From: Mycolicibacterium arabiense
GTDB taxonomy: Bacteria > Actinomycetota > Actinomycetes > Mycobacteriales > Mycobacteriaceae
Assembly (NCBI RefSeq): GCF_010731815.2
Contig: NZ_AP022593.1
Coordinates: 3,596,001 to 3,660,000 of the forward strand
Direction: 5' to 3'
Length of the DNA: 64,000 bases
Position 1 is the stretch's first letter; each line of letters starts with the position of its first letter. Below are positions 1 to 64,000 of the stretch, piece after piece. The position numbers and the translations under genes were made by a program. The notes beneath the pieces are model-generated. The model worked only from the letters and a program-made list of their open reading frames with translations. It did not search any database and was not told where the DNA came from.

Positions 1-65
1 TTCGGTGTCGACCATAATTCGCTAGTCTAACCTGTCAGGGGCTGTCAGCAGCTGAAGATCGCGGT

Positions 66-820
<755 letters not shown>

Positions 821-824
<4 letters not shown>

Positions 825-2620
825 ACCATCTCCTGGTTTCGCATCGGGTTGGCGGGGTCGAGCGGGTCGTCGGGTTCGGTCTGCGTCCGGCCGCGGCGCA
901 GCCGGTCGTCGATGTAGTTGACGAGGTGGGTCAGCGGGATCGTCAGCGCGAGGTAGAACAGCCCGGCGGCGACCAGCGGGGACAGGTTGCCGGTCTGCGC
1001 GTTGAGGTCGCGGCCCACCTGGAACAGTTCGCGTTGGCTGGCGATGAGTCCGAGGAAGTACACCAGCGACGATGCCTTGAGCAGTGAGATGAACTGGTTC
1101 ACCAGCGCAGGCAGCACCCGCCGGATCCCTTGGGGCACGACGACCAGCCGCATCGACGACGAGTAGCTGAATCCCAGTGCGCGCGAGGCCTCCAACTGTC
1201 CGGCCTCGACGCTCTGGATGCCGGAGCGGAAAATCTCCCCGATGTAGGCGCCGGCCATCAGACCGAGCGCCGCGATGCCCAGCGGGTAGGGGTTGTTGCC
1301 GGTGAGTGGGCTCACGACGGGTCCGATGCCGAGGCCGATCAGCAGGATGATGACGACCTCGGGCAGGCCGCGGAACACGTCGGTGTAGATGCGGGCGGGC
1401 CAGCGCAGCCAACGGGTCTTCGAGATGCCGGCCATCGCGAGCCCCATGCCGAGGACGATGCCGATGATGCTCGCGGCGAACGTGAGGATCAGGGTGTTCG
1501 GCAGGCCGGTCTTGAACAGGTCGGGAATTGCCTGCTTGTAGAGGTCCCAGTCGAGGAACGTGTCCTTCAGTTGCGACAGCGTGGATTTCGGCGGTGGTGG
1601 TGCGCCCGGATCGCCCGCGGTTTCGGCGCTCTCGGCCGCGAGCGCGGTGAAGTCGGGCAGTTGCGGTTCCGGCGCGGCCTTCGACCCGGGTTTCCAGCCC
1701 GGCGGCAGCGCGCGCGGCACCCAGTCGGTGTACAGCCGCGCCCACGTCCCGTCGGCGATCACAGCGTCGAGGCCCGCGTTGAGCGCGTCGATCAGCGGCT
1801 TGTTCTCCTTGGCCACCGCGTAGGCGACGAAGTTGTCGAGGCTGAAGGTGTTCTCGATGATCTCGGTCGGGTCGCCCGGCTGCACGGTGCCCTGCGCCTG
1901 CTGCGACGGCGCCACCCATGCGTCGATCTGCCGGGTCTTGAGGCTGCCGTAGACGGTGTTGTAGTCGGGGAACTTGACCGGGTCGAGGCCCAGGGTGTCG
2001 ACGACGTAGGCCTCCTGGACGGTGCCCTGCACGACGCCGATCCGCTGGCCGGCGGCGAGGTCGCCGAAGCCCTTGATCGCCGACCCGCTCGGCACGACGA
2101 GGGAGAAGTAGCCGAAGTCGTAGCCGTTGGTGAAGCCGACCGTCTGGCGGCGCGCGTCGGTGGTGGTGATCGACGAGGAGCCGACGTCGAAGCGTCGCGA
2201 CGCCACCTGGGCGAGCAGCCCCGAGAAGTCGGTGCCGACGAAGTCGACGCGCAGGCCGAGCTTGTCGGCGATGGCGCGCAGGACCTCGTTGTCGAAGCCG
2301 GTGAACTGGCCGGCGGAGTCGATGCAGATGCTCGGCGGCGCGTCGGACAGGGTGCCGACGGTGAGGACGCCGGGGGTCTGCAGACCTAGGCCGTTGACGT
2401 CGACGGAGTCGATCGGCGGGGCGCCCGCGGTGGTGTACTTGTCGGCCCCCGGTCCCTGTGCGGCGGCGGCCAGGTTCGTGGGCAGGGCGCTCGCGCTCTG
2501 GATCCCGGGCGGCGCGCACTGGTCGGCGCGTGCGGCCGGCGCCATGCCGAAGCCGAGGCCGAACACCGTCGCGACGACGAGGAGCAGGACGGCGGATTTG
2601 GAGATCCCGTCGCGTGTCAT
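821..2620 (-). CDS. Fused amino-acid ABC transporter substrate-binding protein and permease
   Basis: This 599-residue protein joins two importer parts that are often separate. A signal sequence with the cleavage-like site APAARADQ at about residue 33 is followed by a periplasmic-binding-protein family 3 domain (about 80-315, with GFDNEVLRAIADKLG and TTDARRQTVGF). After a Pro-rich linker comes an inner-membrane permease domain of the HisM/GlnP family (about 365-585, with the EAA-like stretch EASRALGFSYSSSMR that contacts the ATPase). It overlaps the ATPase gene by four bases. Such fusions are known in actinobacteria and in GlnP of lactic acid bacteria. With the ATPase it makes a complete importer, as no other subunit is needed. 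Confidence 0.92.
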
Positions 2621-2669
2621 CCCAGAAACGTAGCGGTCGCTCGCACGCGGGCCAAAGGGTCCGGCTCGT

Positions 2670-3347
2670 TCAGAACGAAAGGTCGCCGTTGGGCGACGGG
2701 GGGATGACCCGGCGCCGGATCAGTTCGGTCAGCATGATCTGACCCATGACGGTGGCGCGTTCCTCGCAGGCGCGGCGCGCTGGGGCGGGGTCGTGGCCGA
2801 CGATCGCGGCGAACTCGGACTCGTAGAACGGCAGCAGCCGTTCCTGGTGGGCGAAGTACGTCGGCCAGAACGTGGGCGGCATCAACGTCGTCGACGCGCG
2901 GATCGCCGCCTGCAGGCGAGGGCCGGCGTACTGGTCGTTGACGGCGCGGCGGAACCCGACGGCGTCCGCGCCGAAGCCCTTGGACTCCACGCCGGCGCGC
3001 AGGCCGGCGAGGAACCCGGCCAGCCGGTCGGTGAAGTCGACGGTCGGGTCGTCGGCCGCCCGCGCCGAGGCGATCCCGTTGAGGACGCCGTACAGCTCGT
3101 GGTGCTCGCGGACGGCGCGCTCGTCGAACCGTTCCACGTAGGCGCCGCGGTGGTAACGCGTCGAGACGACCCCGTCACGCTCCAGCTGAACCAGAGCCTC
3201 CTGCACGGGAACTCGGCTGAGCGCGAGTTCGTCGGCGATCTCATTGCGGTCGATCCGGTCCCCGGAGCGCAGTTTGCCCGTCAGGACCAGTGTCACCACG
3301 TGGGCGGCCACCAGGTCCTTCTCTTTGACGCCGTACTTCTTGGGCAT
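2670..3347 (-). CDS. GntR-family transcriptional regulator
   Basis: The 225-residue protein has an N-terminal winged helix (about residues 8-70). The recognition region reads [18 protein letters not shown], and [11 protein letters not shown] forms the wing. The C-terminal region is helical and resembles FCD-type effector domains. It is followed after 49 bases by the amino-acid importer on the same strand, which suggests that it controls that transporter. An inverted repeat GTGTC-N7-GACAC at 3359-3375 lies just before its start and could be an autoregulatory operator. The effector is unknown. The start was chosen at ATG ([11 protein letters not shown]), where coding character begins. Confidence 0.85.
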
Positions 3348-3421
3348 GGCGATCCGAAGTGTCTCACGCTGACACGTCGTGCGGGGGCGGTCCGGACGGA
3401 TCGCGAGAACCGCCGTAGGGG

Positions 3422-4225
3422 TTAGCCCTTCGCCCTGTCGTCGCGCCACTTGACCAGCGCCTCGGCGGGCGCGAGGTCGTAGTCGGGGCCGTTGACGCCC
3501 ATGGTCAGCAGCGTGACGCCGAGGCCGACGAGCGACTCGGCGCCCTCGATCATCTGCTCGACGCTCTTCTCCGGCACGCCCGACGAGCGCTCGATCGCCG
3601 CCGGGTCGCGACCCAGGTCGGCGCAGTGGGCGTCGAGCACCTCGGCCTTGGCGGGGTAGGTGCTGGCGTCGGTGAAGCCGTGCCAGATGTGGGCGTACTC
3701 GGCCACCATCCGCAGCGTCTTCTTCTCGCCCTGGCCGCCGATGAGGATCGGGATGTCGCGCACCGGTTGGGGATTCAGCTTGCCCAGCCGGGAGGTGATG
3801 CGCGGTAGCGCCGCTGCGAGATCGTTCAGACGGCTGCCTGCGGTACCGAACTCGTAGCCGTACTCGTCGTAGTCCTTCTCCTTCCAGCCCGATCCGATGC
3901 CCAGGATCAGCCTGCCGTCGGAGATGTTGTCGACGGTGCGCGCCATGTCGGCGAGCAGCTCGGGGTTGCGGTAGGAGTTGCAGCTCACCAACGCGCCGAT
4001 CTCGATGCGCGATGTCTGCTCCGCCCACGCGCCGAGCATCGTCCAGCACTCGTAGTGCGCACCCTCGGGGTCGCCGTACAGCGGGAAGAAGTGATCCCAG
4101 TTGAAGGCGACGTCGACGCCGATGTCCTCGGCGCGACGGACGGCGTCACGCATCAGGCCGTAGTTGGGCGAGTGCTGAGGCTGCAGCTGGACCGCGACGC
4201 GGACCGGGAAGTCAGGAGAGGTCAT
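3422..4225 (-). CDS. LLM-class (F420-type) oxidoreductase
   Basis: The 267-residue protein belongs to the bacterial luciferase-like monooxygenase superfamily (TIM barrel). Family hallmarks are the N-terminal strand [13 protein letters not shown], the [10 protein letters not shown] segment after the first helix, and the block [16 protein letters not shown] near residues 95-115 that shapes the cofactor site. In mycobacteria most such proteins use coenzyme F420 rather than FMN; that is inference here. It lies 36 bases after phoX and 74 bases before the GntR gene, all on one strand, so it may belong to the same transcription unit. The substrate is unknown. Confidence 0.85.
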
Positions 4226-4261
4226 GGTTCAACTCATACCCGTTCTCTGCTCGGCGAGCAC

Positions 4262-6337
4262 TCAGACGCCGATGTTGCCGCCGTCGCGCCACACCGCCAC
4301 CACCGATGGGCGCGCCGTGCCGTTGCCGCCCTCGGGCCACCGCGACAGCGGGTTGTCGATGCTGTTGTCGTCGTTCTCGCCGGGGTGCTGCACGGACACC
4401 GTGACGAAGTCGTCGGTCACGACGGGCCCGCACGTCTCGGCGCCCAGCGGCACGGAGAGGAACTGCTTGGTCTCGCCGCGGTTGGGTCCGTCGAGCGCGA
4501 CGGCGAACAGCCCGTCGTTGGAGTCGAGCGCGTTGCCGTCGGTCGAGACCCACAGGTTGCCGTGGCTGTCGAACGCGAGGTTGTCGGGGCAGGAGATCGG
4601 GCTGACCTTGGTCTTGTCGAAGCCGGCGAAGTACGTGTCGGCCGCGGCGGGGTCGCCACACACCAGCAGCAGGTCCCAGGTGAAGGCGGTGCCGGTGTGG
4701 TCGTCGGTGATCTCGAGGACCTGGCCGCTCTTGTTGTCGTTGCGGGGGTTGGCCGCGTCGACGGCAGCCTCACCGGGCGCGCCGCGTTCGTCGTTGTTGG
4801 TGAGCGCGACGTACACCTTGCCGGTCTTCGGGTTGGCCTCGAAGTCCTCGGGTCGGTCCATCTTGGTGGCGCCCGCCTTGTCGGCGGCCATCCGGGTGAA
4901 CACCGCGACCTCCTGGGCGGTGAACCCGTCGACCAGCGACTCGGCCTGGCCGCCTGGGCCCGACTTCAGCAGCGGCAGCCACGTGCCGGTGCCAGCGAAC
5001 GAGCCCTTGGCGGGCAGCTTGCCGGAGCCGTCGATCTCCGCTGCGGGGATGTCGCTGCCGAGCTTGGCGACGTACAGCGTGCCCTCGTCGAGGATCGCCA
5101 TGTTGTTGGCCATCGCGGCACCATCGCGGCCGGGCTGAATCTTCTTGCTGGACACGAACTTGTACATGTAGTCGAAGCGTTCGTCGTCGCCGGTGTAGGC
5201 GACCACGCTGCCGTCGTCGGTGACGTAGATGTTGGCGCCCTCGTGCTTGAGCCGGCCCATCGCGGAGTGCTTGAGCGGCGTGGAGTTCGGGTCCCACGGG
5301 TTGAGTTCGACGACGTATCCGAAGCGGTTGACCTCATTCGGTGACTTCGACACGTCGAAGCGGGGATCGAATGTCTCCCAGAGCAATTCGGTGGGCTCGA
5401 GTGCCACGCCGTAGCGGTCCTGCCGGTCGGCGTCCACCTTGTTCGGCGCGGGTGCGCCCTCGGCCGCACCGAAGTAGCTGTGGAAGTTCTCCTCGCCGGA
5501 GAGCACGGTGCCCCACGGGGTGACGCCGCCTGCGCAGTTGGCGAAGGTGCCCGCAACGGTGCGGCCCGTGGGGTCGGCGGCGGTCTTGACGAAGTCGGTG
5601 CCCGCGGCGGGTCCGGTCAGGGTGAACGGGGTGTCGGCGGTGATGCGCCGGTTGTAGCGGCCCATCACCGGACGCAGGCCGCCCTGGGGTGTGCGCTCGA
5701 GTTCGACGACGCCCATGCCGATCGCGGCGATCTCGATGTCGAACTGCTCGCGCGTCGGAGCCTTGGCGTCGTAGCCCGGGAACATGAACTGCGGGGTGAC
5801 GTACTCGAAGTTGTTGACCAGCAGGTACCGACCGGGCTGTCCCTCGATCGGCATCACGGCCGCGAAGTCGTTGTTGAAGCCGAACTGCTGGCGCTGCGCG
5901 GCGGCGGTCTGCTTCGCGACGTCGAAGACGGGTGCGCCGGGCAGCACCGGGTCACCCCAGCTGATGACGACGCCCTGCTGATACCCCGAGGGGATGACGA
6001 CGGCGTCTTCGCTGTTGGGAGCCACCGCGTCGAACTTCATGCCGGGCAGCGTCTCGGGCGGTGCGGCCGTCGTGGACGACGACGCCTGGGGCGCATCGCT
6101 GCCGGTGGAGCAGGCGGCCAGCACGGAACCGGCGCCGACGGCGAGCACGGTGACGCCGGCGGTCTGCAGCACAGAGCGACGCGACATCCGCTTGACGATG
6201 TCGCCGAAGTACTCGTTGTCACTGGTGTTGGGTGCGGGCTTCGAGCAGGCGTCGCCGCACTTGTAGCGACACGTGATGTGCTGCCGCGAGGATCGGCCGT
6301 TGTGCGAGATCAGCAGATTGAGTGGGACGAGCGCCAT
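4262..6337 (-). CDS. phoX: PhoX-family alkaline phosphatase (DUF839), Tat-exported lipoprotein
   Basis: The 691-residue protein belongs to the PhoX family, Ca/Fe-dependent phosphatases that release phosphate outside the cytoplasmic membrane. It has a twin-arginine signal (SRRSVLQTAG, arginines 53-54) followed by a hydrophobic stretch and a lipobox ending in Cys76 (LAAC), so it is probably an anchored lipoprotein. About 50 residues precede the Tat motif and hold three cysteines (C23, C27, C31); similar cysteine-bearing extensions occur in other actinobacterial PhoX proteins as I recall them. The body has PhoX features such as WGTVLSGEENFHSYFG and RLKHEGANIYV. A role in phosphate scavenging follows from the family; no PHO-box-like promoter element was identified. 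Confidence 0.9.
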   Translation of the reverse strand: MALVPLNLLISHNGRSSRQHITCRYKCGDACSKPAPNTSDNEYFGDIVKRMSRRSVLQTAGVTVLAVGAGSVLAACSTGSDAPQASSSTTAAPPETLPGMKFDAVAPNSEDAVVIPSGYQQGVVISWGDPVLPGAPVFDVAKQTAAAQRQQFGFNNDFAAVMPIEGQPGRYLLVNNFEYVTPQFMFPGYDAKAPTREQFDIEIAAIGMGVVELERTPQGGLRPVMGRYNRRITADTPFTLTGPAAGTDFVKTAADPTGRTVAGTFANCAGGVTPWGTVLSGEENFHSYFGAAEGAPAPNKVDADRQDRYGVALEPTELLWETFDPRFDVSKSPNEVNRFGYVVELNPWDPNSTPLKHSAMGRLKHEGANIYVTDDGSVVAYTGDDERFDYMYKFVSSKKIQPGRDGAAMANNMAILDEGTLYVAKLGSDIPAAEIDGSGKLPAKGSFAGTGTWLPLLKSGPGGQAESLVDGFTAQEVAVFTRMAADKAGATKMDRPEDFEANPKTGKVYVALTNNDERGAPGEAAVDAANPRNDNKSGQVLEITDDHTGTAFTWDLLLVCGDPAAADTYFAGFDKTKVSPISCPDNLAFDSHGNLWVSTDGNALDSNDGLFAVALDGPNRGETKQFLSVPLGAETCGPVVTDDFVTVSVQHPGENDDNSIDNPLSRWPEGGNGTARPSVVAVWRDGGNIGV

Positions 6338-6483
6338 CGTCGATGGTTCCTTTCGCGAATCGACGCGGCCAGGGCTGTGGCCGCGTCATTCGTGAACCTA
6401 ACGACGCCAGGGAAGCATTCGCCAACGATTGGGTGAACGGACGGGGGCGAGCGAAGCGACGGGGGGTGTGACGGGGGCGAGCC

Positions 6484-6624
6484 TCAGGCGGGGCCCGGCT
6501 CGGTGGCAGGTGCGGGTTCCGGCGGATCCACCGGCACCAGGCGTTCGGGGACCTCCTGCGGTGTGAGGCGCTCGGGCGTCTCGGCGGGAGTCAACGGTTC
6601 TGCTGGTTCTGCTGGTGCAGTCAT
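6484..6624 (-). CDS. Small Pro/Glu-rich hypothetical protein
   Basis: This 46-codon frame encodes MTAPAEPAEPLTPAETPERL followed by a similar half with a second PERL motif. It lies in the 327-base gap between the alpha/beta hydrolase and phoX and reads with them. The protein is about one third proline and contains two near repeats, TPAETPERL and TPQEVPERL. No Shine-Dalgarno sequence is evident. It would be disordered and acidic. It may be a genuine small protein or a chance product of GC-rich DNA, as the biased composition would also arise by chance. The rest of the gap (6338-6483 and 6625-6664) shows only the phoX upstream region. Confidence 0.35.
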   Translation of the reverse strand: MTAPAEPAEPLTPAETPERLTPQEVPERLVPVDPPEPAPATEPGPA

Positions 6625-6664
6625 GGTCGGCGGCTACCCGATTCGGTCGCCGACCAACCAATCC

Positions 6665-7561
6665 TCAGCCCGCGAGTACGCCGCGGAGGATGTCGACCAG
6701 CGCCCTGGGCTGATCGCCCTGGACGGAGTGTCCGGCGTCGGGGACGACGTGGGTCGTCTTGAAGCCGGGTGCGCCGTTGGCGAACGCCTCGGCGTCCTCG
6801 TCGTTGACGAAGAACGAGTTGGCGCCCCGCACCAGGGTGGTCGGCATCGTGATCGATGGGACGTCGTCCCACAGTCCTTCGAACCCGTCACCCTTGCGGA
6901 ACGAGTCGTAGCGCCACGTCCAGGTGCCGTCGTCGAGCTGCTTGGTGTTGTGGAACACGCCGCGCCGCAACGACTTCCGGTCACGGTTCGGGGCGGCGGC
7001 GACGGTCACGTCGAGCATCGCCTCGAAGCTGTCGAAGGTGCGGTCACCCTTGACCAGGGCAACGGCGCCGAGTTGCGCCTTGGTCATCTCCTCGTGTCGT
7101 TCCGGGGCCGACGGGGTGACGTCGACGAGTACGAGTTCGGGTACCAGCGCGGGTTCGGTGGCGGCGAGGCGCAGCGCGGTCAGCCCGCCCAGCGACATGC
7201 CCACGACCAGGCGCGGGGCCGGTGCCCAGTCGCGCAGGATGGGTCGCAGTGTCTCGGCGTTGAGCTTCGGACCGTAGTCGCCGTCCTCCCGCCAGGCCGA
7301 CCGTCCGTGTCCGGGCAGGTCGATCGCGAGAGCGGGCAGACCGAGCCCGAGGATGACGGTGTCCCACGTGTGCGCGTTTTGGCCGCCGCCGTGCAGGAAG
7401 ACGATCGCGGGGGAGTCGCCGCCCCACCGCAGCGCGCTGATCGGGCCGGACTCGATTCGTTCGACGGGCAGGATCGCCTCGGCGCCGATCTGTTCGGCGT
7501 TCTCGGACAGCAGCCCGAACTCGTCGAGTGAGAGCAGTTCGTCGTCCGAGATCTCCGCCAT
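6665..7561 (-). CDS. Alpha/beta-hydrolase fold protein
   Basis: The 298-residue protein has the alpha/beta-hydrolase layout. An oxyanion-hole segment FLHGGGQNAHTWD lies near residue 55, the nucleophile elbow GMSLGG near residue 120, an acidic residue in LVRGANSFFVND, and a C-terminal histidine in PDAGHSVQGDQP. Ser-Asp-His catalysis is therefore likely. Such proteins hydrolyse esters, lactones or epoxides, and the substrate cannot be assigned. It is transcribed away from the eis-like gene, 66 bases apart, so the two share a divergent promoter region. Confidence 0.88.
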   Translation of the reverse strand: MAEISDDELLSLDEFGLLSENAEQIGAEAILPVERIESGPISALRWGGDSPAIVFLHGGGQNAHTWDTVILGLGLPALAIDLPGHGRSAWREDGDYGPKLNAETLRPILRDWAPAPRLVVGMSLGGLTALRLAATEPALVPELVLVDVTPSAPERHEEMTKAQLGAVALVKGDRTFDSFEAMLDVTVAAAPNRDRKSLRRGVFHNTKQLDDGTWTWRYDSFRKGDGFEGLWDDVPSITMPTTLVRGANSFFVNDEDAEAFANGAPGFKTTHVVPDAGHSVQGDQPRALVDILRGVLAG

Positions 7562-7627
7562 CGCTCGACACTACAAAGCGCGAAAAATGGAATGCGACCG
7601 CGGTCCTGCTGTGCCACCGTCGGGTTC

Positions 7628-8833
7628 ATGTCCGATCCGACCGAGCTGACGGTCCGCAGCGCCGAGGACTCCGATTGGGATGCCATGGCGCTGCTCGCAG
7701 CCACCTGCTTCGGGGCCGTTCGTCAGCACGAGGCGACCGCCATGTGGCGGTCGTTGATTCCGGCCGGTGGCGCCGTGATCGCGCGCGACGGGAGTGACGT
7801 CGTCGGCATGGCGCTGTATCTCGATCTGCGGCTGACCGTGCCCGGTGGCGCGGTCCTGCCGATGGCCGGGGTGTCCTGGGTCTGCGTGTCACCGACGCAC
7901 CGCCGACGCGGGGTGCTGCGCAAGCTGTTCGCGGAACTGCACGAGCGTATGGCCGGGTCGTCCTATCCCATCGCCGGTCTCGAGGCATCGGAAGGCGGCA
8001 TCTACGGCCGCTTCGGTTACGGGCCCGCAAGCGTCGACGAGTCACTCAGCGTCGACACCCGCACGGTCGGCTTCCACGCCGGTGTGCCCGACCCCGGTGG
8101 CGTCCGGATCGTCCGGCCCGCGGAGCAGCGTGGCCGGCTGGAGGAGATCTACGAGCGCTGGCGACTGCGCACGCCGGGCGGGCTGTTCACGCCACCCCAG
8201 CTCTGGGACGAAGTGTTCGCCGACCGCGAGTCCGCGCGCAACGGCGGCAGCCCGTTCTTCGTCCTGCTGCACGACGACGGCTTCGTCTTCTACCGCGTGC
8301 ACGGCGAAGGCGAGCGAAAGTCGTTGCACGTCACCAAGTTCGCGGCCGTGACGGTAGACGCCTACGTCGCGCTGTGGCGGACGCTGATCGGCATGGACCT
8401 GATGGACACGGTCACCGTGCAGGCGCCGCCCGGCGAGTTGCTGCCGTACCTGCTGACCGACGCCCGGCTGGTTCGAGTCACCGGCCGCGAGGACGGGCTG
8501 TGGCTGCGCATCCACGACGTGCCCGCGGTTCTCGAGGCGCGCACCTACTCCGCGGACGTGCGGGTGGTGCTCGACGTGTCCGACGAATCACTGGGCGGCG
8601 GTGGCCGATTCGCGCTGGAGGTTGCCGACGGCCGAGCCCGCTGCGGGCGTACCGACGCCGAGCCCGACGTCACGACGGATCTGTCGGTGCTGGGCAGTCT
8701 GTACCTCGGCGCGCATCGGGCGTCGACGTTCGCCGCGGCTGGACGGCTGCAGTGCAACGACGTCCGACTCATCGAGCGGTTGGACGCCGCGTTCGCCTCA
8801 GAGGTCCCGGCCCAGATCGGCTTCGGGTTCTAG
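7628..8833 (+). CDS. eis: Eis-like GNAT N-acetyltransferase
   Basis: The 401-residue protein matches Eis (enhanced intracellular survival), which in M. tuberculosis acetylates several amines of aminoglycosides and host protein lysines using acetyl-CoA. The acetyl-CoA loop reads VSPTHRRRGVLRKL (about residues 88-101). Tyr126, the general acid in Eis, sits at the same number (GGIYGRFG). The chain ends in Phe, as in Eis, where the terminal carboxylate acts as base. An SCP2-like C-terminal domain completes the family architecture. The start at MSDPTEL gives the family length; an upstream in-frame ATG would add 12 unlikely residues. Intrinsic aminoglycoside tolerance is possible from family knowledge. 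Confidence 0.9.
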   Translation: MSDPTELTVRSAEDSDWDAMALLAATCFGAVRQHEATAMWRSLIPAGGAVIARDGSDVVGMALYLDLRLTVPGGAVLPMAGVSWVCVSPTHRRRGVLRKLFAELHERMAGSSYPIAGLEASEGGIYGRFGYGPASVDESLSVDTRTVGFHAGVPDPGGVRIVRPAEQRGRLEEIYERWRLRTPGGLFTPPQLWDEVFADRESARNGGSPFFVLLHDDGFVFYRVHGEGERKSLHVTKFAAVTVDAYVALWRTLIGMDLMDTVTVQAPPGELLPYLLTDARLVRVTGREDGLWLRIHDVPAVLEARTYSADVRVVLDVSDESLGGGGRFALEVADGRARCGRTDAEPDVTTDLSVLGSLYLGAHRASTFAAAGRLQCNDVRLIERLDAAFASEVPAQIGFGF

Positions 8834-8837
8834 CGTT

Positions 8838-8880
8838 TTGTGGAGTATCTCCCGCGCTCACCGCGGGAGATACTCCACAA
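8838..8880. terminator. Bidirectional terminator hairpin between eis and ino1
   Basis: A perfect inverted repeat with a 19-bp stem and five-base loop (CTCAC) fills the gap between two convergent genes. The left arm is 8838-8856 and the right arm 8862-8880. The hairpin ends one base before the ino1 stop codon and begins four bases after the eis stop codon. Runs of T on each side are short, as is common in mycobacteria. Confidence 0.88.
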
Positions 8881-8881
8881 T

Positions 8882-9967
8882 TCACTCGCCTGCGATGAAC
8901 TTCTCGAGCTGCGTGCGCGCGATGTCGTCGGCCAGCTGCTTCGGCGGGCTCTTCATCAGGTACGCCGAGGCGGCCTCGATCGGTCCGCCGATGCCACGGT
9001 CCAGCGCGATCTTCGCCGCACGGACCGCGTCGATGATGATGCCTGCCGAGTTCGGCGAGTCCCACACCTCGAGCTTGTACTCGAGGTTCAGCGGCACGTC
9101 GCCGAAGGCGCGGCCCTCGAGGCGGACGTAGGCCCACTTGCGGTCGTCGAGCCACGCGACGTGGTCCGACGGACCGATGTGGACGTTGCGGTCCTCGATC
9201 TTGTCGGCCAGCGAGCCGGTCAGGTTGGACGTCACGGCCTGGGTCTTGGAGACCTTCTTGGACTGCAGACGCTCGCGCTCGAGCATGTTCTTGAAGTCCA
9301 TGTTGCCGCCGACGTTCAGCTGGTAGGTCCGGTCGAGCGTGACGCCGCGGTCCTCGAACAGCTTGGCCATCACGCGGTGGGTGATGGTGGCACCGACCTG
9401 GCTCTTGATGTCGTCGCCGACGATCGGCACGCCGGCGTCGGCAAACTTCTTGGCCCACACCGGGTCCGAGGCGATGAACACGGGGAGCGCGTTGACGAAC
9501 GCCACGCCGGCGTCGATTGCGCACTGGGCGTAGAACTTGTCGGCGTCATCGGAGCCCACCGGAAGGTAGGACACCAGCACGTCGACGTTCGCATCCTTGA
9601 GCGCCTTGACGACGTCGACCGGATCGGAGTCGGACAGGTCGATGGTCTCGGCGTAGTACTTGCCGATGCCGTCGAGGGTCGGGCCGCGCTGCACCGTCAC
9701 GTCGGTCGGCGGTACGTCTGCGATCTTGATCGTGTTGTTCTCCGAAGCGAAGATCGCCTCGGACAGGTCGAAGCCGACCTTCTTGGCGTCCACGTCGAAC
9801 GCGGCGACGAACTTGACGTCGCGGATGTGGTACGGGCCCAGCTTGACGTGCATCAGGCCGGGGACGTTGGCGTTCTCGTCTGCGTCCTGGTAGTACTGCA
9901 CACCTTGGACCAGCGAGGACGCGCAGTTACCTACGCCGACAATCGCGACGCGAACCTCGTTCGACAT
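8882..9967 (-). CDS. ino1: Inositol-1-phosphate synthase
   Basis: The 361-residue protein converts glucose 6-phosphate to 1D-myo-inositol 3-phosphate in the cytosol with NAD+. This feeds phosphatidylinositol, mannosides and mycothiol. The Rossmann motif [13 protein letters not shown] is at the N terminus, and the mid-protein NVGGNMDF segment and the SDHVAWL block are typical of the actinobacterial enzyme. It lies 45 bases behind the padR gene on the same strand, as in M. tuberculosis (Rv0046c-Rv0047c), so the two are probably co-transcribed. The length matches the family. Confidence 0.96.
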
Positions 9968-10012
9968 GGGACTTCTCCTTCTCGGTACTGATCTTCGGTT
10001 CTGATTCGGGTG

Positions 10013-10570
10013 CTACGAGCTGCCTTCGGGGTGGCCTTGGGCCCCCCGTTCGGCGGCGATCAAGTCGTTGAGCCACTTCACTTCTCGCTCGCTGGACTCC
10101 AAGCCGAGCTGATGCAGCTGCTTGGTGTACCGGTCGAACGAACTGCTGGCCCGCGCGACGGCTTCACGCAGACCTTCCCGTCGTTCCTCGACCTGCCTGC
10201 GACGGCCTTCGAGGATGCGCATGCGAGCTTCGGCTGGCGTTCGGTTGAAGAACGCCAGGTGCACGCCGAAGCCGTCGTCGGTGTAGTTCTGCGGTCCCGT
10301 GTCGGCGACCAGCTCGGCGAAGCGCTGCTTGCCCGCGTCGGAGAGCTTGTAGACCCGGCGTGCCCGACGGACCTTGACGGCTCCGACGGGTGCGGCCTCC
10401 TCGACGATCAACCCGTCGGCCTGCATGCGGCGCAGAGCGGGGTAGAGCGAACCGTAGGAGAAGGCGCGGAAGGCCCCGAGCAGGCCCGTCAGCCGCTTGC
10501 GCAACTCGTAGCCGTGCATCGGCGATTCGAGCAGTAGCCCCAGAACGGCTAGTTCCAGCACTCGAATCAC
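10013..10570 (-). CDS. PadR-family transcriptional regulator
   Basis: The 185-residue protein has the PadR winged helix at its N terminus (LAVLGLLLESPMHGYELRKR, and SYGSLYPALRRMQADGLI with the GSLYPAL recognition helix). A C-terminal Vir-type helical domain dimerises the protein. It is the orthologue by position of Rv0047c and precedes ino1 by 45 bases. PadR proteins usually repress their own operon, so it may tie inositol synthesis to an unknown signal. A dyad at 10627-10653 upstream is a candidate operator. Confidence 0.92.
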   Translation of the reverse strand: MIRVLELAVLGLLLESPMHGYELRKRLTGLLGAFRAFSYGSLYPALRRMQADGLIVEEAAPVGAVKVRRARRVYKLSDAGKQRFAELVADTGPQNYTDDGFGVHLAFFNRTPAEARMRILEGRRRQVEERREGLREAVARASSSFDRYTKQLHQLGLESSEREVKWLNDLIAAERGAQGHPEGSS

Positions 10571-10626
10571 CCCCTCGGATTTCGCGTGGTTGAGCCGCTA
10601 CGACAGCTCGACACCTCGCGCAACTG

Positions 10627-10653
10627 TATCGCGCCGATATATGTGGCGCTATA
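10627..10653. promoter_or_regulatory. Candidate PadR operator
   Basis: An inverted repeat upstream of the padR-ino1 pair reads TATCGCGCC, nine-base AT-rich spacer (GATATATGT), GGCGCTATA; eight of nine positions pair. It lies about 57-83 bases before the padR start in an otherwise featureless 224-base gap. The link with PadR is inferred from position. Confidence 0.4.
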
Positions 10654-10726
10654 GCGGGGACACGTTCAGTTCAGATTGTGTTCACCTCGACGCCGCGAAG
10701 TTGTCCCGGATCGGCGTGCGCAAGCG

Positions 10727-10778
10727 CGAGCGTGACGCTGGAGTCACGTGGGAAGTCGAGCGTGACGCTGGAGTCACG
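10727..10778. repeat. Two tandem 22-bp repeats, each a small hairpin; possible terminator
   Basis: The same 22 bases occur at 10727-10748 and 10757-10778, separated by eight bases. Each copy contains CGTGAC-GCTGGA-GTCACG, a six-base-pair stem with a six-base loop. They lie 17 bases beyond the stop codon of the DUF1707 gene, so they may end its transcript. Their repetition suggests a dispersed palindromic element rather than a simple terminator. Confidence 0.6.
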
Positions 10779-10794
10779 CTGGGGTCAGTACGGA

Positions 10795-11670
10795 CTAGTC
10801 GTCCGCGTAGTCGATGCCCTTGATTTCGCCGTTGGCGCCGAACGTGATCGACCCGTTGCCGAACTCGCTGGAGACGTTCGCCCGCAGGGTGAGTTCTCCC
10901 GGGGTGACGGGTTCGCGCGCGGGATCGACGGTCAGGTAAGTGTTCTCCCGCTTGACGTCGGCCGGGTTCATGCCGGTGGTCTGGGGCGCCCCACGAAGGA
11001 GTTCGACGGCCTTCACCACGTCGAACGCCGCGAGGTCGACGAGCACGTCGTCCTCACCGGTGGCCGAGGTCGAGGGATCGTCGAACCCGCCGCGGTAGGT
11101 GTAGCGCAGCGTCCGGCGCTCGTCGTTGGGATCGGCGCGCGCGACGACGGCGTACTCCGGGTAGACGACGAGGCTGTAGCCCACGGTGTCACCGAACCGT
11201 TGGCGCATCTGCTCGAAGAGTCCGTTCAGGCCGCCGAGGGACTGCAACTGTCTGGGCGGCGTCAGCACCTTCCCGTCTATCCCGTCGGACTTGGCTCCCG
11301 GGTCGGTCTGAAAGCTCAACGGCGACGACGTGTTGCCGTACAACCCCCAGCCGATCGCGATGCCGAGCACGACGAGCACGGCCGCGGTCGCGACGCGCAG
11401 CCCCCAGCCCGGGCCCGCACCCGCGCCGGCCGCCCGCACCCGCGAAGGCTTCTGCAGGTGGGGCATCTGAACCGGGGCATTGTCGTTCTGCAGGTCGTCG
11501 ACGAGGGACTGCAGGTCGCCGAGCGTGGCCGCGGTCGTCGCAAGGCCCACCCGGGTGCGGTGCTCCTCCATGGAGAGCTGCCCGTCCGCGAGTGCGCTGT
11601 CCAACACCTGGCAGGTGTTGTTGCGATCGGTGTCCTTGGCCCGGGTATGTGCTGTCTGACGCGTCGCCAC
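10795..11670 (-). CDS. DUF1707-domain membrane-anchored protein (Rv0048c position)
   Basis: The 291-residue protein begins with a DUF1707 domain (about residues 8-60, RNNTCQVLDSALADGQLS followed by EEHRTRV) that is common at the N terminus of mycobacterial membrane proteins. One transmembrane helix follows at about 85-105 (VATAAVLVVLGIAIGWGLYG). The C-terminal 180 residues would lie outside the membrane and show no catalytic motif; a region FDVVKAVELLRGAPQTTGM resembles surface proteins that sense or scaffold. The GTG start (VATRQTAHTRAK) fits the start of the domain. Its position next to DUF5318 and ponA1 matches Rv0048c; the function is unknown. Confidence 0.85.
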   Translation of the reverse strand: MATRQTAHTRAKDTDRNNTCQVLDSALADGQLSMEEHRTRVGLATTAATLGDLQSLVDDLQNDNAPVQMPHLQKPSRVRAAGAGAGPGWGLRVATAAVLVVLGIAIGWGLYGNTSSPLSFQTDPGAKSDGIDGKVLTPPRQLQSLGGLNGLFEQMRQRFGDTVGYSLVVYPEYAVVARADPNDERRTLRYTYRGGFDDPSTSATGEDDVLVDLAAFDVVKAVELLRGAPQTTGMNPADVKRENTYLTVDPAREPVTPGELTLRANVSSEFGNGSITFGANGEIKGIDYADD

Positions 11671-11768
11671 GGACAAGATCGTAGGAGTTCGCAGCCCATC
11701 TGCGCAGACCAGATGCCAAACCGGGGTGGCGCGTGCACGGCCGCGCCTCCGCCGTGGACGCCCCGACG

Positions 11769-11774
11769 TACTCT
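11769..11774 (+). promoter_or_regulatory. -10 element placing DUF5318 on a leaderless transcript
   Basis: TACTCT lies seven bases before the GTG start of the DUF5318 gene. A transcript starting at the normal distance from this -10 would begin at the start codon, which is common in mycobacteria. No ribosome binding site is seen upstream, which agrees. Confidence 0.5.
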
Positions 11775-11781
11775 GGTCCAC

Positions 11782-12213
11782 GTGCGATTGCAGCGACAGG
11801 TGGTGGACTACGCGCTCAAGCGGCGGTCCCTGCTCGCAGAGGTGTACTCCGGGCGCACCGGCGTCACCGAGGTCTGCGACGCGAACCCCTACCTGCTGCG
11901 CGCAGCGAAATTCCATGGCAAGCAAAGCGAGGTGACGTGCCCGATCTGCCGGAAGGAACAGCTCACGCTGGTGTCCTGGGTGTTCGGCGACCATCTCGGC
12001 GCCGTCTCCGGGTCCGCGCGCTCCACCGAGGAGCTGGTGCTCCTGGCAGCGCGCTTCGAGGAGTTCAAGGTCCACGTGGTCGAGGTGTGCCGCACCTGCA
12101 GCTGGAATCACCTGGTCAAGTCGTACGTGCTCGGCGCCCCAGGCCCGCCGAAGGCGAAGAACGCACGCGGCTCACGAGCGGCGCGCTCCGGCGCGCGCAC
12201 GGCCAGTGAATAG
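11782..12213 (+). CDS. DUF5318 zinc-ribbon-like protein (Rv0049 position)
   Basis: The 143-residue protein has two CxxC knuckles, CPIC (about residues 53-56) and CRTC (about 98-101), which probably bind one zinc ion. The N-terminal part (VVDYALKRRSLLAEVYSG) is helical, and the tail is basic. The family is confined to actinobacteria and always sits before the bifunctional PBP gene. It overlaps ponA1 by eight bases, so the two are coupled in translation. A role connected with PonA1 or cell-wall growth is inference from this constant linkage. The GTG start was chosen because a -10 element lies seven bases upstream. Confidence 0.85.
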   Translation: MRLQRQVVDYALKRRSLLAEVYSGRTGVTEVCDANPYLLRAAKFHGKQSEVTCPICRKEQLTLVSWVFGDHLGAVSGSARSTEELVLLAARFEEFKVHVVEVCRTCSWNHLVKSYVLGAPGPPKAKNARGSRAARSGARTASE

Positions 12214-14749
12214 CGAAGGGCGGCAGCACAGGTCGGCCGGCGACGTCCCCAAGGGGTCATCGGCTGACGGTGCCGGGCCGCTCCCGCCCCGCCACTCCGC
12301 AGGTCCTGGTCCAGGCCCCCGCCCGCAGCCCCGGCAGGCGCCGCCGCAGCCTCCGCGGCGCCACGGCGGCCCGGCCACACCCGACGACCGTCGCACCGCG
12401 GTGCTCCCACCGGTGCGCGGCAACGCCCCCGATCCGCGTCATCGCGATCCGATCGACGTCGTCAAGGCTGCGCTGGACGGCAAGCCGCCCAAGCAGCCGC
12501 CGACCGGCCCGCCAGGCGGCGGAGGCGGACCGGGCGGCCCGTCGGGCAAGACGCCCGGCCCCAAGCGGCAGGTCAATTGGAAGTGGGTGCGCCGCGGTCT
12601 GGGCGTGGCCGCGGTCATGGCGATCCTGCTGCCGATCGTCACGTTCGCGATGGCCTACTTCATCGTCGAGGTGCCCAAGCCGGGCGACATCCGCACCGCG
12701 CAGGTCTCGACGATCCTGGCGAGCGACGGCAGCGAACTGGCGCGCATCGTGCCGCCCGAGGGCAACCGCGTCGACGTGGACATCGACCAGATCCCCGTGC
12801 ACGTCCGCGACGCGGCGATGGCCGCCGAGGACCGTGACTTCTACACCAACCCGGGGTTCTCGTTCACCGGCTTCGCCCGCGCGTTCAAGAACAACATCTT
12901 CGGCGGCGACCTGCAGGGCGGGTCGACGATCACCCAGCAGTACGTCAAGAACGCGCTCGTGGGCGATGCGCGATCCGGCCTGGGCGGCGTCGTCCGCAAG
13001 GCCAAGGAACTCGTCATCTCGACGAAGATGTCGCGCGAGTGGTCCAAGGACGCCGTGCTGCAGTCCTACCTCAACATCATCTACTTCGGCCGCGGCTCCT
13101 ACGGCATCGCCGCCGCCTCGCAGGCCTACTTCGGCAAGCCCGTCGAACAGTTGAACGTCGCCGAGGGTGCGCTGATGGCCGCGCTGATCCAGCGTCCGTC
13201 GACGCTGGACCCGGCCGTCGACCCCGAGGGCGCCGCGGAGCGGTGGAACTGGGTGCTCGACGGCATGGTCACGATGGGTGCGTTGTCGGAGGCCGACCGC
13301 GCCGCGCAGGTGTTCCCGCCGACGGTGCCACCCGAGCAGGCGACCCAGCAGACGCAGACCACCGGGCCCAACGGGTTGATCGAGCGGCAGGTCACCAAGG
13401 AGCTACTCGAACTCTTCGACATCGACGAGCAGACCCTCAACACCGAAGGTCTGCAGATCACCACGACGATCGACCCGAAGGCGCAGCGGGCCGCCGAGGA
13501 GGCAGTGGCCGAGAACCTCGACGGCCAGATGCCGGAGATGCGCTCGGCGGTCGTGTCCATCGACCCCAGGTCCGGCGCGGTGAAGGCCTACTACGGCGGC
13601 TCGGACGCCAATGGCTTCGACTTCGCCCAGGCCGGTCTGCCGACGGGCTCGTCGTTCAAGGTCTTCGCGCTCGTCGCGGCGTTGCAGCAGGGCATCGGGC
13701 TGGGGTCCCAGATCGACAGCTCGCCGGTGACCGTCAACGGCATCACGATCAACAACGTCGAAGGCGGCGGCTGCGGAACGTGCAGCATCGCCGAGGCGTT
13801 GAAGCGCTCGCTGAACACCAGCTACTACCGGCTGATGCTGAAGCTGAAGAACGGCCCGCAGGACGTCGCCGACGCGGCGCACGCAGCGGGTGTCGCTGAG
13901 AGCATCCCCGGCATCGAGCACACGCTCAGCGAGGACGGCCAGGGCGGCCCGCCGAACAACGGCGTCGTGCTCGGCCAGTACCAGTCCCGCGTGATCGACA
14001 TGGCGTCGGCGTACGCCACGCTCGCCGCGTCGGGCGTCTATCACCGCCCGCACTTCGTGCAACGGGTCGTCAACTCCGAGGGCAAGGTCCTCTTCGACGC
14101 CGCCGAGCAGGACAACGCGGGCGAGCAGCGGATCGACAAGGCGGTGGCCGACAACGTCACCTCCGCGATGCAGCCGATCGCCGGCTACTCCAACGGTCAC
14201 AACCTCGCCGGCGGACGGCCGTCGGCGGCGAAGACGGGCACCAACCAGCTCGGTGACACCGGCGCCAACCGCGACGCCTGGATGGTCGGGTTCACGCCGT
14301 CGCTGTCGACTGCGGTCTGGGTCGGCACCACCGACGGGACCAGGCCGCTGGTGAACCAGTACGGGTCGCCGGTGTACGGATCGGGCCTTCCTTCCGACAT
14401 CTGGAAGGAGACGATGGACGGCGCCCTCGAGGGCACGGACGAGGAGACCTTCCCGAAGCCGACCGAGATCGGTGGCTACGCAGGTGTCCCGCAGGCGCCG
14501 GTGCAGGCGCCGCCGTCGAGCACCGCGGTCGTCACCACGCCGCCGCCCCCGTCGGAGAGCGTCATCCAGCCGACGCTGGAGATCGCGCCGGGCATCACGA
14601 TCCCGTTCGGCCCGCCGACCACCGTGACGGCGCCGCCGCCAGGTCCCGTCGGCGTCGACCCGAACGCACCTCCGCCCCCGGGCGGCGGCCCACTGGTCCC
14701 CGGACCCCCACCCGGCGCTCCGGTTCCCGCACTGCCTCCGCCGCCGTGA
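12206..14749 (+). CDS. ponA1: Bifunctional penicillin-binding protein PonA1
   Basis: The 847-residue class A PBP polymerises and cross-links peptidoglycan outside the membrane. A Pro/Gly-rich cytoplasmic tail of about 125 residues precedes a transmembrane anchor (131-153). The glycosyltransferase domain follows, with catalytic Glu208 in AAEDRDFY and the GGSTITQQ motif at 238-245. The transpeptidase domain has SSFK with nucleophile Ser482, SLN at 535-537 and KTG at 676-678. A Pro-rich C-terminal extension (about 755-847) could interact with partners such as RipA, as known for M. tuberculosis PonA1. The gene overlaps those on both sides, giving one operon with DUF5318 and the glycosyltransferase. 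Confidence 0.96.
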   Translation: MNSEGRQHRSAGDVPKGSSADGAGPLPPRHSAGPGPGPRPQPRQAPPQPPRRHGGPATPDDRRTAVLPPVRGNAPDPRHRDPIDVVKAALDGKPPKQPPTGPPGGGGGPGGPSGKTPGPKRQVNWKWVRRGLGVAAVMAILLPIVTFAMAYFIVEVPKPGDIRTAQVSTILASDGSELARIVPPEGNRVDVDIDQIPVHVRDAAMAAEDRDFYTNPGFSFTGFARAFKNNIFGGDLQGGSTITQQYVKNALVGDARSGLGGVVRKAKELVISTKMSREWSKDAVLQSYLNIIYFGRGSYGIAAASQAYFGKPVEQLNVAEGALMAALIQRPSTLDPAVDPEGAAERWNWVLDGMVTMGALSEADRAAQVFPPTVPPEQATQQTQTTGPNGLIERQVTKELLELFDIDEQTLNTEGLQITTTIDPKAQRAAEEAVAENLDGQMPEMRSAVVSIDPRSGAVKAYYGGSDANGFDFAQAGLPTGSSFKVFALVAALQQGIGLGSQIDSSPVTVNGITINNVEGGGCGTCSIAEALKRSLNTSYYRLMLKLKNGPQDVADAAHAAGVAESIPGIEHTLSEDGQGGPPNNGVVLGQYQSRVIDMASAYATLAASGVYHRPHFVQRVVNSEGKVLFDAAEQDNAGEQRIDKAVADNVTSAMQPIAGYSNGHNLAGGRPSAAKTGTNQLGDTGANRDAWMVGFTPSLSTAVWVGTTDGTRPLVNQYGSPVYGSGLPSDIWKETMDGALEGTDEETFPKPTEIGGYAGVPQAPVQAPPSSTAVVTTPPPPSESVIQPTLEIAPGITIPFGPPTTVTAPPPGPVGVDPNAPPPPGGGPLVPGPPPGAPVPALPPPP

Positions 14750-16443
14750 CGGGTGCCGACCCGAACCGGTCGGTGGACGACGACAGCGCTGACACCATCT
14801 CGCCGGCACCGCTTGCTCAGGCTGTTTCGCCAGCTCCGCTGGCCGAAGACACGCGCAGTGACGACGTCCGAGACCTGCCCAGCCGCAATGACGTCACGGT
14901 CCGTGCGCTGTCCGGTCTGGTCGGCGGCCCGGTCGGCAAGCACGCGCTGATCGGGCGGTCGCGGTTCCTGACGCCGTTGCGCGTGATGATTGCGATCGCG
15001 CTGCTGTTCATGGCCCTCGGCTATTCGACGAAGGCCGCTTGCCTGCAGTCGACCGATACCGGGACCGCCGATCAGCGGGTCGCGGTGTGGGAGAACCAGC
15101 GCGCCTACTACGAACTCTGCTACTCGGACACCGTGCCGCTGTACACCGCGGAACTGCTGAGTCTTGGGAAGTTCCCGTACAAGTCGAGCTGGATCGAGAA
15201 GGACGGCGACGGCCGACCGCACGTGCAGTACGACGGCTCGCCTGCGGTGCGGTACATGGAGTATCCGGTGCTGACGGGGCTCTATCAGTACGTGTCGATG
15301 ACGCTGGCGAAGAGCTACACCGCGCTGACGAAGCTGGTGTCGATGCCGATCGTCGCCGAGGTGGTGATGTTCTTCAACATCGCCGCGTTCGGTCTCGCGC
15401 TGGCCTGGCTGGCGACGGTGTGGGCGACGTCGCGGCTGGCGGGTCGGCGGCCCTGGGACGCCGCGGTGGTGGCGGCCTCGCCGCTGCTGATCTTCCAGAT
15501 CTTCACCAACTTCGACGCGTTGGCCACCGCGGCTGCGATGGGCGCGCTGCTGGCGTGGTCGCGGAAGAAGCCGGTGCTGGCCGGTGCGCTGATCGGCATC
15601 GGCGTGGCACTCAAGCTCTATCCGCTGCTGCTCCTGCTGCCGTTGGTGATCCTCGGAGTGCGGTCGGGCCGGGTGCGCGACGTCGGCAAGACGGTGCTCG
15701 TGACGGTCGTGACGTGGGTGGCGGTCAACCTGCCGATCATGGTGCTGTTCCCGCGGGGGTGGTCGGAGTTCTTCCGGCTCAACACCCGTCGCGGCGACGA
15801 CATGGACTCCATCTACAACGTGATCAAGTCGTTCACCGGGTGGCGTGGCTTCGATCCCGGCCTGGGCTTCTGGGAACCGCCGACCGTGCTCAACGGCGTG
15901 ACGGCGGTGCTGTTCGCCATCTGCTGCGCGGCGATCGCCTACGTCGGCCTGACCGCCAAGCAGCGTCCGCGTCTCGCGCAGCTGGTCTTCCTCGTGGTGG
16001 CGGCGTTCCTGCTGACGAACAAGGTGTGGAGTCCGCAGTACTCGCTGTGGCTGGTGCCGCTGGCCGCCCTGGCTCTGCCGCATCGTCGAATCCTGTTGGC
16101 GTGGATGACGATCGACGCCCTGGTGTGGATCCCCCGAATGCTGTTCCTCTACGGGGAGCAGAACATGGGCCTACCCCAGGAGGTGTTCACGACGACGGTC
16201 CTGCTGCGCGACGTCGCCGTGATCGCGTTGTGCGCGTTGGTGATCCGGCAGATCTACCGTCCGGAAGAGGACCTGGTCCGGTGGCGCGGCCGCATCGACG
16301 ATCCCTCCGGCGGCGTGTTCGACCGCGCACCGGACGCGTTCCCGTCGCGGTGGCCCGACCGGCTGCGGCCCGCTCAGGCGCGCACGGCGCCGCCCGCGGA
16401 GCACGTCGACGCCGCCGAGCCCGCCCCGGTCGGCGGGTCCTAG
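14746..16443 (+). CDS. Membrane glycosyltransferase, GT87/DUF2029-like (Rv0051 position)
   Basis: The 565-residue integral membrane protein has about ten hydrophobic segments between residues 80 and 495. The loop following the first one holds YTAELLSLGKFPYKSSW, a feature of polyprenol-phosphate-mannose-using glycosyltransferases of family GT87. It starts with GTG inside the ponA1 stop (4-base overlap). The orthologue in position is Rv0051. A role in cell-envelope glycan building is likely, but the donor and acceptor are unknown. The hydrophilic tail (about 500-565) is Pro/Ala-rich. Confidence 0.8.
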   Translation: MTGADPNRSVDDDSADTISPAPLAQAVSPAPLAEDTRSDDVRDLPSRNDVTVRALSGLVGGPVGKHALIGRSRFLTPLRVMIAIALLFMALGYSTKAACLQSTDTGTADQRVAVWENQRAYYELCYSDTVPLYTAELLSLGKFPYKSSWIEKDGDGRPHVQYDGSPAVRYMEYPVLTGLYQYVSMTLAKSYTALTKLVSMPIVAEVVMFFNIAAFGLALAWLATVWATSRLAGRRPWDAAVVAASPLLIFQIFTNFDALATAAAMGALLAWSRKKPVLAGALIGIGVALKLYPLLLLLPLVILGVRSGRVRDVGKTVLVTVVTWVAVNLPIMVLFPRGWSEFFRLNTRRGDDMDSIYNVIKSFTGWRGFDPGLGFWEPPTVLNGVTAVLFAICCAAIAYVGLTAKQRPRLAQLVFLVVAAFLLTNKVWSPQYSLWLVPLAALALPHRRILLAWMTIDALVWIPRMLFLYGEQNMGLPQEVFTTTVLLRDVAVIALCALVIRQIYRPEEDLVRWRGRIDDPSGGVFDRAPDAFPSRWPDRLRPAQARTAPPAEHVDAAEPAPVGGS

Positions 16444-16462
16444 CGCTGCGACCAGCATGGAT

Positions 16463-16564
16463 TTGGCTGGTCAGCGGCCCCCTGTGTAACCTGGGCAGGT
16501 TGCCGACGCAGGCGATACTCCTGCCACGGATTGTCCGTGGCCGTACATGACCACAGGAGGTGAT
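16463..16564 (+). promoter_or_regulatory. rpsF promoter, structured leader and strong ribosome binding site
   Basis: A SigA-like promoter may be TTGGCT (16463) and TGTAAC (16485) with a 16-base spacer. The leader has two hairpins: GCAGG-N7-CCTGC (16508-16524) and CCACGGA-TTG-TCCGTGG (16524-16540). They share a base, so only one may form fully. CCGA (16503) and GGA (16528) flank the first one, recalling the S6:S18-binding leader known before rpsF in many bacteria. The Shine-Dalgarno AGGAGGTGAT (16555-16564) is a perfect ten-base match and decides the start at 16574. Confidence 0.5.
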
Positions 16565-16573
16565 GAGGTTTCC

Positions 16574-16864
16574 ATGCGTCCATACGAAATCATGGTCATT
16601 CTTGACCCAACCCTCGACGAGCGGACTGTAGCCCCGTCGTTGGAGACGTTCCTGAACGTCATCCGCAAGGATGGTGGCTCGGTGGACAAAGTCGACATCT
16701 GGGGCCGCCGCAGGCTGGCCTACGAGATCGCCAAGCACGCCGAGGGCATCTACGCCATCGTCGACGTGAAGGCCGAGCCCGCCACGGTGTCCGAACTGGA
16801 CCGCCAGCTGAACCTGAACGAGTCCGTCCTGCGGACCAAGGTGATGCGGACCGACAAGCACTAA
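16574..16864 (+). CDS. rpsF: 30S ribosomal protein S6
   Basis: The 96-residue protein is S6, which pairs with S18 on the platform of the small ribosomal subunit. It starts [12 protein letters not shown] and carries the family block [21 protein letters not shown] perfect Shine-Dalgarno ten bases before the ATG fixes the start; an upstream in-frame ATG at 16547 lies before that site. It opens the conserved operon rpsF-ssb-rpsR-rplI. Confidence 0.98.
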
Positions 16865-16987
16865 GTCGCCAAACGACGTGCTCGTCGTGGTCGGGCCGTA
16901 GGCTCGCCTCCGACCGATCTTCATCGAGCACGCCACCGGCACTGACCTTGCGCGAAGAGCCGACAAACACATCCTCAGGAGGAAACC

Positions 16988-17497
16988 GTGGCTGGTGACA
17001 CCATCCTCACCGTCGTCGGAAACCTGACCGCCGACCCCGAACTGCGCTTCACCCCGTCGGGTGCGGCCGTCGCGAACTTCACTGTCGCGTCGACGCCTCG
17101 TACGTTCGACCGTCAGACCAGTGAATGGAAGGACGGCGAGGCGCTGTTCCTCCGGTGCAACATCTGGCGGGAGGCGGCGGAGAACGTCGCCGAGAGCCTG
17201 ACCCGCGGCTCGCGGGTGATCGTCACCGGACGGCTCAAGCAGCGTTCCTTCGAAACCCGCGAGGGTGAGAAGCGGACCGTCGTCGAACTCGAAGTCGACG
17301 AAATCGGCCCGTCGCTGAAGTACGCCACGGCGAAGGTCAACAAGGCCAGCCGCGGCGGCGGTGGCGGCGGAGGCGGCTTCGGTAGCGGCGGCGGAGGCGG
17401 CGGCTCACGTCCCTCCGAGCCGCCCAAGGACGACCCGTGGGGCAGCGCCCCGGCATCGGGTTCGTTCAACGGCGCCGACGACGAACCGCCCTTCTGA
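16988..17497 (+). CDS. ssb: Single-stranded DNA-binding protein
   Basis: The 169-residue protein coats single-stranded DNA during replication and repair. The OB fold covers residues 1-110 ([20 protein letters not shown], and [18 protein letters not shown]). A Gly/Ser-rich linker of about 30 residues follows, and the acidic tip ends DDEPPF, which docks partner proteins. It starts with GTG after AGGAGGAAACC. Its place between rpsF and rpsR is the classic arrangement. Confidence 0.98.
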
Positions 17498-17559
17498 TTC
17501 GAACTAGGCGTCTCGAACGACACTGACGCCGACCTAGCGATACCAAGAAAGAGAAAGAC

Positions 17560-17823
17560 ATGGCCAAGACCACGACCAAGCGTCGTCCGGCGCCTGAGAA
17601 GCCGGTCAAGACCCGCAAGTGCGTGTTCTGCTCGAAGAAGGGCAAGACGCAGAACATCGATTACAAGGACACCGCACTGCTGCGCACGTACATCAGCGAG
17701 CGCGGCAAGATCCGCGCCCGTCGCGTGACCGGCAACTGCGTGCAGCACCAGCGCGACATCGCGATCGCAGTGAAGAACGCCCGTGAGGTCGCCTTGCTGC
17801 CGTTCAGCGCGGCGACGCGGTAG
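17560..17823 (+). CDS. rpsR: 30S ribosomal protein S18, zinc-binding (C+) form
   Basis: The 87-residue protein is S18, the partner of S6 on the 30S platform. It has CVFC at residues 21-24 and a further cysteine in the segment [10 protein letters not shown], so it is the cysteine-bearing C+ form. Mycobacteria usually carry a second, cysteine-free S18 in a Zur-regulated cluster for zinc starvation, so this would be the zinc-replete copy (RpsR1). It is part of the rpsF-ssb-rpsR-rplI operon. Confidence 0.97.
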
Positions 17824-17837
17824 ATCGGGAGACGACG

Positions 17838-18293
17838 ATGAAACTCATCCTTACTGCCGAGGTCGACCACCTGGGTTCGGCCGGCGACACCGTCGAGGTG
17901 AAGGACGGCTACGGCCGCAACTTCCTGCTGCCTCGTGGCCTGGCCATCGCGGCGTCGCGTGGCGCCGAGCGTCAGGCGACCGAGATCCGTCGGGCCCGCG
18001 AGGTCAAGTCGGTTCGCGACCGTGAGCACGCCAACGAGCTGAAGAACGCCATCGAGTCGCTGGGCGAGGTCAACCTGGCCGTCCGTTCGGCGGGCGACAG
18101 CGGCAAGCTCTTCGGTTCGGTCACCCCGTCCGAGGTCGTCTCCGCCATCAAGAAGGCCGGCGGCCCGAACCTCGACAAGCGCACCGTGCAGCTGCCCAAG
18201 GCGCACATCAAGTCGGTCGGCTCGCACCCCGTTACGGTGCGGCTGACCTCCGAGGTGAGCGCTGCGCTCACGCTGAACGTCGTCGCCGAGTAA
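17838..18293 (+). CDS. rplI: 50S ribosomal protein L9
   Basis: The 151-residue protein is L9, which binds 23S rRNA through its N-terminal domain ([20 protein letters not shown], then [16 protein letters not shown]). A long helix leads to the C-terminal domain, which limits ribosome slippage. It closes the operon 14 bases after rpsR, and a strong hairpin follows 17 bases beyond its stop. Confidence 0.98.
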
Positions 18294-18310
18294 TAACGAC
18301 AGCGTCAATA

Positions 18311-18347
18311 CGCCCGGGTGGAGACTTGATCAGTCTTCACCCGGGCG
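18311..18347 (+). terminator. Terminator of the rpsF-rplI operon
   Basis: A 16-bp stem (one G-T pair) with a five-base loop (TGATC): the left arm begins CGCCCGGGTG and the right arm ends CACCCGGGCG. It lies 17 bases past the rplI stop. No long T run follows, which is usual for mycobacterial terminators. Confidence 0.85.
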
Positions 18348-18480
18348 TTGCTGCGTCTGGGGCGAACATTCGCCGTCGGATTTCAGTACAGCGAAGCAAC
18401 GAACTGTTAACCTCGTCGGCCCGAATACGAAACGCAACACGCCCGGCATGTCAACCCAGGGCGACACGCCGGGGCAATTC

Positions 18481-18609
18481 GCATCCACAGTGTTTCTACG
18501 TCCGCCTACACTCTTGATCAGCGGGAATGCCGGAAACGCGCGAAGTTGCGCACAGGTTATCCCCAACCCCTCAACATGGTCGTCCTCGCCTATCCCCACA
18601 CCATCCACA
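18481..18609 (+). promoter_or_regulatory. Cluster of DnaA-box-like nonamers upstream of dnaB
   Basis: Within the 428-base non-coding stretch between the rplI terminator and dnaB, four sites resemble the DnaA box TTATCCACA on one strand: GCATCCACA (18481), TTATCCCCA (18557), CTATCCCCA (18590) and CCATCCACA (18601). The second differs at one position, the others at two. The stretch is less GC-rich than its surroundings and holds no convincing gene. A -10-like TATGGT lies at 18713. Control of the helicase gene by DnaA is possible. Confidence 0.4.
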
Positions 18610-18775
18610 GCTTCGCTAACAGGACAACCTTGCGGGCGCTCCAGCAACGTCTAACGTAAGCCGCCGGTACGTCAGATGCGGGCCGCGAGCCCGAGTTGTC
18701 GGCGGGCTGACCTATGGTCGCGGGGAGCGACGTCGAACACAGGTTCGACAACTGAGTCGGGGAGGTAGACGCTTA

Positions 18776-20596
18776 GTGGCTGTCGTCGATGACCGGGGTC
18801 GTTCGGACTTGCGTTCCGATTCGCAGGCACCACCGCCCAGCGAGGACTACGGGCGTCAGCCCCCGCAGGACATGGCCGCCGAGCAGTCCGTCCTGGGCGG
18901 CATGCTGTTGTCGAAGGACGCGATCGCCGACGTGCTGGAGAAGCTCCGGCCCAACGACTTCTACAAGCCGGCGCATCAGAGCGTCTACGACGCGATCCTC
19001 GATCTCTACGGCAGGGGAGAGCCGGCCGACGCCGTGATGGTCGCCGCCGAACTGGAGCGCCGCGGACTGCTCAAGCGCGTCGGTGGACATCCCTACCTGC
19101 ACACGCTGATCTCGACGGTGCCGACGGCGGCCAACGCCGGGTACTACGCGGGCATCGTCGCGGAGAAGGCGCTGCTGCGCCGGCTCGTGGAGGCCGGTAC
19201 GCGGGTCGTGCAGTACGGGTACGCCGGGTCGGAGGGCGCCGACGTCGCCGAGGTCGTCGACCGGGCGCAGGCCGAGCTCTACAACGTCACCGACGGCCGC
19301 ACGTCGGAGGACTTCGTCCCGCTCGAGCAGCTGCTGCAGCCGACGATGGACGAGATCGACGCGATCGCCTCGCAGGGCGGCATCGCTCGTGGTGTCCCGA
19401 CCGGCTTCGTCGAACTCGACGAGTGCACCAACGGGTTGCACCCGGGGCAGATGATCGTGATCGCGGCCCGCCCCGGTATGGGCAAGGCGCTCGCGTTGGA
19501 CACTCCGCTGCCGACGCCGACCGGTTGGACCACGATGGGCGAGGTTCGGGTCGGCGATGACGTCGTCGGCGTGGACGGAGTGGCGACGCGCGTCGTCGCG
19601 GCGACCGAGGTGATGGTCGGCCGACCCTGCTACGAGGTCGAGTTCTCCGACGGCACGATGATCGTCGCGGACGAAGAGCACCAGTGGCCCACCGAGGCCG
19701 GCATCCGCACCACGGCGGAGCTGCGCAGCGGTGCCGACCGCATGATCCCGACGGCCGTGCATGCTCAGTCGGGTGGCGGCCGCACGGCGCTGCTGGCGCC
19801 GCCGCTGTACGTCGCGTGGGTGCGCCGGGTCGACAGCGTGCCGGTGCGGTGCATCCAGGTCGACAACGAGTCGCACCTCTACCTCGCGGGCGACGGCATG
19901 GTGCCGACCCACAACTCGACGCTGGGTCTGGACTTCCTGCGGTCGTGCTCGATCAAGAACCGGTTGTCGAGCGTCGTGTTCTCCCTCGAGATGAGCAAGA
20001 CCGAGATCGTCATGCGTCTGCTGTCGGCCGAGGCGAAGATCAAGCTGGCCGACATGCGGTCGGGCCGGATGAGCGACGACGACTGGACGCGGCTGGCTCG
20101 CCGGATGAGCGAGATCAGCGAGGCGCCGCTCTACATCGACGACTCCCCGAACCTCACGATGATGGAGATCCGCGCGAAAGCCCGTCGCCTGCACCAGAAG
20201 GCGGACCTGCGGCTGATCGTCATCGACTACCTGCAGCTGATGACGTCGGGCAAGAAGGTCGAGTCGCGCCAGCAGGAAGTCTCCGAATTCTCGCGTCAGC
20301 TCAAGCTATTGGCCAAGGAGCTGCACGTCCCGGTGATCGCGATGAGCCAGCTGAACCGTGGTCCCGAGCAGCGCACCGACAAGAAGCCGATGCTGTCGGA
20401 CCTCCGTGAGTCGGGCGCCATCGAGCAGGACGCCGACATGGTGATCCTGCTGCACCGGCCCGACGCCTTCGAACGCGACGACCCCCGTGGCGGCGAGGCG
20501 GATCTCATTCTCGCGAAACACCGCAATGGCCCCACCAAGACGATCACCGTGGCGCATCAGCTGCACCTGTCGCGGTTTACGAACATGGCGCACTAG
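18776..20596 (+). CDS. dnaB: Replicative DNA helicase DnaB, interrupted by an intein
   Basis: The 606-residue precursor is the hexameric helicase that unwinds DNA at the fork. The N-terminal domain (about residues 30-135) binds primase, and a linker leads to the RecA-like ATPase. The Walker A motif is split: GMGK ends at Lys237, a 143-residue intein follows, and the ATPase resumes at Ser381 (STLGLDF). Walker B lies in LIVIDYLQL, and the DNA-binding loop region in SQLNRGPEQR. After splicing, the helicase would be 463 residues, the usual size. Helicase activity therefore depends on splicing. The GTG start has GGGGAGG about ten bases upstream. A second intein, known in M. smegmatis DnaB, is absent. 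Confidence 0.97.
   Translation: MAVVDDRGRSDLRSDSQAPPPSEDYGRQPPQDMAAEQSVLGGMLLSKDAIADVLEKLRPNDFYKPAHQSVYDAILDLYGRGEPADAVMVAAELERRGLLKRVGGHPYLHTLISTVPTAANAGYYAGIVAEKALLRRLVEAGTRVVQYGYAGSEGADVAEVVDRAQAELYNVTDGRTSEDFVPLEQLLQPTMDEIDAIASQGGIARGVPTGFVELDECTNGLHPGQMIVIAARPGMGKALALDTPLPTPTGWTTMGEVRVGDDVVGVDGVATRVVAATEVMVGRPCYEVEFSDGTMIVADEEHQWPTEAGIRTTAELRSGADRMIPTAVHAQSGGGRTALLAPPLYVAWVRRVDSVPVRCIQVDNESHLYLAGDGMVPTHNSTLGLDFLRSCSIKNRLSSVVFSLEMSKTEIVMRLLSAEAKIKLADMRSGRMSDDDWTRLARRMSEISEAPLYIDDSPNLTMMEIRAKARRLHQKADLRLIVIDYLQLMTSGKKVESRQQEVSEFSRQLKLLAKELHVPVIAMSQLNRGPEQRTDKKPMLSDLRESGAIEQDADMVILLHRPDAFERDDPRGGEADLILAKHRNGPTKTITVAHQLHLSRFTNMAH
19487..19915 (+). mobile_element. Class 3 mini-intein in the DnaB P-loop
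   Basis: The intein is 143 residues, from Ala1 (ALALDTPLPTPTGW) to Asn143 (VPTHN), followed by Ser as +1 residue. It lacks the Cys/Ser1 nucleophile of class 1 inteins and has the class 3 triad: Trp67 after block B His65 (EEHQW), Cys122 in block F (VRCIQVD) and Thr141 in block G. No homing endonuclease domain is present. It contains exactly two cysteines, Cys48 and Cys122. The M. smegmatis DnaBi1 intein at the same P-loop site is a class 3 intein whose splicing is reversibly blocked by oxidation through a disulfide to the catalytic cysteine; the same may hold here. Confidence 0.95.
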
Positions 20597-20690
20597 GGGT
20601 TTGGGGCTGTGGCTTCTCAAGTTCGATGTCCACCTGGTGCCCAATTGGACATGAAAGTGAGAATGTGCAGCCCTGGGGGACGTTCCGAGC

Positions 20691-21656
20691 GTGGGCGCAG
20701 CCGGTTCTAAAACCTGGTTGATGCCGCGGTGGGTGTGCGCGGATGCTGTGGTGGTGGGGTTAGTCGAGCAATGGCCGTCGCTGCGCGATCAGGTGGTCGT
20801 GGCGGAGCGGTTGTTCGGCCCGTCTGGGCCGCGCATGGTTGGCGAATGGGTCGCCGAACAGGCCGGCTTCATCGATGACGGCGACTTCGCCAAGACCTTC
20901 TCCGATCACGTCCACCTGCCTGGTATCGCATCCATGGACTTCGCGCACCGACACATCCGTACGCCGCGCGGCGATCTGCTCGGTGGGATCAGATTTTACT
21001 CGCGCAACATCGCACGCCCGTTCGTCGATGTCCTGGCACACAGCTTCGACGACATCAACTCCCTGACCGCATGCGTACGAGCCGAATGGTCGCCGTTCAA
21101 CGTCCGCTACCTGCGTGTGCAGACTCAACCCCACCGGCTGGCCGATCGGCCGGACGTGTTGCTCGACAAGAGCATTCACGCCGCCCGATGTCGCGACATG
21201 GCACCGTGCGATGGCCGCGTCACACTGCAACGGTTCGATACCCCCGAAGTCGCCCTCGACGTGGTCGCCGACCGCTTTGCCCAGCTCGCCGCGGCAGACC
21301 CTGCATTGTCGAACAATCTGTCCCCGGCCGCACCCGACGATCTGCGGTACTGGCATGCGCACCAACAACTCTGGGCCATCACCCGCGGCATAGACACGAT
21401 CGGGGTCTTCGCAGTGGCGCCCGGCGCACTCGGCTGGATCACCGGCCAGGAGATCAACGAGGAGGTCATTAGCGTGGCCCACGCGGGACAGCGTTACGCC
21501 ACCTCAGCGCAGTGCATGTGGGCGCACCGGTGGGCTACCGACACCACCGACCTGCTCATCGGAACCATCGACCGCCACAACCACGCCTCACGCGCTACCG
21601 CGCTGCGAGCCGGGCGACCCCGCGTACTCGACAACGTTTTCATCAGACTCGACTGA
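20691..21656 (+). CDS. GNAT-like acetyltransferase of unknown substrate
   Basis: The 321-residue protein is not a family I can name exactly. Its last 110 residues read like the end of a GNAT acetyltransferase: NEEVISVAHAGQRYATSAQC is followed by TIDRHNHASRATALRAGRPR, resembling the Asn-x-x-Ser helix and the Gly-Arg turn of that fold. The first 200 residues have no recognised domain. It starts with GTG behind GGGGGA. It stands alone behind dnaB, where the conserved mycobacterial gene order ends, and many of its codons are less biased than those of its neighbours, so it may have been acquired. Confidence 0.6.
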   Translation: MGAAGSKTWLMPRWVCADAVVVGLVEQWPSLRDQVVVAERLFGPSGPRMVGEWVAEQAGFIDDGDFAKTFSDHVHLPGIASMDFAHRHIRTPRGDLLGGIRFYSRNIARPFVDVLAHSFDDINSLTACVRAEWSPFNVRYLRVQTQPHRLADRPDVLLDKSIHAARCRDMAPCDGRVTLQRFDTPEVALDVVADRFAQLAAADPALSNNLSPAAPDDLRYWHAHQQLWAITRGIDTIGVFAVAPGALGWITGQEINEEVISVAHAGQRYATSAQCMWAHRWATDTTDLLIGTIDRHNHASRATALRAGRPRVLDNVFIRLD

Positions 21657-22275
21657 CAAGCCCATGGCATGGGTGACCTGGTAGCCGGCGACGTCGTGCT
21701 CGAAAACCGGTCCTAGGGGCACCGAATCGCCGACAACGGGTGCACGGCAACGGTTTTGGGGTTCGCTGTTGCTGGGCGAGGGGGCCGCCCACAGCGACGG
21801 ATTCTCGCTCTTCCCGCCGTCATACCGCCGAGGTCGCGAACATACGACGAGTCGGTGGCCAGTCGGAGGTATTTCAGGCTATCGACTTGCACCAGGGTGG
21901 GCGCAAGGTAGCGATCAAGATCGTCCCCGCCGAGTCAAACGACATCTATCGAATCTACTTCGAACGGGGAACCGGGCGCTACGCGGCCAGGTGGTGGTCT
22001 CAAACGTCGCCACCAACTACAACTTCCGGCTCGATAGCAAGTGACCCCAGCGGGAAGGGCTTGAACCAGGTCCGCCCCGGCGACGCCAGTCCCGAGGTGA
22101 ATCGGACCTGGCGGCCATCCTCGCGGGTCGTGGTGAACGCTGCCGAAGGGCGACAGGCTGGCATACCAAGCCTCACCCCTGCGCAACCACCACCGGAATC
22201 CTGGTACACCCAATCTCAGCGATGCCCCGAGACATCGCGCATCGCTTACGAACTCACTGTCGCTCTATCGGGGTC
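21657..22275 (+). other. Degenerate intergenic stretch with no intact gene
   Basis: This 619-base stretch between two genes has lower GC content and frequent stop codons in all frames. It holds a protein-kinase remnant at 21831-22044. A minus-strand frame at 22000-22209 (with TREDGRQVRFTSGLASPG) shows some protein-like character but has no start or partner. I see no promoter, transposase or terminal repeat that would explain the rest. Confidence 0.5.
21831..22044 (+). pseudogene. Serine/threonine protein kinase remnant (N-lobe only)
   Basis: One frame reads RRVGGQSEVFQAIDLHQGGR and then KVAIKIVPAESNDIYRIYFE. This is the glycine loop and the VAIK lysine strand of a Hanks-type kinase N-lobe. 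It loses similarity after about 50 residues. A second frame then runs to a stop (ending NYNFRLDSK). The helix C, HRD and DFG motifs are missing, so the kinase has been cut by a deletion. It cannot be functional. Confidence 0.6.
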
Positions 22276-22668
22276 CTAAGCTGCACGCTGGATAACCTCG
22301 GTGTCAGCGAACTGCTCAAAACTGTCGATGAGATTGTCGCGGACATGCCAGACGTGGGCGGCTCGCGCCTCAAAGTTCCTCTGCGTCACGCGATAAGTCC
22401 CCCGATAAGTGCCAAACCCAACGATGAACTCGCCACCATCGATCAAGACGTCGAGGGTGTATCGGAACACCGCCCAATCTCGCTCTAGAACATCAAAGAG
22501 GTTCGCCTTGATCTCTGCCCTGTTATGAGATACTCCCGGCGCCGGAAATCCGGCACTCTCAACCCAAATGAGGTCGGGCGACAAATTACGATAGAACTCC
22601 TCTTCGTCGCCGCGGTCGTAAGCGTCATAGAGCTTCCTCACTACGAGGTACCCATCCGATTGGCTCAC
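22276..22668 (-). CDS. SnoaL-like / ketosteroid-isomerase-fold protein
   Basis: The 130-residue protein has the NTF2/SnoaL cone fold: an N-terminal helix pair (YLVVRKLYDAYDRGDEEEFY), the LSPDLIWVESAGFPAPG strand with a conserved Trp, and the closing strands VWHVRDNLIDSFEQFADT. Proteins of this type isomerise or cyclise small molecules, or are non-catalytic. A possible catalytic acid is not certain. It lies alone in a decayed region, oriented opposite to its neighbours. Confidence 0.8.
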   Translation of the reverse strand: MSQSDGYLVVRKLYDAYDRGDEEEFYRNLSPDLIWVESAGFPAPGVSHNRAEIKANLFDVLERDWAVFRYTLDVLIDGGEFIVGFGTYRGTYRVTQRNFEARAAHVWHVRDNLIDSFEQFADTEVIQRAA

Positions 22669-23490
22669 TCTTATCCTCCATCAACAAGAGACGTGATCCG
22701 ACTATCGGCTCACCACTGCTGCCAGCCATGAATGCAACCGAGGTACACCAGGTCTTGTTCCTAGTGGGTTGCGAGGGCCGGGGCTGACTGTTCGCGGGGT
22801 GTCAGGTGCCATGAGTGGCGGCCTCGTACTTGGTAGCGCAACCGAAACACGGGTTAGGCGTGGGGCGGTGGAAAAATACCGCGAGAGGACATGTTTCGGA
22901 AGCCCACGACCATACCCGAGCTGGCAGAGTTGCGACGTCACGGTGACGACAGGGGCCCAGCGCGCTGGTTGCTATCGCATACCGGCTTGACGCGCGTCTC
23001 CGCATCATTTTCGGAGTGGTCACGATAGTGAGAACTCAGGAGTGGACATCGAGTGAGAATTACTGACGGCGCTGGTCCGAGTGATACACCCCAGCAGGGT
23101 GCGCCTATGCGTCACCCAAACTCGGCCGGTAGTCCGCCACGTCGGCCTCAGCAGCGAGCAACGCACCCAGTTTGCCCTCCTGCTGGGCGACGAACACGCC
23201 GATGACCTGCCGGCAGACCTCCGGCACGCTGACCCCGCGCAGAGTCGCAATACGGCTCAACCCGACCAGCATTGACGTCGACACGTGAAATTGCACGGCG
23301 AATTGACCGCAAGAACCATCCTCGGGTGGGTGGCCCGGACCAACGACCACCGGTTGATCTGACCCGAATTGGTCAACATCAGCACGGCGAGCCCTCTCAA
23401 GGGCCCCACCACTAGCGCCGCCAGCGACGCCCTCGTCCGGGTCGCGGAATTCCGCATGGCTGAACAAACCCATTGCGCCCACGCTAGACC
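22669..23490. other. Gene-poor stretch with only weak reading frames
   Basis: About 820 bases carry no gene I can support. A 45-codon frame at 22891-23028 (+, MFRKPTTIPELAELRRHG start) and a 125-codon frame at 23105-23482 (-, containing VGLSRIATLRGVSVPEVCRQ) are the most protein-like. The second has a plausible amphipathic end but no recognisable family, and neither has a ribosome binding site. The stretch joins two other decayed pieces and is probably a deletion or insertion scar. Confidence 0.45.
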
Positions 23491-23777
23491 TTGCAGAATG
23501 CCGAAGTTGCCAAGTCCGCGGGTGCGATCGTCACCGGGGCCGCCTCGGGTATCGGCATCGCGCCCGCGTTGTCGTCTGCCGGTGTGCGGCCGTCACCCTC
23601 GCGGTGCGCAACACAGCCGCCGGGGAGAAGGTCGGCGCCGACATCGGCGGAGCCACAACGTCAGATCGCTTCTCGTTGCCGACAGACGCCATGTATTCGC
23701 AGCGCCCATGGGCGGTCACGTGGCTACCGCAGGTATTCACTACCGAATGGATGGGCGACGGCCCCTGTCGTCGCTAA
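23491..23777 (+). pseudogene. Short-chain dehydrogenase remnant, frameshifted
   Basis: The first frame gives AGAIVTGAASGIGIAPALSS, the TGxxxGIG nucleotide-binding motif of an SDR. Within 30 codons the homology passes to another frame (AVTLAVRNTAAGEKVGADI), which is the next strand and helix of the same Rossmann fold, and it stops at 23775-23777. The catalytic Tyr-Lys part is missing. A frameshift and a deletion have destroyed the gene. Confidence 0.7.
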
Positions 23778-23889
23778 GCGCCGAAGCCTTCACCGTGTCC
23801 ACCTCGGCTGAGCGCGGGTTGCGCGAAGCGGGGTTGAGCGGTGAGTGTGGACGCACAGAAAATCTCGCGATTTGTCCGGACGGAGCCAC

Positions 23890-24795
23890 GTGAAGGTAAC
23901 AGTGCTGGGAGTGCCGAGCAGCGCCGGCGCCTACTGCGTCGGAGTGGAGCGAGCGCCTGCGGCACTGCGGGATGCGGGGCTGGTCGAGGCATTGAGTGCG
24001 GCGGGCGCCGATGTGGTCGACGCGGGCGATCTGACGACGCGTCTGTGGCGGCCTGACCGCGAGAGTCCGTTCGCGCAGAACCTGGGTGACGAGGTGCAAG
24101 CGATGATGGAACTCTCTGCTACTGCGGCCGAACTCATGGCGGAAGGTGAGCGGCTGCTCGTGCTCGGGGGCAGCTGCATGGTCGCCGTCGGTTTGTGTGC
24201 GGCGGTGAAGCAGAGCGGTGAGCGCCCGCGTCTGGTCTACGTCGACCGGCATTTGGACCTGAACACCCCGCACTCCACCACGGAGGGGTCGCTTAGCTGG
24301 ATGGGAATGGCGCACGCGCTCGCCCTCGAAGGTGCCGCACCCGAATTGGCGGGTGCGCCCGGCAGTGCGCCGCTGCTGCAACCGTCGGATCTCGTCTATC
24401 TCGGCGTGGACCCGACGCGGGAGACCACCGCTTGGGAGCGCGAGCAGGCCACTGAACTCGGCATCGCGATCATCGACCAGGCAGCACTGTGCGATGACCC
24501 CCGTGGAGCCGCACAGCGAGCGCGCAACACACTCGCGGCCGGCCCGTTCGTCGTGCACCTCGACGTCGACGTGCTCGACTTTCTCGACGCGCCAATCGCC
24601 GAAAACGTCAACGGGCGCAACAGCGGGCCCACGATTGCCGTCCTCGAGCGCGCCCTCATCGAACTCCTGAAGGACCGTCAATGCCGGGGCATGTCCCTCG
24701 GACAACTCGACCCGGCGCATGCCTCCTCAGACCCCACTGCGATGACGAGGCTTGTCTCCGCGCTCGTCTCGGCGCTGACCACTGAATCGCTCTAG
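23890..24795 (+). CDS. Arginase/agmatinase-family protein with altered metal site
   Basis: The 301-residue protein belongs to the ureohydrolase fold, binuclear Mn enzymes that cleave guanidino compounds. The motifs are GGSC (93-96), VDRHLD (Asp119, His121, Asp123) and LDVDVLD (Asp225, Asp227). In true arginases the first motif is GGDH, whose His binds one Mn; here it is Cys96, and the preceding Asp is Ser. Five of six ligands remain. It may bind one metal or hydrolyse another substrate. The GTG start (VKVTVLGVPSSAG) puts the first strand at the N terminus. No urea or polyamine gene is adjacent. Confidence 0.78.
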   Translation: MKVTVLGVPSSAGAYCVGVERAPAALRDAGLVEALSAAGADVVDAGDLTTRLWRPDRESPFAQNLGDEVQAMMELSATAAELMAEGERLLVLGGSCMVAVGLCAAVKQSGERPRLVYVDRHLDLNTPHSTTEGSLSWMGMAHALALEGAAPELAGAPGSAPLLQPSDLVYLGVDPTRETTAWEREQATELGIAIIDQAALCDDPRGAAQRARNTLAAGPFVVHLDVDVLDFLDAPIAENVNGRNSGPTIAVLERALIELLKDRQCRGMSLGQLDPAHASSDPTAMTRLVSALVSALTTESL

Positions 24796-24951
24796 CGGCA
24801 CTCGCCGAACGCGACGCTACGACGGTCTTAGCAGCACGCGCCCGATACGCCCGCCGGAGTGAGACAAAAATACGAGCCGTCCATATCCTCTAGAAACGCA
24901 TTTGGTGAGGGGCACCCGAGTGATCGATCGATCGTCCTAACTGCCAGACCG

Positions 24952-25869
24952 TCACTGGACAGTCAGGCCGAGGGGGAACGTGACGCCGGTGAGTTCCTCG
25001 GAGACGGTCCATAGTCGCTGTTGGACCGCGTAGTCGTGAGAGTCGGGGCTGGAGGCGACTAGCTTGGGGAACCCCCGGACCTCCCCGAACCCACTGGGGC
25101 CGTAGTACTGCCCGCCGAGCACAGCGGAATCCGTGGCTGCGCGCAGGGTGGGCAGGGCGCCCATCTCCGGGTCTTGAGTGATGAGCGGCGCGACCCAGGT
25201 GAGGGGGAGGCGCAACGCTGCGGGCGAGTTGCGGGTGAGTTCGGTATTGGACACCCCGGGGTGGGCGGCGACGGCGATGGTGGTGCCGTGCTGTGCAAGT
25301 CGGCGCTGCAGCTCGTAGGTGAACATCAGGTTGGCCAGTTTGGATTGGCCGTAGGCGCCGGCGCGGCTGTATGAGCGCTGCCACTGCAGGTCGTCGAAGT
25401 GGATCGCGGCCTGGATGCGGTGCCCGGTGCTACTGACGGTAACGACGCGGGAGCCAGGCACGGGCAACAGTTGGTCCAGCAGCAGGCCGGTCAGGGCGAA
25501 GTGGCCGAGGTGGTTGGTGCCGAATTGCAGCTCGAAGCCATCGGCGGTGGTCTGTCGTGGCGTGTACATCACGCCGGCGTTGTTGATCAGCAGGTCGATG
25601 CGGGGGTGGGCGGCGCGTAGGTCGGCCGCTGCGGACCGGATCGAGTCCAAGGACGTCAGGTCGAGCGCCTGAACGGTGACGTCGCCGGCGATGCGGGCAG
25701 CGGCCTGCTTCCCCTTGTCGACGTCTCGGACGGCCAGGACCACCGTCGCACCGCGGGCGGCGAGTATCCGCGCGGTTTCGAACCCCAGGCCGGTGTTGGC
25801 GCCGGTCACGACCGCCACCCGCCCGTGCTGGTCGGGGATGTGCTGCTCGGTCCAAGTGGTGCTACTCAT
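24952..25869 (-). CDS. Short-chain dehydrogenase/reductase (retinol-dehydrogenase-like)
   Basis: The 305-residue SDR reduces or oxidises a carbonyl/alcohol with NAD(P). The TGANTGLGFE motif lies near residue 22, NNAG near 95, and the catalytic Ser and YGQSK lie in VVTVSSTGHR and AGAYGQSKLAN. It starts at MSSTTWTEQH, with GAGGAGAA upstream. It is transcribed away from a TetR gene 106 bases off, and three operator-like sites fill the gap, so it is probably the main target of that repressor. The substrate is unknown. Confidence 0.9.
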   Translation of the reverse strand: MSSTTWTEQHIPDQHGRVAVVTGANTGLGFETARILAARGATVVLAVRDVDKGKQAAARIAGDVTVQALDLTSLDSIRSAAADLRAAHPRIDLLINNAGVMYTPRQTTADGFELQFGTNHLGHFALTGLLLDQLLPVPGSRVVTVSSTGHRIQAAIHFDDLQWQRSYSRAGAYGQSKLANLMFTYELQRRLAQHGTTIAVAAHPGVSNTELTRNSPAALRLPLTWVAPLITQDPEMGALPTLRAATDSAVLGGQYYGPSGFGEVRGFPKLVASSPDSHDYAVQQRLWTVSEELTGVTFPLGLTVQ

Positions 25870-25887
25870 GACGTTCTCCTCGTTTAG

Positions 25888-25955
25888 GAACTGCCGGTCT
25901 GTTATGGAACTCACGCTATGAGACCGGAGGTTCGTTGTCAAGGGACCGGCGGTCT
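25888..25955. promoter_or_regulatory. Three TetR operator-like sites in the SDR-tetR divergent promoter
   Basis: A 13-base element recurs: AGACCGGCAGTTC (25888-25900, minus strand), AGACCGGAGGTTC (25921-25933, plus) and AGACCGCCGGTCC (25943-25955, minus strand). The last contains the perfect palindrome GACCG-G-CGGTC at 25944-25954. They lie between the two divergent genes and would cover both promoters. Confidence 0.65.
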
Positions 25956-25963
25956 CTTTGGGC

Positions 25964-25969
25964 TAGGAT
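25964..25969 (+). promoter_or_regulatory. -10 element of a leaderless tetR transcript
   Basis: TAGGAT ends six bases before the ATG of the tetR gene, so transcription would begin at the start codon. No ribosome binding site is present. The third operator overlaps the likely -35 region. Confidence 0.5.
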
Positions 25970-25975
25970 GCGTAC

Positions 25976-26641
25976 ATGACGTTTCAGCGGGCGCGCAACG
26001 AGGAGCAGCGGGAGATCCGCCGCCGGGCGATCCTGGACACCGCGACGGCGATGCTCGACGAGATGCCCATGGCCGAGGTGAGCCTCAATGAACTCAGTCG
26101 GCGGGTGGGCTTGGCAAAGTCGAATGTGCTGCGGTACTTCGAGTCACGCGAGGCGGTGCTGCTCGAACTGCTCGATGCCTTCCTCGAGCGCTGGCTCGCC
26201 GAACTGGCAGACGAACTGGCCGCGGGCGTCGAGGCGCAGGCGGCGCCGGACGTGCGAGCAGATCAGCTGGCTCGAATACTGAGCCGGTCGTTGGCGGAGC
26301 GGGTTGTGCTGTGCGACCTGTTGGGCGGGCAGGGAGGCGTTCTCGAGCACAATGTCTCGACGGACGTGATCAAGCAGCACAAGCGCGCCTCCCTCGCGCG
26401 ACTTGAAACCATGGCCGGCCTCGTGCGGCGCCACCTGCCGGAGATCGGCGACGGCGCACAGCTGTTTTGCTTGATGAGCCTGGTCTCCGCAGGTGCCCTC
26501 TCGACGTACGTCCCACCACCGCCCAGCCTCGTCGCTGCCTGCGCCGACGAACCCGCCCTCGCCGTGTTCCAGATGGATCTGTGCGACGCCCTGCAATACT
26601 CGTTCACCGCAGGGCTTTTGGGCGTCCTGCCACGCAGATGA
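25976..26641 (+). CDS. TetR-family repressor
   Basis: The 221-residue protein has an N-terminal HTH (about residues 15-60; MAEVSLNELSRRVGLAKSNV and LRYFESREAVLLELL). The C-terminal part is a ligand-binding helical domain of the TetR_C type. It diverges from an SDR gene and shares three 13-base operator-like sites with it. A simple model is that it represses both genes and is released by the SDR substrate. It appears leaderless. Confidence 0.9.
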   Translation: MTFQRARNEEQREIRRRAILDTATAMLDEMPMAEVSLNELSRRVGLAKSNVLRYFESREAVLLELLDAFLERWLAELADELAAGVEAQAAPDVRADQLARILSRSLAERVVLCDLLGGQGGVLEHNVSTDVIKQHKRASLARLETMAGLVRRHLPEIGDGAQLFCLMSLVSAGALSTYVPPPPSLVAACADEPALAVFQMDLCDALQYSFTAGLLGVLPRR

Positions 26642-26792
26642 ATACACGCGCGATTGGCCACCCTATCCGTGGCTGTTGAGTCATGCCCCAATCCGCCAGG
26701 CGCCCGCAACAACACGAGGCTGACCGAGTTCTCTCCAGCGGAGCGGATCTGACGCATCACGGGCCGGCCCGCAGGCGCATCGGCGGTGACCC

Positions 26793-27365
26793 CTAACGAG
26801 CGGGGCTGACGCCGCGTTCGAAGGTTCTGATGATCAGTGGGGCAACGGTGTGCCGCGGCAGAGCACCGGCTATCGCTCGTTCACAGCCGCGCAGGATCAA
26901 CGCATAGAGCGCGTGCCAGATCCAGGTCGGGTCGAGATCAGAGTCGAACACGCCTTCGTGTTGTCCCCGTGTGATCAAGTTGATCACCACCTCGTCGTTC
27001 GGGGACTGAACCGGCGGGATGTCGCGGAGCACCGCCGGGTCGCCGAAGATGAAGACCAGCCGGTCGGCGATGGAGACGCCGGCGGTGATGAAGCGCCGCA
27101 TCGCGTCGAGGGCGGGTCCGTCTTCGGTGGCGGCTTCGTTCACCGCTTCCGTGAGCACGCGGATCGAGTCCAGCGTCGCCTCGTGGATCAGCGTCTCGCG
27201 GTCGGCGAAGTAGCGGTGCAGCGTGGTGCGGCCGACCCCGGCGGCGGCGGCGATCTCCGGCATGGTGGCCGTCCGGTTCGCCGCCAGAGCAGACGCCGTG
27301 GCAGCGAGGATCGCGGCCCGGGTGCGCGCTTGCACCCCCGAGAGGTTGTTGGTCGAGACAGACAC
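26793..27365 (-). CDS. TetR-family repressor
   Basis: The 190-residue protein has the HTH at residues 12-58 (ALAANRTATMPEIAAAAGVG followed by RTTLHRYFADRETLI). The rest is a helical ligand domain with no clear subfamily. It diverges from the thioredoxin-reductase-like gene, and two 16-base dyads lie between them. It ends close to the convergent TetR gene at 26641; the 151 bases between them hold nothing recognisable. Confidence 0.9.
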   Translation of the reverse strand: MSVSTNNLSGVQARTRAAILAATASALAANRTATMPEIAAAAGVGRTTLHRYFADRETLIHEATLDSIRVLTEAVNEAATEDGPALDAMRRFITAGVSIADRLVFIFGDPAVLRDIPPVQSPNDEVVINLITRGQHEGVFDSDLDPTWIWHALYALILRGCERAIAGALPRHTVAPLIIRTFERGVSPAR

Positions 27366-27389
27366 AACGCGATCTTAATCCCCCGGAAT

Positions 27390-27426
27390 AGAACGTGACT
27401 GTTCTGCTATTGAACGTGTACGTTCA
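27390..27426. promoter_or_regulatory. Two TetR operator-like palindromes
   Basis: AGAAC-GTGACT-GTTCT (27390-27405) and TGAACGT-GT-ACGTTCA (27411-27426) are 16 bases long, with centres 21 bases apart, two turns of the helix. Both contain GAAC/GTTC half sites and lie just upstream of the divergent tetR gene. Cooperative binding of two TetR dimers is plausible. Confidence 0.65.
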
Positions 27427-27545
27427 TATGGTGGCACGCCGACTTACGTCGGGTCCGTCAACGAACTATCCGGCCGGCGAACTCGATCGGATTGTCGAGC
27501 CCTCGCAGCGACGAGCGAAGGCGTTGTCTCTAGGAGGAATTGGTC

Positions 27546-28511
27546 ATGAACAACACATGGGACTGCATCGTCGTTGGTGGCGGAGCGGCTGGCTTGAGCG
27601 CGGGTCTGGTGCTGGGCCGGGCACGGCGGCGCACGCTGCTGGTGGACGGGGGTCAGCAGAGCAACCGGGCCGCCCACGGCATCGGCGGGTTGTTGGGTCA
27701 CGATGGCCGAGCGCCGGGCGAGCTTTACGAGGTCGGGCGCCAGGAGCTTTCCGCCTACCCGTCGGTCGAGCTGCGCACCGGCGAGGTGGTGGCGGGTCGG
27801 CGTGCCGGCGCCGTGTTCGAGCTCGAACTTCGTGGTGGTCGGAGCGAACGCACGCGCACGGTGTTGCTCGCGACGGGCGTTGAGTACCGACCGCCAGGAC
27901 TGCCTGGGCTGGCGGAGTTGTGGGGCCGGTCGGTGTTTCACTGCCCGTTCTGCCACGGCTGGGAAGTTCGTGATCGACCCTTGGCGGTGTTGGTCAACGG
28001 CAAACGGGCGGTACATCCGTCACTACTCCTCAAAGGATGGAGCGACGACGTGGTCCTCTTGACGGGAGGGCCCGCAGATCTCGATGACGACACCCGATTC
28101 CGCTTGGCCGCAGCACACGTACCCATCGACGAGCGTCCCATCGCCGAACTCGCCTCATCCAACGGCGAATTGGAAGCCGTCGTGTTCGCCGACGGGACTC
28201 GGTTGCCACGCGGCGGGCTGCTCGTAGCAACGACACTGCATCAACGTTCGCAGCTGGCGGAGCAGCTCGGGGTCGGAATCGGAGAGCCGGGGCCGGCGGC
28301 GGCGGGTCCCATCGCCGTCGATGCGCTCGGCCGGACCACAGTTCCTGGCATCTTCGCCGCCGGCGACGACACCATTGCTCAGATGTCGCAGGTGGCCTCT
28401 GCGATCGCATCAGGGTCGCTTGCGGCGACCTCGGTCGTGCAGAGTCTGTTGGCCGAGGACGTTGGCCTGCCGGTACCGGAATGGACAGTGCCATCCGCAG
28501 CGGGGAGCTAG
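27546..28511 (+). CDS. Thioredoxin-reductase-like FAD protein, possible dithiol oxidase
   Basis: The 321-residue flavoprotein starts with the FAD motif VVGGGAAGLSAG and has the redox pair CPFC in the segment VFHCPFCHGWEVRD (about residue 135). The second FAD block is GIFAAGDDT. The part that binds NADPH in thioredoxin reductase (GxGxxA) reads LVNGKRAVHPSLLL here, so that motif is lost. The gliotoxin/holomycin dithiol oxidases have the same fold and CxxC but use oxygen. A ribosome site AGGAGG lies eight bases before the ATG. Two palindromes in the promoter suggest control by the divergent TetR. Confidence 0.85.
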   Translation: MNNTWDCIVVGGGAAGLSAGLVLGRARRRTLLVDGGQQSNRAAHGIGGLLGHDGRAPGELYEVGRQELSAYPSVELRTGEVVAGRRAGAVFELELRGGRSERTRTVLLATGVEYRPPGLPGLAELWGRSVFHCPFCHGWEVRDRPLAVLVNGKRAVHPSLLLKGWSDDVVLLTGGPADLDDDTRFRLAAAHVPIDERPIAELASSNGELEAVVFADGTRLPRGGLLVATTLHQRSQLAEQLGVGIGEPGPAAAGPIAVDALGRTTVPGIFAAGDDTIAQMSQVASAIASGSLAATSVVQSLLAEDVGLPVPEWTVPSAAGS

Positions 28512-28584
28512 TCGTCGGTTCGAGCGCGCTGTTTCACCACCGTATCGACAGAAACGAGAACGCGGCTGTTGTGCGCGCCGAATA

Positions 28585-29436
28585 TCAGCGGTCGAAGCCG
28601 ATCGACTCAGCCACTGCGCGCTGATCCTCCAAGGCAGCCAAGCGGCCAGTCAGTGCCGTGTGTACGGCGTCGTAGGAATCACCGCCGAGGGTCAGACGCA
28701 GCGGCGGGTCGGTCTGACGGGTGGTTTGAAAAACCGCGGCGGCGATCTTATCCGGGTCGCCGCTCAGAGCGTTCGCGTCGGCGTCCCGAAGCTGGCGTCT
28801 GACCTGATCCACCGCAGTGCCGCGATAAACGCCCAATTCCGAGGCGAATGTCAGATTGTCCTTGAAACCCGTTCGCGTACCGCCAGGTTCGACCAACGTC
28901 AGATGGATGTCGAATCCGGACACCTCCTGACTGACGCTCTCGGTGAACCCCTCGAGACCCCACTTCGCGGCGTGGTAGGAGCTGTGGGTGGGAATGGCGA
29001 CCTGACCCCCCATGCTGGAGATCTGGATGATCCGGCCGCCACCTTGCTCGCGCATCGGCGCCAGGAGGGCGCGCGTGATGAGCAGCGGCGCCATCAGCAT
29101 GACGTCCAGTTGCCCTCGGATCTGCTCCACGCTCATCTCTTCCGCCGCGCCGACTACGGCGAAGCCGGCGTTGTTGACCGCCACGTCGACCGGGTCCGCG
29201 TCGATCAGCCGGTGGATCACCGCATCGACGTCGTCGAGCCGGGTGAGGTCGAGAACCTCCTCGCTGAGGCGACCGCCGTACTCCTCGATCAGGTCGCTCA
29301 GCGCGCCGGCTCGGCGCACGGTCGCGGTGACCCGATCTCCCTGTCGTAACACGTGTTCGACGAGACGGCGACCCAGACCACCTGACCCTCCGGTGACAAG
29401 CCAGTGACGCACGGCCTTGTCGGCGATTCCCGGCAT
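28585..29436 (-). CDS. Short-chain dehydrogenase/reductase
   Basis: The 283-residue SDR has the nucleotide motif TGGSGGLGRR near residue 15, NNAGF near 90, and the catalytic Ser and Tyr-Lys in IIQISSMGGQ and YHAAKWGLEGF. The long C-terminal part (VYRGTAVDQVRRQ and PDKIAAAVFQ) places it among the classical SDRs that act on lipophilic or ketone substrates. It starts at MPGIADKAV with GAGGAG ten bases upstream. A perfect palindrome lies 22 bases before the start. It converges on the flavoprotein gene; the 73 bases between them hold no clear terminator. Confidence 0.9.
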   Translation of the reverse strand: MPGIADKAVRHWLVTGGSGGLGRRLVEHVLRQGDRVTATVRRAGALSDLIEEYGGRLSEEVLDLTRLDDVDAVIHRLIDADPVDVAVNNAGFAVVGAAEEMSVEQIRGQLDVMLMAPLLITRALLAPMREQGGGRIIQISSMGGQVAIPTHSSYHAAKWGLEGFTESVSQEVSGFDIHLTLVEPGGTRTGFKDNLTFASELGVYRGTAVDQVRRQLRDADANALSGDPDKIAAAVFQTTRQTDPPLRLTLGGDSYDAVHTALTGRLAALEDQRAVAESIGFDR

Positions 29437-29457
29437 CAGTACTCCTCGAGTGTATTT

Positions 29458-29473
29458 CGTCCAAGGTTGGACG
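29458..29473. promoter_or_regulatory. Palindrome upstream of the SDR gene
   Basis: CGTCCAA-GG-TTGGACG is a perfect seven-base-pair inverted repeat with a two-base centre, in the leader of the SDR gene at 28585-29436. It looks like an operator. No divergent regulator gene adjoins it, so the protein that binds it is unknown. Confidence 0.5.
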
Positions 29474-29550
29474 TGGCGAATTCGGCTATGAGGGAACTCA
29501 TCTCGTTGACTCCCCGGAGCGGTCGACGTTGCTGGCACATCGAGTTTGCA

Positions 29551-30255
29551 TCATTGCGGTCGGGGTGCCGTGGTCGCGACGATGACGCTGTTGATGACGA
29601 TCGCGGTCATCGTGCGTGTCACTGCCTCACCGGCCGCCGCTGCGCCGAAGTTGCCGCGCCCGAGTTCCTCCGCGCGGGCGATGACAGCGGAGTTCCAGGG
29701 AATCTCCGGATGGAATTGCGGCAGTGCGCCGCTTCCCCAGAGCAGGGCGGCAAGTGCGGCGACACGCGGTGTGGGCGCGGCATCTTCGACGAGCACCGCG
29801 CGGACATCCTTCATGAGGTCGGCGCGTCGCTTGGTTCCGCCGTCGATCAGGGCTGTGATCGTGAACAGGCCCAGTGCCTTGCGCTTCTCCTCTCGGACAT
29901 CGCCGCGAGCGATCAGACGCTCCAATACGGGCCGCCGCAGCGTCGGACCGATCGCGGCAAGCGTGGCCTGAACTGCGCGCGGTCTTTCGGACACGTACTC
30001 CCAGGCCGAGTGGAACAGTTCGTTCGACGGCCGGTTCCGTTCTCTCGCAACCACGGTCACGGTGCCATTGCGTTCCGTCGTGGCCTCGACGTGCTCGCCG
30101 AGTGCCATCTCGGCGAGCACCGCTGCGCCGAGTACGTAGTACAGGGTGGTCTCCCCGGCGATGGTTCCCGACTCCGGTTGGAATAGTAGGAGAAGTAGGT
30201 CCTCGGCCAAGGTGGGCGGTTTCGATCGTGCTGGCGAGTGGGTGGTGTCGGTCAC
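29551..30255 (-). CDS. GPP34-family (GOLPH3-like) protein
   Basis: The 234-residue protein belongs to the GPP34 family, known in eukaryotes as the Golgi phosphoprotein 3 that binds phosphatidylinositol 4-phosphate. The family start LAEDLLLLLFQPESGTIAGE and the mid helix WEYVSERPRAVQATLAAIG are clear. Bacterial members are common in actinomycetes, with no settled function; membrane or lipid binding is inference. It starts with GTG 23 bases after the SDR gene at 30279-31022, so both probably share the TetR-controlled promoter at about 31030-31090. Confidence 0.85.
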   Translation of the reverse strand: MTDTTHSPARSKPPTLAEDLLLLLFQPESGTIAGETTLYYVLGAAVLAEMALGEHVEATTERNGTVTVVARERNRPSNELFHSAWEYVSERPRAVQATLAAIGPTLRRPVLERLIARGDVREEKRKALGLFTITALIDGGTKRRADLMKDVRAVLVEDAAPTPRVAALAALLWGSGALPQFHPEIPWNSAVIARAEELGRGNFGAAAAGEAVTRTMTAIVINSVIVATTAPRPQ

Positions 30256-30278
30256 CTGTCCGGCGCTCCTTTCGGGTG

Positions 30279-31022
30279 TCAGAACTGGCTGACGCCACCG
30301 TCGACGTAGACCTCTGAGCCCGTCATGTAGGAACTCCCATCGGAGGCGAGGAAGGTGATGACATTGCCGATCTCCTCTGGGCGCGCACGGCGCTTCATGG
30401 GCACGGTGGAGGTCAACTCGGCCAACGCGTCGTCGGCCTCGGTGAAGAGGTCGGCTAGGCCCGGTGTCTCGGTGAGACCCGGAGCGACGACGTTGACTCG
30501 GATCTTGCGGTTGACCAGTTCTGCGGCCCAGCTGCGGGCGAGCGACCGGATCGCGGCCTTGGACGCGGCATAGACGCTCGCCCCGGGAGCCGCCTTGACG
30601 TCGCCGTTGGAGCCGCACAGGATGATCGACGCGCCCTCGCTCAGCAGTGGAAGGGCGGCCTGTACGGCGAAGATCACCCCGCCGACGTTTGTGTCGAAGA
30701 TCTTCCTGTGGTGCTCCCACGTGAGCGTGCCCAACGTCGCGAACTCGTTGATTCCCGCATTGGCGAAGACGATGTCGAGCCGGCGTCCCGTGGCCTCGAT
30801 GGTGGCTGCGACGCGGTCGAGATCGGCCTGCTCGGTCACGTCGGCGCGAATGGCCTCGGCCTGAGCTGGGCCGATGCCGGAAACGGCGTCGTCGAGGGCG
30901 TCTTGGCGACGACCGACCAGGAAGACGTAGGCCCCTTGCTGCGCGAGCGCCCGTGCTGCGGCGAGGCCGATCCCGGATGTGGCTCCGGTGACGAGTGCGG
31001 TCTTTCCGGTCAAGTCCGACAT
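30279..31022 (-). CDS. Short-chain dehydrogenase/reductase
   Basis: The 247-residue SDR has TGATSGIGLA near residue 12, ANAGI near 84, a catalytic serine in ILCGSNGD and the YAASK motif (Tyr and Lys) near 148. The C terminus GSEVYVDGGVSQF is typical of the classical family. It starts at MSDLTGKTA with GGAGGA about six bases upstream. It is divergent from a TetR gene, and the gap carries two operator copies, so it is the likely regulated target. GPP34 follows in the same unit. Confidence 0.92.
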   Translation of the reverse strand: MSDLTGKTALVTGATSGIGLAAARALAQQGAYVFLVGRRQDALDDAVSGIGPAQAEAIRADVTEQADLDRVAATIEATGRRLDIVFANAGINEFATLGTLTWEHHRKIFDTNVGGVIFAVQAALPLLSEGASIILCGSNGDVKAAPGASVYAASKAAIRSLARSWAAELVNRKIRVNVVAPGLTETPGLADLFTEADDALAELTSTVPMKRRARPEEIGNVITFLASDGSSYMTGSEVYVDGGVSQF

Positions 31023-31033
31023 GAAGTCCTCCA

Positions 31034-31086
31034 GTTTTGTACCAATCGGTTGCAGGTCGACCATATCAGTTTTGTACCGTTTGGTA
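31034..31086. promoter_or_regulatory. Two TetR operator copies in the divergent promoter
   Basis: GTTTTGTACC occurs twice, at 31034-31043 and 31069-31078, each continuing into a dyad: TACCAATCGGTT and TACCGTTTGGTA. The second is a TACC-N4-GGTA palindrome. They lie between the SDR and tetR genes, and the 35-base spacing would let both promoters be covered. Confidence 0.65.
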
Positions 31087-31111
31087 GGAAGGCCTGAGAT
31101 GCGGGGATAAG

Positions 31112-31780
31112 ATGTTCGGCATGGGCGCAGAACAACGGCACGCGGGAGGCCGGCCGCGTTCGTTCGACGAGGGGCAGGCGCTCGACGAAGCCCTCGACGT
31201 CTTCTGGCGTCTCGGTTACGAGGGCGCGTCTCTGGCCGAACTCACCCAGGCGATGGGCATCAACAAGCCGAGTATGTATGCCGTGTTCGGCAGTAAAGAA
31301 CAGCTCTTCGTCCGTGCCCTGGGGCGTTACAGCCAGCGCTATCACGACCATCTGCGTCAGGTGCTATCGAAACCCCGCGCCTACGACATCCTCGAGTCCT
31401 ATTTGCGCGACACCGCCAAGGCCGTGCGTGCCGGGAATGCGCTGGGGTGTCTCTCCATTCAAGGCGGCATATCCTGCGGGCCGAACAACGCGCGCATACC
31501 GCAGCTGCTCGCCGAGTATCGCCACGGGATCGAAGTAGCCATCGCCAAAGCCCTTGCGGGAGCTGATGATGCGCCACACAACGACACCGAGGCGCTGGCG
31601 GGATTCGCGGTAACGATCGGAAAAGGGCTCGCGGTCGACGCCGCAGCAGGGGTAGAGCAGGCCAGGCTCGACGCCGCCGTCGACGTGGCTCTTGCCGGCC
31701 TGGCGATGTTGCTGGGCTCGAGTCTGCGAACCGACGACGCCGACGGCCGCTCACGCGAACGAACTGCGACCACGTTGTGA
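31112..31780 (+). CDS. TetR-family repressor
   Basis: The 222-residue protein starts with GRPRSFDEGQALDEALDVFW and has the recognition helix in ELTQAMGINKPSMYAVFGSK. The C-terminal part matches the TetR_C_11-like effector region, with NALGCLSIQGG. It diverges from the SDR-GPP34 unit and shares two operator copies with it. ATG 31112 or 31121 could be the true start. Confidence 0.9.
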   Translation: MFGMGAEQRHAGGRPRSFDEGQALDEALDVFWRLGYEGASLAELTQAMGINKPSMYAVFGSKEQLFVRALGRYSQRYHDHLRQVLSKPRAYDILESYLRDTAKAVRAGNALGCLSIQGGISCGPNNARIPQLLAEYRHGIEVAIAKALAGADDAPHNDTEALAGFAVTIGKGLAVDAAAGVEQARLDAAVDVALAGLAMLLGSSLRTDDADGRSRERTATTL

Positions 31781-31836
31781 CACTGAAGATCCGTCTAGTC
31801 GTGGGTACGACGAGAAGCTTCGGTGCTCAACCGATC

Positions 31837-32553
31837 TCAGGTGGCGCGGCCGTCGTCGCGAAGCAGGGCGACGTCGGAGACCAGTCGGATGTGCTCGGCC
31901 ATGGCTCGTCCGGCCGCGGTGGCGTCTTGCCGGCGCACGGCTTCTGCGATTCGTCGGTGACCCTCCAACGAGGCGCGTGGCCGTTCCGACTGCGACAGTG
32001 ACTCGATCCGCGTCTCGCGCACCAGTTCCGAGATCTCACCCATCAAGCGCGCGAGCAGGGGTGAGTGGGCAGCAGCGGTGATCGCCTGATGGAAGTGTTC
32101 GTCGCCGGACACCCCGCGCTCACCTTCGGTGATCTCCATCTCCATGATCGCCAGGGCGTCGTCGATGGCGGCCATCTCCTCGTCACTGCGGCGGTCGGCC
32201 GCCAGTTCGGCCAACTTCACCTCGAGCGCTTCGCGTGCCTCGATCACCTCGGGCAGCCGATCGGCGTGTTCGCGCAGGGCCCGGATCGCCGAGTCGCCGA
32301 CCGGGCGCCGGACGAGCACCGCGCCGTCGCCGTGTCGCACAGCCAGGATGCCCTGCACCTCTAGGGCGACCAGGGCTTGGCTGAGCGACGCGCGGCTCAC
32401 GCCCAACTGAGCGGCCAACTCGCGCTCGGGCGGTAGTCGCTCGCCGGCCTTCATGTCACGGGTCGCCATGTGCTCGCAGAGTTGTTCGACGATGACTTCG
32501 TAGAGCCTGGGACGGGTCACGGGGCGAATTTGCTCAGCCACTGTGTCACTCAC
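31837..32553 (-). CDS. GntR-family (FadR subfamily) regulator
   Basis: The 238-residue protein has a winged helix (about 12-75; LPPERELAAQLGVSRASLSQ) and an FCD effector domain with metal-binding-type residues (DEHFHQAITAAAHSPLL and EGHRRIAEAVRRQD). FadR-type proteins sense organic acids. It diverges from a MatC-like carrier gene; in rhizobia the malonate regulator MatR, also GntR, sits beside matABC. The GTG start (VSDTVAEQIRP) puts the HTH at the normal distance; an upstream ATG would add 18 odd residues. Candidate operators are at 32621-32673 and 34194-34209. Confidence 0.88.
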   Translation of the reverse strand: MSDTVAEQIRPVTRPRLYEVIVEQLCEHMATRDMKAGERLPPERELAAQLGVSRASLSQALVALEVQGILAVRHGDGAVLVRRPVGDSAIRALREHADRLPEVIEAREALEVKLAELAADRRSDEEMAAIDDALAIMEMEITEGERGVSGDEHFHQAITAAAHSPLLARLMGEISELVRETRIESLSQSERPRASLEGHRRIAEAVRRQDATAAGRAMAEHIRLVSDVALLRDDGRAT

Positions 32554-32620
32554 TCTCTGTTCCTCTATGCCACACACTAGCTTGGTCACCGGGATGATCA
32601 CGACCACAAAGCACGGTTGA

Positions 32621-32673
32621 CAGTGACGCAGTTCACTGATTCACTGCCTAGTGACCCAGTGGCTAGGCCAATT
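32621..32673. promoter_or_regulatory. GntR operator region before the carrier gene
   Basis: Three dyads crowd here: CAGTGA-N6-TCACTG (32621-32638), TCACT-GCCT-AGTGA (32641-32654) and AGTGGC-TAG-GCCAATT (32658-32673). The last recurs, inverted, before the CoA-transferase gene at 34194-34209, so it is the best candidate for the shared GntR site. The others may be further sites or overlap the divergent promoters. Confidence 0.6.
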
Positions 32674-32699
32674 AGCCGCACGTAGACGTGGAGAGCGAT

Positions 32700-34073
32700 A
32701 TGCCTACCGAAGTAATCCCGATTTTGGCGTTGGTGATCATGTTCATCGCCGCGACAGTGCTGCCGGTGAACATGGGCGCACTCGGTTTCGTCGCCGCGTT
32801 CTTCGTGGGAACCATCGCCGTGGGGATGGACGCCGACCAGATCATCGGCGGCTTCCCCAGCAGCCTGTTCCTCACCCTGGTCGGCATCACATACCTCTTC
32901 GCGATCGCGCAGAACAACGGAACGGTCGACCTCCTGGTCCGCGGGGCCGTTCGGCTGGTCGGTGGCCGGGTGGCGTTGATCCCCTGGGTGATGTTCGGCA
33001 TCACGGGCGTCCTGACGTCGATCGGAGCCCTAGGGCCGGCCGCGGTCGCGATCGTGGCGCCGATTGCCCTTGGGTTCGCGTCGAGGTACAAGATCAATGC
33101 GCTGCTGATGGGCATGATGGTCATTCACGGCGCGCAGGCCGGCGGCTTCTCGCCGATCAGCATCTATGGCGTCACGGTGAACACGATCGCGGCCGACGCA
33201 GGCCTGGAGAACAGCCCGTTGACCCTGTTCCTCGGCAGCTTGTTCTTCAACGCCGCGATCGGTGTTCTGCTCTTCGTGTTCCTCGGCGGACGGTCGCTCA
33301 TCGGACGCAGCGTTCACGACGCCGATGGGCTGCGACCCGACGACGACACCGGCTCGGTCGGAGGCGGCAAAACGCCCACCACCGTCATGCGAGGCTTCGG
33401 TACGACCACCACCAAGGCCAAGTCGCAGGCCGTCACGGTCGAGAAGGCGCCGCCGCTGGCAGTCGCCGTCAAGGCGATCACCTTCGATCAGATCCTGACC
33501 TTTATTGGGCTGGCCTCGCTCGCGGTGTTCGCCCTCATCCTGGATCTCGACGTGGGCTTCGTGTCGATGACGGTAGCGGTCGTCTTGGCGCTGGCCTCAC
33601 CGAAGGCTCAGAAGGGCGCCATCAACCAGATCAGCTGGTCCACCGTGCTTCTCATCGGCGGCGTGCTGACGTTCGTCGGCGTATTGCAGGAAGCCGGCAC
33701 CGTCGAGTGGGTCGGCAATGGCGTTGCGGGACTGGGTATTCCGCTGCTGGTGGCGCTGCTGCTGTGCTACATCGGTGCCATCGTCTCCGCATTCGCGTCG
33801 TCGACCGCCATCCTCGGCGTCACCATCCCGCTCGCCGTGCCGTTCCTGATGGCCGGCGAGGTCGGCGCCATCGGCGTGATCGTCGCCCTGGCCATTGCGT
33901 CGACGATCGTGGACGTGAGCCCGTTCTCCACCAACGGGGCACTGGTGCTGGCCAACGCTCAAGGCATCGACCGAGACGTGTTCTACAGGCAGATCCTCAA
34001 GTACAGCGCACTCGTCGTGGTCATCGGGCCGGTCATCGCCTGGGCGCTGCTGGTGTTGCCCGGCTGGCTCTGA
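32700..34073 (+). CDS. MatC-like dicarboxylate carrier (SLC13/DASS type permease)
   Basis: The 457-residue inner-membrane protein has about eleven hydrophobic segments with a hydrophilic loop (about residues 205-255). The start IPILALVIMFIAATVLPVN resembles the MatC N-terminal domain of malonate and dicarboxylate carriers. The block GAQAGGFSPISIYGVTVN and the late STIVDVSPFSTNGALVLA are hairpin-like segments of the anion-binding site. It has GGAGAG upstream. The GntR regulator diverges from it. A terminator-like hairpin (34086-34115) follows its stop. Confidence 0.82.
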   Translation: MPTEVIPILALVIMFIAATVLPVNMGALGFVAAFFVGTIAVGMDADQIIGGFPSSLFLTLVGITYLFAIAQNNGTVDLLVRGAVRLVGGRVALIPWVMFGITGVLTSIGALGPAAVAIVAPIALGFASRYKINALLMGMMVIHGAQAGGFSPISIYGVTVNTIAADAGLENSPLTLFLGSLFFNAAIGVLLFVFLGGRSLIGRSVHDADGLRPDDDTGSVGGGKTPTTVMRGFGTTTTKAKSQAVTVEKAPPLAVAVKAITFDQILTFIGLASLAVFALILDLDVGFVSMTVAVVLALASPKAQKGAINQISWSTVLLIGGVLTFVGVLQEAGTVEWVGNGVAGLGIPLLVALLLCYIGAIVSAFASSTAILGVTIPLAVPFLMAGEVGAIGVIVALAIASTIVDVSPFSTNGALVLANAQGIDRDVFYRQILKYSALVVVIGPVIAWALLVLPGWL

Positions 34074-34085
34074 CGCCGGTTCACG

Positions 34086-34115
34086 GCGGCGGCACGCTCT
34101 CCCGCGTGTCGCCGC
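34086..34115 (+). terminator. Hairpin after the MatC-like gene
   Basis: A 12-bp stem with one G-T pair (GCGGCGGCACGC and GCGTGTCGCCGC) and loop TCTCCC lies 12 bases past the carrier stop and is followed by TTT. It should stop or reduce transcription into the CoA-transferase gene, which has its own operator. Confidence 0.65.
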
Positions 34116-34193
34116 TTTGGCGTGCCGAAACCGGGTCTGAACGGCGGTTTCACCCCATCCGCAGGACTTGACGGCGATGCGCCGACCATCCAC

Positions 34194-34209
34194 AATTGGC
34201 TAGGCCACT
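34194..34209. promoter_or_regulatory. Second copy of the GntR-type operator
   Basis: AATTGGC-TAG-GCCACT repeats the dyad before the carrier gene in inverted form (same arms AATTGGC and GCCACT, opposite centre). It lies 30 bases before the CoA-transferase ATG, past the hairpin, so this gene probably has its own regulated promoter. Confidence 0.6.
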
Positions 34210-34238
34210 AGGACACCAATCCAACCCGGAGGACCGTC

Positions 34239-35432
34239 ATGCCACTCAATTCAGGAAGAACCGGTCCGCTGGTCGGCACCGTCATCGTCGATCTGACGCG
34301 CGCGCTCGCCGGCCCGCACGCCGCCATGATGCTCGGCGACCTCGGGGCGGACGTGATCAAGGTGGAGAGTCCCAAGGGGGGTGACGACACCCGATCCTGG
34401 GGCCCGCCCTTCGTCCAGCCGGCCGATGCCGAACGTGAATCCACCTACTTCCTGTCGGCGAACCGCAACAAGCGGTCGATCGCGCTAGACCTCAAGACAG
34501 ACGAGGGCAGGCAGGCACTCGAGGACATGGTGTGCAGGGCGGACGTCTTGCTCGAGAACTTCCGAACCGGGGTGCTGGACCGGCTGGGATTCTCGACCCG
34601 GCGGCTGGCCGAACTCAACCCGCGGCTCGTCGTGCTGTCCATCAGTGGATTCGGCCACGATGGACCCGAAGGTGGCCGGTCGGGGTACGACCAGATAGCC
34701 CAGGGAGAAGCAGGCCTCATGTCGTTCACCGGCTCGGGGCCCGATGACGTTCAACGCGTTGGCGTTCCGATCGCGGACCTGCTCGCCGGCATGTACGGGG
34801 CATTCGGCGTCCTCGCTGCGCTGAGGGAGCGCGACCGCACCGGGAGGGGCAAGGTGGTGCGCACCTCGTTGTTGGCAAGTGTCGTCGGCGTACACGCCTT
34901 CCAGGGCACGAAGTGGACCGTCGCCGGTGAGGTCGGAGAGGCGCAGGGCAACCATCATCCCTCGATCTGCCCATACGGACTGTTCCCGACCGCCGACGGC
35001 GCCGTGCAGATCTCGGTGGGTAGCGAGGGTCTGTGGCACCGGTTCTGCGAGGGCTTCGGCATCGATCCCGACCACGAGGGCATGGCCACCAATCCGCAGC
35101 GGGTCGACAACCGGTTGGGCGTCATCGAACTGGTCTCCGAACTGTTTCGCGCTTGGGACACCGAGCGATTGCTGAAGCACCTCGACGAGGTGGGCGTGCC
35201 CGCGGGGAAGGTGCGCAACGTCCAAGAGGTATACGAGTGGGAGCAGACCAAGTCCCAAGGGCTGCTCATCGACGTCGAGCATCCGACGCTGGGCCGCGTA
35301 ACGCTGCCCGGTCCTCCGCTGCGGTTCTTCGACGCAGACGGCACCGAAGTCACGGAGAGACAGCACCTGGCACCGCCAGTCCTCGGAGGCGACGACGAAC
35401 TGGTCCGCGCGTGGCTGACGGAGGCGGTGTGA
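34239..35432 (+). CDS. CaiB/BaiF family (class III) CoA transferase
   Basis: The 397-residue cytosolic enzyme moves CoA between carboxylic acids. It starts with VGTVIVDLTRALAGPHAAM and has the GDLGADVIKVE block and a probable catalytic aspartate at 151 (SGYDQIAQGEAGLM). The C-terminal part (GLWHRFCEGFGIDPD and VGVPAGKVRNVQEV) is typical. It has GGAGGA before the ATG and overlaps the next gene by one base (TGATG). With a dicarboxylate carrier and a carboxyltransferase, it could activate the imported acid to its CoA ester. Confidence 0.92.
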   Translation: MPLNSGRTGPLVGTVIVDLTRALAGPHAAMMLGDLGADVIKVESPKGGDDTRSWGPPFVQPADAERESTYFLSANRNKRSIALDLKTDEGRQALEDMVCRADVLLENFRTGVLDRLGFSTRRLAELNPRLVVLSISGFGHDGPEGGRSGYDQIAQGEAGLMSFTGSGPDDVQRVGVPIADLLAGMYGAFGVLAALRERDRTGRGKVVRTSLLASVVGVHAFQGTKWTVAGEVGEAQGNHHPSICPYGLFPTADGAVQISVGSEGLWHRFCEGFGIDPDHEGMATNPQRVDNRLGVIELVSELFRAWDTERLLKHLDEVGVPAGKVRNVQEVYEWEQTKSQGLLIDVEHPTLGRVTLPGPPLRFFDADGTEVTERQHLAPPVLGGDDELVRAWLTEAV

Positions 35433-36949
35433 TGACCCGGTTGAGCGCACGTGAACTGCTCGAGGTCGTCGCCGACGCGGACAGCTTCGAGTGCTGGGAC
35501 TCACCCGCCGTGGAATATCCCGCCGCGCAGACATACGCCGACGAGTTGGAGGCAGCCCGAACCAAGACCGGCCTCGACGAGTCTGTGCTCACGGGCTCGG
35601 TCACCATCCGCGGTCGCCGGGTTGCAATCCTGTTGAGCGAGTTCGCCTTCCTTGCCGGATCGATCGGCGTTGCGGCAGGTGACCGTTTGGTCACCGCGAT
35701 TCACCGCGCTACCGCGGAGGGGCTGCCGCTCTTGGCGCTGCCCACCTCAGGCGGAACCCGGATGCAGGAGGGCACGGTCGCCTTCCTCCAGATGGTGAAG
35801 ATCACGGCCGCGATCACCGCGCACAAGGCGGCGCATCTGCCGTACCTCGTCTATCTGCGCCACCCCACGACCGGCGGAGTGTTTGCCTCCTGGGGATCAC
35901 TCGGCCACCTGACCGTCGCCGAGCCGGCGGCGCTCATCGGCTTCCTGGGCCCGCGGGTCTACGAGGCGCTCTATGACGACGAGTTCCCCCGCGGCGTGCA
36001 GACGTCGGAGAATCTCCAGGCGCATGGCCTGATCGACGCCGTGCGACCGCCCGAGCAACTCGGCGAGATCGTGGACCGCGCGCTGCGCATCATGACCGAC
36101 GCGCCACGCTGCCGTCGGTCGGTGATGGTCACGCCGGAGTGGGACATCGAGGAAGTGCCTGCGTGGACGTCGGTGCTGGCGTCGCGCCGGAGTGACCGTC
36201 CCGGCGTCCGGGAGCTGCTGTTCAATGCCGCTGCAGACGTGTTGCCGCTCAACGGAACCGGGCAGGGTGAATCCGACCCGGGTCTGATCTTGGCGTTGGT
36301 GCGCTTTGGTGACATGCCGTGCGTGTTGCTGGGTCAGGACCGGCGCGGGCAGACGCCGCTCACCCCGTTGGGTCCCGCCGCGCTACGCGAGGCGCGCCGT
36401 GGCATGCGCCTGGCCCAAGACCTGCAGCTGCCGCTGGTCACCGTCATCGACACCGCGGGGGCCGCACTCTCCAAGGACGCCGAGGAAGGTGGGCTGGCGG
36501 GCGAGATCGCGCGATGCATCGCCGACATGGTCGACCTCGACACCCCGACAGTGTCATTGCTACTGGGGCAGGGCACCGGGGGAGGTGCGCTGGCACTGGT
36601 TCCCGCCGACCGCGTCCTCGCGGCCCAGCATGGGTGGCTCTCGCCGCTCCCGCCGGAGGGTGCGAGCGCAATCGTGCACCGCGACGTCGAGCACGCCGCC
36701 GAGATGGCCGACCGGCAGGGAATCCGGTCGGTCGATCTCCGCCGTGCCGGGATCGTCGACCTGATCATCCCCGAACGTCCCGATGCCGCTGAGGAACCGC
36801 AGCAATTCTGCGAGCGGGCTGGCGCAGCGCTGCACCGGGAACTTGCCGAACTCATCTCCCAGGACGCGGACATGCGAATGATCGCCCGTGCCAAGCGCTT
36901 CAACCGGGTCGGCTACGGCTGCGCCCCGACTGTAGATGCCAATGTCTGA
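35432..36949 (+). CDS. AccD3-like acyl-CoA carboxyltransferase (fused two-domain form)
   Basis: The 505-residue protein resembles M. tuberculosis AccD3, with an N-terminal crotonase-like half (1-245, with TSGGTRMQEGTVAFLQMVK and HPTTGGVFASWGSLGHLT) and a C-terminal half (265-480, with GPAALREARRGMRLA, DTAGAALSKDAEEGG and LLGQGTGGGALALV). Both carry the oxyanion-forming glycine motifs. No biotin carboxylase or biotin carrier gene adjoins. In such a setting, and next to a CoA transferase, a decarboxylase role like that of the MdcD/E subunits of malonate decarboxylase is possible. It overlaps the transferase gene by one base. Confidence 0.85.
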   Translation: MTRLSARELLEVVADADSFECWDSPAVEYPAAQTYADELEAARTKTGLDESVLTGSVTIRGRRVAILLSEFAFLAGSIGVAAGDRLVTAIHRATAEGLPLLALPTSGGTRMQEGTVAFLQMVKITAAITAHKAAHLPYLVYLRHPTTGGVFASWGSLGHLTVAEPAALIGFLGPRVYEALYDDEFPRGVQTSENLQAHGLIDAVRPPEQLGEIVDRALRIMTDAPRCRRSVMVTPEWDIEEVPAWTSVLASRRSDRPGVRELLFNAAADVLPLNGTGQGESDPGLILALVRFGDMPCVLLGQDRRGQTPLTPLGPAALREARRGMRLAQDLQLPLVTVIDTAGAALSKDAEEGGLAGEIARCIADMVDLDTPTVSLLLGQGTGGGALALVPADRVLAAQHGWLSPLPPEGASAIVHRDVEHAAEMADRQGIRSVDLRRAGIVDLIIPERPDAAEEPQQFCERAGAALHRELAELISQDADMRMIARAKRFNRVGYGCAPTVDANV

Positions 36950-37071
36950 GTCGTGCGGCGCAGCCGCGGGCGGGGGCTGAAGCTCTGCGCCCGGTCCACG
37001 AATGAGATGCCCCCACGATCGATGGTCAGTGACCACACCGGTTGATTCGCCGCCGTTACGCTGTAGAGGCC

Positions 37072-37338
37072 ATGCGTTGGACCACTCTCCTCATCGATCA
37101 CCCGTGGCTTGCGCTGCTCTTTGCAAGTGCCCTGGCTCTCCTGTGGAGGTCGACCCGTTCGCGCATCGCCCTCGTCGCCGCGGTCCTGTGGGTCGCCTAT
37201 GCCGGGTGGGAGATCGCGGTGTCCGAGGATCGGGCGGACGCCAACGTTCGCATCGACCTGCTCGTCATCTACCCGGTGCTCGCGGTGCTCACCGTGCTCG
37301 CCGTGTGGTCCGGCTGGCGGGCAACTCGTCGCCGGTGA
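37072..37338 (+). CDS. Small membrane protein of unknown function
   Basis: The 88-residue protein has three hydrophobic segments: WLALLFASALALLW (about 11-25), IALVAAVLWVAYAGWEIAV (about 31-49) and LLVIYPVLAVLTVLAVW (about 61-78). The tail is Arg-rich (RATRRR), which favours an inside C terminus. A loop EDRADANVRID lies between the last two. I do not recognise a family. TACGCT at 37056-37061 could be a -10 element. It converges on an SDR gene. Confidence 0.7.
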   Translation: MRWTTLLIDHPWLALLFASALALLWRSTRSRIALVAAVLWVAYAGWEIAVSEDRADANVRIDLLVIYPVLAVLTVLAVWSGWRATRRR

Positions 37339-37370
37339 CGTCGTTGCCCGCGCCGGCCGTCAGCGGCGGA

Positions 37371-38210
37371 TTACGTAGGGAAGTCCGCACTGCGAGAAAG
37401 CGTTTCATTCGCCCGGATGTCGACCAGGTTCTGCTCCCACGCTTCGATCACGGCGTCGTATCCACCGTTGCCCAGGACTAGGCGACGGGGCGGCGGATCC
37501 TGGGCCATCGCCGCGATCACCGCACGGGCACCGCGGCGCGGATCGCCGGGTTGTACCCCGTCCATCTCGACGAACGTGGCGCGGACCTGTTCCAGCAAGT
37601 CGTGATAGACCGGAATCGTCTCCTCGACGGGCTCGTTCGCGAAGCCGGCGTAGGCGTTGGTGCGGAACGCTCCCGGTTCGACCGCCAGCACGGAGATTCC
37701 CTGCTCGGCGACCTCATCGCGCAGCGCATCGTTGACGGCTTCGATGGCGTACTTCGTCGCGCTGTAGTAGCCGAATCCCGGCGCCGCCATAAGCCCGGCC
37801 ACCGAGGACACGTTGACGATCCACCCGTTCCCGCGGGCGCGCATCCCGGGTAGCACCGCGCGTGTCACCGACAGCACCGCGAAGAAGTTCAGCTCGAACA
37901 TTGCCCGCATCGCGGACTCGTCCATTCCCTCGATCGAGCCGTACCAACCGCGACCGGCGTTGTTGACCAGCACGTCGATACCGGCGAAGTGCTCCTCGGC
38001 CTCACGTACCGCACGTTGCACCTGGGCCGCATCGGTAAGTTCCAGCGGCACGACGAGAACGCGGTCGCCGTACTGCTCCGCCCATGCCGCAAGCGCCTCG
38101 GGACGCCGGGATGTGAGCGCCACGCGGTCCCCGGTCTCGAGCGCTGCCTCGGCGAACGCCACCCCGAAGTTGCCCGGCGTGCCTCCTGTGATGAACCAGC
38201 TCCTGCTCAT
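37371..38210 (-). CDS. Short-chain dehydrogenase/reductase
   Basis: The 279-residue SDR starts MSRSWFITGGTPGNFGVAFA, with a slightly unusual glycine motif (TGGTPGNFG). NNAGRGWYGS near residue 80 and the catalytic SSVAG plus YYSATKYAIEA are intact. Its start overlaps the stop of the NTF2-like gene (ATGA), so both are made from one mRNA. The MerR-type promoter upstream of that gene would control both. The substrate is unknown. Confidence 0.92.
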   Translation of the reverse strand: MSRSWFITGGTPGNFGVAFAEAALETGDRVALTSRRPEALAAWAEQYGDRVLVVPLELTDAAQVQRAVREAEEHFAGIDVLVNNAGRGWYGSIEGMDESAMRAMFELNFFAVLSVTRAVLPGMRARGNGWIVNVSSVAGLMAAPGFGYYSATKYAIEAVNDALRDEVAEQGISVLAVEPGAFRTNAYAGFANEPVEETIPVYHDLLEQVRATFVEMDGVQPGDPRRGARAVIAAMAQDPPPRRLVLGNGGYDAVIEAWEQNLVDIRANETLSRSADFPT

Positions 38211-38545
38211 GGCTCGATCACCAGCCGGCTGATCAGCGCGCCGTCGAGGGTGAAGCGATAGTGCAGATCGGCGACCCCGCCGGGGAAGTTGCCCTCCAGG
38301 TGCTGCCCGACGTCGACGCCCGCTTCGGTCGTGTCCGCGCCGGTGAATGTGGAGGTGTAGGTGTACTCGCCGGCCGCGGTGGCCAACCACCCCCCGATCT
38401 CGTCGTGTCCCGTGTAGTCGTGGCCTTCGTCGGTCACCACGGCATCCGCGGTGAGTGTGGCCAGCGCTTGGTTCACCTCGAGGGCATCGAGCGCGGTCAT
38501 GAACGTCTTTATGCTGTCCGGGAGTCCATCCCATTCTGTGGTCAT
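38207..38545 (-). CDS. NTF2/SnoaL-like protein
   Basis: The 112-residue protein has the small cone fold of the nuclear transport factor 2 superfamily (KTFMTALDALEVNQALATLT, then DAVVTDEGHDYTGHDEIGGW). Such proteins often bind or turn over a small hydrophobic molecule. It is the first gene of a two-gene unit with the SDR and lies behind a promoter with a 19-base spacer typical of MerR control. Confidence 0.85.
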   Translation of the reverse strand: MTTEWDGLPDSIKTFMTALDALEVNQALATLTADAVVTDEGHDYTGHDEIGGWLATAAGEYTYTSTFTGADTTEAGVDVGQHLEGNFPGGVADLHYRFTLDGALISRLVIEP

Positions 38546-38551
38546 GACTCC

Positions 38552-38582
38552 ACGTTGGAGCTTCCCCTAAGGGGAGAGTCAA
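38552..38582 (-). promoter_or_regulatory. MerR-type promoter of the NTF2-SDR unit
   Basis: On the minus strand, TTGACT (38577-38582) and CAACGT (38552-38557) are separated by 19 bases that contain the dyad TCCCC-TTA-GGGGA. The overlong spacer with a central dyad is the signature of promoters that MerR proteins untwist. The -10 hexamer is poor, in line with a need for activation. Confidence 0.6.
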
Positions 38583-38630
38583 CCCAATGTTGAGAATTGG
38601 TGCCGGTGCTCCTGGCGGCGGGCCGCAATG

Positions 38631-38661
38631 TTGACCTTGCCCTAGGGGGAAACTCCATGAT
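38631..38661 (+). promoter_or_regulatory. MerR-type promoter of the merR gene
   Basis: TTGACC (38631-38636) and CATGAT (38656-38661) are 19 bases apart, and the spacer holds a dyad around CCCTAGGGG. It resembles the divergent promoter at 38552-38582 both in spacing and in the CTC that precedes the -10 element, so one protein probably binds both. Confidence 0.6.
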
Positions 38662-38705
38662 GGCCTTGCCCGATAACGCGGGCGCGGAATGCATAGGAGG
38701 AAGCC

Positions 38706-39533
38706 ATGGGCGCACGAGTCTCGATCGGTGACTTCGCCGTGATGACCAGCCTGAGCAGGAAGGCGCTACGGCACTATCACGACATTGGCATTCTCGAACC
38801 AGCCCACATCGACTCCCATACCGGCTACCGCTTCTACGACACCGGCCAGGTCGATTCCGCGCACATCATCCGCCGATTCCGATCTCTGGGCATGTCCATT
38901 CCCGACATCAAAGCGCTGCTGAGCACCGACGACGCCGCGGCCCGCACCGAGATCATCACCACCCATCTCGAACAGATGGAGGAGCAGCTGCAACAGACGC
39001 GTGACGCCGTTGGCGCGCTGCGCGAGTTACTTGCCCCCGTGCGGACCCCGGCCCACGTGGAGCTGCGACATGAACCTGCGCTCGCCGTGTGGTCGATCGG
39101 CGCCACCATCGAGGTGTCCGAGATAGACGGCTGGTTTGGGGCGACGCTGGGGAGACTACGAGACGCGGTGGCAGCGGCAGCAATTGCACCTTCGTGGGTC
39201 GTGCCGGGTGGCCTCTACGATCGAGCGTTGTTCCTCGAATCGCGTGGGAGGGCAACGCTCTTCGTTGCAGCGCCGCCCTCCGCGGATCCCCCGGACGGCG
39301 TCCGCGCCGAGGTCTTGCCTCAGGCCGAGTTCGCGGTGCTCACCCACTCCGGCGGTCACGACGGCATCGACCGCAGCTACGGGGCTCTAGGGATACACGT
39401 AAACGAACATCTGATCAGCGACCAGGGACCGATCCGCGAACACTACATCGGCTCGACGCCCTCGGACCCATACGGCTTCACCGCCACAGAGATCTGCTGG
39501 CCGATCTTTAGCACCACGCCACCGCGCGGATGA
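38706..39533 (+). CDS. MerR-family activator with GyrI-like effector domain
   Basis: The 275-residue protein has the MerR HTH at residues 5-72 (SIGDFAVMTSLSRKALRHYH and the RFYDTGQVDSAHIIRRFRSLG turn), a coiled coil (85-110) and a C-terminal GyrI/SOUL-type ligand domain (about 120-275). That domain binds many drugs in BmrR and EcmrR. The protein has AGGAGG ten bases upstream. Two promoters with 19-base spacers lie between it and the divergent NTF2-SDR unit. Confidence 0.93.
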   Translation: MGARVSIGDFAVMTSLSRKALRHYHDIGILEPAHIDSHTGYRFYDTGQVDSAHIIRRFRSLGMSIPDIKALLSTDDAAARTEIITTHLEQMEEQLQQTRDAVGALRELLAPVRTPAHVELRHEPALAVWSIGATIEVSEIDGWFGATLGRLRDAVAAAAIAPSWVVPGGLYDRALFLESRGRATLFVAAPPSADPPDGVRAEVLPQAEFAVLTHSGGHDGIDRSYGALGIHVNEHLISDQGPIREHYIGSTPSDPYGFTATEICWPIFSTTPPRG

Positions 39534-39673
39534 CGGCAACCCGCCGCTAGTTCATTCCGCGAAGAAGCCTGTAGCACAGGACATCGATCAACCCACACTG
39601 AACCGCGGACGGGGTCGGCCCGCCGTGGTCATCTCAGCGCACGTTGGTGCGCGATCCGAAGGAGACACCTGAC

Positions 39674-40531
39674 GTGTACGCGCAGTTCGGCACTTACGGA
39701 GCATGGCTCAATCCCGCACTGGGCGGTGCCCCCCGTATCAGGTACGCGCCCCAACTCGAAGAGCTGGGTTATCAGACGATCTGGGTGGGAATCGGCGCAG
39801 ACCCCGTGGGTGACATGCACTTGCTCGAGCAGATGATCGCCGCGACGAAAGACGCAATCATCGCGAGCGCCATCATCAACATGTGGCAGGACGACGCAGG
39901 TAGCATCGCCCACCACTATCGCCGAATCGTCGACCGCTACGGACCTCGCCTGCTGCTCGGCATCGGTCTCGGCCATCCTGAAACCCGAGCCACCTACGAA
40001 AAGCCGTACGAGCGGGTGGTCCACTACGTCGACGCGCTCCTGGATGGCGGAGTGCCGGCCGAAGCGATGGTGATAGGCGCCCTGGGAACCAACACACTCA
40101 CACTGGCCGGCGAGAGGACACTGGGCGCACACCCCTATCTCACGGTGCACGCACATACGCGATATGCCCGAGAAACATTGGGCAGCAACGCCTTCCTGGC
40201 CCCTGAGCACAAGGTCGTGCTGACCGAGGGCGGTGACGAGGCGCGAAGGATTGGCCGTCCGGCCGTCCAATTTCCCTACCTCGGCTTGCGCAATTACACC
40301 AACAACCTGATGCGGCACGGGTTCACCGAAGCGGACGTCGACGGGTCAGGCAGCGACGCACTCATCGACGCCCTAGTCGCCCACGGTTCTCCGAAAATGA
40401 TCTACGCCCATATCAACGGCCATCTGGCAGCCGGCGCCAACCACATCGGCATCCAAGTCCTCACCGAGGACCCCACCGCCTCACCCGTGCAGGCCTTCCG
40501 AACCTTGGCCGAGCACCGCCCTACGCAGTGA
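39674..40531 (+). CDS. F420-dependent LLM oxidoreductase (TIGR03620-like)
   Basis: The 285-residue protein belongs to an LLM subfamily mostly found in F420-producing actinobacteria. The first strand is YAQFGTYGAW, and the block LGYQTIWVGIGADPVGDMHL resembles that subfamily rather than the usual DH motif. GPRLLLGIGLGHPETR marks the cofactor loop. It starts with GTG after GGAGA. It stands alone between merR and thiD. The substrate is unknown. Confidence 0.82.
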   Translation: MYAQFGTYGAWLNPALGGAPRIRYAPQLEELGYQTIWVGIGADPVGDMHLLEQMIAATKDAIIASAIINMWQDDAGSIAHHYRRIVDRYGPRLLLGIGLGHPETRATYEKPYERVVHYVDALLDGGVPAEAMVIGALGTNTLTLAGERTLGAHPYLTVHAHTRYARETLGSNAFLAPEHKVVLTEGGDEARRIGRPAVQFPYLGLRNYTNNLMRHGFTEADVDGSGSDALIDALVAHGSPKMIYAHINGHLAAGANHIGIQVLTEDPTASPVQAFRTLAEHRPTQ

Positions 40532-40545
40532 GACGCACACGTCTC
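40530..40545. terminator. Short hairpin at the LLM stop codon
   Basis: GAGACG-CACA-CGTCTC overlaps the stop codon of the LLM gene and lies 40 bases before the end of the convergent thiD gene. A six-pair stem is short, so its function as a terminator is uncertain. Confidence 0.35.
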
Positions 40546-40585
40546 GATGTCTCTGCTAGACGAGCGACCGGTCGTTGCAGCGCAA

Positions 40586-41431
40586 TCAGCGGAGCAATCT
40601 GGCCATGCCGTTGACCGGGCCGTGGCCACGGCCGATCGGATAGGCGGCGCGGATGCACTCGGTGATCCAGAGCTTGGCGAAACCGACCGCCTCGGGAACC
40701 CGGTAGCCGTGCGCCAGCGCGGCGGTGATCGCCGCGGCGAGGGTGTCGCCGGCGCCGTGATCATGGGGGGTGTCCACCCGGTGCGCAGCGAACTGGTGGA
40801 ACTCAGAGCCGTCGAAGAGTAGATCGGAGCTGGTCTGCGAGGTGCGCAGGTGGCCGCCTTTCACGAGCGCCCATTGCGGCCCCAGCGCGTGTAGTGCCCG
40901 GGCAGCCTCGCGTTGAGTCGTGTCGTCGACGACGTCGATGCCGACTAGCAGTCGCACCTCGTCGAGGTTAGGCGTCACCAGCGTGGCCAGTGGGATCAGT
41001 TCGTCGCGCATGGCGTCCAGCGCATTGGGGTGAAGCAGTGGCTCGCCGACATTGGACGCACACACCGGATCGACCACGAGCGGGACGGTGCCGTCGAGCC
41101 CTTCGGACCTCCACGTAGCCACGATGGTCTGAATGATCGCGCTGGACGCCAGCATGCCGGTCTTGGCCGCCTCGATGCCGATGTCGGACGCCACCGCGCT
41201 GATCTGCCCCGCGACGATGTCAGTCGGAACTTCGTGAAACGCTCTGACGCCCAACGAGTTTTGGACCGTGACGGCGGTCAGTGCGGCGCACCCATGCACC
41301 CCCAGCATCGCGAACGTTCGCATGTCAGCCTGCAGACCCGCGCTGCCGCCCGAATCGGAGCCGGCGATGGTCATGACTCGGCGCGGGGTCTGTCCCGGTG
41401 CAGACAGTGGGAGGTCACGAGCGTCGGTCAT
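40586..41431 (-). CDS. thiD: Hydroxymethylpyrimidine/phosphomethylpyrimidine kinase
   Basis: The 281-residue ribokinase-fold enzyme phosphorylates the pyrimidine precursor of thiamine. It has [20 protein letters not shown], the substrate-binding [15 protein letters not shown] and KTGML segments, and the anion-hole region [11 protein letters not shown] with a catalytic Asp. The usual cysteine of that loop is not present. No thiamine-pyrophosphate riboswitch was found upstream, and no other thi gene is nearby, so this may be a salvage enzyme or a second copy. Confidence 0.9.
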
Positions 41432-41558
41432 GGGTATCAGTCTTTCAAAGATCGGCGAACCGGCGGCGGCGGGCTTCCGCTGTCGGGCAGGCGCCTGGTG
41501 CGCAGCCCGCGGGTGTCACCACTCAAGTATGCGGATTGCCATTCGCTGATCTTGACGG

Positions 41559-43148
41559 TCATTCACGGGACGTGCCAGGGGAGTTTCGGACCCAGACGGA
41601 CGTCGTCGCTCGACCGCGCCTTGCCAATTCGGCTGCTGTCGGGCCGCGCGTGCCGATGGCGGCGGTGATGATCTGGTGGAGTTGAGCATGGTCGTCGAAA
41701 TGCGAGGTGTGCGAGCCCCGTCGGAGGGTGGTGTCGCTGCCCCTGCCGGCAACGACTAGTACGTCGCCCGGCCGGGCAGCGGACACGGCCAGTTCTAGGG
41801 CGCGGTGTCGGTTGGGTTCCTCTATGACGTGGGCGTGACGGGCTCTGCGGGCGCCGGCTAGGACGTCGCGGCGAAGAACTGCGGGGTCGTCGTCTTCGGG
41901 GCTTTCGTCGGTGACGATCACCGTATCGGCGTAGGTGGCGGCGACTTGGCCCAGCGGCCTGCGCTTGCTGGGGTCGCGGCTACCGCTGGCTCCAACGACG
42001 AGGATCAGTCGACGCTTCGTCAATTGTCTGAGGTAGGGCAGTAGCGTGCGTTGGCCCGCCGTGTTGTGCATGTAGTCGACGATTGCGGTGAAGCGCTGTC
42101 CGGCGTGCACGGGTTTACACCTGCCGGTAATCGCAGTCAGGAAGGAGACACCTTCGGCGGCGGCGATGGGGTCGATGCCATCGGCAATCAAGCTGGTCAA
42201 CGCAACCACTGCGTTCGACACTTGGTGGGGTCCGAGTGTTTGCAGGCATACGCCGGCCGTGCCGGCGGGAGTGCATGCTGTGAAACGACTCCCAGACTCA
42301 GTGCAGACGACGTCCTCGGCGTACACGTCGGCCGAAGGGTCCACGGTCGAGCAGGTCCACGTGGGTACCGTGGTGTTCGAGGCCAAGCGCGCTCCGTGGG
42401 CATCGTCGACGTTGACCACGGCAATCTGCGTGCGGTCCGAGGTGAACATGCTTGCCTTCGTTGCGAAGTAGGCCTGCATGGTGCCGTGGTAGTCGAGGTG
42501 ATCGTGGCTGAGATTGGTGAATGCCATCGCGCGGAATTTGGTCCCGTCCACCCGGCGCTGGGCGATGGCGTGGGATGAGACCTCGACGGCGCAGGCCGAG
42601 ACGCCCTCGCGGTGGAAGTGGGCCAGGGTGCGCTGCAACGTGGCCGCCTCCGGTGTGGTGCGCGTAGGAATGAGGCCCCAGTTCGGTCCCTGGATGCGGG
42701 CGCCGGAGATCAGCCCGGTGCATTCGCCTGCGGCGGCAAGGCCTGCTTCGATGAAGTGAGCAGTGCTGGTCTTGCCGTTCGTGCCAGTGACCCCAAAGAC
42801 GCGGACCCTTCGCGATGGCCTCTGGTGGAACCAGGCCGCCAGCGGCCCTACGACTGCACGGGGGTTGTCGACAATCAGCGTCGGCAAGACCGATGACGGT
42901 CGATCGCTGATGGCCAAGACCGCCCCGGCCGCGACAGCCTCATTCTCGAAATCTAGACCGTGCCAACGCGTTCCAGGGATCGCAACGTAGGCGTCTCCTG
43001 GCCGAAGTACTCGAGAGTCGTCTACGAGATCCCGCAGGGCGAGCCGGCCGGCGTCCGCGGGCCCGATCACCTTCGTCTGCAGGAACGCTGCGACGTCTGC
43101 CACGGACACTGCTGCCGTTGGCGCGCGCCCGGCGTCGGAGTCGACCAT
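41559..43148 (-). CDS. MurE-like Mur ligase lacking the meso-DAP motif
   Basis: The 529-residue protein has the three Mur ligase domains. The ATP loop TGTNGKTS is at 121-128, the probable carbamylated Lys is Lys231 (TKASMFT), and the RDPSKRRPLG segment is at 391-400. MurE of mycobacteria needs DNPR before the last helix to bind meso-diaminopimelate; here the site reads DESPEDDDP (414-422). So another amino acid or a different carboxylate may be added. It lies away from the dcw cluster, 127 bases upstream of thiD on the same strand. The family is sure; the substrate is not. Confidence 0.85.
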   Translation of the reverse strand: MVDSDAGRAPTAAVSVADVAAFLQTKVIGPADAGRLALRDLVDDSRVLRPGDAYVAIPGTRWHGLDFENEAVAAGAVLAISDRPSSVLPTLIVDNPRAVVGPLAAWFHQRPSRRVRVFGVTGTNGKTSTAHFIEAGLAAAGECTGLISGARIQGPNWGLIPTRTTPEAATLQRTLAHFHREGVSACAVEVSSHAIAQRRVDGTKFRAMAFTNLSHDHLDYHGTMQAYFATKASMFTSDRTQIAVVNVDDAHGARLASNTTVPTWTCSTVDPSADVYAEDVVCTESGSRFTACTPAGTAGVCLQTLGPHQVSNAVVALTSLIADGIDPIAAAEGVSFLTAITGRCKPVHAGQRFTAIVDYMHNTAGQRTLLPYLRQLTKRRLILVVGASGSRDPSKRRPLGQVAATYADTVIVTDESPEDDDPAVLRRDVLAGARRARHAHVIEEPNRHRALELAVSAARPGDVLVVAGRGSDTTLRRGSHTSHFDDHAQLHQIITAAIGTRGPTAAELARRGRATTSVWVRNSPGTSRE

Positions 43149-43388
43149 CGTGTTTCAGCCCGCCAATCGCGCGTTGACCACGTCTGACGACCGTGGCTCC
43201 TCGCTGTGAGTTACCCGGAAGCAACGCCCGTAACCATGGGAATCGAGCAACGCGGTGCTCAGACCGACGTGTCGGATCTGCGGATGTCAGCGGCGCACGG
43301 ACGAAGTAGGCAGCCTCGCGCGCGGGGACATGCGAACCTCGGCCAGGCGCTGGGGAATACCTGAACGAAGAATGAGGTTTGCGATGCC

Positions 43389-44432
43389 GTGAAGGCTTTT
43401 GGATTTCTGAGCTTTGGGCACTACGCGTCCGCTGGCGGGTCTGGTGGGCCCGGCGCCGCCGACATGTTGCGGGATGCAGTCGACATCGCGTCAGGTGCCG
43501 ACGAGTTAGGGGTCAACGGCGCATACTTTCGCGTTCACCACTTCGCCCGGCAGTCCGCGGCACCCATGCCGCTGCTTGCTGCGATCGCCGCCCGTACCCA
43601 GCGCATCGAGGTCGGCACCGGTGTCATCGACATGCGGTACGAGAATCCCCTGCACCTCGCCGAGGAGGCGGCTGCGCTCGACCTGCTCTCCGAGGGCCGG
43701 GTGGCACTTGGAGTCAGTCGCGGGTCGCCTGAGCCTGCGCTGCGCGGGTGGGAGGCCTTCGGGTACACCGGTTCGACGGATCCGCGTGGCGCCGACATCG
43801 CCCGGGAGAAGTTCGAGCTGTTCCTGCGTGCCGTCCGCGGTGAGGGTGTCGCCGACGCCGATCCCCAACAGTTTGGGCGAGTCGGAAAGCTGCGCATCGA
43901 GCCGCACTCGCCAGGGCTGGCCGAGCGCATCTGGTGGGGCGCCGCATCGCGGGAGACCGCGAGATGGGCGGGCACGGCAGGCGTCAACCTGATGAGTTCG
44001 ACGCTGCTGACCGAGGCCACGGGGGAGGCCTTCGCAGACCTGCAAGCTGAGCAGATCGACCAGTTTCGTGCCGCGTGGGTGGCCGCAGGTCACCGTCGAA
44101 CTCCGCGGGTCTCGGTGAGCCGCAGCATCTTCCCGTTGGTGACGGATCTGGACCGGCGCTACTTCGGCCCTCGGGGAGACGATTCGGCAGACCAGGTCGG
44201 CATCATCGACGGGTTCCGCTCGACCTTCGGCAAGACCTATGCCGCCGAACCCGACGTCCTCGTCGAGCAACTGAAGGCCGATGCCGCAGTGCAGTCGGCT
44301 GACACGCTGATGCTGACGATCCCCAGCCAGCTCGGGGTGGATCTGAACCTGCACATCCTCGAGAGCTTCGCCCGCTACGTGGCCCCTGCGCTGGGATGGG
44401 AGCCGAACTTCAAGGGCCTGCCGACGGGTTGA
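43389..44432 (+). CDS. LLM-class flavin-dependent oxidoreductase
   Basis: The 347-residue protein is a luciferase-like monooxygenase. It starts MKAFGFLSFGHY, has GAYFRVHHFARQ near residue 45, the RIEVGTGVIDMRYENPLHLAE segment (split by strand), and LLSEGRVALGVSRGSPE. The SRGSPE loop is close to the FMN-type group represented by alkanal or sulfonate enzymes. It begins with GTG. It diverges from the MurE-like gene across 240 bases that hold no clear promoter motif. A hairpin spans its stop codon. Confidence 0.85.
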   Translation: MKAFGFLSFGHYASAGGSGGPGAADMLRDAVDIASGADELGVNGAYFRVHHFARQSAAPMPLLAAIAARTQRIEVGTGVIDMRYENPLHLAEEAAALDLLSEGRVALGVSRGSPEPALRGWEAFGYTGSTDPRGADIAREKFELFLRAVRGEGVADADPQQFGRVGKLRIEPHSPGLAERIWWGAASRETARWAGTAGVNLMSSTLLTEATGEAFADLQAEQIDQFRAAWVAAGHRRTPRVSVSRSIFPLVTDLDRRYFGPRGDDSADQVGIIDGFRSTFGKTYAAEPDVLVEQLKADAAVQSADTLMLTIPSQLGVDLNLHILESFARYVAPALGWEPNFKGLPTG

Positions 44433-44459
44433 GGCCGGGGACGGCAGGCTCAACCCGTC
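44423..44459. terminator. Convergent terminator between LLM gene and yaeQ
   Basis: GACGGGTTGAG (44423-44433) pairs exactly with CTCAACCCGTC (44449-44459) around a 15-base loop that can itself form GCC/GGC. The stem covers the stop codon of the LLM gene and reaches that of yaeQ, so it should end both transcripts. Confidence 0.75.
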
Positions 44460-45008
44460 ACTTCAACGGCTCGGGCGTGAAGGTGGCGTCTACTCCGCCG
44501 AGGGTCATCGTCACCTGACCTTCCATGACCATCACTTGGCCCGCGACCCGTCGATCGACGGTCTGAGCCAGCCGCTGCACCGGCTCGTTCGGAATCTGCG
44601 CCACGGACAGATTGGTCAGCCCGGCCACCTTGGGGCCGACGGTGCGCCACCAGGTGGAGACTCCGGCGGCGAACGGGAACAGCAGCACTTGGTCGGCCTG
44701 GCTGGCCGCCTTGCCCAAGGCGCGTGCATCGGGCTGGCCGACGTTGATCCACTCCAGGATGCGGCCGGTGTAGTCGGCCAGCCGCAGGTCCGGTACGCCA
44801 GGGGTGGACAGGCCCGCCCCGAACGCCAACTCACCGTCGAGGTCGTCGAGCCTGTATGCGCGCAGGCCAAGGCCAACAGTCGCACCACCATCCGCTCATC
44901 GGTCTCACTGGGATGACGGGCCACGGTCAGCGTGTGATCGGCGTAGTAGCCGTGATCGACATTGGAGACGGCGAGTTCGACCTTGAACACTGTCGCAGAA
45001 AGAGCCAC
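44458..45008 (-). pseudogene. yaeQ: YaeQ-family gene with a frameshift
   Basis: The first frame, from a GTG at 45008, reads ALSATVFKVELAVSNVDHGY and RHPSETDERMVVRLLALAC, the N terminus of YaeQ, a PD-(D/E)XK-like fold protein. Homology then passes to another frame (YRLDDLDGELAFGAGLSTPG, to the end TFTPEPLK). The switch lies at about 44855-44870, in GC-repeats near TGCGCGC, and one base too many or two missing would account for it. All other parts appear intact, so the change is recent or a base-calling error. Confidence 0.85.
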
Positions 45009-45090
45009 GTCATAGTGTCCACCCTGGTGGTGTTACCCGTGCAGTCAGGCCGCGCTCAGGACAAGCCGACTGACGTGTGGGCGGACGGTG

Positions 45091-45732
45091 TCAGAGGATG
45101 GTGAAGGTGTCGGTCGAGAGGAAGAAGCCCCGTGGTCCGGTCCCGCCGGCCTGGATGCAGGTGAGTCCGTCCCTGGCTGACGTGCAGGTGATGGTGAGCC
45201 CCGACCGCAGCGGTGCGGTCACGCTCTGGCCATAGGCCAGCGTGTGGGGCGACTGAAATCCGTCGCCCTGGATGATCGTCGCGCACGGCTGCTTGGGTGC
45301 ACCATCGAAGAAGCCGAATCGCACGGCGTTGCCCTGCTCGACGCCGGGGTAGAAGTCGCAGAGTGCGTCACCGGCGACGGTGTGCGGATACTCCCCGGTT
45401 TGGCACGCCAGCCCGCCGTCCACGAAGCGGCACTGAATCTCACCGCTCGGCATGGCGAACGAGTGGAACGAGTACTGCGGGCCTTCCGGGACGTCCTCGA
45501 CGAAATCCGAGAGGGGCCGCGATGCGGCCGGAGCGGGCGCCTGTGCGTTACCGGGTGCCCCGGTGCTCGGGCCGCTGCCCGTGGCAGAGGGGGCGCTCGG
45601 CATCGACGACGTGACGGGGACGGTCGAGGCTGAGACCGACGATTCCTCGGGCGCGGCGGAGCAGCCCGCCATCACAGCGGTGAGAACGCCGGCGGCGACT
45701 GCAGCCGCGCGGAGACGTGCAGTGGTCGTCAT
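45091..45732 (-). CDS. Secreted lipoprotein of unknown function
   Basis: The 213-residue protein has a signal peptide with a lipobox ending at Cys24 (VMAGC). A Ser/Thr/Pro/Ala-rich linker of about 50 residues follows, then a domain with six cysteines (SFAMPSGEIQCRFVDGGLAC, then CDFYP, QPCATI, ITCTS, LTCIQ). These probably form disulfides outside the membrane. This resembles mycobacterial surface lipoproteins of unknown role. It is single and ends 83 bases from the yaeQ start. Confidence 0.8.
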   Translation of the reverse strand: MTTTARLRAAAVAAGVLTAVMAGCSAAPEESSVSASTVPVTSSMPSAPSATGSGPSTGAPGNAQAPAPAASRPLSDFVEDVPEGPQYSFHSFAMPSGEIQCRFVDGGLACQTGEYPHTVAGDALCDFYPGVEQGNAVRFGFFDGAPKQPCATIIQGDGFQSPHTLAYGQSVTAPLRSGLTITCTSARDGLTCIQAGGTGPRGFFLSTDTFTIL

Positions 45733-46097
45733 CGATTGTCCCGTTCAGTTCATGGGCGGGGGCGTTTCGTCGATCGCGCGGGGGTGGACGAGTTCGATCA
45801 CACGGTAGCGGGCGGGTAGCCGACGCAGGCGTGTGACGTTTCAGTTACGTGTTGCACACCGTTTCCGACGTCTCCGCCCCCCAATTTCGGCCGCGTTCAC
45901 TCTGTCGTCATCACCACCTTGGTAAGCACGAGGAACGCGGTTTCGAGGCTGATTCGCCGAAACCGCTTATCTGGCAGCCTTCTTGGAGAGCAGGCGAGAC
46001 GGACGGTCGTCTGAGGCCACCGTTGCTCGCGCCCGCCGTCTCGCCGATGATGCCGGTGCAACCGCCGTCCGCCGGCGCATCGAGCCCTTGTTACGGC
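45733..46097. other. Intergenic stretch with one hairpin
   Basis: These 365 bases lie between two minus-strand genes. They hold GCGGTTTCG (45937-45945), which pairs with CGAAACCGC (45958-45966) around a 12-base loop. It may terminate the transcript of the secreted-protein gene at 46098, 131 bases downstream of its stop. The rest would contain the promoter of the lipoprotein gene, in which I see no strong element. Confidence 0.5.
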
Positions 46098-46547
46098 TTA
46101 AAGGATGTTGTTGGTGAACGGCGGCAGCCAGCCGGGCTCGTCGGGCAGCACGGTGTTGGGCGCTACCGGGTAGGTCTCCTGTGACAGCGTGTTCTCGGGG
46201 TACGCGTGAGGGCTGCAGTCCACCATCGAATTCACCATGGTGTCGTCTCCGTCGCCGGAGGTGTTCGGACTATTGAGGCAGGGCGATCCGAGGTACAAGG
46301 CCGGGGAATAGATGGTCCTCGTGCGTTGCCAGGTGCCATCCGACTGCTGTGGGCCGTCGCAGATCTTGCGACGCTGCATTCCCAGCGGACCCCAGTGGAT
46401 GGTTTCGCATCCGATTCCGGGGCCGGGCACGGGGCCGGGGTCGGCGTGGCCGTAGGCGGGGATGCCCATCGGAACCAGCGTTGCCGCGGCGGCCAGGACG
46501 GCTCCGCGTGTGACGCGGCGCGTCCAGTGGGAAATGGTGGTGTTCAT
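46098..46547 (-). CDS. Secreted hypothetical protein
   Basis: The 149-residue protein has a signal peptide (RGAVLAAAATLVPMGIPAYG, cut near AYGHAD). The mature part is Pro-rich at first, then contains CETIHWGPLGMQRRKICDGP and DGTWQRTRTIYSPA, a short domain that recurs in small exported mycobacterial proteins, with four cysteines. The function is not known. It starts 51 bases after the guanine deaminase stop on the same strand. Confidence 0.75.
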   Translation of the reverse strand: MNTTISHWTRRVTRGAVLAAAATLVPMGIPAYGHADPGPVPGPGIGCETIHWGPLGMQRRKICDGPQQSDGTWQRTRTIYSPALYLGSPCLNSPNTSGDGDDTMVNSMVDCSPHAYPENTLSQETYPVAPNTVLPDEPGWLPPFTNNIL

Positions 46548-46598
46548 TGCATTCTCTTTATCACGGTGTTCATTCGAATGGTTCGAAATGGATAGGGG

Positions 46599-48008
46599 TC
46601 ACCCGGCGCTCGAGAGTGCGTTGAGCTTGCGTCCCCGAACGTAGACCTCGGCGATCGAGGTTTCGCGCAGTCCCATCAGGAGGGCGAACAGGGTTTGGTC
46701 GCGGGCGAGTTCGGGATCGGCGGCGCGGTAGGCATTGGCGAGCAGGCCCTTGAGGGCGTCTTCGGGTTCCACGACGATGAAGTCGGCCTCCTTGCCGGTG
46801 TCGAAGTTGCCGAAGCGGTTCTCCATGTCCAAGGCTCGGGCGCCGGCCAAGGTGCCCACGAAGAGCATCTCGGCGGGGTGCATGGAGACACCGTCGTCGC
46901 CGGGTTCGGTGATGTGCTGCTTGAAGGCGTCACCGAGGACGCGGGAGATCAGCCATTCGTCGCCGCCGCCGAAGTCGGTGCCAGAGGAGATGTTGACCCC
47001 TGCGGCGACGGTGCGCTTCCAGGGCATGGTGCCCGACCCGAGGAACAGCTGCGAGACGGGGCAATGCGAGATGGAGGTGCCGGTTTCGGCCATCCGCTCG
47101 AGTTCGACGTCCTGGCAGTGCACGCAGTGCGCGAGGATGGTGCGCTTGCCCAGCAGGCTCTTGCCGCCGACCTGCGAGCCGGGCAGGAACTTTCCGTCGT
47201 AGGTGTCGAGGTAGGAGTCGACCTGGTAGGTCTCCTTGGTGGTGTCGACCTCGCCGGTGCCGGGGCGGTTGTTCTCGTTGAGGTGGCTGTGGACGTAGAC
47301 GCCGCGGTCGCGCACCTCGTCGTACAGTTCGCCGAGGTTCCTCAGCGTCTCGGTGGTCACCGACAGGGCGAAGCGCGGGACGATCGCGACGTGCAGCAGG
47401 GCGGTGTCGACGTCGCCGGTGTCGGCGGCGTGCCACTTGTCGATCTCCGAGCGGGTGAGGCGGATCGCGTCGTCCTCGGATGTGATCAGCGGTTGGGCGG
47501 TGTCACCGCCGACGGTCTGTATGCCGCGGCCGCTGACGATCCGTAGCCCGACGTCCTTGGTGCGTTCGAACAGCGAGTCCTGGGCGTGCGGGAACGCCGA
47601 CCCGAACACCATGGCCGCGGTGGTGCCCGCGGCGATGCGGCGGTTGCAGAACTCCACGGCCGCCCTGGCGGCGAAGGCGGGGTCTCCGAACTTGCTCTCC
47701 GAGGGAAAGATGCACAGGTTGAGCCACTCCAGGAGCTGCCCGCCGCCGTAGGAGTCCCCAGCGTAGGTCTGGGGGAAGTGGATGTGGGTGTCGACGAAAC
47801 CCGGGATGAGGTAGCCGCCGCGGCGGTCGTTGACCGGGTCCAAGGCGTATTCGCCTGGCAGGGAGTCCCGTTCGCCGCAGTACACGATGGTGCCGGCATC
47901 GTCGACGACCAGCGCGCCGTCGGGAATGGATACCAGGGCCTGTGCGGCCTCGGTCACCAGTGGATTGCCTGCGATGTGAAAGACGTGCCCGAGATGGACC
48001 TGCGTCAT
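46599..48008 (-). CDS. guaD: Guanine deaminase
   Basis: The 469-residue amidohydrolase turns guanine to xanthine for purine use as nitrogen. The metal site is complete: HIH in PGFVDTHIHFPQTYAGD, His in VHSHLNENN, His in ILAHCVHC and Asp in SSGTDFGGGDEWL. The length fits bacterial GuaD. A ribosome site GGGAGAAG precedes the ATG. It overlaps the remnant of an MFS gene by four bases, so a transporter-deaminase operon once existed. No other purine catabolism gene is in the window. Confidence 0.88.
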   Translation of the reverse strand: MTQVHLGHVFHIAGNPLVTEAAQALVSIPDGALVVDDAGTIVYCGERDSLPGEYALDPVNDRRGGYLIPGFVDTHIHFPQTYAGDSYGGGQLLEWLNLCIFPSESKFGDPAFAARAAVEFCNRRIAAGTTAAMVFGSAFPHAQDSLFERTKDVGLRIVSGRGIQTVGGDTAQPLITSEDDAIRLTRSEIDKWHAADTGDVDTALLHVAIVPRFALSVTTETLRNLGELYDEVRDRGVYVHSHLNENNRPGTGEVDTTKETYQVDSYLDTYDGKFLPGSQVGGKSLLGKRTILAHCVHCQDVELERMAETGTSISHCPVSQLFLGSGTMPWKRTVAAGVNISSGTDFGGGDEWLISRVLGDAFKQHITEPGDDGVSMHPAEMLFVGTLAGARALDMENRFGNFDTGKEADFIVVEPEDALKGLLANAYRAADPELARDQTLFALLMGLRETSIAEVYVRGRKLNALSSAG

Positions 48009-48620
48009 GACTTCTCCCTCAGTGGTTGCGACGGTTCTGATTGTGATGCGGCGAAGGCTTTGCCGCGCGACGACGTCGCCCACGCCAGCAGGGCGAATGC
48101 GGTGACACCACACGCGACGTAAAGCCAGCCCGGGGTTCCCTGGTCGTTCTCTGGGAGCACGCCGACCGCGGCGAGAGCAACGCTGACGGTGAGATAACAA
48201 CCGGCGCTGGCTATTCCACCTACCAACCCCAGATTCCTGGTGGACAGGCTGAGCGCCAGGCCGTACATCTGCGGGCACAGCACACCGCATCCCGCCAACG
48301 CCAACGCGGCAGCGTCGGGGTGTAGACGTCCAGCGGTATGTGGCTCAGCGCGATGATGGACAGCAGGATCGCCACGATGTGCTAGGCGGACCCGATCCGA
48401 CGGTTACGGTTGCAGTCCAGAACTGCACCGTGACGAGGTAACAGATCACTACCCACGCCGCTTTGCTCACGAGCACCAACGCGACAGCTCCCGACGCCGA
48501 TCCGAGGTCAATCAGGCGTCGTAACGCACGCTGCCCGCCGCGATCACGTGGTGTGCTCAGCAGGAAGGTCACTGTCACAACCAGCTTCGCGCAGCCGCTC
48601 GACGGGGATCGAGTGGTCAT
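48005..48620 (-). pseudogene. MFS transporter remnant (Bcr/CflA-like)
   Basis: The C-terminal piece (48005-48304) reads LALSLSTRNLGLVGGIASAG and VALAAVGVLPENDQGTPGWL, the last two membrane helices of an MFS carrier of the Bcr/CflA type. Upstream, other frames give NRRIGSA, a stop codon, HIVAILLSIIALSHIPLDVY, and farther GAVALVLVSKAAWVVICYLV. At least one frameshift, one stop and a large 5' deletion separate them. Only about 200 of the usual 400 residues remain. The protein cannot work. Confidence 0.75.
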
Positions 48621-48758
48621 TCCACCGGCACTGGAGTCGAATGCATTGCATCGGAATGTTCCACGCGACGACGCACGATTCCCGTGACTTGCTCACTTCG
48701 CGACGATGCGGCTGTCATGGTGACCAGAAGGCCGTCGGCAAACGGGCTTGCCGGCTAC

Positions 48759-49931
48759 TCAGACCCCTGCGGGGTCGGCGAGTACGGGCGCGAAGGCCAT
48801 CTCGGCCGCGCCGATGGCCAACGTGTCGGCGCCGAGCGTGGCGGGCACCACCCGGACCAGATCGCCCGGCGCACCCATGCTGCGTCGCGCCAGTTCCTCG
48901 CGCAGTACGGAGGGGGCATAGGCACAGAAGACCCGTAGGAACCCTCCGAGCACTATCAAACCCGGGTTGAGCATGTTGACGGCGTTGCCGAGCGCGATGG
49001 CGAGCAAGCGTGTTTGACGGTCAAGTTCGTCGCGCTCGGCGCGGAGGGCATCCGGTGGCGGCAGCCGGCGTTCCGTCACGCCGTCCAATTCGGCCAGGAG
49101 CCGGGTCAACGGGGCCTGGACGACCTCGGTCTCGAGGCAGCCGACGCTGCCGCAGTGGCAGGTCTGCCCACCGCCGACGTAGGTGTGCCCGAGTTCGCCC
49201 GCGTATCCGGCAAGTCCCTCGAGGAGGCCGCCGGCTACCACGAAGCCCGCGCCGACGCCACTGGGACCGCCGTTGACGTAGATCAGATGACGGGCATCGT
49301 GATGGTTGCCGAACAGGTGCTCTGCGATTGCCCCCACGTTCGCGTCGTTGGCGGCATGGGTCGGCAAGCCGGTTGCCGCGCTGAGCATCTGGCCGATCTC
49401 GGCGTCACGCCAGTCCAGGTTCGGTGCATGCCGAACCGACGAATGCGGCCCGTGCACCAGCCCGGGTACCGCTATCCCGACGGCCGTCACCGACTGTTCG
49501 GCATGCAGGTTGGCGCGAAGGTCCTCGATCACCTCGGCTGCGATCGTCACGGTGTCGGCTGCGGTCGGGATCTGATCGGTCTGGCGGCGCACCGTCTCGA
49601 GTACTACACCGCCCATGGCAACGAGTCCGACCGTCACGGCGTCGACCTCGGGTGTGACCGTCACCGCGAGGACGCGCCGGCCGGGACGCACGATGAGGCT
49701 GGGCCTGCCGACCTGCGTAATCGACTCCGCCGGTGACTCGTCCACCAAGCCGCGCGCTACGAGTTCCTCGACGAGAGCCTTTGTAGTGGAACGTGATAGG
49801 CCCGTGTGGCGGGTCAAGTCCGCCCGGCTGAGGGATCGATGCCGGTGTACCAGCGTCAACACGCTCGACAGGTTGCGCCGCCGAACGTCGTCGGTGCTGG
49901 TGCCCACTCGGGCGGCCCGGCGCGCCTGCAT
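48759..49931 (-). CDS. ROK-family transcriptional regulator (XylR type)
   Basis: The 390-residue protein has a MarR-like HTH (about 15-75; [20 protein letters not shown]) and a ROK sugar-binding domain with [14 protein letters not shown], the [11 protein letters not shown] block and the zinc knuckle CHCGSVGC. It diverges from xylA and so should be a xylose-responsive repressor. A palindrome lies between. The ATG at MQARRAAR has AGGTGG upstream; a GTG seven codons earlier is also possible. Confidence 0.9.
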
Positions 49932-49986
49932 CCCGTCCACCTGCCGCCTCACATTCGTCCTTGACAGTGGCGTAGGCCACATCTTA

Positions 49987-50003
49987 TGTTCGAGCCGCGA
50001 ACA
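49987..50003. promoter_or_regulatory. XylR/ROK operator palindrome
   Basis: TGTTCG-AGCCG-CGAACA is a perfect six-base inverted repeat midway between the ROK gene and xylA, followed by AACTAG. It recalls xylose operators that contain GTTTGTT-type arms. No second copy was noticed before xylF. Confidence 0.7.
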
Positions 50004-50058
50004 AACTAGCACCGCGCGGCCGAGCAGCCCCAGTGTTCCCGATTCTCGAGGAGTTCCC

Positions 50059-51282
50059 ATGACCGTCCTGGAGTCCAGCGCCCCGGTACTCGAGGGTGTG
50101 ACCCCGACCCCTGCCGACAAGTTCTCGTTCGGCCTGTGGACGGTCGGCTGGACCGGGAGCGATCCCTTCGGCGTCGCCACGCGGCCCTCGCTCGACGTCG
50201 TCGAAGCCGTCGAGCGGCTCGCCGAATTGGGCGCCTACGGGCTCACCCTGCACGACGACGACCTGTTCGCCTTCGGCAGCTCCGACGCCGAACGCAGGCG
50301 GATGATCGGCCGACTGACGACGGCGCTCAGCGCCTCCGGTCTGGTGGTCCCCATGGTGACCACCAACCTATTCACGCAGCCGGTGTTCAAGGACGGCGGG
50401 TTTACCAGCAACGACCGCGACGTCCGCCGCTTCGCCTTGCGAAAGGTGTTGCGCAACATCGACCTGGCCAGCGAACTCGGTGCCGAGACCTTCGTGCTGT
50501 GGGGCGGACGCGAAGGCAGCGAGTACGACTCGGCCAAGGACGTCCAGGCCGCGTTCGAGCGCTATCGCGAGGCGATGGACTTGCTGTGCCAGTACGTGAT
50601 CGATCAGGGTAGCGGCTTGCGGTTCGCCATCGAGCCCAAGCCCAACGAGCCGCGCGGCGACATCCTGCTGCCCACCGTGGGGCATGCGCTGGCCTTCATC
50701 GACACCCTCGCCCACCCGGAGATGGTCGGCGTCAATCCGGAGACAGGCCACGAGCAGATGTCGGGGCTGAACTTCATGCACGGCATCGCGCAGGCCCTCT
50801 ACAGCGGCAAGCTCTTCCACATCGACCTCAACGGCCAGCGCGGAATCAAGTTCGACCAAGACCTGGTGTTCGGCCACGGTGACCTCGCCAATGCGTTCGC
50901 GTTGGTGGACCTCCTCGAGCACGGTGGGCCGAATGGTGGCCCTGCGTACGACGGACCACGGCACTTCGACTACAAGCCGAGCCGCACCGAGGACGCATCC
51001 GGAGTGTGGGCATCCGCGTCGGCCAACATGCGGATGTACCTCTTGCTACGGCAGCGTGCCGCCGCCTTCCGTGCCGACCCGGCCGTGCAGGAGGCGCTTC
51101 GGGCGGCAAAGGTGCCCGAGCTGCGGCAGCCCACTCTGAACGAGGGTGAAACCTACGCCGACCTGCTTGCCGATCGCACCGCGTACGAAGAGTTCGACGC
51201 GGACGCCTATTTCGGCGAAAGGGGTTGCGGCTTCGTCGCTCTCAACCAGTTGGCGATCGAGCATCTGATGGGAGCCCGGTGA
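50059..51282 (+). CDS. xylA: Xylose isomerase
   Basis: The 407-residue TIM-barrel enzyme converts D-xylose to D-xylulose with two divalent metals. It has [13 protein letters not shown] with the conserved Trp, the catalytic-region His in LHDDDLF, the metal-binding Glu and Asp in [27 protein letters not shown] and [21 protein letters not shown] lies seven bases before the ATG. It opens a xylose operon with xylFGH. No xylulokinase (xylB) gene is in the window, so that step must be encoded elsewhere. Confidence 0.96.
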
Positions 51283-51370
51283 CGCCAATTCCCTCCGGTC
51301 CGAACTCGATTGCGTTATACGTGATCCCACTCAACCAGAACCCGTGCGTGACCGAACCGGAGGAATCTTC

Positions 51371-52450
51371 GTGAATCGAACCACCAATCTCTTCCTCGCC
51401 GCCGCCGTGGGCGTCAGCCTGACCCTGACCCTCTCGGCCTGTGGGTCCAGCTCCGACTCGTCGAACTCGTCCGAGGCCGGCAGCGGCAAGGTCGGTGTCA
51501 TCCTTCCGGACACCAAGTCCTCGGTCCGGTGGGAAACGAAGGACCGGCCCGCCCTGGAGGCTGCCTTCAAGGCTGCCGGCGTCGATTACACGATCCAGAA
51601 CGCCGAGGGATCCGCCGACACGATGGCGACCATTGCCGACGGGATGATCGCCGACGGCGTCACCGTGCTCGCCCTCGTCAACCTCGATTCCGACAGCGGA
51701 GCCTCGATCCAGCAGAAGGCTGCCACCCAGGGGGTCAAGACCATCGACTACGACCGGCTGACCCTCGGCGGGCAAGCCGACGTCTACGTGTCGTTCGACA
51801 ACACCAAGGTCGGCGAACTGCAGGGCCAGGGTCTCGTCGACTGCCTCGCGGGCAGGCCGTCGAACGTGGTGTTCCTCAACGGTTCTCCCACAGACAACAA
51901 CGCGACTCTGTTCTCCAAGGGCGCTCATTCGGTGATCGACGCGACGCCGTCGGTGAAGAACGTGGGCGAGCAGGCGGTGCCCGACTGGGACAACGACGCA
52001 GCAGTCACCATCTTCGAACAGCTCTACACCGCGGCCAACGGCGCCGTCGACGGCGTGTACGCAGCCAACGACGGGCTTGCCGGTTCGGTCATCTCCATCC
52101 TGGAGAAGAACAAGCGCGCGGGCCAGGTTCCGGTCACCGGTCAGGACGCCACCGTCGAGGGCCTGCAGAACATCCTGGCCGGAACGCAGTGCATGACCGT
52201 CTACAAGTCGGCCAAGGAAGAGGCGAATGCGCTCGCCGACGTTGCGATTGCACTCGCGCAGGGCGATGAGCCGAAGACGACGAGCACCTCGCGTGACGAC
52301 ACCGGCAACCGGGACGTCCCCTCGGTGCTGCTGACCCCGAAGTCGATCACCAAGGACAACGTCAACGTGGTCTTCGACGACGGCGGACAGGCTAAGGAAG
52401 AGGTGTGCTCCGGCCAGTTCGCCGCCATGTGCACCGCCGCGGGAGCCTGA
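51371..52450 (+). CDS. xylF: D-xylose ABC transporter substrate-binding lipoprotein
   Basis: The 359-residue protein is a sugar-binding lipoprotein with signal peptide and lipobox (LTLSAC, Cys about 25). The binding protein domain has VGVILPDTKSSVRWETKDRP, where the sugar-stacking region lies, NLDSDSGASIQQKAATQGVK and YAANDGLAGSVISILEKNK. It starts with GTG behind GGAGGAA; the earlier ATG would spoil the signal peptide. It follows xylA and precedes the ATPase by five bases. Confidence 0.93.
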   Translation: MNRTTNLFLAAAVGVSLTLTLSACGSSSDSSNSSEAGSGKVGVILPDTKSSVRWETKDRPALEAAFKAAGVDYTIQNAEGSADTMATIADGMIADGVTVLALVNLDSDSGASIQQKAATQGVKTIDYDRLTLGGQADVYVSFDNTKVGELQGQGLVDCLAGRPSNVVFLNGSPTDNNATLFSKGAHSVIDATPSVKNVGEQAVPDWDNDAAVTIFEQLYTAANGAVDGVYAANDGLAGSVISILEKNKRAGQVPVTGQDATVEGLQNILAGTQCMTVYKSAKEEANALADVAIALAQGDEPKTTSTSRDDTGNRDVPSVLLTPKSITKDNVNVVFDDGGQAKEEVCSGQFAAMCTAAGA

Positions 52451-52455
52451 GCGCC

Positions 52456-53259
52456 GTGACCTCCGTCGTCGAACCGGAGTCGCCCAACGCCCCGCTGCTC
52501 GAACTACGTGGCGTCAACAAGAGTTTCGGGGTCGTCCACGTCCTTCACGACGTCGACTTCCGGGTCCATCCCGGCCAGGTGACCGCCCTGGTCGGGGACA
52601 ACGGAGCCGGAAAGTCGACCCTGGTCAAGGCGATCGCCGGAATCCATCCGATCGATACGGGCACCTACCTGTTCGAGGGCCGGCCGGTCACCGTCCGCAG
52701 CCCGAATGACGTGGCAGCTCTCGGGGTCGAGGTCGTCTACCAGGATCTGGCGCTGTGCGACAACCTCGACATCGTCGAGAACATGTTCCTGGGGCGCGAA
52801 CTCAAGACCCGGGGGATGCTCGACGAGGCCCGGATGGAGACCATGGCTCGCGAGGCGCTGACGTCGCTGTCGGTGCGCACCGTCAACTCGGTCCGGCAGA
52901 CGGTGTCGAGTTTGTCTGGTGGGCAACGTCAGACCGTCGCCATCGCGAAGTCGGTGCTGTGGAACTCCAAGGTGGTGTTGCTCAACGAGCCGACCGCCGC
53001 GCTGGGCGTGGCACAGACCAAGCAGGTGATCGACCTGGTGCGTGGCCTGGCCGACCGCGGCTTGGGCGTGGTGCTCATCTCGCACAACATGAACGACGTC
53101 TTCGACGTCGCCGACCGAATCTGCGCGTTGTACCTGGGGCGGGTGGCCGCCGACGTGAAGGCCTCCGACGTCACTCACGGTCAGGTGGTGGAACTCATCA
53201 CCGCCGGGAGATCCGGCAACCTCGGTCTGGCGCCTGCGCAGGCCGCCGAGTCGATGTGA
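52456..53259 (+). CDS. xylG: Xylose ABC transporter ATP-binding protein, single domain
   Basis: The 267-residue ATPase has Walker A (GDNGAGKST, 48-56), LSGGQ (153-157) and the switch His in ISHN (210). Walker B reads VVLLNE (173-178), with Asn177 in place of the aspartate that is almost always found there. E. coli XylG has two fused ATPase domains; single-domain versions (FrcA type) work as dimers. If Asn177 weakens Mg binding, transport would suffer. The GTG start lies five bases past the xylF stop. Confidence 0.9.
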   Translation: MTSVVEPESPNAPLLELRGVNKSFGVVHVLHDVDFRVHPGQVTALVGDNGAGKSTLVKAIAGIHPIDTGTYLFEGRPVTVRSPNDVAALGVEVVYQDLALCDNLDIVENMFLGRELKTRGMLDEARMETMAREALTSLSVRTVNSVRQTVSSLSGGQRQTVAIAKSVLWNSKVVLLNEPTAALGVAQTKQVIDLVRGLADRGLGVVLISHNMNDVFDVADRICALYLGRVAADVKASDVTHGQVVELITAGRSGNLGLAPAQAAESM

Positions 53260-53302
53260 AAGTGCCGTGCATGATCGAGACACGAATCCGAGGGACCGCG
53301 AC

Positions 53303-54592
53303 GTGACCACCGAAACCGGCGCTGTGAGTTCACGATCCGACGTGTCCCTGGCCGACTCCGACTTCGCCGGCGACGCCCGCGCCGATCAGACGTTCGGCGA
53401 CGCGGTGCGCGGCTATGTGCAACGCGTACGCGGCGGCGACATGGGATCGCTGCCTGCGGTCTTGGGTCTGGTCGTGCTGTTCGTGGTCTTCGGTCTGGCC
53501 AACGACCGCTTTCTGTCCGCGCTGAACCTGGCCAACCTCGTGACCCAGGCCGGATCGATCTGCGTGCTGGCGATGGGGTTGGTATTCGTACTGCTGCTGG
53601 GCGACATCGACCTGTCCGCGGGCGTCGCAGGCGGCGTCTCGGCGTGCGGGATGGGGCTGATCGTGGCCAACCTCAGCTGGCCGTGGTGGGCGGCCATCCT
53701 CGTGGCCATTGCCAGCGGCGCACTGATCGGCCTCGTCATCGGCATGCTGCGAGCCAAACTGGGCATCCCGTCGTTCGTCGTGACCCTCGCGTTCTTCCTC
53801 GGGCTGCAGGGGGTGACGCTCAAGCTGATCGGCGAGGGCGGGTCGGTCCGTGTCGACAATCCGGTGATCCGCGGGCTGACCATCAGCAACGTGCCCGTCG
53901 CCATCGGCTGGACGATCGCCGTGCTGGTGGTCGCGGGGTTCGCATGCCTAGAGATCTTCCAGTACCGGCGGAAGAAGGCCCTGCGTCTCGCGAACTCCCC
54001 GTTGGGCGTCGTGATTGCGCGGATAGTCGCGGTGGCGGCGGTCGTCCTGGGCGTCACGTTCGTCCTCAGCGTCAACCGCAGCGTCAACCCGCGGGTCGAG
54101 ATCAGTGGGATCCCGTACGTGCTGCCGTTGATCCTGTTGCTACTCATCGTGATGACGGTGGTGCTCAAGCGCACGTCGTACGGCAGGCACATCTACGCGG
54201 TCGGCGGCAACGCGGAGGCTGCGCGCCGGGCGGGTATCTCCGTCGACCGCATCCGGGTGACGGTGTTCATCGCGTGTTCGTCGCTGGCAGCGCTGAGCGG
54301 GATCATCGCGGCCTCCTACGCCGGCAAGGTGTCGGCGTCCTCCGGGGCGGGCAACACGCTGCTGTACGCGGTGGGCGCGGCCGTCATCGGTGGCACCAGT
54401 CTGTTCGGCGGAAAGGGTCGAGCGCTGGACGCCGTCATCGGTGGCGTGGTGGTCGCAACCATCGCCAACGGCCTTGGCTTGCTGAACCAGTCGTCCTACA
54501 TCAACTTCCTCGTCACGGGTGGTGTGCTGCTGCTCGCGGCGAGCGTCGACGCCATATCTCGTCGGCGGCGGTCGTCGACGGGACTGTCCTAG
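53303..54592 (+). CDS. xylH: Xylose ABC transporter permease
   Basis: The 429-residue membrane protein has about ten hydrophobic segments and the family block GLVFVLLLGDIDLSAGVAGG, plus YAVGGNAEAARRAGISVDR, which contacts the ATPase. GGTSLFGGKGRALDAVIGG lies near the end. It is the pore of the XylFGH importer. The GTG at 53303 (VTTETGAVSS) with GAGGGA upstream is preferred; a GTG at 53267 would lengthen the protein by 12 residues. An N-terminal hydrophilic extension of about 45 residues is unusual. Confidence 0.92.
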   Translation: MTTETGAVSSRSDVSLADSDFAGDARADQTFGDAVRGYVQRVRGGDMGSLPAVLGLVVLFVVFGLANDRFLSALNLANLVTQAGSICVLAMGLVFVLLLGDIDLSAGVAGGVSACGMGLIVANLSWPWWAAILVAIASGALIGLVIGMLRAKLGIPSFVVTLAFFLGLQGVTLKLIGEGGSVRVDNPVIRGLTISNVPVAIGWTIAVLVVAGFACLEIFQYRRKKALRLANSPLGVVIARIVAVAAVVLGVTFVLSVNRSVNPRVEISGIPYVLPLILLLLIVMTVVLKRTSYGRHIYAVGGNAEAARRAGISVDRIRVTVFIACSSLAALSGIIAASYAGKVSASSGAGNTLLYAVGAAVIGGTSLFGGKGRALDAVIGGVVVATIANGLGLLNQSSYINFLVTGGVLLLAASVDAISRRRRSSTGLS

Positions 54593-54655
54593 ATCGGCGA
54601 CCAGTCTGCCGATCCGTCTCGCTCAGCGTGGCTTTCGCCCTTGTTACGCTGTCTC

Positions 54656-55096
54656 ATGCCACGAAGAATGAGTGACGAACAGATTGCGGCGTATGTGGAT
54701 AGCCGCCCATCGTGGGCGGTCCTGAGCACCATCGAGACGGATGGCTTCCCGCACTCGGTACCCCTAGGATACTTCCGCCTGGGCCGCGACATCGTCATGG
54801 GTGTCCGAGACGGGACGCGCAAGGTGGCCAACGTCGAAGCCAACCCGAACGTGAGTGTCATGCTCGAAGACGGCTCGACGATGGCAGATATTCGGGGTGT
54901 CATGTTCCAGGGTCACGCCCGCATCGTTCGCGAACCGGAGGAGGCACTTCAGCTCGCGAGAGAGGGTGCCAGGGCACGGGGCGTGCCAGAGCCCGAATGG
55001 CCCACCGAACCGAGACCAGGCGCCGCCTACATCCGCATGACGCCCGTCAAGACGCTGTCCTGGGATTACTCGAGTCCGACGGCAGACGAGGCTTAG
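54656..55096 (+). CDS. Pyridoxamine-phosphate-oxidase-fold (PPOX) protein
   Basis: The 146-residue protein has the split-barrel flavin fold: AYVDSRPSWAVLSTIETDGF, PLGYFRLGRDIVMGVRDGTR and the KVANVEANPNVSVMLED block. In mycobacteria this group binds F420 or FMN and reduces small molecules. A -10-like TACGCT ends five bases before the ATG, so its mRNA may be leaderless. It follows xylH by 63 bases but is not expected to be linked in function. Confidence 0.85.
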   Translation: MPRRMSDEQIAAYVDSRPSWAVLSTIETDGFPHSVPLGYFRLGRDIVMGVRDGTRKVANVEANPNVSVMLEDGSTMADIRGVMFQGHARIVREPEEALQLAREGARARGVPEPEWPTEPRPGAAYIRMTPVKTLSWDYSSPTADEA

Positions 55097-55217
55097 GTTC
55101 GCTCGGAACCCCCCAGGCCCGGCGGAGCGACGAGCCGGGTGAGGGTGCGCCTGCGGTTCGTCCTTGCGCGTGACAGGCTTGATCCCGACCTATCGCCGAG
55201 ACGACGGGAGTGTTCTG

Positions 55218-56906
55218 ATGACGCCGAGGTTGGCGCTCGGACTGCGCCTCGCCGCCGCTCTCGCCGTGGTCGGCACCATGGTGGTCGTCGGCTGGGTGCA
55301 GCGATCGCCATGGGTCGTCCTACTGGCAACCCCCGTCTTCACGGTCCTGTACGCCCTGGGGAAGTGGAATGCGTGGAAACTGGCCCGGCGCAACGGTGGT
55401 GGACGACAGATCGCCCTATCGACGCTGGTAACGCTCCCCATCCAGGCGGTCGTGGCGGGGGTCTTCTACGTCCTCGGGGTGGGCTTGGGGCGGCTCGTCG
55501 TCGGCAACCGCGCATTGGCGCCGTTGACGGCAGCGGACACCATCACCATGGCGCTGCTCCTCGTGGTCGGCACGGCCATCAGCGTCGCCGTCATCCGACT
55601 GGAGAGCACTGCGCCCGCGAAAGCCACCGGGCCATCGGCACCGGGAGGCCCGCTCACCGCTGACGCGGTGAACGTCGAGCCGGAGATCGAACTGGACATC
55701 GATCCCAGCCCGCTGACGCTTGACACGTTCTTCGTTTCGCCGGAGCACTGGCGCACCAACGCCGCACGGGAGGCTCTCGAGTCCCGTTCAGGCCCGGTTC
55801 GAAAACCGCCGTCGGCCGCTGACGAGGACATGATCGCCGCGGCGGAGACGCGTCTCGGCGTACGCCTGCCCGACACCTTGCGCGCGCTGTACCGCGTGCT
55901 GAACGGCGGGTACGTCGGATGGCTGTACGTGCCGCTGGTGCCGAATCCAAGGCCCGTGTACGACGACTGGCGTGGCGCGTTCTCGATTGACTACTCATCG
56001 TTGGCGTCCCTCGAGACGCTGCGCACGGTGGCGGAGCACTACGCGGACTTCACCCACGACCCCGAAGACCTGCCCGAGAACGCGGAGCACCTCATCGTGC
56101 TGCAGGCGCGGTACGGCGACATGACGCTGCTCGACTACTCCGGCGGACCGCCGCCCCGAGTACTGCTCGTGAACTACGACAAGGCGCCAGGTGAAGACCC
56201 GGTGGACCTTGCGTTCGACGACTTCGACCAGTTCTTCGCGGCACTGCGAGGCGAACGGGACCGCCTGCGCACCGAGACGCCCAAGCGGGATCTCGGCCCA
56301 TCCATGGGCGAGGCGCCTGACGACCAGTGGGCGGGACGCTTCTGGGGCACCTCCGACCCGCACGCCTTCTACCGCAATGCGGTCCAACGCCAGGACGGCA
56401 CGGAACCCAGGCTGGCGGCCGACGACGCTCTGGTTGCTGCCACCCAGGACCGGCTCGGGCTCGAACTTCCCGCCAACCTCGTCGCGCTATGGCGGGAGCG
56501 CAACGGCGGTGGCGTCGCCGCGCGGTTCGTTCGGTTCAGCGAGGACGCTGCCGTGCGAGACGTCGAGATCATGCGCTTCCCGGTACCGCTCGAACACGTG
56601 GTCACGCTCGCCATGCTGTCCAACCGAATGGAGTTCGCGCCGAACGAAATTCCCTGGGATCGCGCGCATCCGGGATCCGAGAGGCTTGTCGTGCTGGAGG
56701 CGGACCACGACCGCGCAGTCCTGCTGGACTATCGAGACCGTCGCGACGACGACCCCGCCGTGCTCGTCGTCGATGATCTCGGCCGTCCGCTTGCCGAGGC
56801 GCTGCGGTTCGAACGCTTCGACGACCTCCTGACCCAGCTCTGCTTCCAGCTCGGACGTTGGGACGACGTGTCGGTGCCGCGCGAGGCCGATCTGGCCGAG
56901 GCTTGA
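55218..56906 (+). CDS. Membrane protein with two SUKH (SMI1/KNR4) domains
   Basis: The 562-residue protein has four hydrophobic helices (about 9-26, 31-49, 68-96 and 106-127), an acidic linker, and two copies of the SUKH fold: first about 195-350 (RLGVRLPDTLRALYRVLNGG), second about 370-550 (RLGLELPANLVALWRERNGG). Each copy has the family's LP-x(2)-L and NGG signature, a middle segment with IVLQARYGDMTLLDY or VVLEADHDRAVLLDY, and the closing FDDFDQFF or ERFDDLLTQL. SUKH proteins are often immunity proteins to polymorphic toxins. No toxin gene is adjacent. The ATG follows weak GGGAG. Confidence 0.85.
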   Translation: MTPRLALGLRLAAALAVVGTMVVVGWVQRSPWVVLLATPVFTVLYALGKWNAWKLARRNGGGRQIALSTLVTLPIQAVVAGVFYVLGVGLGRLVVGNRALAPLTAADTITMALLLVVGTAISVAVIRLESTAPAKATGPSAPGGPLTADAVNVEPEIELDIDPSPLTLDTFFVSPEHWRTNAAREALESRSGPVRKPPSAADEDMIAAAETRLGVRLPDTLRALYRVLNGGYVGWLYVPLVPNPRPVYDDWRGAFSIDYSSLASLETLRTVAEHYADFTHDPEDLPENAEHLIVLQARYGDMTLLDYSGGPPPRVLLVNYDKAPGEDPVDLAFDDFDQFFAALRGERDRLRTETPKRDLGPSMGEAPDDQWAGRFWGTSDPHAFYRNAVQRQDGTEPRLAADDALVAATQDRLGLELPANLVALWRERNGGGVAARFVRFSEDAAVRDVEIMRFPVPLEHVVTLAMLSNRMEFAPNEIPWDRAHPGSERLVVLEADHDRAVLLDYRDRRDDDPAVLVVDDLGRPLAEALRFERFDDLLTQLCFQLGRWDDVSVPREADLAEA

Positions 56907-56980
56907 GACTCTCGGCCGGCCGGAGTCAGCCCCGAGCGAACACGGGCCCAAATCGCGTCGTGCCTCGGTACGTTCATCGA

Positions 56981-57739
56981 ATGGTCGTCACAGACGAGAT
57001 CACCTACGCCGCGGATGGATTGACGATGATCGCCCACCTGGCGCGCCCTTCCGGGACGGGACCCTGGCCGGCCGTTCTCATCGGACATGACGGAATCGGT
57101 CTCGACGACTATCAACGCCGTCGCGCCGACATCCTCGCCGAGCACGGATACATCGCTCTCGCCATGGACTACCACGCGGGCCGGACGTTCTTCGGCGAGC
57201 CGGAGGCGATGCTGGCACGCGTCATGCCATTGCTGGCCGACTCAGAACGCCTACATGCCATCGGCCATGCTGCACTCGAGGTCTTGCTCGACGTACCCGG
57301 CGTCGACCGCGACCGGCTCGCCGCACTTGGCTACGGCGCCGGCGGCCGTATCGTGCTGGAACTCGCCGGTGCCAAGGTTCCCTTCAAGGCAGTCGCCGCG
57401 ATCCATCCAGCCTTGCCAGCCGTCGACACCGACGTTTGGACCGGCGTGGGCGGCGCCTTCTTGCTGTGCACGGGTTCCGAGGACCCACTGTGCACCCCCG
57501 CTCAACTCGTGGAGTTCGGCAACGCACTTCAGAACGCCGGAGTCGATTGGCGCGTGAACGTCTACGGCGGAGCGCAGCACGCCTTCTGGGCCGATCCCAA
57601 CGAATCGGGCGGCTCACCGGCCGACGCCACGGTGCCCGGGGTAGCGCACCACGCTCTCCACTCGGCGCGAGCGTGGCAGGCGGTACTGGACCTGCTCGCT
57701 GAGGTCTTCCCGACGGCCGGCGATGCCGAATCGGCATGA
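56981..57739 (+). CDS. Dienelactone-hydrolase-family protein without nucleophile
   Basis: The 252-residue alpha/beta-hydrolase has DLH-type features: IGHDGIGLDDYQRRRADILA, AMDYHAGRTFFG and the acid and base Asp168 (SEDPL) and His200 (GAQHAFWADP). The nucleophile elbow, normally G-x-C-x-G or G-x-S-x-G, reads GYGAG (117-121), so Gly119 takes the place of the Cys or Ser. It is therefore unlikely to hydrolyse esters by the usual path and may be a binding protein or pseudoenzyme. It follows the SUKH gene by 74 bases. Confidence 0.85.
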   Translation: MVVTDEITYAADGLTMIAHLARPSGTGPWPAVLIGHDGIGLDDYQRRRADILAEHGYIALAMDYHAGRTFFGEPEAMLARVMPLLADSERLHAIGHAALEVLLDVPGVDRDRLAALGYGAGGRIVLELAGAKVPFKAVAAIHPALPAVDTDVWTGVGGAFLLCTGSEDPLCTPAQLVEFGNALQNAGVDWRVNVYGGAQHAFWADPNESGGSPADATVPGVAHHALHSARAWQAVLDLLAEVFPTAGDAESA

Positions 57740-57879
57740 AGGCGAGTTAGCAGCCCCTGTCACCGGCGGACGATCCGGAGCGAATTTCCCCGACGCTCGC
57801 TGTGTTCAAGCATGTTTCGCTGAATTCCACCAGGGCCGGGTGCGGGCTCAGAGTGCCAATGGCGGCTAGGCAGTCGGTG

Positions 57880-57885
57880 TACTTT
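57880..57885 (+). promoter_or_regulatory. -10 element of a leaderless MBL transcript
   Basis: TACTTT lies seven bases before the GTG start of the MBL hydrolase gene. No ribosome binding site is present, which fits leaderless initiation at the start codon. Confidence 0.5.
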
Positions 57886-57892
57886 CGAATTC

Positions 57893-58834
57893 GTGAGTAA
57901 TGACGATCGAGTGCAGAACATCGTTCTGGGCGACGTCGAGGTGATTCACGCCATCGAATGGTACGAGCCGTTCCTGCCGACGACCGAGTTCCTTCCGGGA
58001 GCGGCCGACGGGGTGTGGACGCGCAACGCGGATTGGCTGGCTCCCGACCACTGGCAGCCCGAATCCGACCGCATGGTCATCGCGCTCCAGTCGTGGATAT
58101 TGCGAAGCGGCGGCAGGACCATCCTGGTCGACACCGGTGCCGGTAACCGGCGCGACCGACCGGGAATGGCGCCCTACTTCGACCAACGCGAAAGCGATCT
58201 GCTGGCGCTACTCGCCGAAGCCGGTGTGCAACCGCAAGACGTCGACGTCGTCGTCAACACGCACATGCACGTCGATCACGTAGGCGGGAACACCGTCGAC
58301 GCAGGCGGTGAATGGGTGCCTGCGTTCCCCCGTGCGCAGTACCTGATCTCCGCCGCCGACGACGCCCACTACGGTCCAGACAATGCGAGTGGCGAGGGGC
58401 TGGGAGGGGTCGATCGACTTGTCTACGAGGACAGCATCGCCCCGATTCACCAAGCGGGACAGGCAGTGCTGTGGGAAGGGCTCCACACCATCGACGAACA
58501 CCTCACCTTGGAACCGGCACCCGGTCACACTCCTGGGACATCGGTTCTGAGGCTGAAGTCTGGGAGCGATCGCGCCGTCTTCGCCGGGGACGTCATGCAC
58601 AGCCCGGTGCAGATCGTCGATCCCTGCTGCAACAGTGCGTCCTGCCATAAACCGCAACAAGCGGCTGCCACTCGTCGCCGCATCCTCGAGCGCGCCGCGG
58701 ATGAACGAGAGTTGCTGATCCCCGGGCACTTCGGTGGTGCCGGTGCACTCGAAGTCCGGCGCAGCAATGGCGGTTTCGCCCTCGGCGAGTGGGCGAACTT
58801 CACCCCGGGTACTCCGACGAGCAGAACGCACTGA
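57893..58834 (+). CDS. MBL-fold metallo-hydrolase
   Basis: The 313-residue protein has the metal signature THMHVDHVGG (about residues 121-130), followed by His in PAPGHTPGT, Asp in FAGDVMHSP and a last His in IPGHFGG, so a two-metal site is likely. The early segment PFLPTTEFLPGAADGVW and the size recall AHL-lactonase- or arylsulfatase-like members. The tail contains DPCCNSASCHKPQ, which is unusual. The substrate is unknown. It converges on an operon of exported proteins. Confidence 0.87.
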   Translation: MSNDDRVQNIVLGDVEVIHAIEWYEPFLPTTEFLPGAADGVWTRNADWLAPDHWQPESDRMVIALQSWILRSGGRTILVDTGAGNRRDRPGMAPYFDQRESDLLALLAEAGVQPQDVDVVVNTHMHVDHVGGNTVDAGGEWVPAFPRAQYLISAADDAHYGPDNASGEGLGGVDRLVYEDSIAPIHQAGQAVLWEGLHTIDEHLTLEPAPGHTPGTSVLRLKSGSDRAVFAGDVMHSPVQIVDPCCNSASCHKPQQAAATRRRILERAADERELLIPGHFGGAGALEVRRSNGGFALGEWANFTPGTPTSRTH

Positions 58835-58905
58835 GCAAGACACCAAACGGTTCTGCCAGTCGTCGTTGCGTATGCCTGGCTACGCCCGCAGCCGCCACCG
58901 AAGCC

Positions 58906-59529
58906 TCAAGCGGTGGCGTCGATTCCGCTGACTAACAGTTGGAACGGGCCCTGTTGTTCGTCGAGGATGTAGAGCGCCACCTGGTCGATCGTCGACGGGT
59001 CGAGATTTCGCGGTGCGCTGGGTGCAGGATCGAGGCGCATGCCAACCGGCTCGAAGCCCCCGATCGGCAGATCGTAGACCCGCTGCACGGCCGCCTGGGT
59101 GGGGAAGCGCTGGACGTAGGACCATGGCTGCCCTTGCGTGCCGACCTTCAACAAATAGGTCTTGCCGTCGCCCAGCGCGTGCACGCGGAGCGACTTCGCG
59201 CCGGTCGCTCTTCGTCCGATCTCGGGGTTCAGCGGACTGCGCGCCGAGGCGAACCCGCCGTTGTTCTCCAGCGAGACGTTGCCCGAGAACTCGAGGCCAC
59301 CGTCGCCGAACGTGACTCTCGAGGTGGACATGCCGCCCATCACGGGATCGTTCACCGTCGTCCAAGCGGCCACCTCGCCGGCATCGTGGAGGTCGACGAG
59401 GGCGATGCCGGGCGCCGCTGGCGTGTCTGCGTCGGCGGTTCGCTCGGTGCTTCCGCACGACACCGACAACAACGCCAAGCCGACGAGCAGGATGATGCCT
59501 CCACGCCGCAGCCGAGAACTCGTCAACAC
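58906..59529 (-). CDS. CIA30-domain lipoprotein
   Basis: The 207-residue protein has a lipoprotein signal (RRGGIILLVGLALLSVSC, Cys about 25) and a CIA30-type galactose-binding-like domain: WTTVNDPVMGGMSTSRV, FSGNVSLENNGGFASARS and WSYVQRFPT. This family is named for a complex I assembly factor, but bacterial exported members have unknown roles, perhaps binding carbohydrates. It starts with GTG four bases after the stop of the DUF4174 gene, so the two are co-translated. Confidence 0.8.
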   Translation of the reverse strand: MLTSSRLRRGGIILLVGLALLSVSCGSTERTADADTPAAPGIALVDLHDAGEVAAWTTVNDPVMGGMSTSRVTFGDGGLEFSGNVSLENNGGFASARSPLNPEIGRRATGAKSLRVHALGDGKTYLLKVGTQGQPWSYVQRFPTQAAVQRVYDLPIGGFEPVGMRLDPAPSAPRNLDPSTIDQVALYILDEQQGPFQLLVSGIDATA

Positions 59530-59533
59530 GAGA

Positions 59534-59998
59534 TCAACACGGGCTCGAACCGGCACGCATCTCGCCCCTTCGCATGGGCATGCCATCGATGACGGCGTAG
59601 ATCGTCGAGAGGTCCGGCACCTCGTCGACGCGCAGCTTCTCACCGCCGTCCTTACCGATCAACAGCGCGGTGAAGGCGTTCTCGCCAATCCCATATCGTT
59701 CCGACAAGCTCTGTGCCTCAACCGCGTTGACGGGTTGGCCGGCGAGCGTGCTCTGCCCCTCGGTGAGGACTATGCCAATCACCACGTCACGCTCGAGCAA
59801 GGCGCACCGGCTGGCGTCGATTCGGCTCAGCGTCTCGACGAGTTGCGGATCCCTGTCCGTAGGCGCGAACAGCAACATTGGACGGTGTGTCCAACGGTAG
59901 TCACTGAGTTCGGCAGCCGCGGCACTCGGTGACCCAAGCGCGGTGATGGTCGCCAGAACGACGAGCGTCAGAGCGCTCGAGATGATTCGCCGGTTCAT
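59534..59998 (-). CDS. Exported DUF4174-domain protein
   Basis: The 154-residue protein has a signal peptide (ISSALTLVVLATITALGSPS, cut after AAAAE) and a DUF4174 domain: YRWTHRPMLLFAPTDRDPQL and FTALLIGKDGGEKLR. The domain resembles a thioredoxin-like fold that has lost its CxxC; only one cysteine lies in the mature part besides the last residue. Its role is unknown. ATG 59998 has GTGAGG upstream. It is paired with the CIA30 protein. Confidence 0.8.
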   Translation of the reverse strand: MNRRIISSALTLVVLATITALGSPSAAAAELSDYRWTHRPMLLFAPTDRDPQLVETLSRIDASRCALLERDVVIGIVLTEGQSTLAGQPVNAVEAQSLSERYGIGENAFTALLIGKDGGEKLRVDEVPDLSTIYAVIDGMPMRRGEMRAGSSPC

Positions 59999-60061
59999 GC
60001 GATTCCTCACCATGGTGGTCGTCGTCAACTCTACCGACGCATCAGCGGACGGGTAGGCGCC

Positions 60062-60652
60062 TCAGGTCACCGAGCTGATGAGAGCGCTGCACGTCGGCAT
60101 CCCGACGTCGAGACGGCGCTGCTGGAAGGCGTTCGGCGCGACGACGACCACCTGACCCCACGTTCCGCACGGGGTCTCGGTCTCGCGGTTCACATCGCTG
60201 GCCTGCAGATCAGCGGTGGCGATGTCGCCGGGTGCCAGGGTCAGCAGCGGTGCGGCGATCTGCTGGCGGCGCTCGACGTGCACGACCGGCAGGTCCACGT
60301 CGACGATGTCCGCACCCGGGTAACCCTGCAGCGTGCACGCCTGCGAGGTCACGTTCTCGAACTTCAGCACGAGGCGGTACTCGGAGCCCTGTGACTCCAA
60401 CGGCTCGTTCGACACCACGAGGTCGGTGTCGGCGCACGGACCGGTCACTTGCGGCTCGGCCGCGACTGACGACGGTGGCGCGGTAACGGTGACGGTTGCC
60501 GGCGGGGTCGATACCGCTGTCGTGGGCCCGGCCGGTGCACTCGACGGGGCGGGCGTGGTCACGGACTCAGCGGCCGGCGGGACCGGCTCCGACGCGCAAC
60601 CCGCGAGGAATGCGGCGGCGATGACGGGCAGCGACACCTTCCACATGTTCAT
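60062..60652 (-). CDS. DUF4232-domain lipoprotein
   Basis: The 196-residue protein has a lipobox at Cys19 (FLAGC), a Thr/Pro-rich linker (about 30-70) and a DUF4232 domain with PCADTDLVVSNEPLESQGSE, VLKFENVTSQACTLQGYPGA and the last CSALI. It has four cysteines in the domain, probably two disulfides. DUF4232 proteins are common on the actinobacterial surface, and their function is not known. It ends 63 bases before the DUF4174 gene on the same strand. Confidence 0.85.
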   Translation of the reverse strand: MNMWKVSLPVIAAAFLAGCASEPVPPAAESVTTPAPSSAPAGPTTAVSTPPATVTVTAPPSSVAAEPQVTGPCADTDLVVSNEPLESQGSEYRLVLKFENVTSQACTLQGYPGADIVDVDLPVVHVERRQQIAAPLLTLAPGDIATADLQASDVNRETETPCGTWGQVVVVAPNAFQQRRLDVGMPTCSALISSVT

Positions 60653-60729
60653 GCCGAGTATGGAAAGGCATCGTCGCGGCTACCGATCCCAAGGTGGGCG
60701 AGGGCGCCGATGTCCTAGCCACTCGATGG

Positions 60730-61089
60730 TCAGGCCGTGCGGGTCGAGACTGCGGCGGCGATGCGATCGAGGGCGTCGGCGTTGACCCGGTAGTACGCCC
60801 ATTTCCCGCGTTGGTCACGACTGACGAGGCCGCTGTCGACGAGCAGCCTCATGTGATGCGACACCGTGGGCTGACTCAGCCCGAGCGGTTCGGTGAGGTC
60901 GCAGATGCAGGCTTCCCCACCGTCAGATGCGGCGATGAGGGACACCAGCTTGACCCGTGCAGGATCGGAGAGCGCCTTGAACACCGAGGCGAGTCGTTCA
61001 GCGGCCGGCGTATCGAGCACGCCGCCAGTCAGCGGGGAGCAGCAGGCAGCCACATCACTCGAAGTCAGCGGCGAGGTCGCAACGGCCAT
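60730..61089 (-). CDS. arsR: ArsR-family metal-responsive repressor
   Basis: The 119-residue protein has the winged helix of ArsR/SmtB, with the CICDL motif (EACICDLTEPLG) before the recognition helix LSQPTVSHHMRLLVDSGLV. In ArsR this ELCVCDL-type pair binds arsenite or antimonite. A further CC pair lies near residue 15 (VAACCSP). It diverges from a flavin monooxygenase gene, and a dyad lies between. The ATG at MAVATSP gives the usual size. Confidence 0.93.
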   Translation of the reverse strand: MAVATSPLTSSDVAACCSPLTGGVLDTPAAERLASVFKALSDPARVKLVSLIAASDGGEACICDLTEPLGLSQPTVSHHMRLLVDSGLVSRDQRGKWAYYRVNADALDRIAAAVSTRTA

Positions 61090-61118
61090 GCGCCCATGAT
61101 GCCACACGCATTGACAAA

Positions 61119-61152
61119 CTTCGATGGGTCACGGACGATCGACTCATCGAAG
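61119..61152. promoter_or_regulatory. ArsR operator-like inverted repeat
   Basis: CTTCGATG (61119-61126) and CATCGAAG (61145-61152) are perfect inverted copies 18 bases apart in the gap between arsR and the monooxygenase gene. TTGACA at 61111-61116 may be the -35 element of the rightward promoter. Binding here would block both genes. Confidence 0.65.
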
Positions 61153-61175
61153 AACGTCGATTCGAGGAGTCGGAG

Positions 61176-62513
61176 ATGTCAGAGCTGCCCGTCGTGGTGA
61201 TCGGGGCCGGCCCACTGGGACTGGCTGCCGCCGCGCACCTGCTGGAACGCGGACTCACCCCGCTGGTCTTGGAGTCCGGCAGTGGACCAGGGTCAGCGGT
61301 CGAGCAGTGGGAGCACGTCCGCACGTTCTCCCCGTGGCCGGAGTTGGTGGACCCCGCCGCCGCACGATTGCTGGAGCCGACGGGCTGGACCGCTCCCGAG
61401 GCCGGATTCCCAACCGGCCGAGAGTGGATCGACGGGTACTTGGCTCCGTTGGCCGATGAACTGGGCGAGCGGGTCCAGTACGGCGCACGCGTGCAGGCGG
61501 TGTCGCGGCTGGGTCGCGACCGGTTGGTCAGCCCGGGGCGAGCTGACACGCCGTTCGTCGTGCACGTCGGCAACGTCGCCGGGACCGAGTGCCGGATTCG
61601 GGCCCGTGCGGTCATCGACGCCTCTGGCACCTGGGGTCTGCCGAATCCTGCTGGAGCCGACGGTGTTCCCGCGATCGGTGAACGCACCGCGGCGGCCTCG
61701 GGCGTGGTGACCTACGTTCCGCCGACGCTCTCACAGGCCTCGGCGTGGGCGGGCAAGCGCGTGGTGGTGGTTGGCAGCGGGCATTCGGCGATGACCGCGG
61801 TGATCCAGCTCGGCGAGGTGGTGCACGAGGATCCCTCGACCACGGTGACCTGGGTCCTGCGCCGCGGGGTCTCCGAGGACACCTTCGGCGGGGGAGCCGC
61901 TGACGAACTCCCCGAGCGCGGCGCGTTGGGCGTCCGGTCCAAGGAAGCAGTCGAGGCGGGCAGGGTGTCCTTGTCGACCGGGTTCCGCACCGAGCGCATC
62001 GATTTGGTGGACGGACGCGCGGTGGTGACCGCCGAGGACGGACGTGCGTTGCCGCCGGCCGACCACGTGGTGGTTCTGACCGGGTTCCGGCCGGACCTGT
62101 CGTTCTTGTCGGAGATGCGCATCGAGTTGGACCCGATCCTGCAGGCCCCGGTCAACTTGGCGCCATCAATCGACCCGAACATGCACTCCTGTGGCAGCGT
62201 GCTGCCGCACGGCGCTGCCGAGTTGGCCCATCCCGAGCCGGATCTGTACATCGTCGGCATGAAGTCCTACGGGCGTGCCCCGACGTTCCTGGCGATGACC
62301 GGCTACGAGCAGGTCCGCAGCATCGCCGCCGAACTGGCCGGCGACCACGAGGCCGCCCGCCGGGTCGAGCTGACGCTTCCCGATACCGGGGTGTGCAACG
62401 GGGCAGGGTTGTTCGACAGCCCCGAAGGCGAGAACGCCGGCGACGGGTGCTGCGGGCCCGCCCCGTCGACACCGCAACCGTTGTCCGTGTCGCTCAACAC
62501 CGTAGGCGGATGA
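61176..62513 (+). CDS. FAD-dependent monooxygenase of the ars cluster (ArsO-like)
   Basis: The 445-residue flavoprotein has the FAD motif VVIGAGPLGLAAAAHLLERG at the start and a second Rossmann motif VVVGSGHSAMTA near residue 195 for NADPH. The arrangement is that of flavin-containing monooxygenases; similar proteins, named ArsO, lie in many actinobacterial ars operons. The C-terminal tail has a CC pair (GDGCCGPAP) that could bind arsenic. It overlaps the MFS gene by four bases (ATGA). A reaction with arsenicals is inferred from context. Confidence 0.82.
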   Translation: MSELPVVVIGAGPLGLAAAAHLLERGLTPLVLESGSGPGSAVEQWEHVRTFSPWPELVDPAAARLLEPTGWTAPEAGFPTGREWIDGYLAPLADELGERVQYGARVQAVSRLGRDRLVSPGRADTPFVVHVGNVAGTECRIRARAVIDASGTWGLPNPAGADGVPAIGERTAAASGVVTYVPPTLSQASAWAGKRVVVVGSGHSAMTAVIQLGEVVHEDPSTTVTWVLRRGVSEDTFGGGAADELPERGALGVRSKEAVEAGRVSLSTGFRTERIDLVDGRAVVTAEDGRALPPADHVVVLTGFRPDLSFLSEMRIELDPILQAPVNLAPSIDPNMHSCGSVLPHGAAELAHPEPDLYIVGMKSYGRAPTFLAMTGYEQVRSIAAELAGDHEAARRVELTLPDTGVCNGAGLFDSPEGENAGDGCCGPAPSTPQPLSVSLNTVGG

Positions 62514-63745
62514 CACAGGCGACTCCTCCTGCCGCACCCAGCGCAGCCCAGCACGGGCTGCGCTGGGTGCTGGTGACCTTGTGCGTCACCGAGATCACCA
62601 GCTGGGGCGTGCTGTACTACGCCTTCACCGTCCTCTCGGAGCGGATCAGCACCGACACCGGTTGGTCGGCGCCCGCGGTGACCGCGGCGTTCTCCGCCGG
62701 GCTGGTGACCTCGGCCCTGGTGGGCATTCCGGTCGGGCGGTGGCTGGACCGGGTGGGCCCGCGCTGGATCATGACCGCCGGCTCGGTCCTGGGTGTGCTC
62801 TCGGTGGTCGCGGTGGTCGCGGCGCCGAACTATGGCTGGTTCGTCGCGGCCTGGGTCTTGGCCGGCGTGGCGATGAGCGCGGTGTTCTATGCACCCGCCT
62901 TCGCGGCACTGACCCGGTTCTTCGGCACCGACGCGGTTCGCGCACTGACGGTGCTCACGCTGGTGGCGGGTTTCGCCAGCACGGTGTTCGCGCCCATGAC
63001 TGCGGCGTTGTCAGCTCAGATGAGTTGGCGCCAGACCTATCTGGTGCTCGCCGTGGTGATGGCGGTGATCACGATCCCCGCGCACTTCTTTGGCTTGCGG
63101 CGCCCGTGGCCGACGGTCACCGCCGCGCATCACCACGTCGAGGCGCCGGGACGCACCGCGCGCAGCGCGCCGTTCCTCGCCCTGACGGCGGCGTTCGCGC
63201 TCGCCGGACTCGCGTCCTACGCGGTGATCGCCAACCTGGTTCCGCTGATGAGTCAACGCGGCATCGGCACCGGTCCCGCCGCCGTGGCGCTCGGCTTGGG
63301 CGGCGCAGGGCAAGTGCTCGGCCGACTGGGCTACCAGACTCTGGTGCGCCGCGTCGGCGTCGTTCCCCGCACGGTCGTCATCATGGCCGGCGTCGCCGCC
63401 ACCACGGCGCTGCTCGGGGTATTCACCACCTACGCCGCATTGGTGGCGGTGGCGATCGGAGCGGGGGTGATGCGGGGCATCATGACGCTGTTGCAAGCCA
63501 CCGCGGTCACCGAACGCTGGGGTTCCACCCATTACGGTCACCTCAGCGGCCTGCTGTCGGCGCCAGTCATGATCGCCACGGCAATCGGCCCGTTCGTCGG
63601 CGCGGCGCTGGCGAGCCTGCTCGGCGGGTATGCCGCGATGTTCGTCGCGCTCGGAGCGATCGCCGCGGCGGGGGCACTGCTGGCGGTCGCCACCAGGCCG
63701 CGAATCTACGGTGTGGCGTCGGCCTCCAGGGCGTGCAGCAGTTGA
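62510..63745 (+). CDS. MFS transporter of the ars cluster
   Basis: The 411-residue membrane protein has 12 predicted helices and the MFS loop motif GRWLDRVGPRW after helix 2. It is coupled to the monooxygenase gene by an ATGA overlap, so it may export the product of that enzyme. It is not ArsB or Acr3, the usual arsenite pumps. Its last 40 bases overlap the end of the convergent arsC gene. Confidence 0.85.
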   Translation: MTQATPPAAPSAAQHGLRWVLVTLCVTEITSWGVLYYAFTVLSERISTDTGWSAPAVTAAFSAGLVTSALVGIPVGRWLDRVGPRWIMTAGSVLGVLSVVAVVAAPNYGWFVAAWVLAGVAMSAVFYAPAFAALTRFFGTDAVRALTVLTLVAGFASTVFAPMTAALSAQMSWRQTYLVLAVVMAVITIPAHFFGLRRPWPTVTAAHHHVEAPGRTARSAPFLALTAAFALAGLASYAVIANLVPLMSQRGIGTGPAAVALGLGGAGQVLGRLGYQTLVRRVGVVPRTVVIMAGVAATTALLGVFTTYAALVAVAIGAGVMRGIMTLLQATAVTERWGSTHYGHLSGLLSAPVMIATAIGPFVGAALASLLGGYAAMFVALGAIAAAGALLAVATRPRIYGVASASRACSS

Positions 63746-64000
63746 CGGACGCGTTCGTCGATGTCGTTGCGGATCAGTCGCATTCGCTCGATGCCGTCGA
63801 TTCCGCGCTCAGATGGTTCGTCGGTGTCCCAGTTCTCCACCCGCGTTCCGGGCAGCGCATCGAGCTGCGCTTCCCGGCCCAGGGTGACCACCAGGTCGAC
63901 GTCGCGGGCCAACTCCAGATCGACCAGCTTGGGTTGCTCACCGGTGATGTCGACGCCCACCTCCAGAAGCGCCTGCGCGGACAAATCGTTCACTGCACCG
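63706..64000 (-). CDS. arsC: Arsenate reductase, low-molecular-weight phosphatase type (partial)
   Basis: Only the last 98 residues are in the window; the N terminus with the catalytic CxxxxxR loop lies beyond the right edge. The visible part, NDLSAQALLEVGVDITGEQP, KLVDLELARDVDLVVTLG, NWDTDEPSERGIDGIERM and RLIRNDIDERVRQLL, matches mycobacterial thiol-dependent arsenate reductases. The reading frame is open to the edge. It overlaps the MFS gene tail to tail by 40 bases. It should reduce arsenate to arsenite. Confidence 0.88.
   Translation of the reverse strand, partial: GAVNDLSAQALLEVGVDITGEQPKLVDLELARDVDLVVTLGREAQLDALPGTRVENWDTDEPSERGIDGIERMRLIRNDIDERVRQLLHALEADATP

Follow-up and report, generated by a model that had tools for sequence, protein, structure and literature searches.

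A DnaB mini-intein of Mycolicibacterium arabiense and the distribution of its second cysteine among class 3 inteins

Results

The dnaB gene of Mycolicibacterium arabiense, on the forward strand at positions 18776–20596 of the window (the whole 64,000-nucleotide stretch of DNA analysed here), encodes a replicative helicase precursor whose Walker A motif is interrupted by a single class 3 mini-intein. We consider it quite probable that this intein splices through Cys122 and that oxidation of this residue, likely to a disulfide with Cys48, would reversibly stall splicing. The cysteine pair probably came with the intein family and did not evolve as a device of the host, because the same pair is found in insert-bearing DnaB-b inteins and in most of the phage class 3 inteins sampled.

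The open reading frame has a GTG start and, with its stop codon included in the positions above, encodes 606 amino acids; the product matches TIGR00665 (DnaB) with 525.8 bits, compared with a cut-off of 385.25, over residues 29–605, and also matches PF03796 and PF00772. All its parts lie on the plus strand. The N-extein of 237 residues (18776–19486) ends in AARPGMGK, the first part of Walker A, and is followed by the class 3 DnaB-b mini-intein, which runs for 143 residues from Ala1 to Asn143 (19487–19915; DnaB residues 238–380), and by the C-extein of 226 residues, which starts at Ser+1 (STLGLDFL; 19916–20596 with the stop codon). Joining the exteins gives a protein of 463 residues in which Walker A reads GMGK-ST, so that the insertion point is GMGK^STLGL, the GK^S position of the DnaB P-loop that marks DnaB-b mini-inteins; in 21 intein-free relatives the same site is an uninterrupted GK-ST. 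DnaB contains no second intein, as the initial annotation had stated: the 226-residue C-extein is covered to its end by the TIGR00665 match. A single intein is not unusual, since the C-extein is of normal length in 11 of 22 mini-intein loci and the M. leprae protein is also described with one intein (PMC6195587).

Translation of 19487–19915 bore out the earlier description of a 143-residue element that splits the DnaB Walker A motif and begins with Ala, and alignment with the structures 6bs8 and 6rix did the same for its triad of Trp67, Cys122 and Thr141; Cys48 is, as had been claimed, the only other cysteine. The key residues are A1, C48, D62, H65, W67, C122, Y132, T141, H142 and N143. Position 1 thus lacks a Cys, Ser or Thr nucleophile, and the WCT triplet typical of class 3 inteins is complete, with Trp67 at block B position 12 (codon 19685–19687, plus strand, as for all codons given here), Cys122 at block F position 4 (19850–19852) and Thr141 at block G position 5; the last of these forms, with the penultimate His142 and the terminal Asn143, the end of the intein (19907–19915). 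The block B histidine is His65 (position 10 of the block; 19679–19681), which, together with Asn143 and Ser+1, completes the class 3 set. Cys122, the predicted initiating nucleophile, aligns with Cys118 of the M. smegmatis DnaBi1 intein. Cys48 (19628–19630), its non-catalytic partner, aligns with Cys48 of DnaBi1 and is therefore the second cysteine expected of a redox-responsive intein; the alignment check proposed in the initial annotation was thus positive, the two cysteines corresponding to the Cys48–Cys118 disulfide pair of DnaBi1. Tyr132 (19880–19882) is the counterpart of M. smegmatis Tyr128, which coordinates zinc in the complex described earlier (PMC7360933).

The intein has the HINT fold, its predicted structure superposing on the DnaBi1 crystal structure (6bs8) with a deviation of 0.7 Å over 125 residues. 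Searches with phmmer gave E-values of 5.2e-60 to the M. chimaera DnaB intein (6rix) and 3.7e-58 to that of M. smegmatis (6bs8), far from chance. No homing endonuclease domain was found within the 143 residues (no Pfam match at E 0.1), as befits a mini-intein.

The closest comparison is with M. smegmatis DnaBi1 (6bs8, 6own), which shares the insertion site, triad, size, fold and zinc ligand equivalents and also has exactly two cysteines at equivalent positions; 97 of 139 residues are identical, the M. arabiense intein being four residues longer in a loop, and the M. smegmatis DnaB has a second intein that is absent here. The M. chimaera DnaB1 intein (6rix, 6riy) likewise shares the DnaB insertion, the triad (Trp67, Cys124, Thr143) and, in the printed alignment, Cys48, but has 145 residues and Tyr5 in place of Asp5. 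By its published description, the M. leprae DnaB intein shares the site, the class 3 mechanism, Cys48, the catalytic Cys124 and the status of single intein, but has two extra cysteines, 81 and 110, and responds to reactive chlorine with another pattern (PMC8557812, PMC6195587). The same M. arabiense genome also contains a class 3 intein in PhoH, outside the window (L002:1510–2586, plus strand; G000:C2:5840402–5841478), with Ala first, the block B His and Trp, the block F cysteine and a Thr-His-Asn end visible; it differs in its length of 359 residues, in an insert that separates blocks B and F, and in having Ile at the Cys48 position and no cysteine at 61 or 62. The DnaB intein thus has a natural counterpart in its own genome against which it can be compared.

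We read 82 loci, of which 80 were the best of 592 relatives from a contig scan and two came from the M. arabiense genome itself: L001, the copy in the window, and L002, the PhoH locus. An intein was present at the DnaB-b site in 56 and absent from 21, and five (L002, L024, L051, L054 and L069) were not parsed by our junction rule. Excluding L001, Cys48 was present in all 55 DnaB-b inteins among those best 80 of 592, comprising 22 mini-inteins and 33 insert-bearing inteins with total lengths of 256–417 residues. A protein search gave the same picture: among the best 120 of 7738 matches, 117 were parsed (all but P0004, P0037 and P0042), and Cys48 was found in 117 of 117. The cysteine count is exactly two in 16 of the 23 DnaB-b mini-inteins, the window's included, and in 71 of those 117 proteins. 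The pair is therefore nothing special to the M. arabiense intein, and two cysteines are a common state. Cys48 is present in 83 of 83 unique DnaB-b N-halves sampled, whether or not the intein has an endonuclease insert. Their mean pairwise identity is 74%, and of the 67 other columns examined in residues 1–70, 10 are as invariant as position 48, His65 and Trp67 being so by our own filter.

We then looked beyond DnaB, using two viral contig scans whose patterns did not specify residue 48 (best 80 of 111 and best 80 of 597), although both were ranked by likeness to a query bearing Cys48. Their best rows gave 127 unique viral N-halves, of which 121 have Cys48, five Thr and one Ala; residue 48 is level with Trp14 (95%), and Asp62 is lower (89%). 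In the 121 viral inteins for which the C-half was found, the catalytic residue is always Cys. A third viral scan, with the pattern DT[YF] at positions 47–49, was biased towards Thr48, and searches of 151 genomes of the family and 396 of the phylum were added. The pooled set comprises 278 unique N-halves with His65 and Trp67 (our own filter), the residue-48 counts leaving out 187 phage records. With the Thr48-biased scan included, Cys48 is present in 83 of 83 DnaB-b, 144 of 170 viral, none of 17 PhoH and six of eight other N-halves. The PhoH inteins, the own-genome copy among them, have Ile (14) or Val (3) at this position, and the remaining exceptions include some terminases in which the WCT set is intact but residue 48 is Thr, Ser, Ala or Val. 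Among natural class 3 inteins that retain His65 and Trp67, Cys48 is replaced by Thr, Ser or Ala in L276, L279, L281, L289, L290, L293, L304, L328 and others.

Cys48 has been termed non-conserved in PMC6195587, where, by the figure legend, the alignment sets two inteins from DnaB beside two from PhoH; in our sample it is the PhoH inteins that are without Cys48. The residue described in print as non-conserved is thus nearly class-wide here. We found no statement of Cys48 conservation in the article texts consulted.

Some terminase large subunits contain several class 3 inteins. The phage protein P0004 (1002 residues) has three short ones, read by eye; L094 and L097:686–4843, also from phages, have three, of 133, 343 and 341 residues; and L125, L126, L128 and L131 have two that are separated by only three extein residues. 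These twin inteins lie within Walker A, as PRQ^CGK^ST (in L125 at 2489–2929 and from 2939), and the first of them ends in Thr-Met-Asn and is followed by Cys+1.

The mycobacterial DnaB-b inteins are said in PMC5050341 to be without endonucleases. For a wider sample of DnaB-b inteins this no longer holds, a LAGLIDADG match above the Pfam cut-off being found in three of the six insert-bearing inteins tested, and the pair must be older than endonuclease loss, since insert-bearing DnaB-b inteins have it too. Changes between the mini and insert-bearing states number six or seven on the best trees, of which supported branches force only two. With L045 left out, neither the full set of 25 mini rows (p 0.107) nor the 15 mycobacterial ones (p 0.73) departs significantly from a single origin. 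The inteins of 401–417 residues, such as that at L029:5260–6510, are full length, with a LAGLIDADG match and four cysteine pairs in between; a double zinc ribbon match is below the cut-off. Shorter ones, down to 256 residues, resemble decaying endonucleases.

A cysteine at position 61 or 62 was found in 30 of the 45 pooled N-halves without Cys48, compared with 16 of the 233 with it (Fisher p 8e-18, 278 pooled), many of the former coming from the Thr48-biased third viral scan. As a compensating thiol it was not significant once relatedness was counted (p 0.375): 11 independent pairs on the best tree gave averages of 4.2 in the expected direction and 1.0 in the opposite one (our own pairing script), and supported branches alone left three pairs in one analysis and one in another. 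We also considered gp41-1, for which a published conversion by grafting the WCT triplet failed (PMC7664689) and which, in printed alignments, has Ser at 48 and Cys at 61. The missing Cys48 is not a sufficient cause of that failure, because the natural inteins L279 and L281 have the same two residues.

Discussion

Published class 3 chemistry (PMC5222942, PMC7664689) suggests that Cys122 would attack the Lys–Ala bond, after which the N-extein would pass to Ser+1, Asn143 would cyclise and the Walker A loop would be closed; a branched intermediate at block F is established for the M. smegmatis and M. leprae homologues (PMC5222942). DnaB with the intein still inside would presumably be unable to hydrolyse ATP. 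That the intein is inactive, or cleaves rather than splices, is very improbable: no catalytic residue is missing, the frame is unbroken, DnaB is normally essential and two close homologues splice (PMC5222942).

For DnaBi1, H2O2 is reported to inhibit splicing both in vitro and in M. smegmatis, and the Cys48–Cys118 disulfide was found by mass spectrometry (PMC6195587). Zinc inhibits via Cys118, the Val119 backbone and Tyr128 (PMC7360933), and reactive chlorine is also inhibitory, the M. leprae DnaBi with its extra cysteines giving a different product pattern (PMC8557812). Because the equivalents of the zinc and oxidant targets, Cys122 and Tyr132, are present, a stall of the M. arabiense intein by oxidant or zinc is likely; peroxide, hypochlorite or zinc would, by homology, hold Cys122, and new DnaB would be delayed until reducing conditions returned. 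The cysteine sulfurs are 11.0 and 12.1 Å apart in the DnaBi1 crystal (PMC6195587), so that a Cys48–Cys122 disulfide would need a strand shift; since the DnaBi1 disulfide forms despite this distance, the separation in a resting model, which the initial annotation had named as a refuting test, is not decisive. The initial annotation had proposed that helicase activation may depend on redox state. A reversible oxidative stall is indeed likely, by homology, but a dedicated replication switch is not favoured, Cys48 being near-constant in the relatives.

Such a switch, a checkpoint for which the host has kept the mini-intein so that the Cys48–Cys122 pair pauses replication under oxidative stress, is what the authors of the M. 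smegmatis study put forward on the basis of their in vivo results (PMC6195587), and the loss of the endonuclease does remove homing as a reason for the persistence of the intein. We nevertheless regard it as distinctly unlikely. All 33 insert-bearing DnaB-b inteins and all 22 mini-inteins counted have the pair, as do 121 of 127 viral N-halves, so that it neither arose with nor tracks domestication; a feature that mobile inteins, mini-inteins and phage terminases have in common was probably not moulded into a replication checkpoint by one host. It is, moreover, weak evidence for a replication switch, because Cys48 is also present in phage terminase inteins, where there is no helicase to be switched. 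Some relatives manage without the pair: of the 82 loci, 21 are intein-free.

A much stronger contender, to which we give somewhat less than even weight, is that Cys48 is purely structural or catalytic, serving the folding or alignment of the active site, with its disulfide to Cys122 an incidental piece of thiol chemistry. In DnaBi1, splicing is lost with each of the seven residues tried in place of Cys48 (PMC6195587), and a structural need might therefore explain the conservation of this residue, which reaches into phage inteins; for the same reason, that Cys48 is reported as necessary for splicing itself, that conservation is no sign of selection for redox sensing. A universal need within class 3 is, however, disfavoured by the PhoH inteins (0 of 17), by some terminases with Thr, Ser, Ala or Val at 48, and by AceL NrdHF, which is described as splicing fast with no cysteine near position 48 and with a sole other cysteine, Cys81, that is dispensable (PMC7891396). 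More doubtfully, Cys48 may complete the signature of the main class 3 lineage as its fourth residue and serve as a guard thiol against irreversible over-oxidation: a reversible disulfide would trap the catalytic cysteine and so save a single-turnover intein, and hence the host protein, and in lineages that lack Cys48 this task would fall to a cysteine at 61 or 62 on the neighbouring strand. If that were true, DnaB would pause under oxidants as a side effect of the intein protecting itself, an effect common to phage terminases, and not as a replication checkpoint.

The preferred reading remains that of a splicing Walker A intein that may be stalled reversibly through an inherited cysteine pair. 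As a locus, it is a further DnaB-b mini-intein in a group that is already well studied. The question moves from how a host gained a redox switch to why an intein lineage retains a second thiol, for which ready comparisons exist in nature among the class 3 inteins that have Thr, Ser or Ile at position 48.
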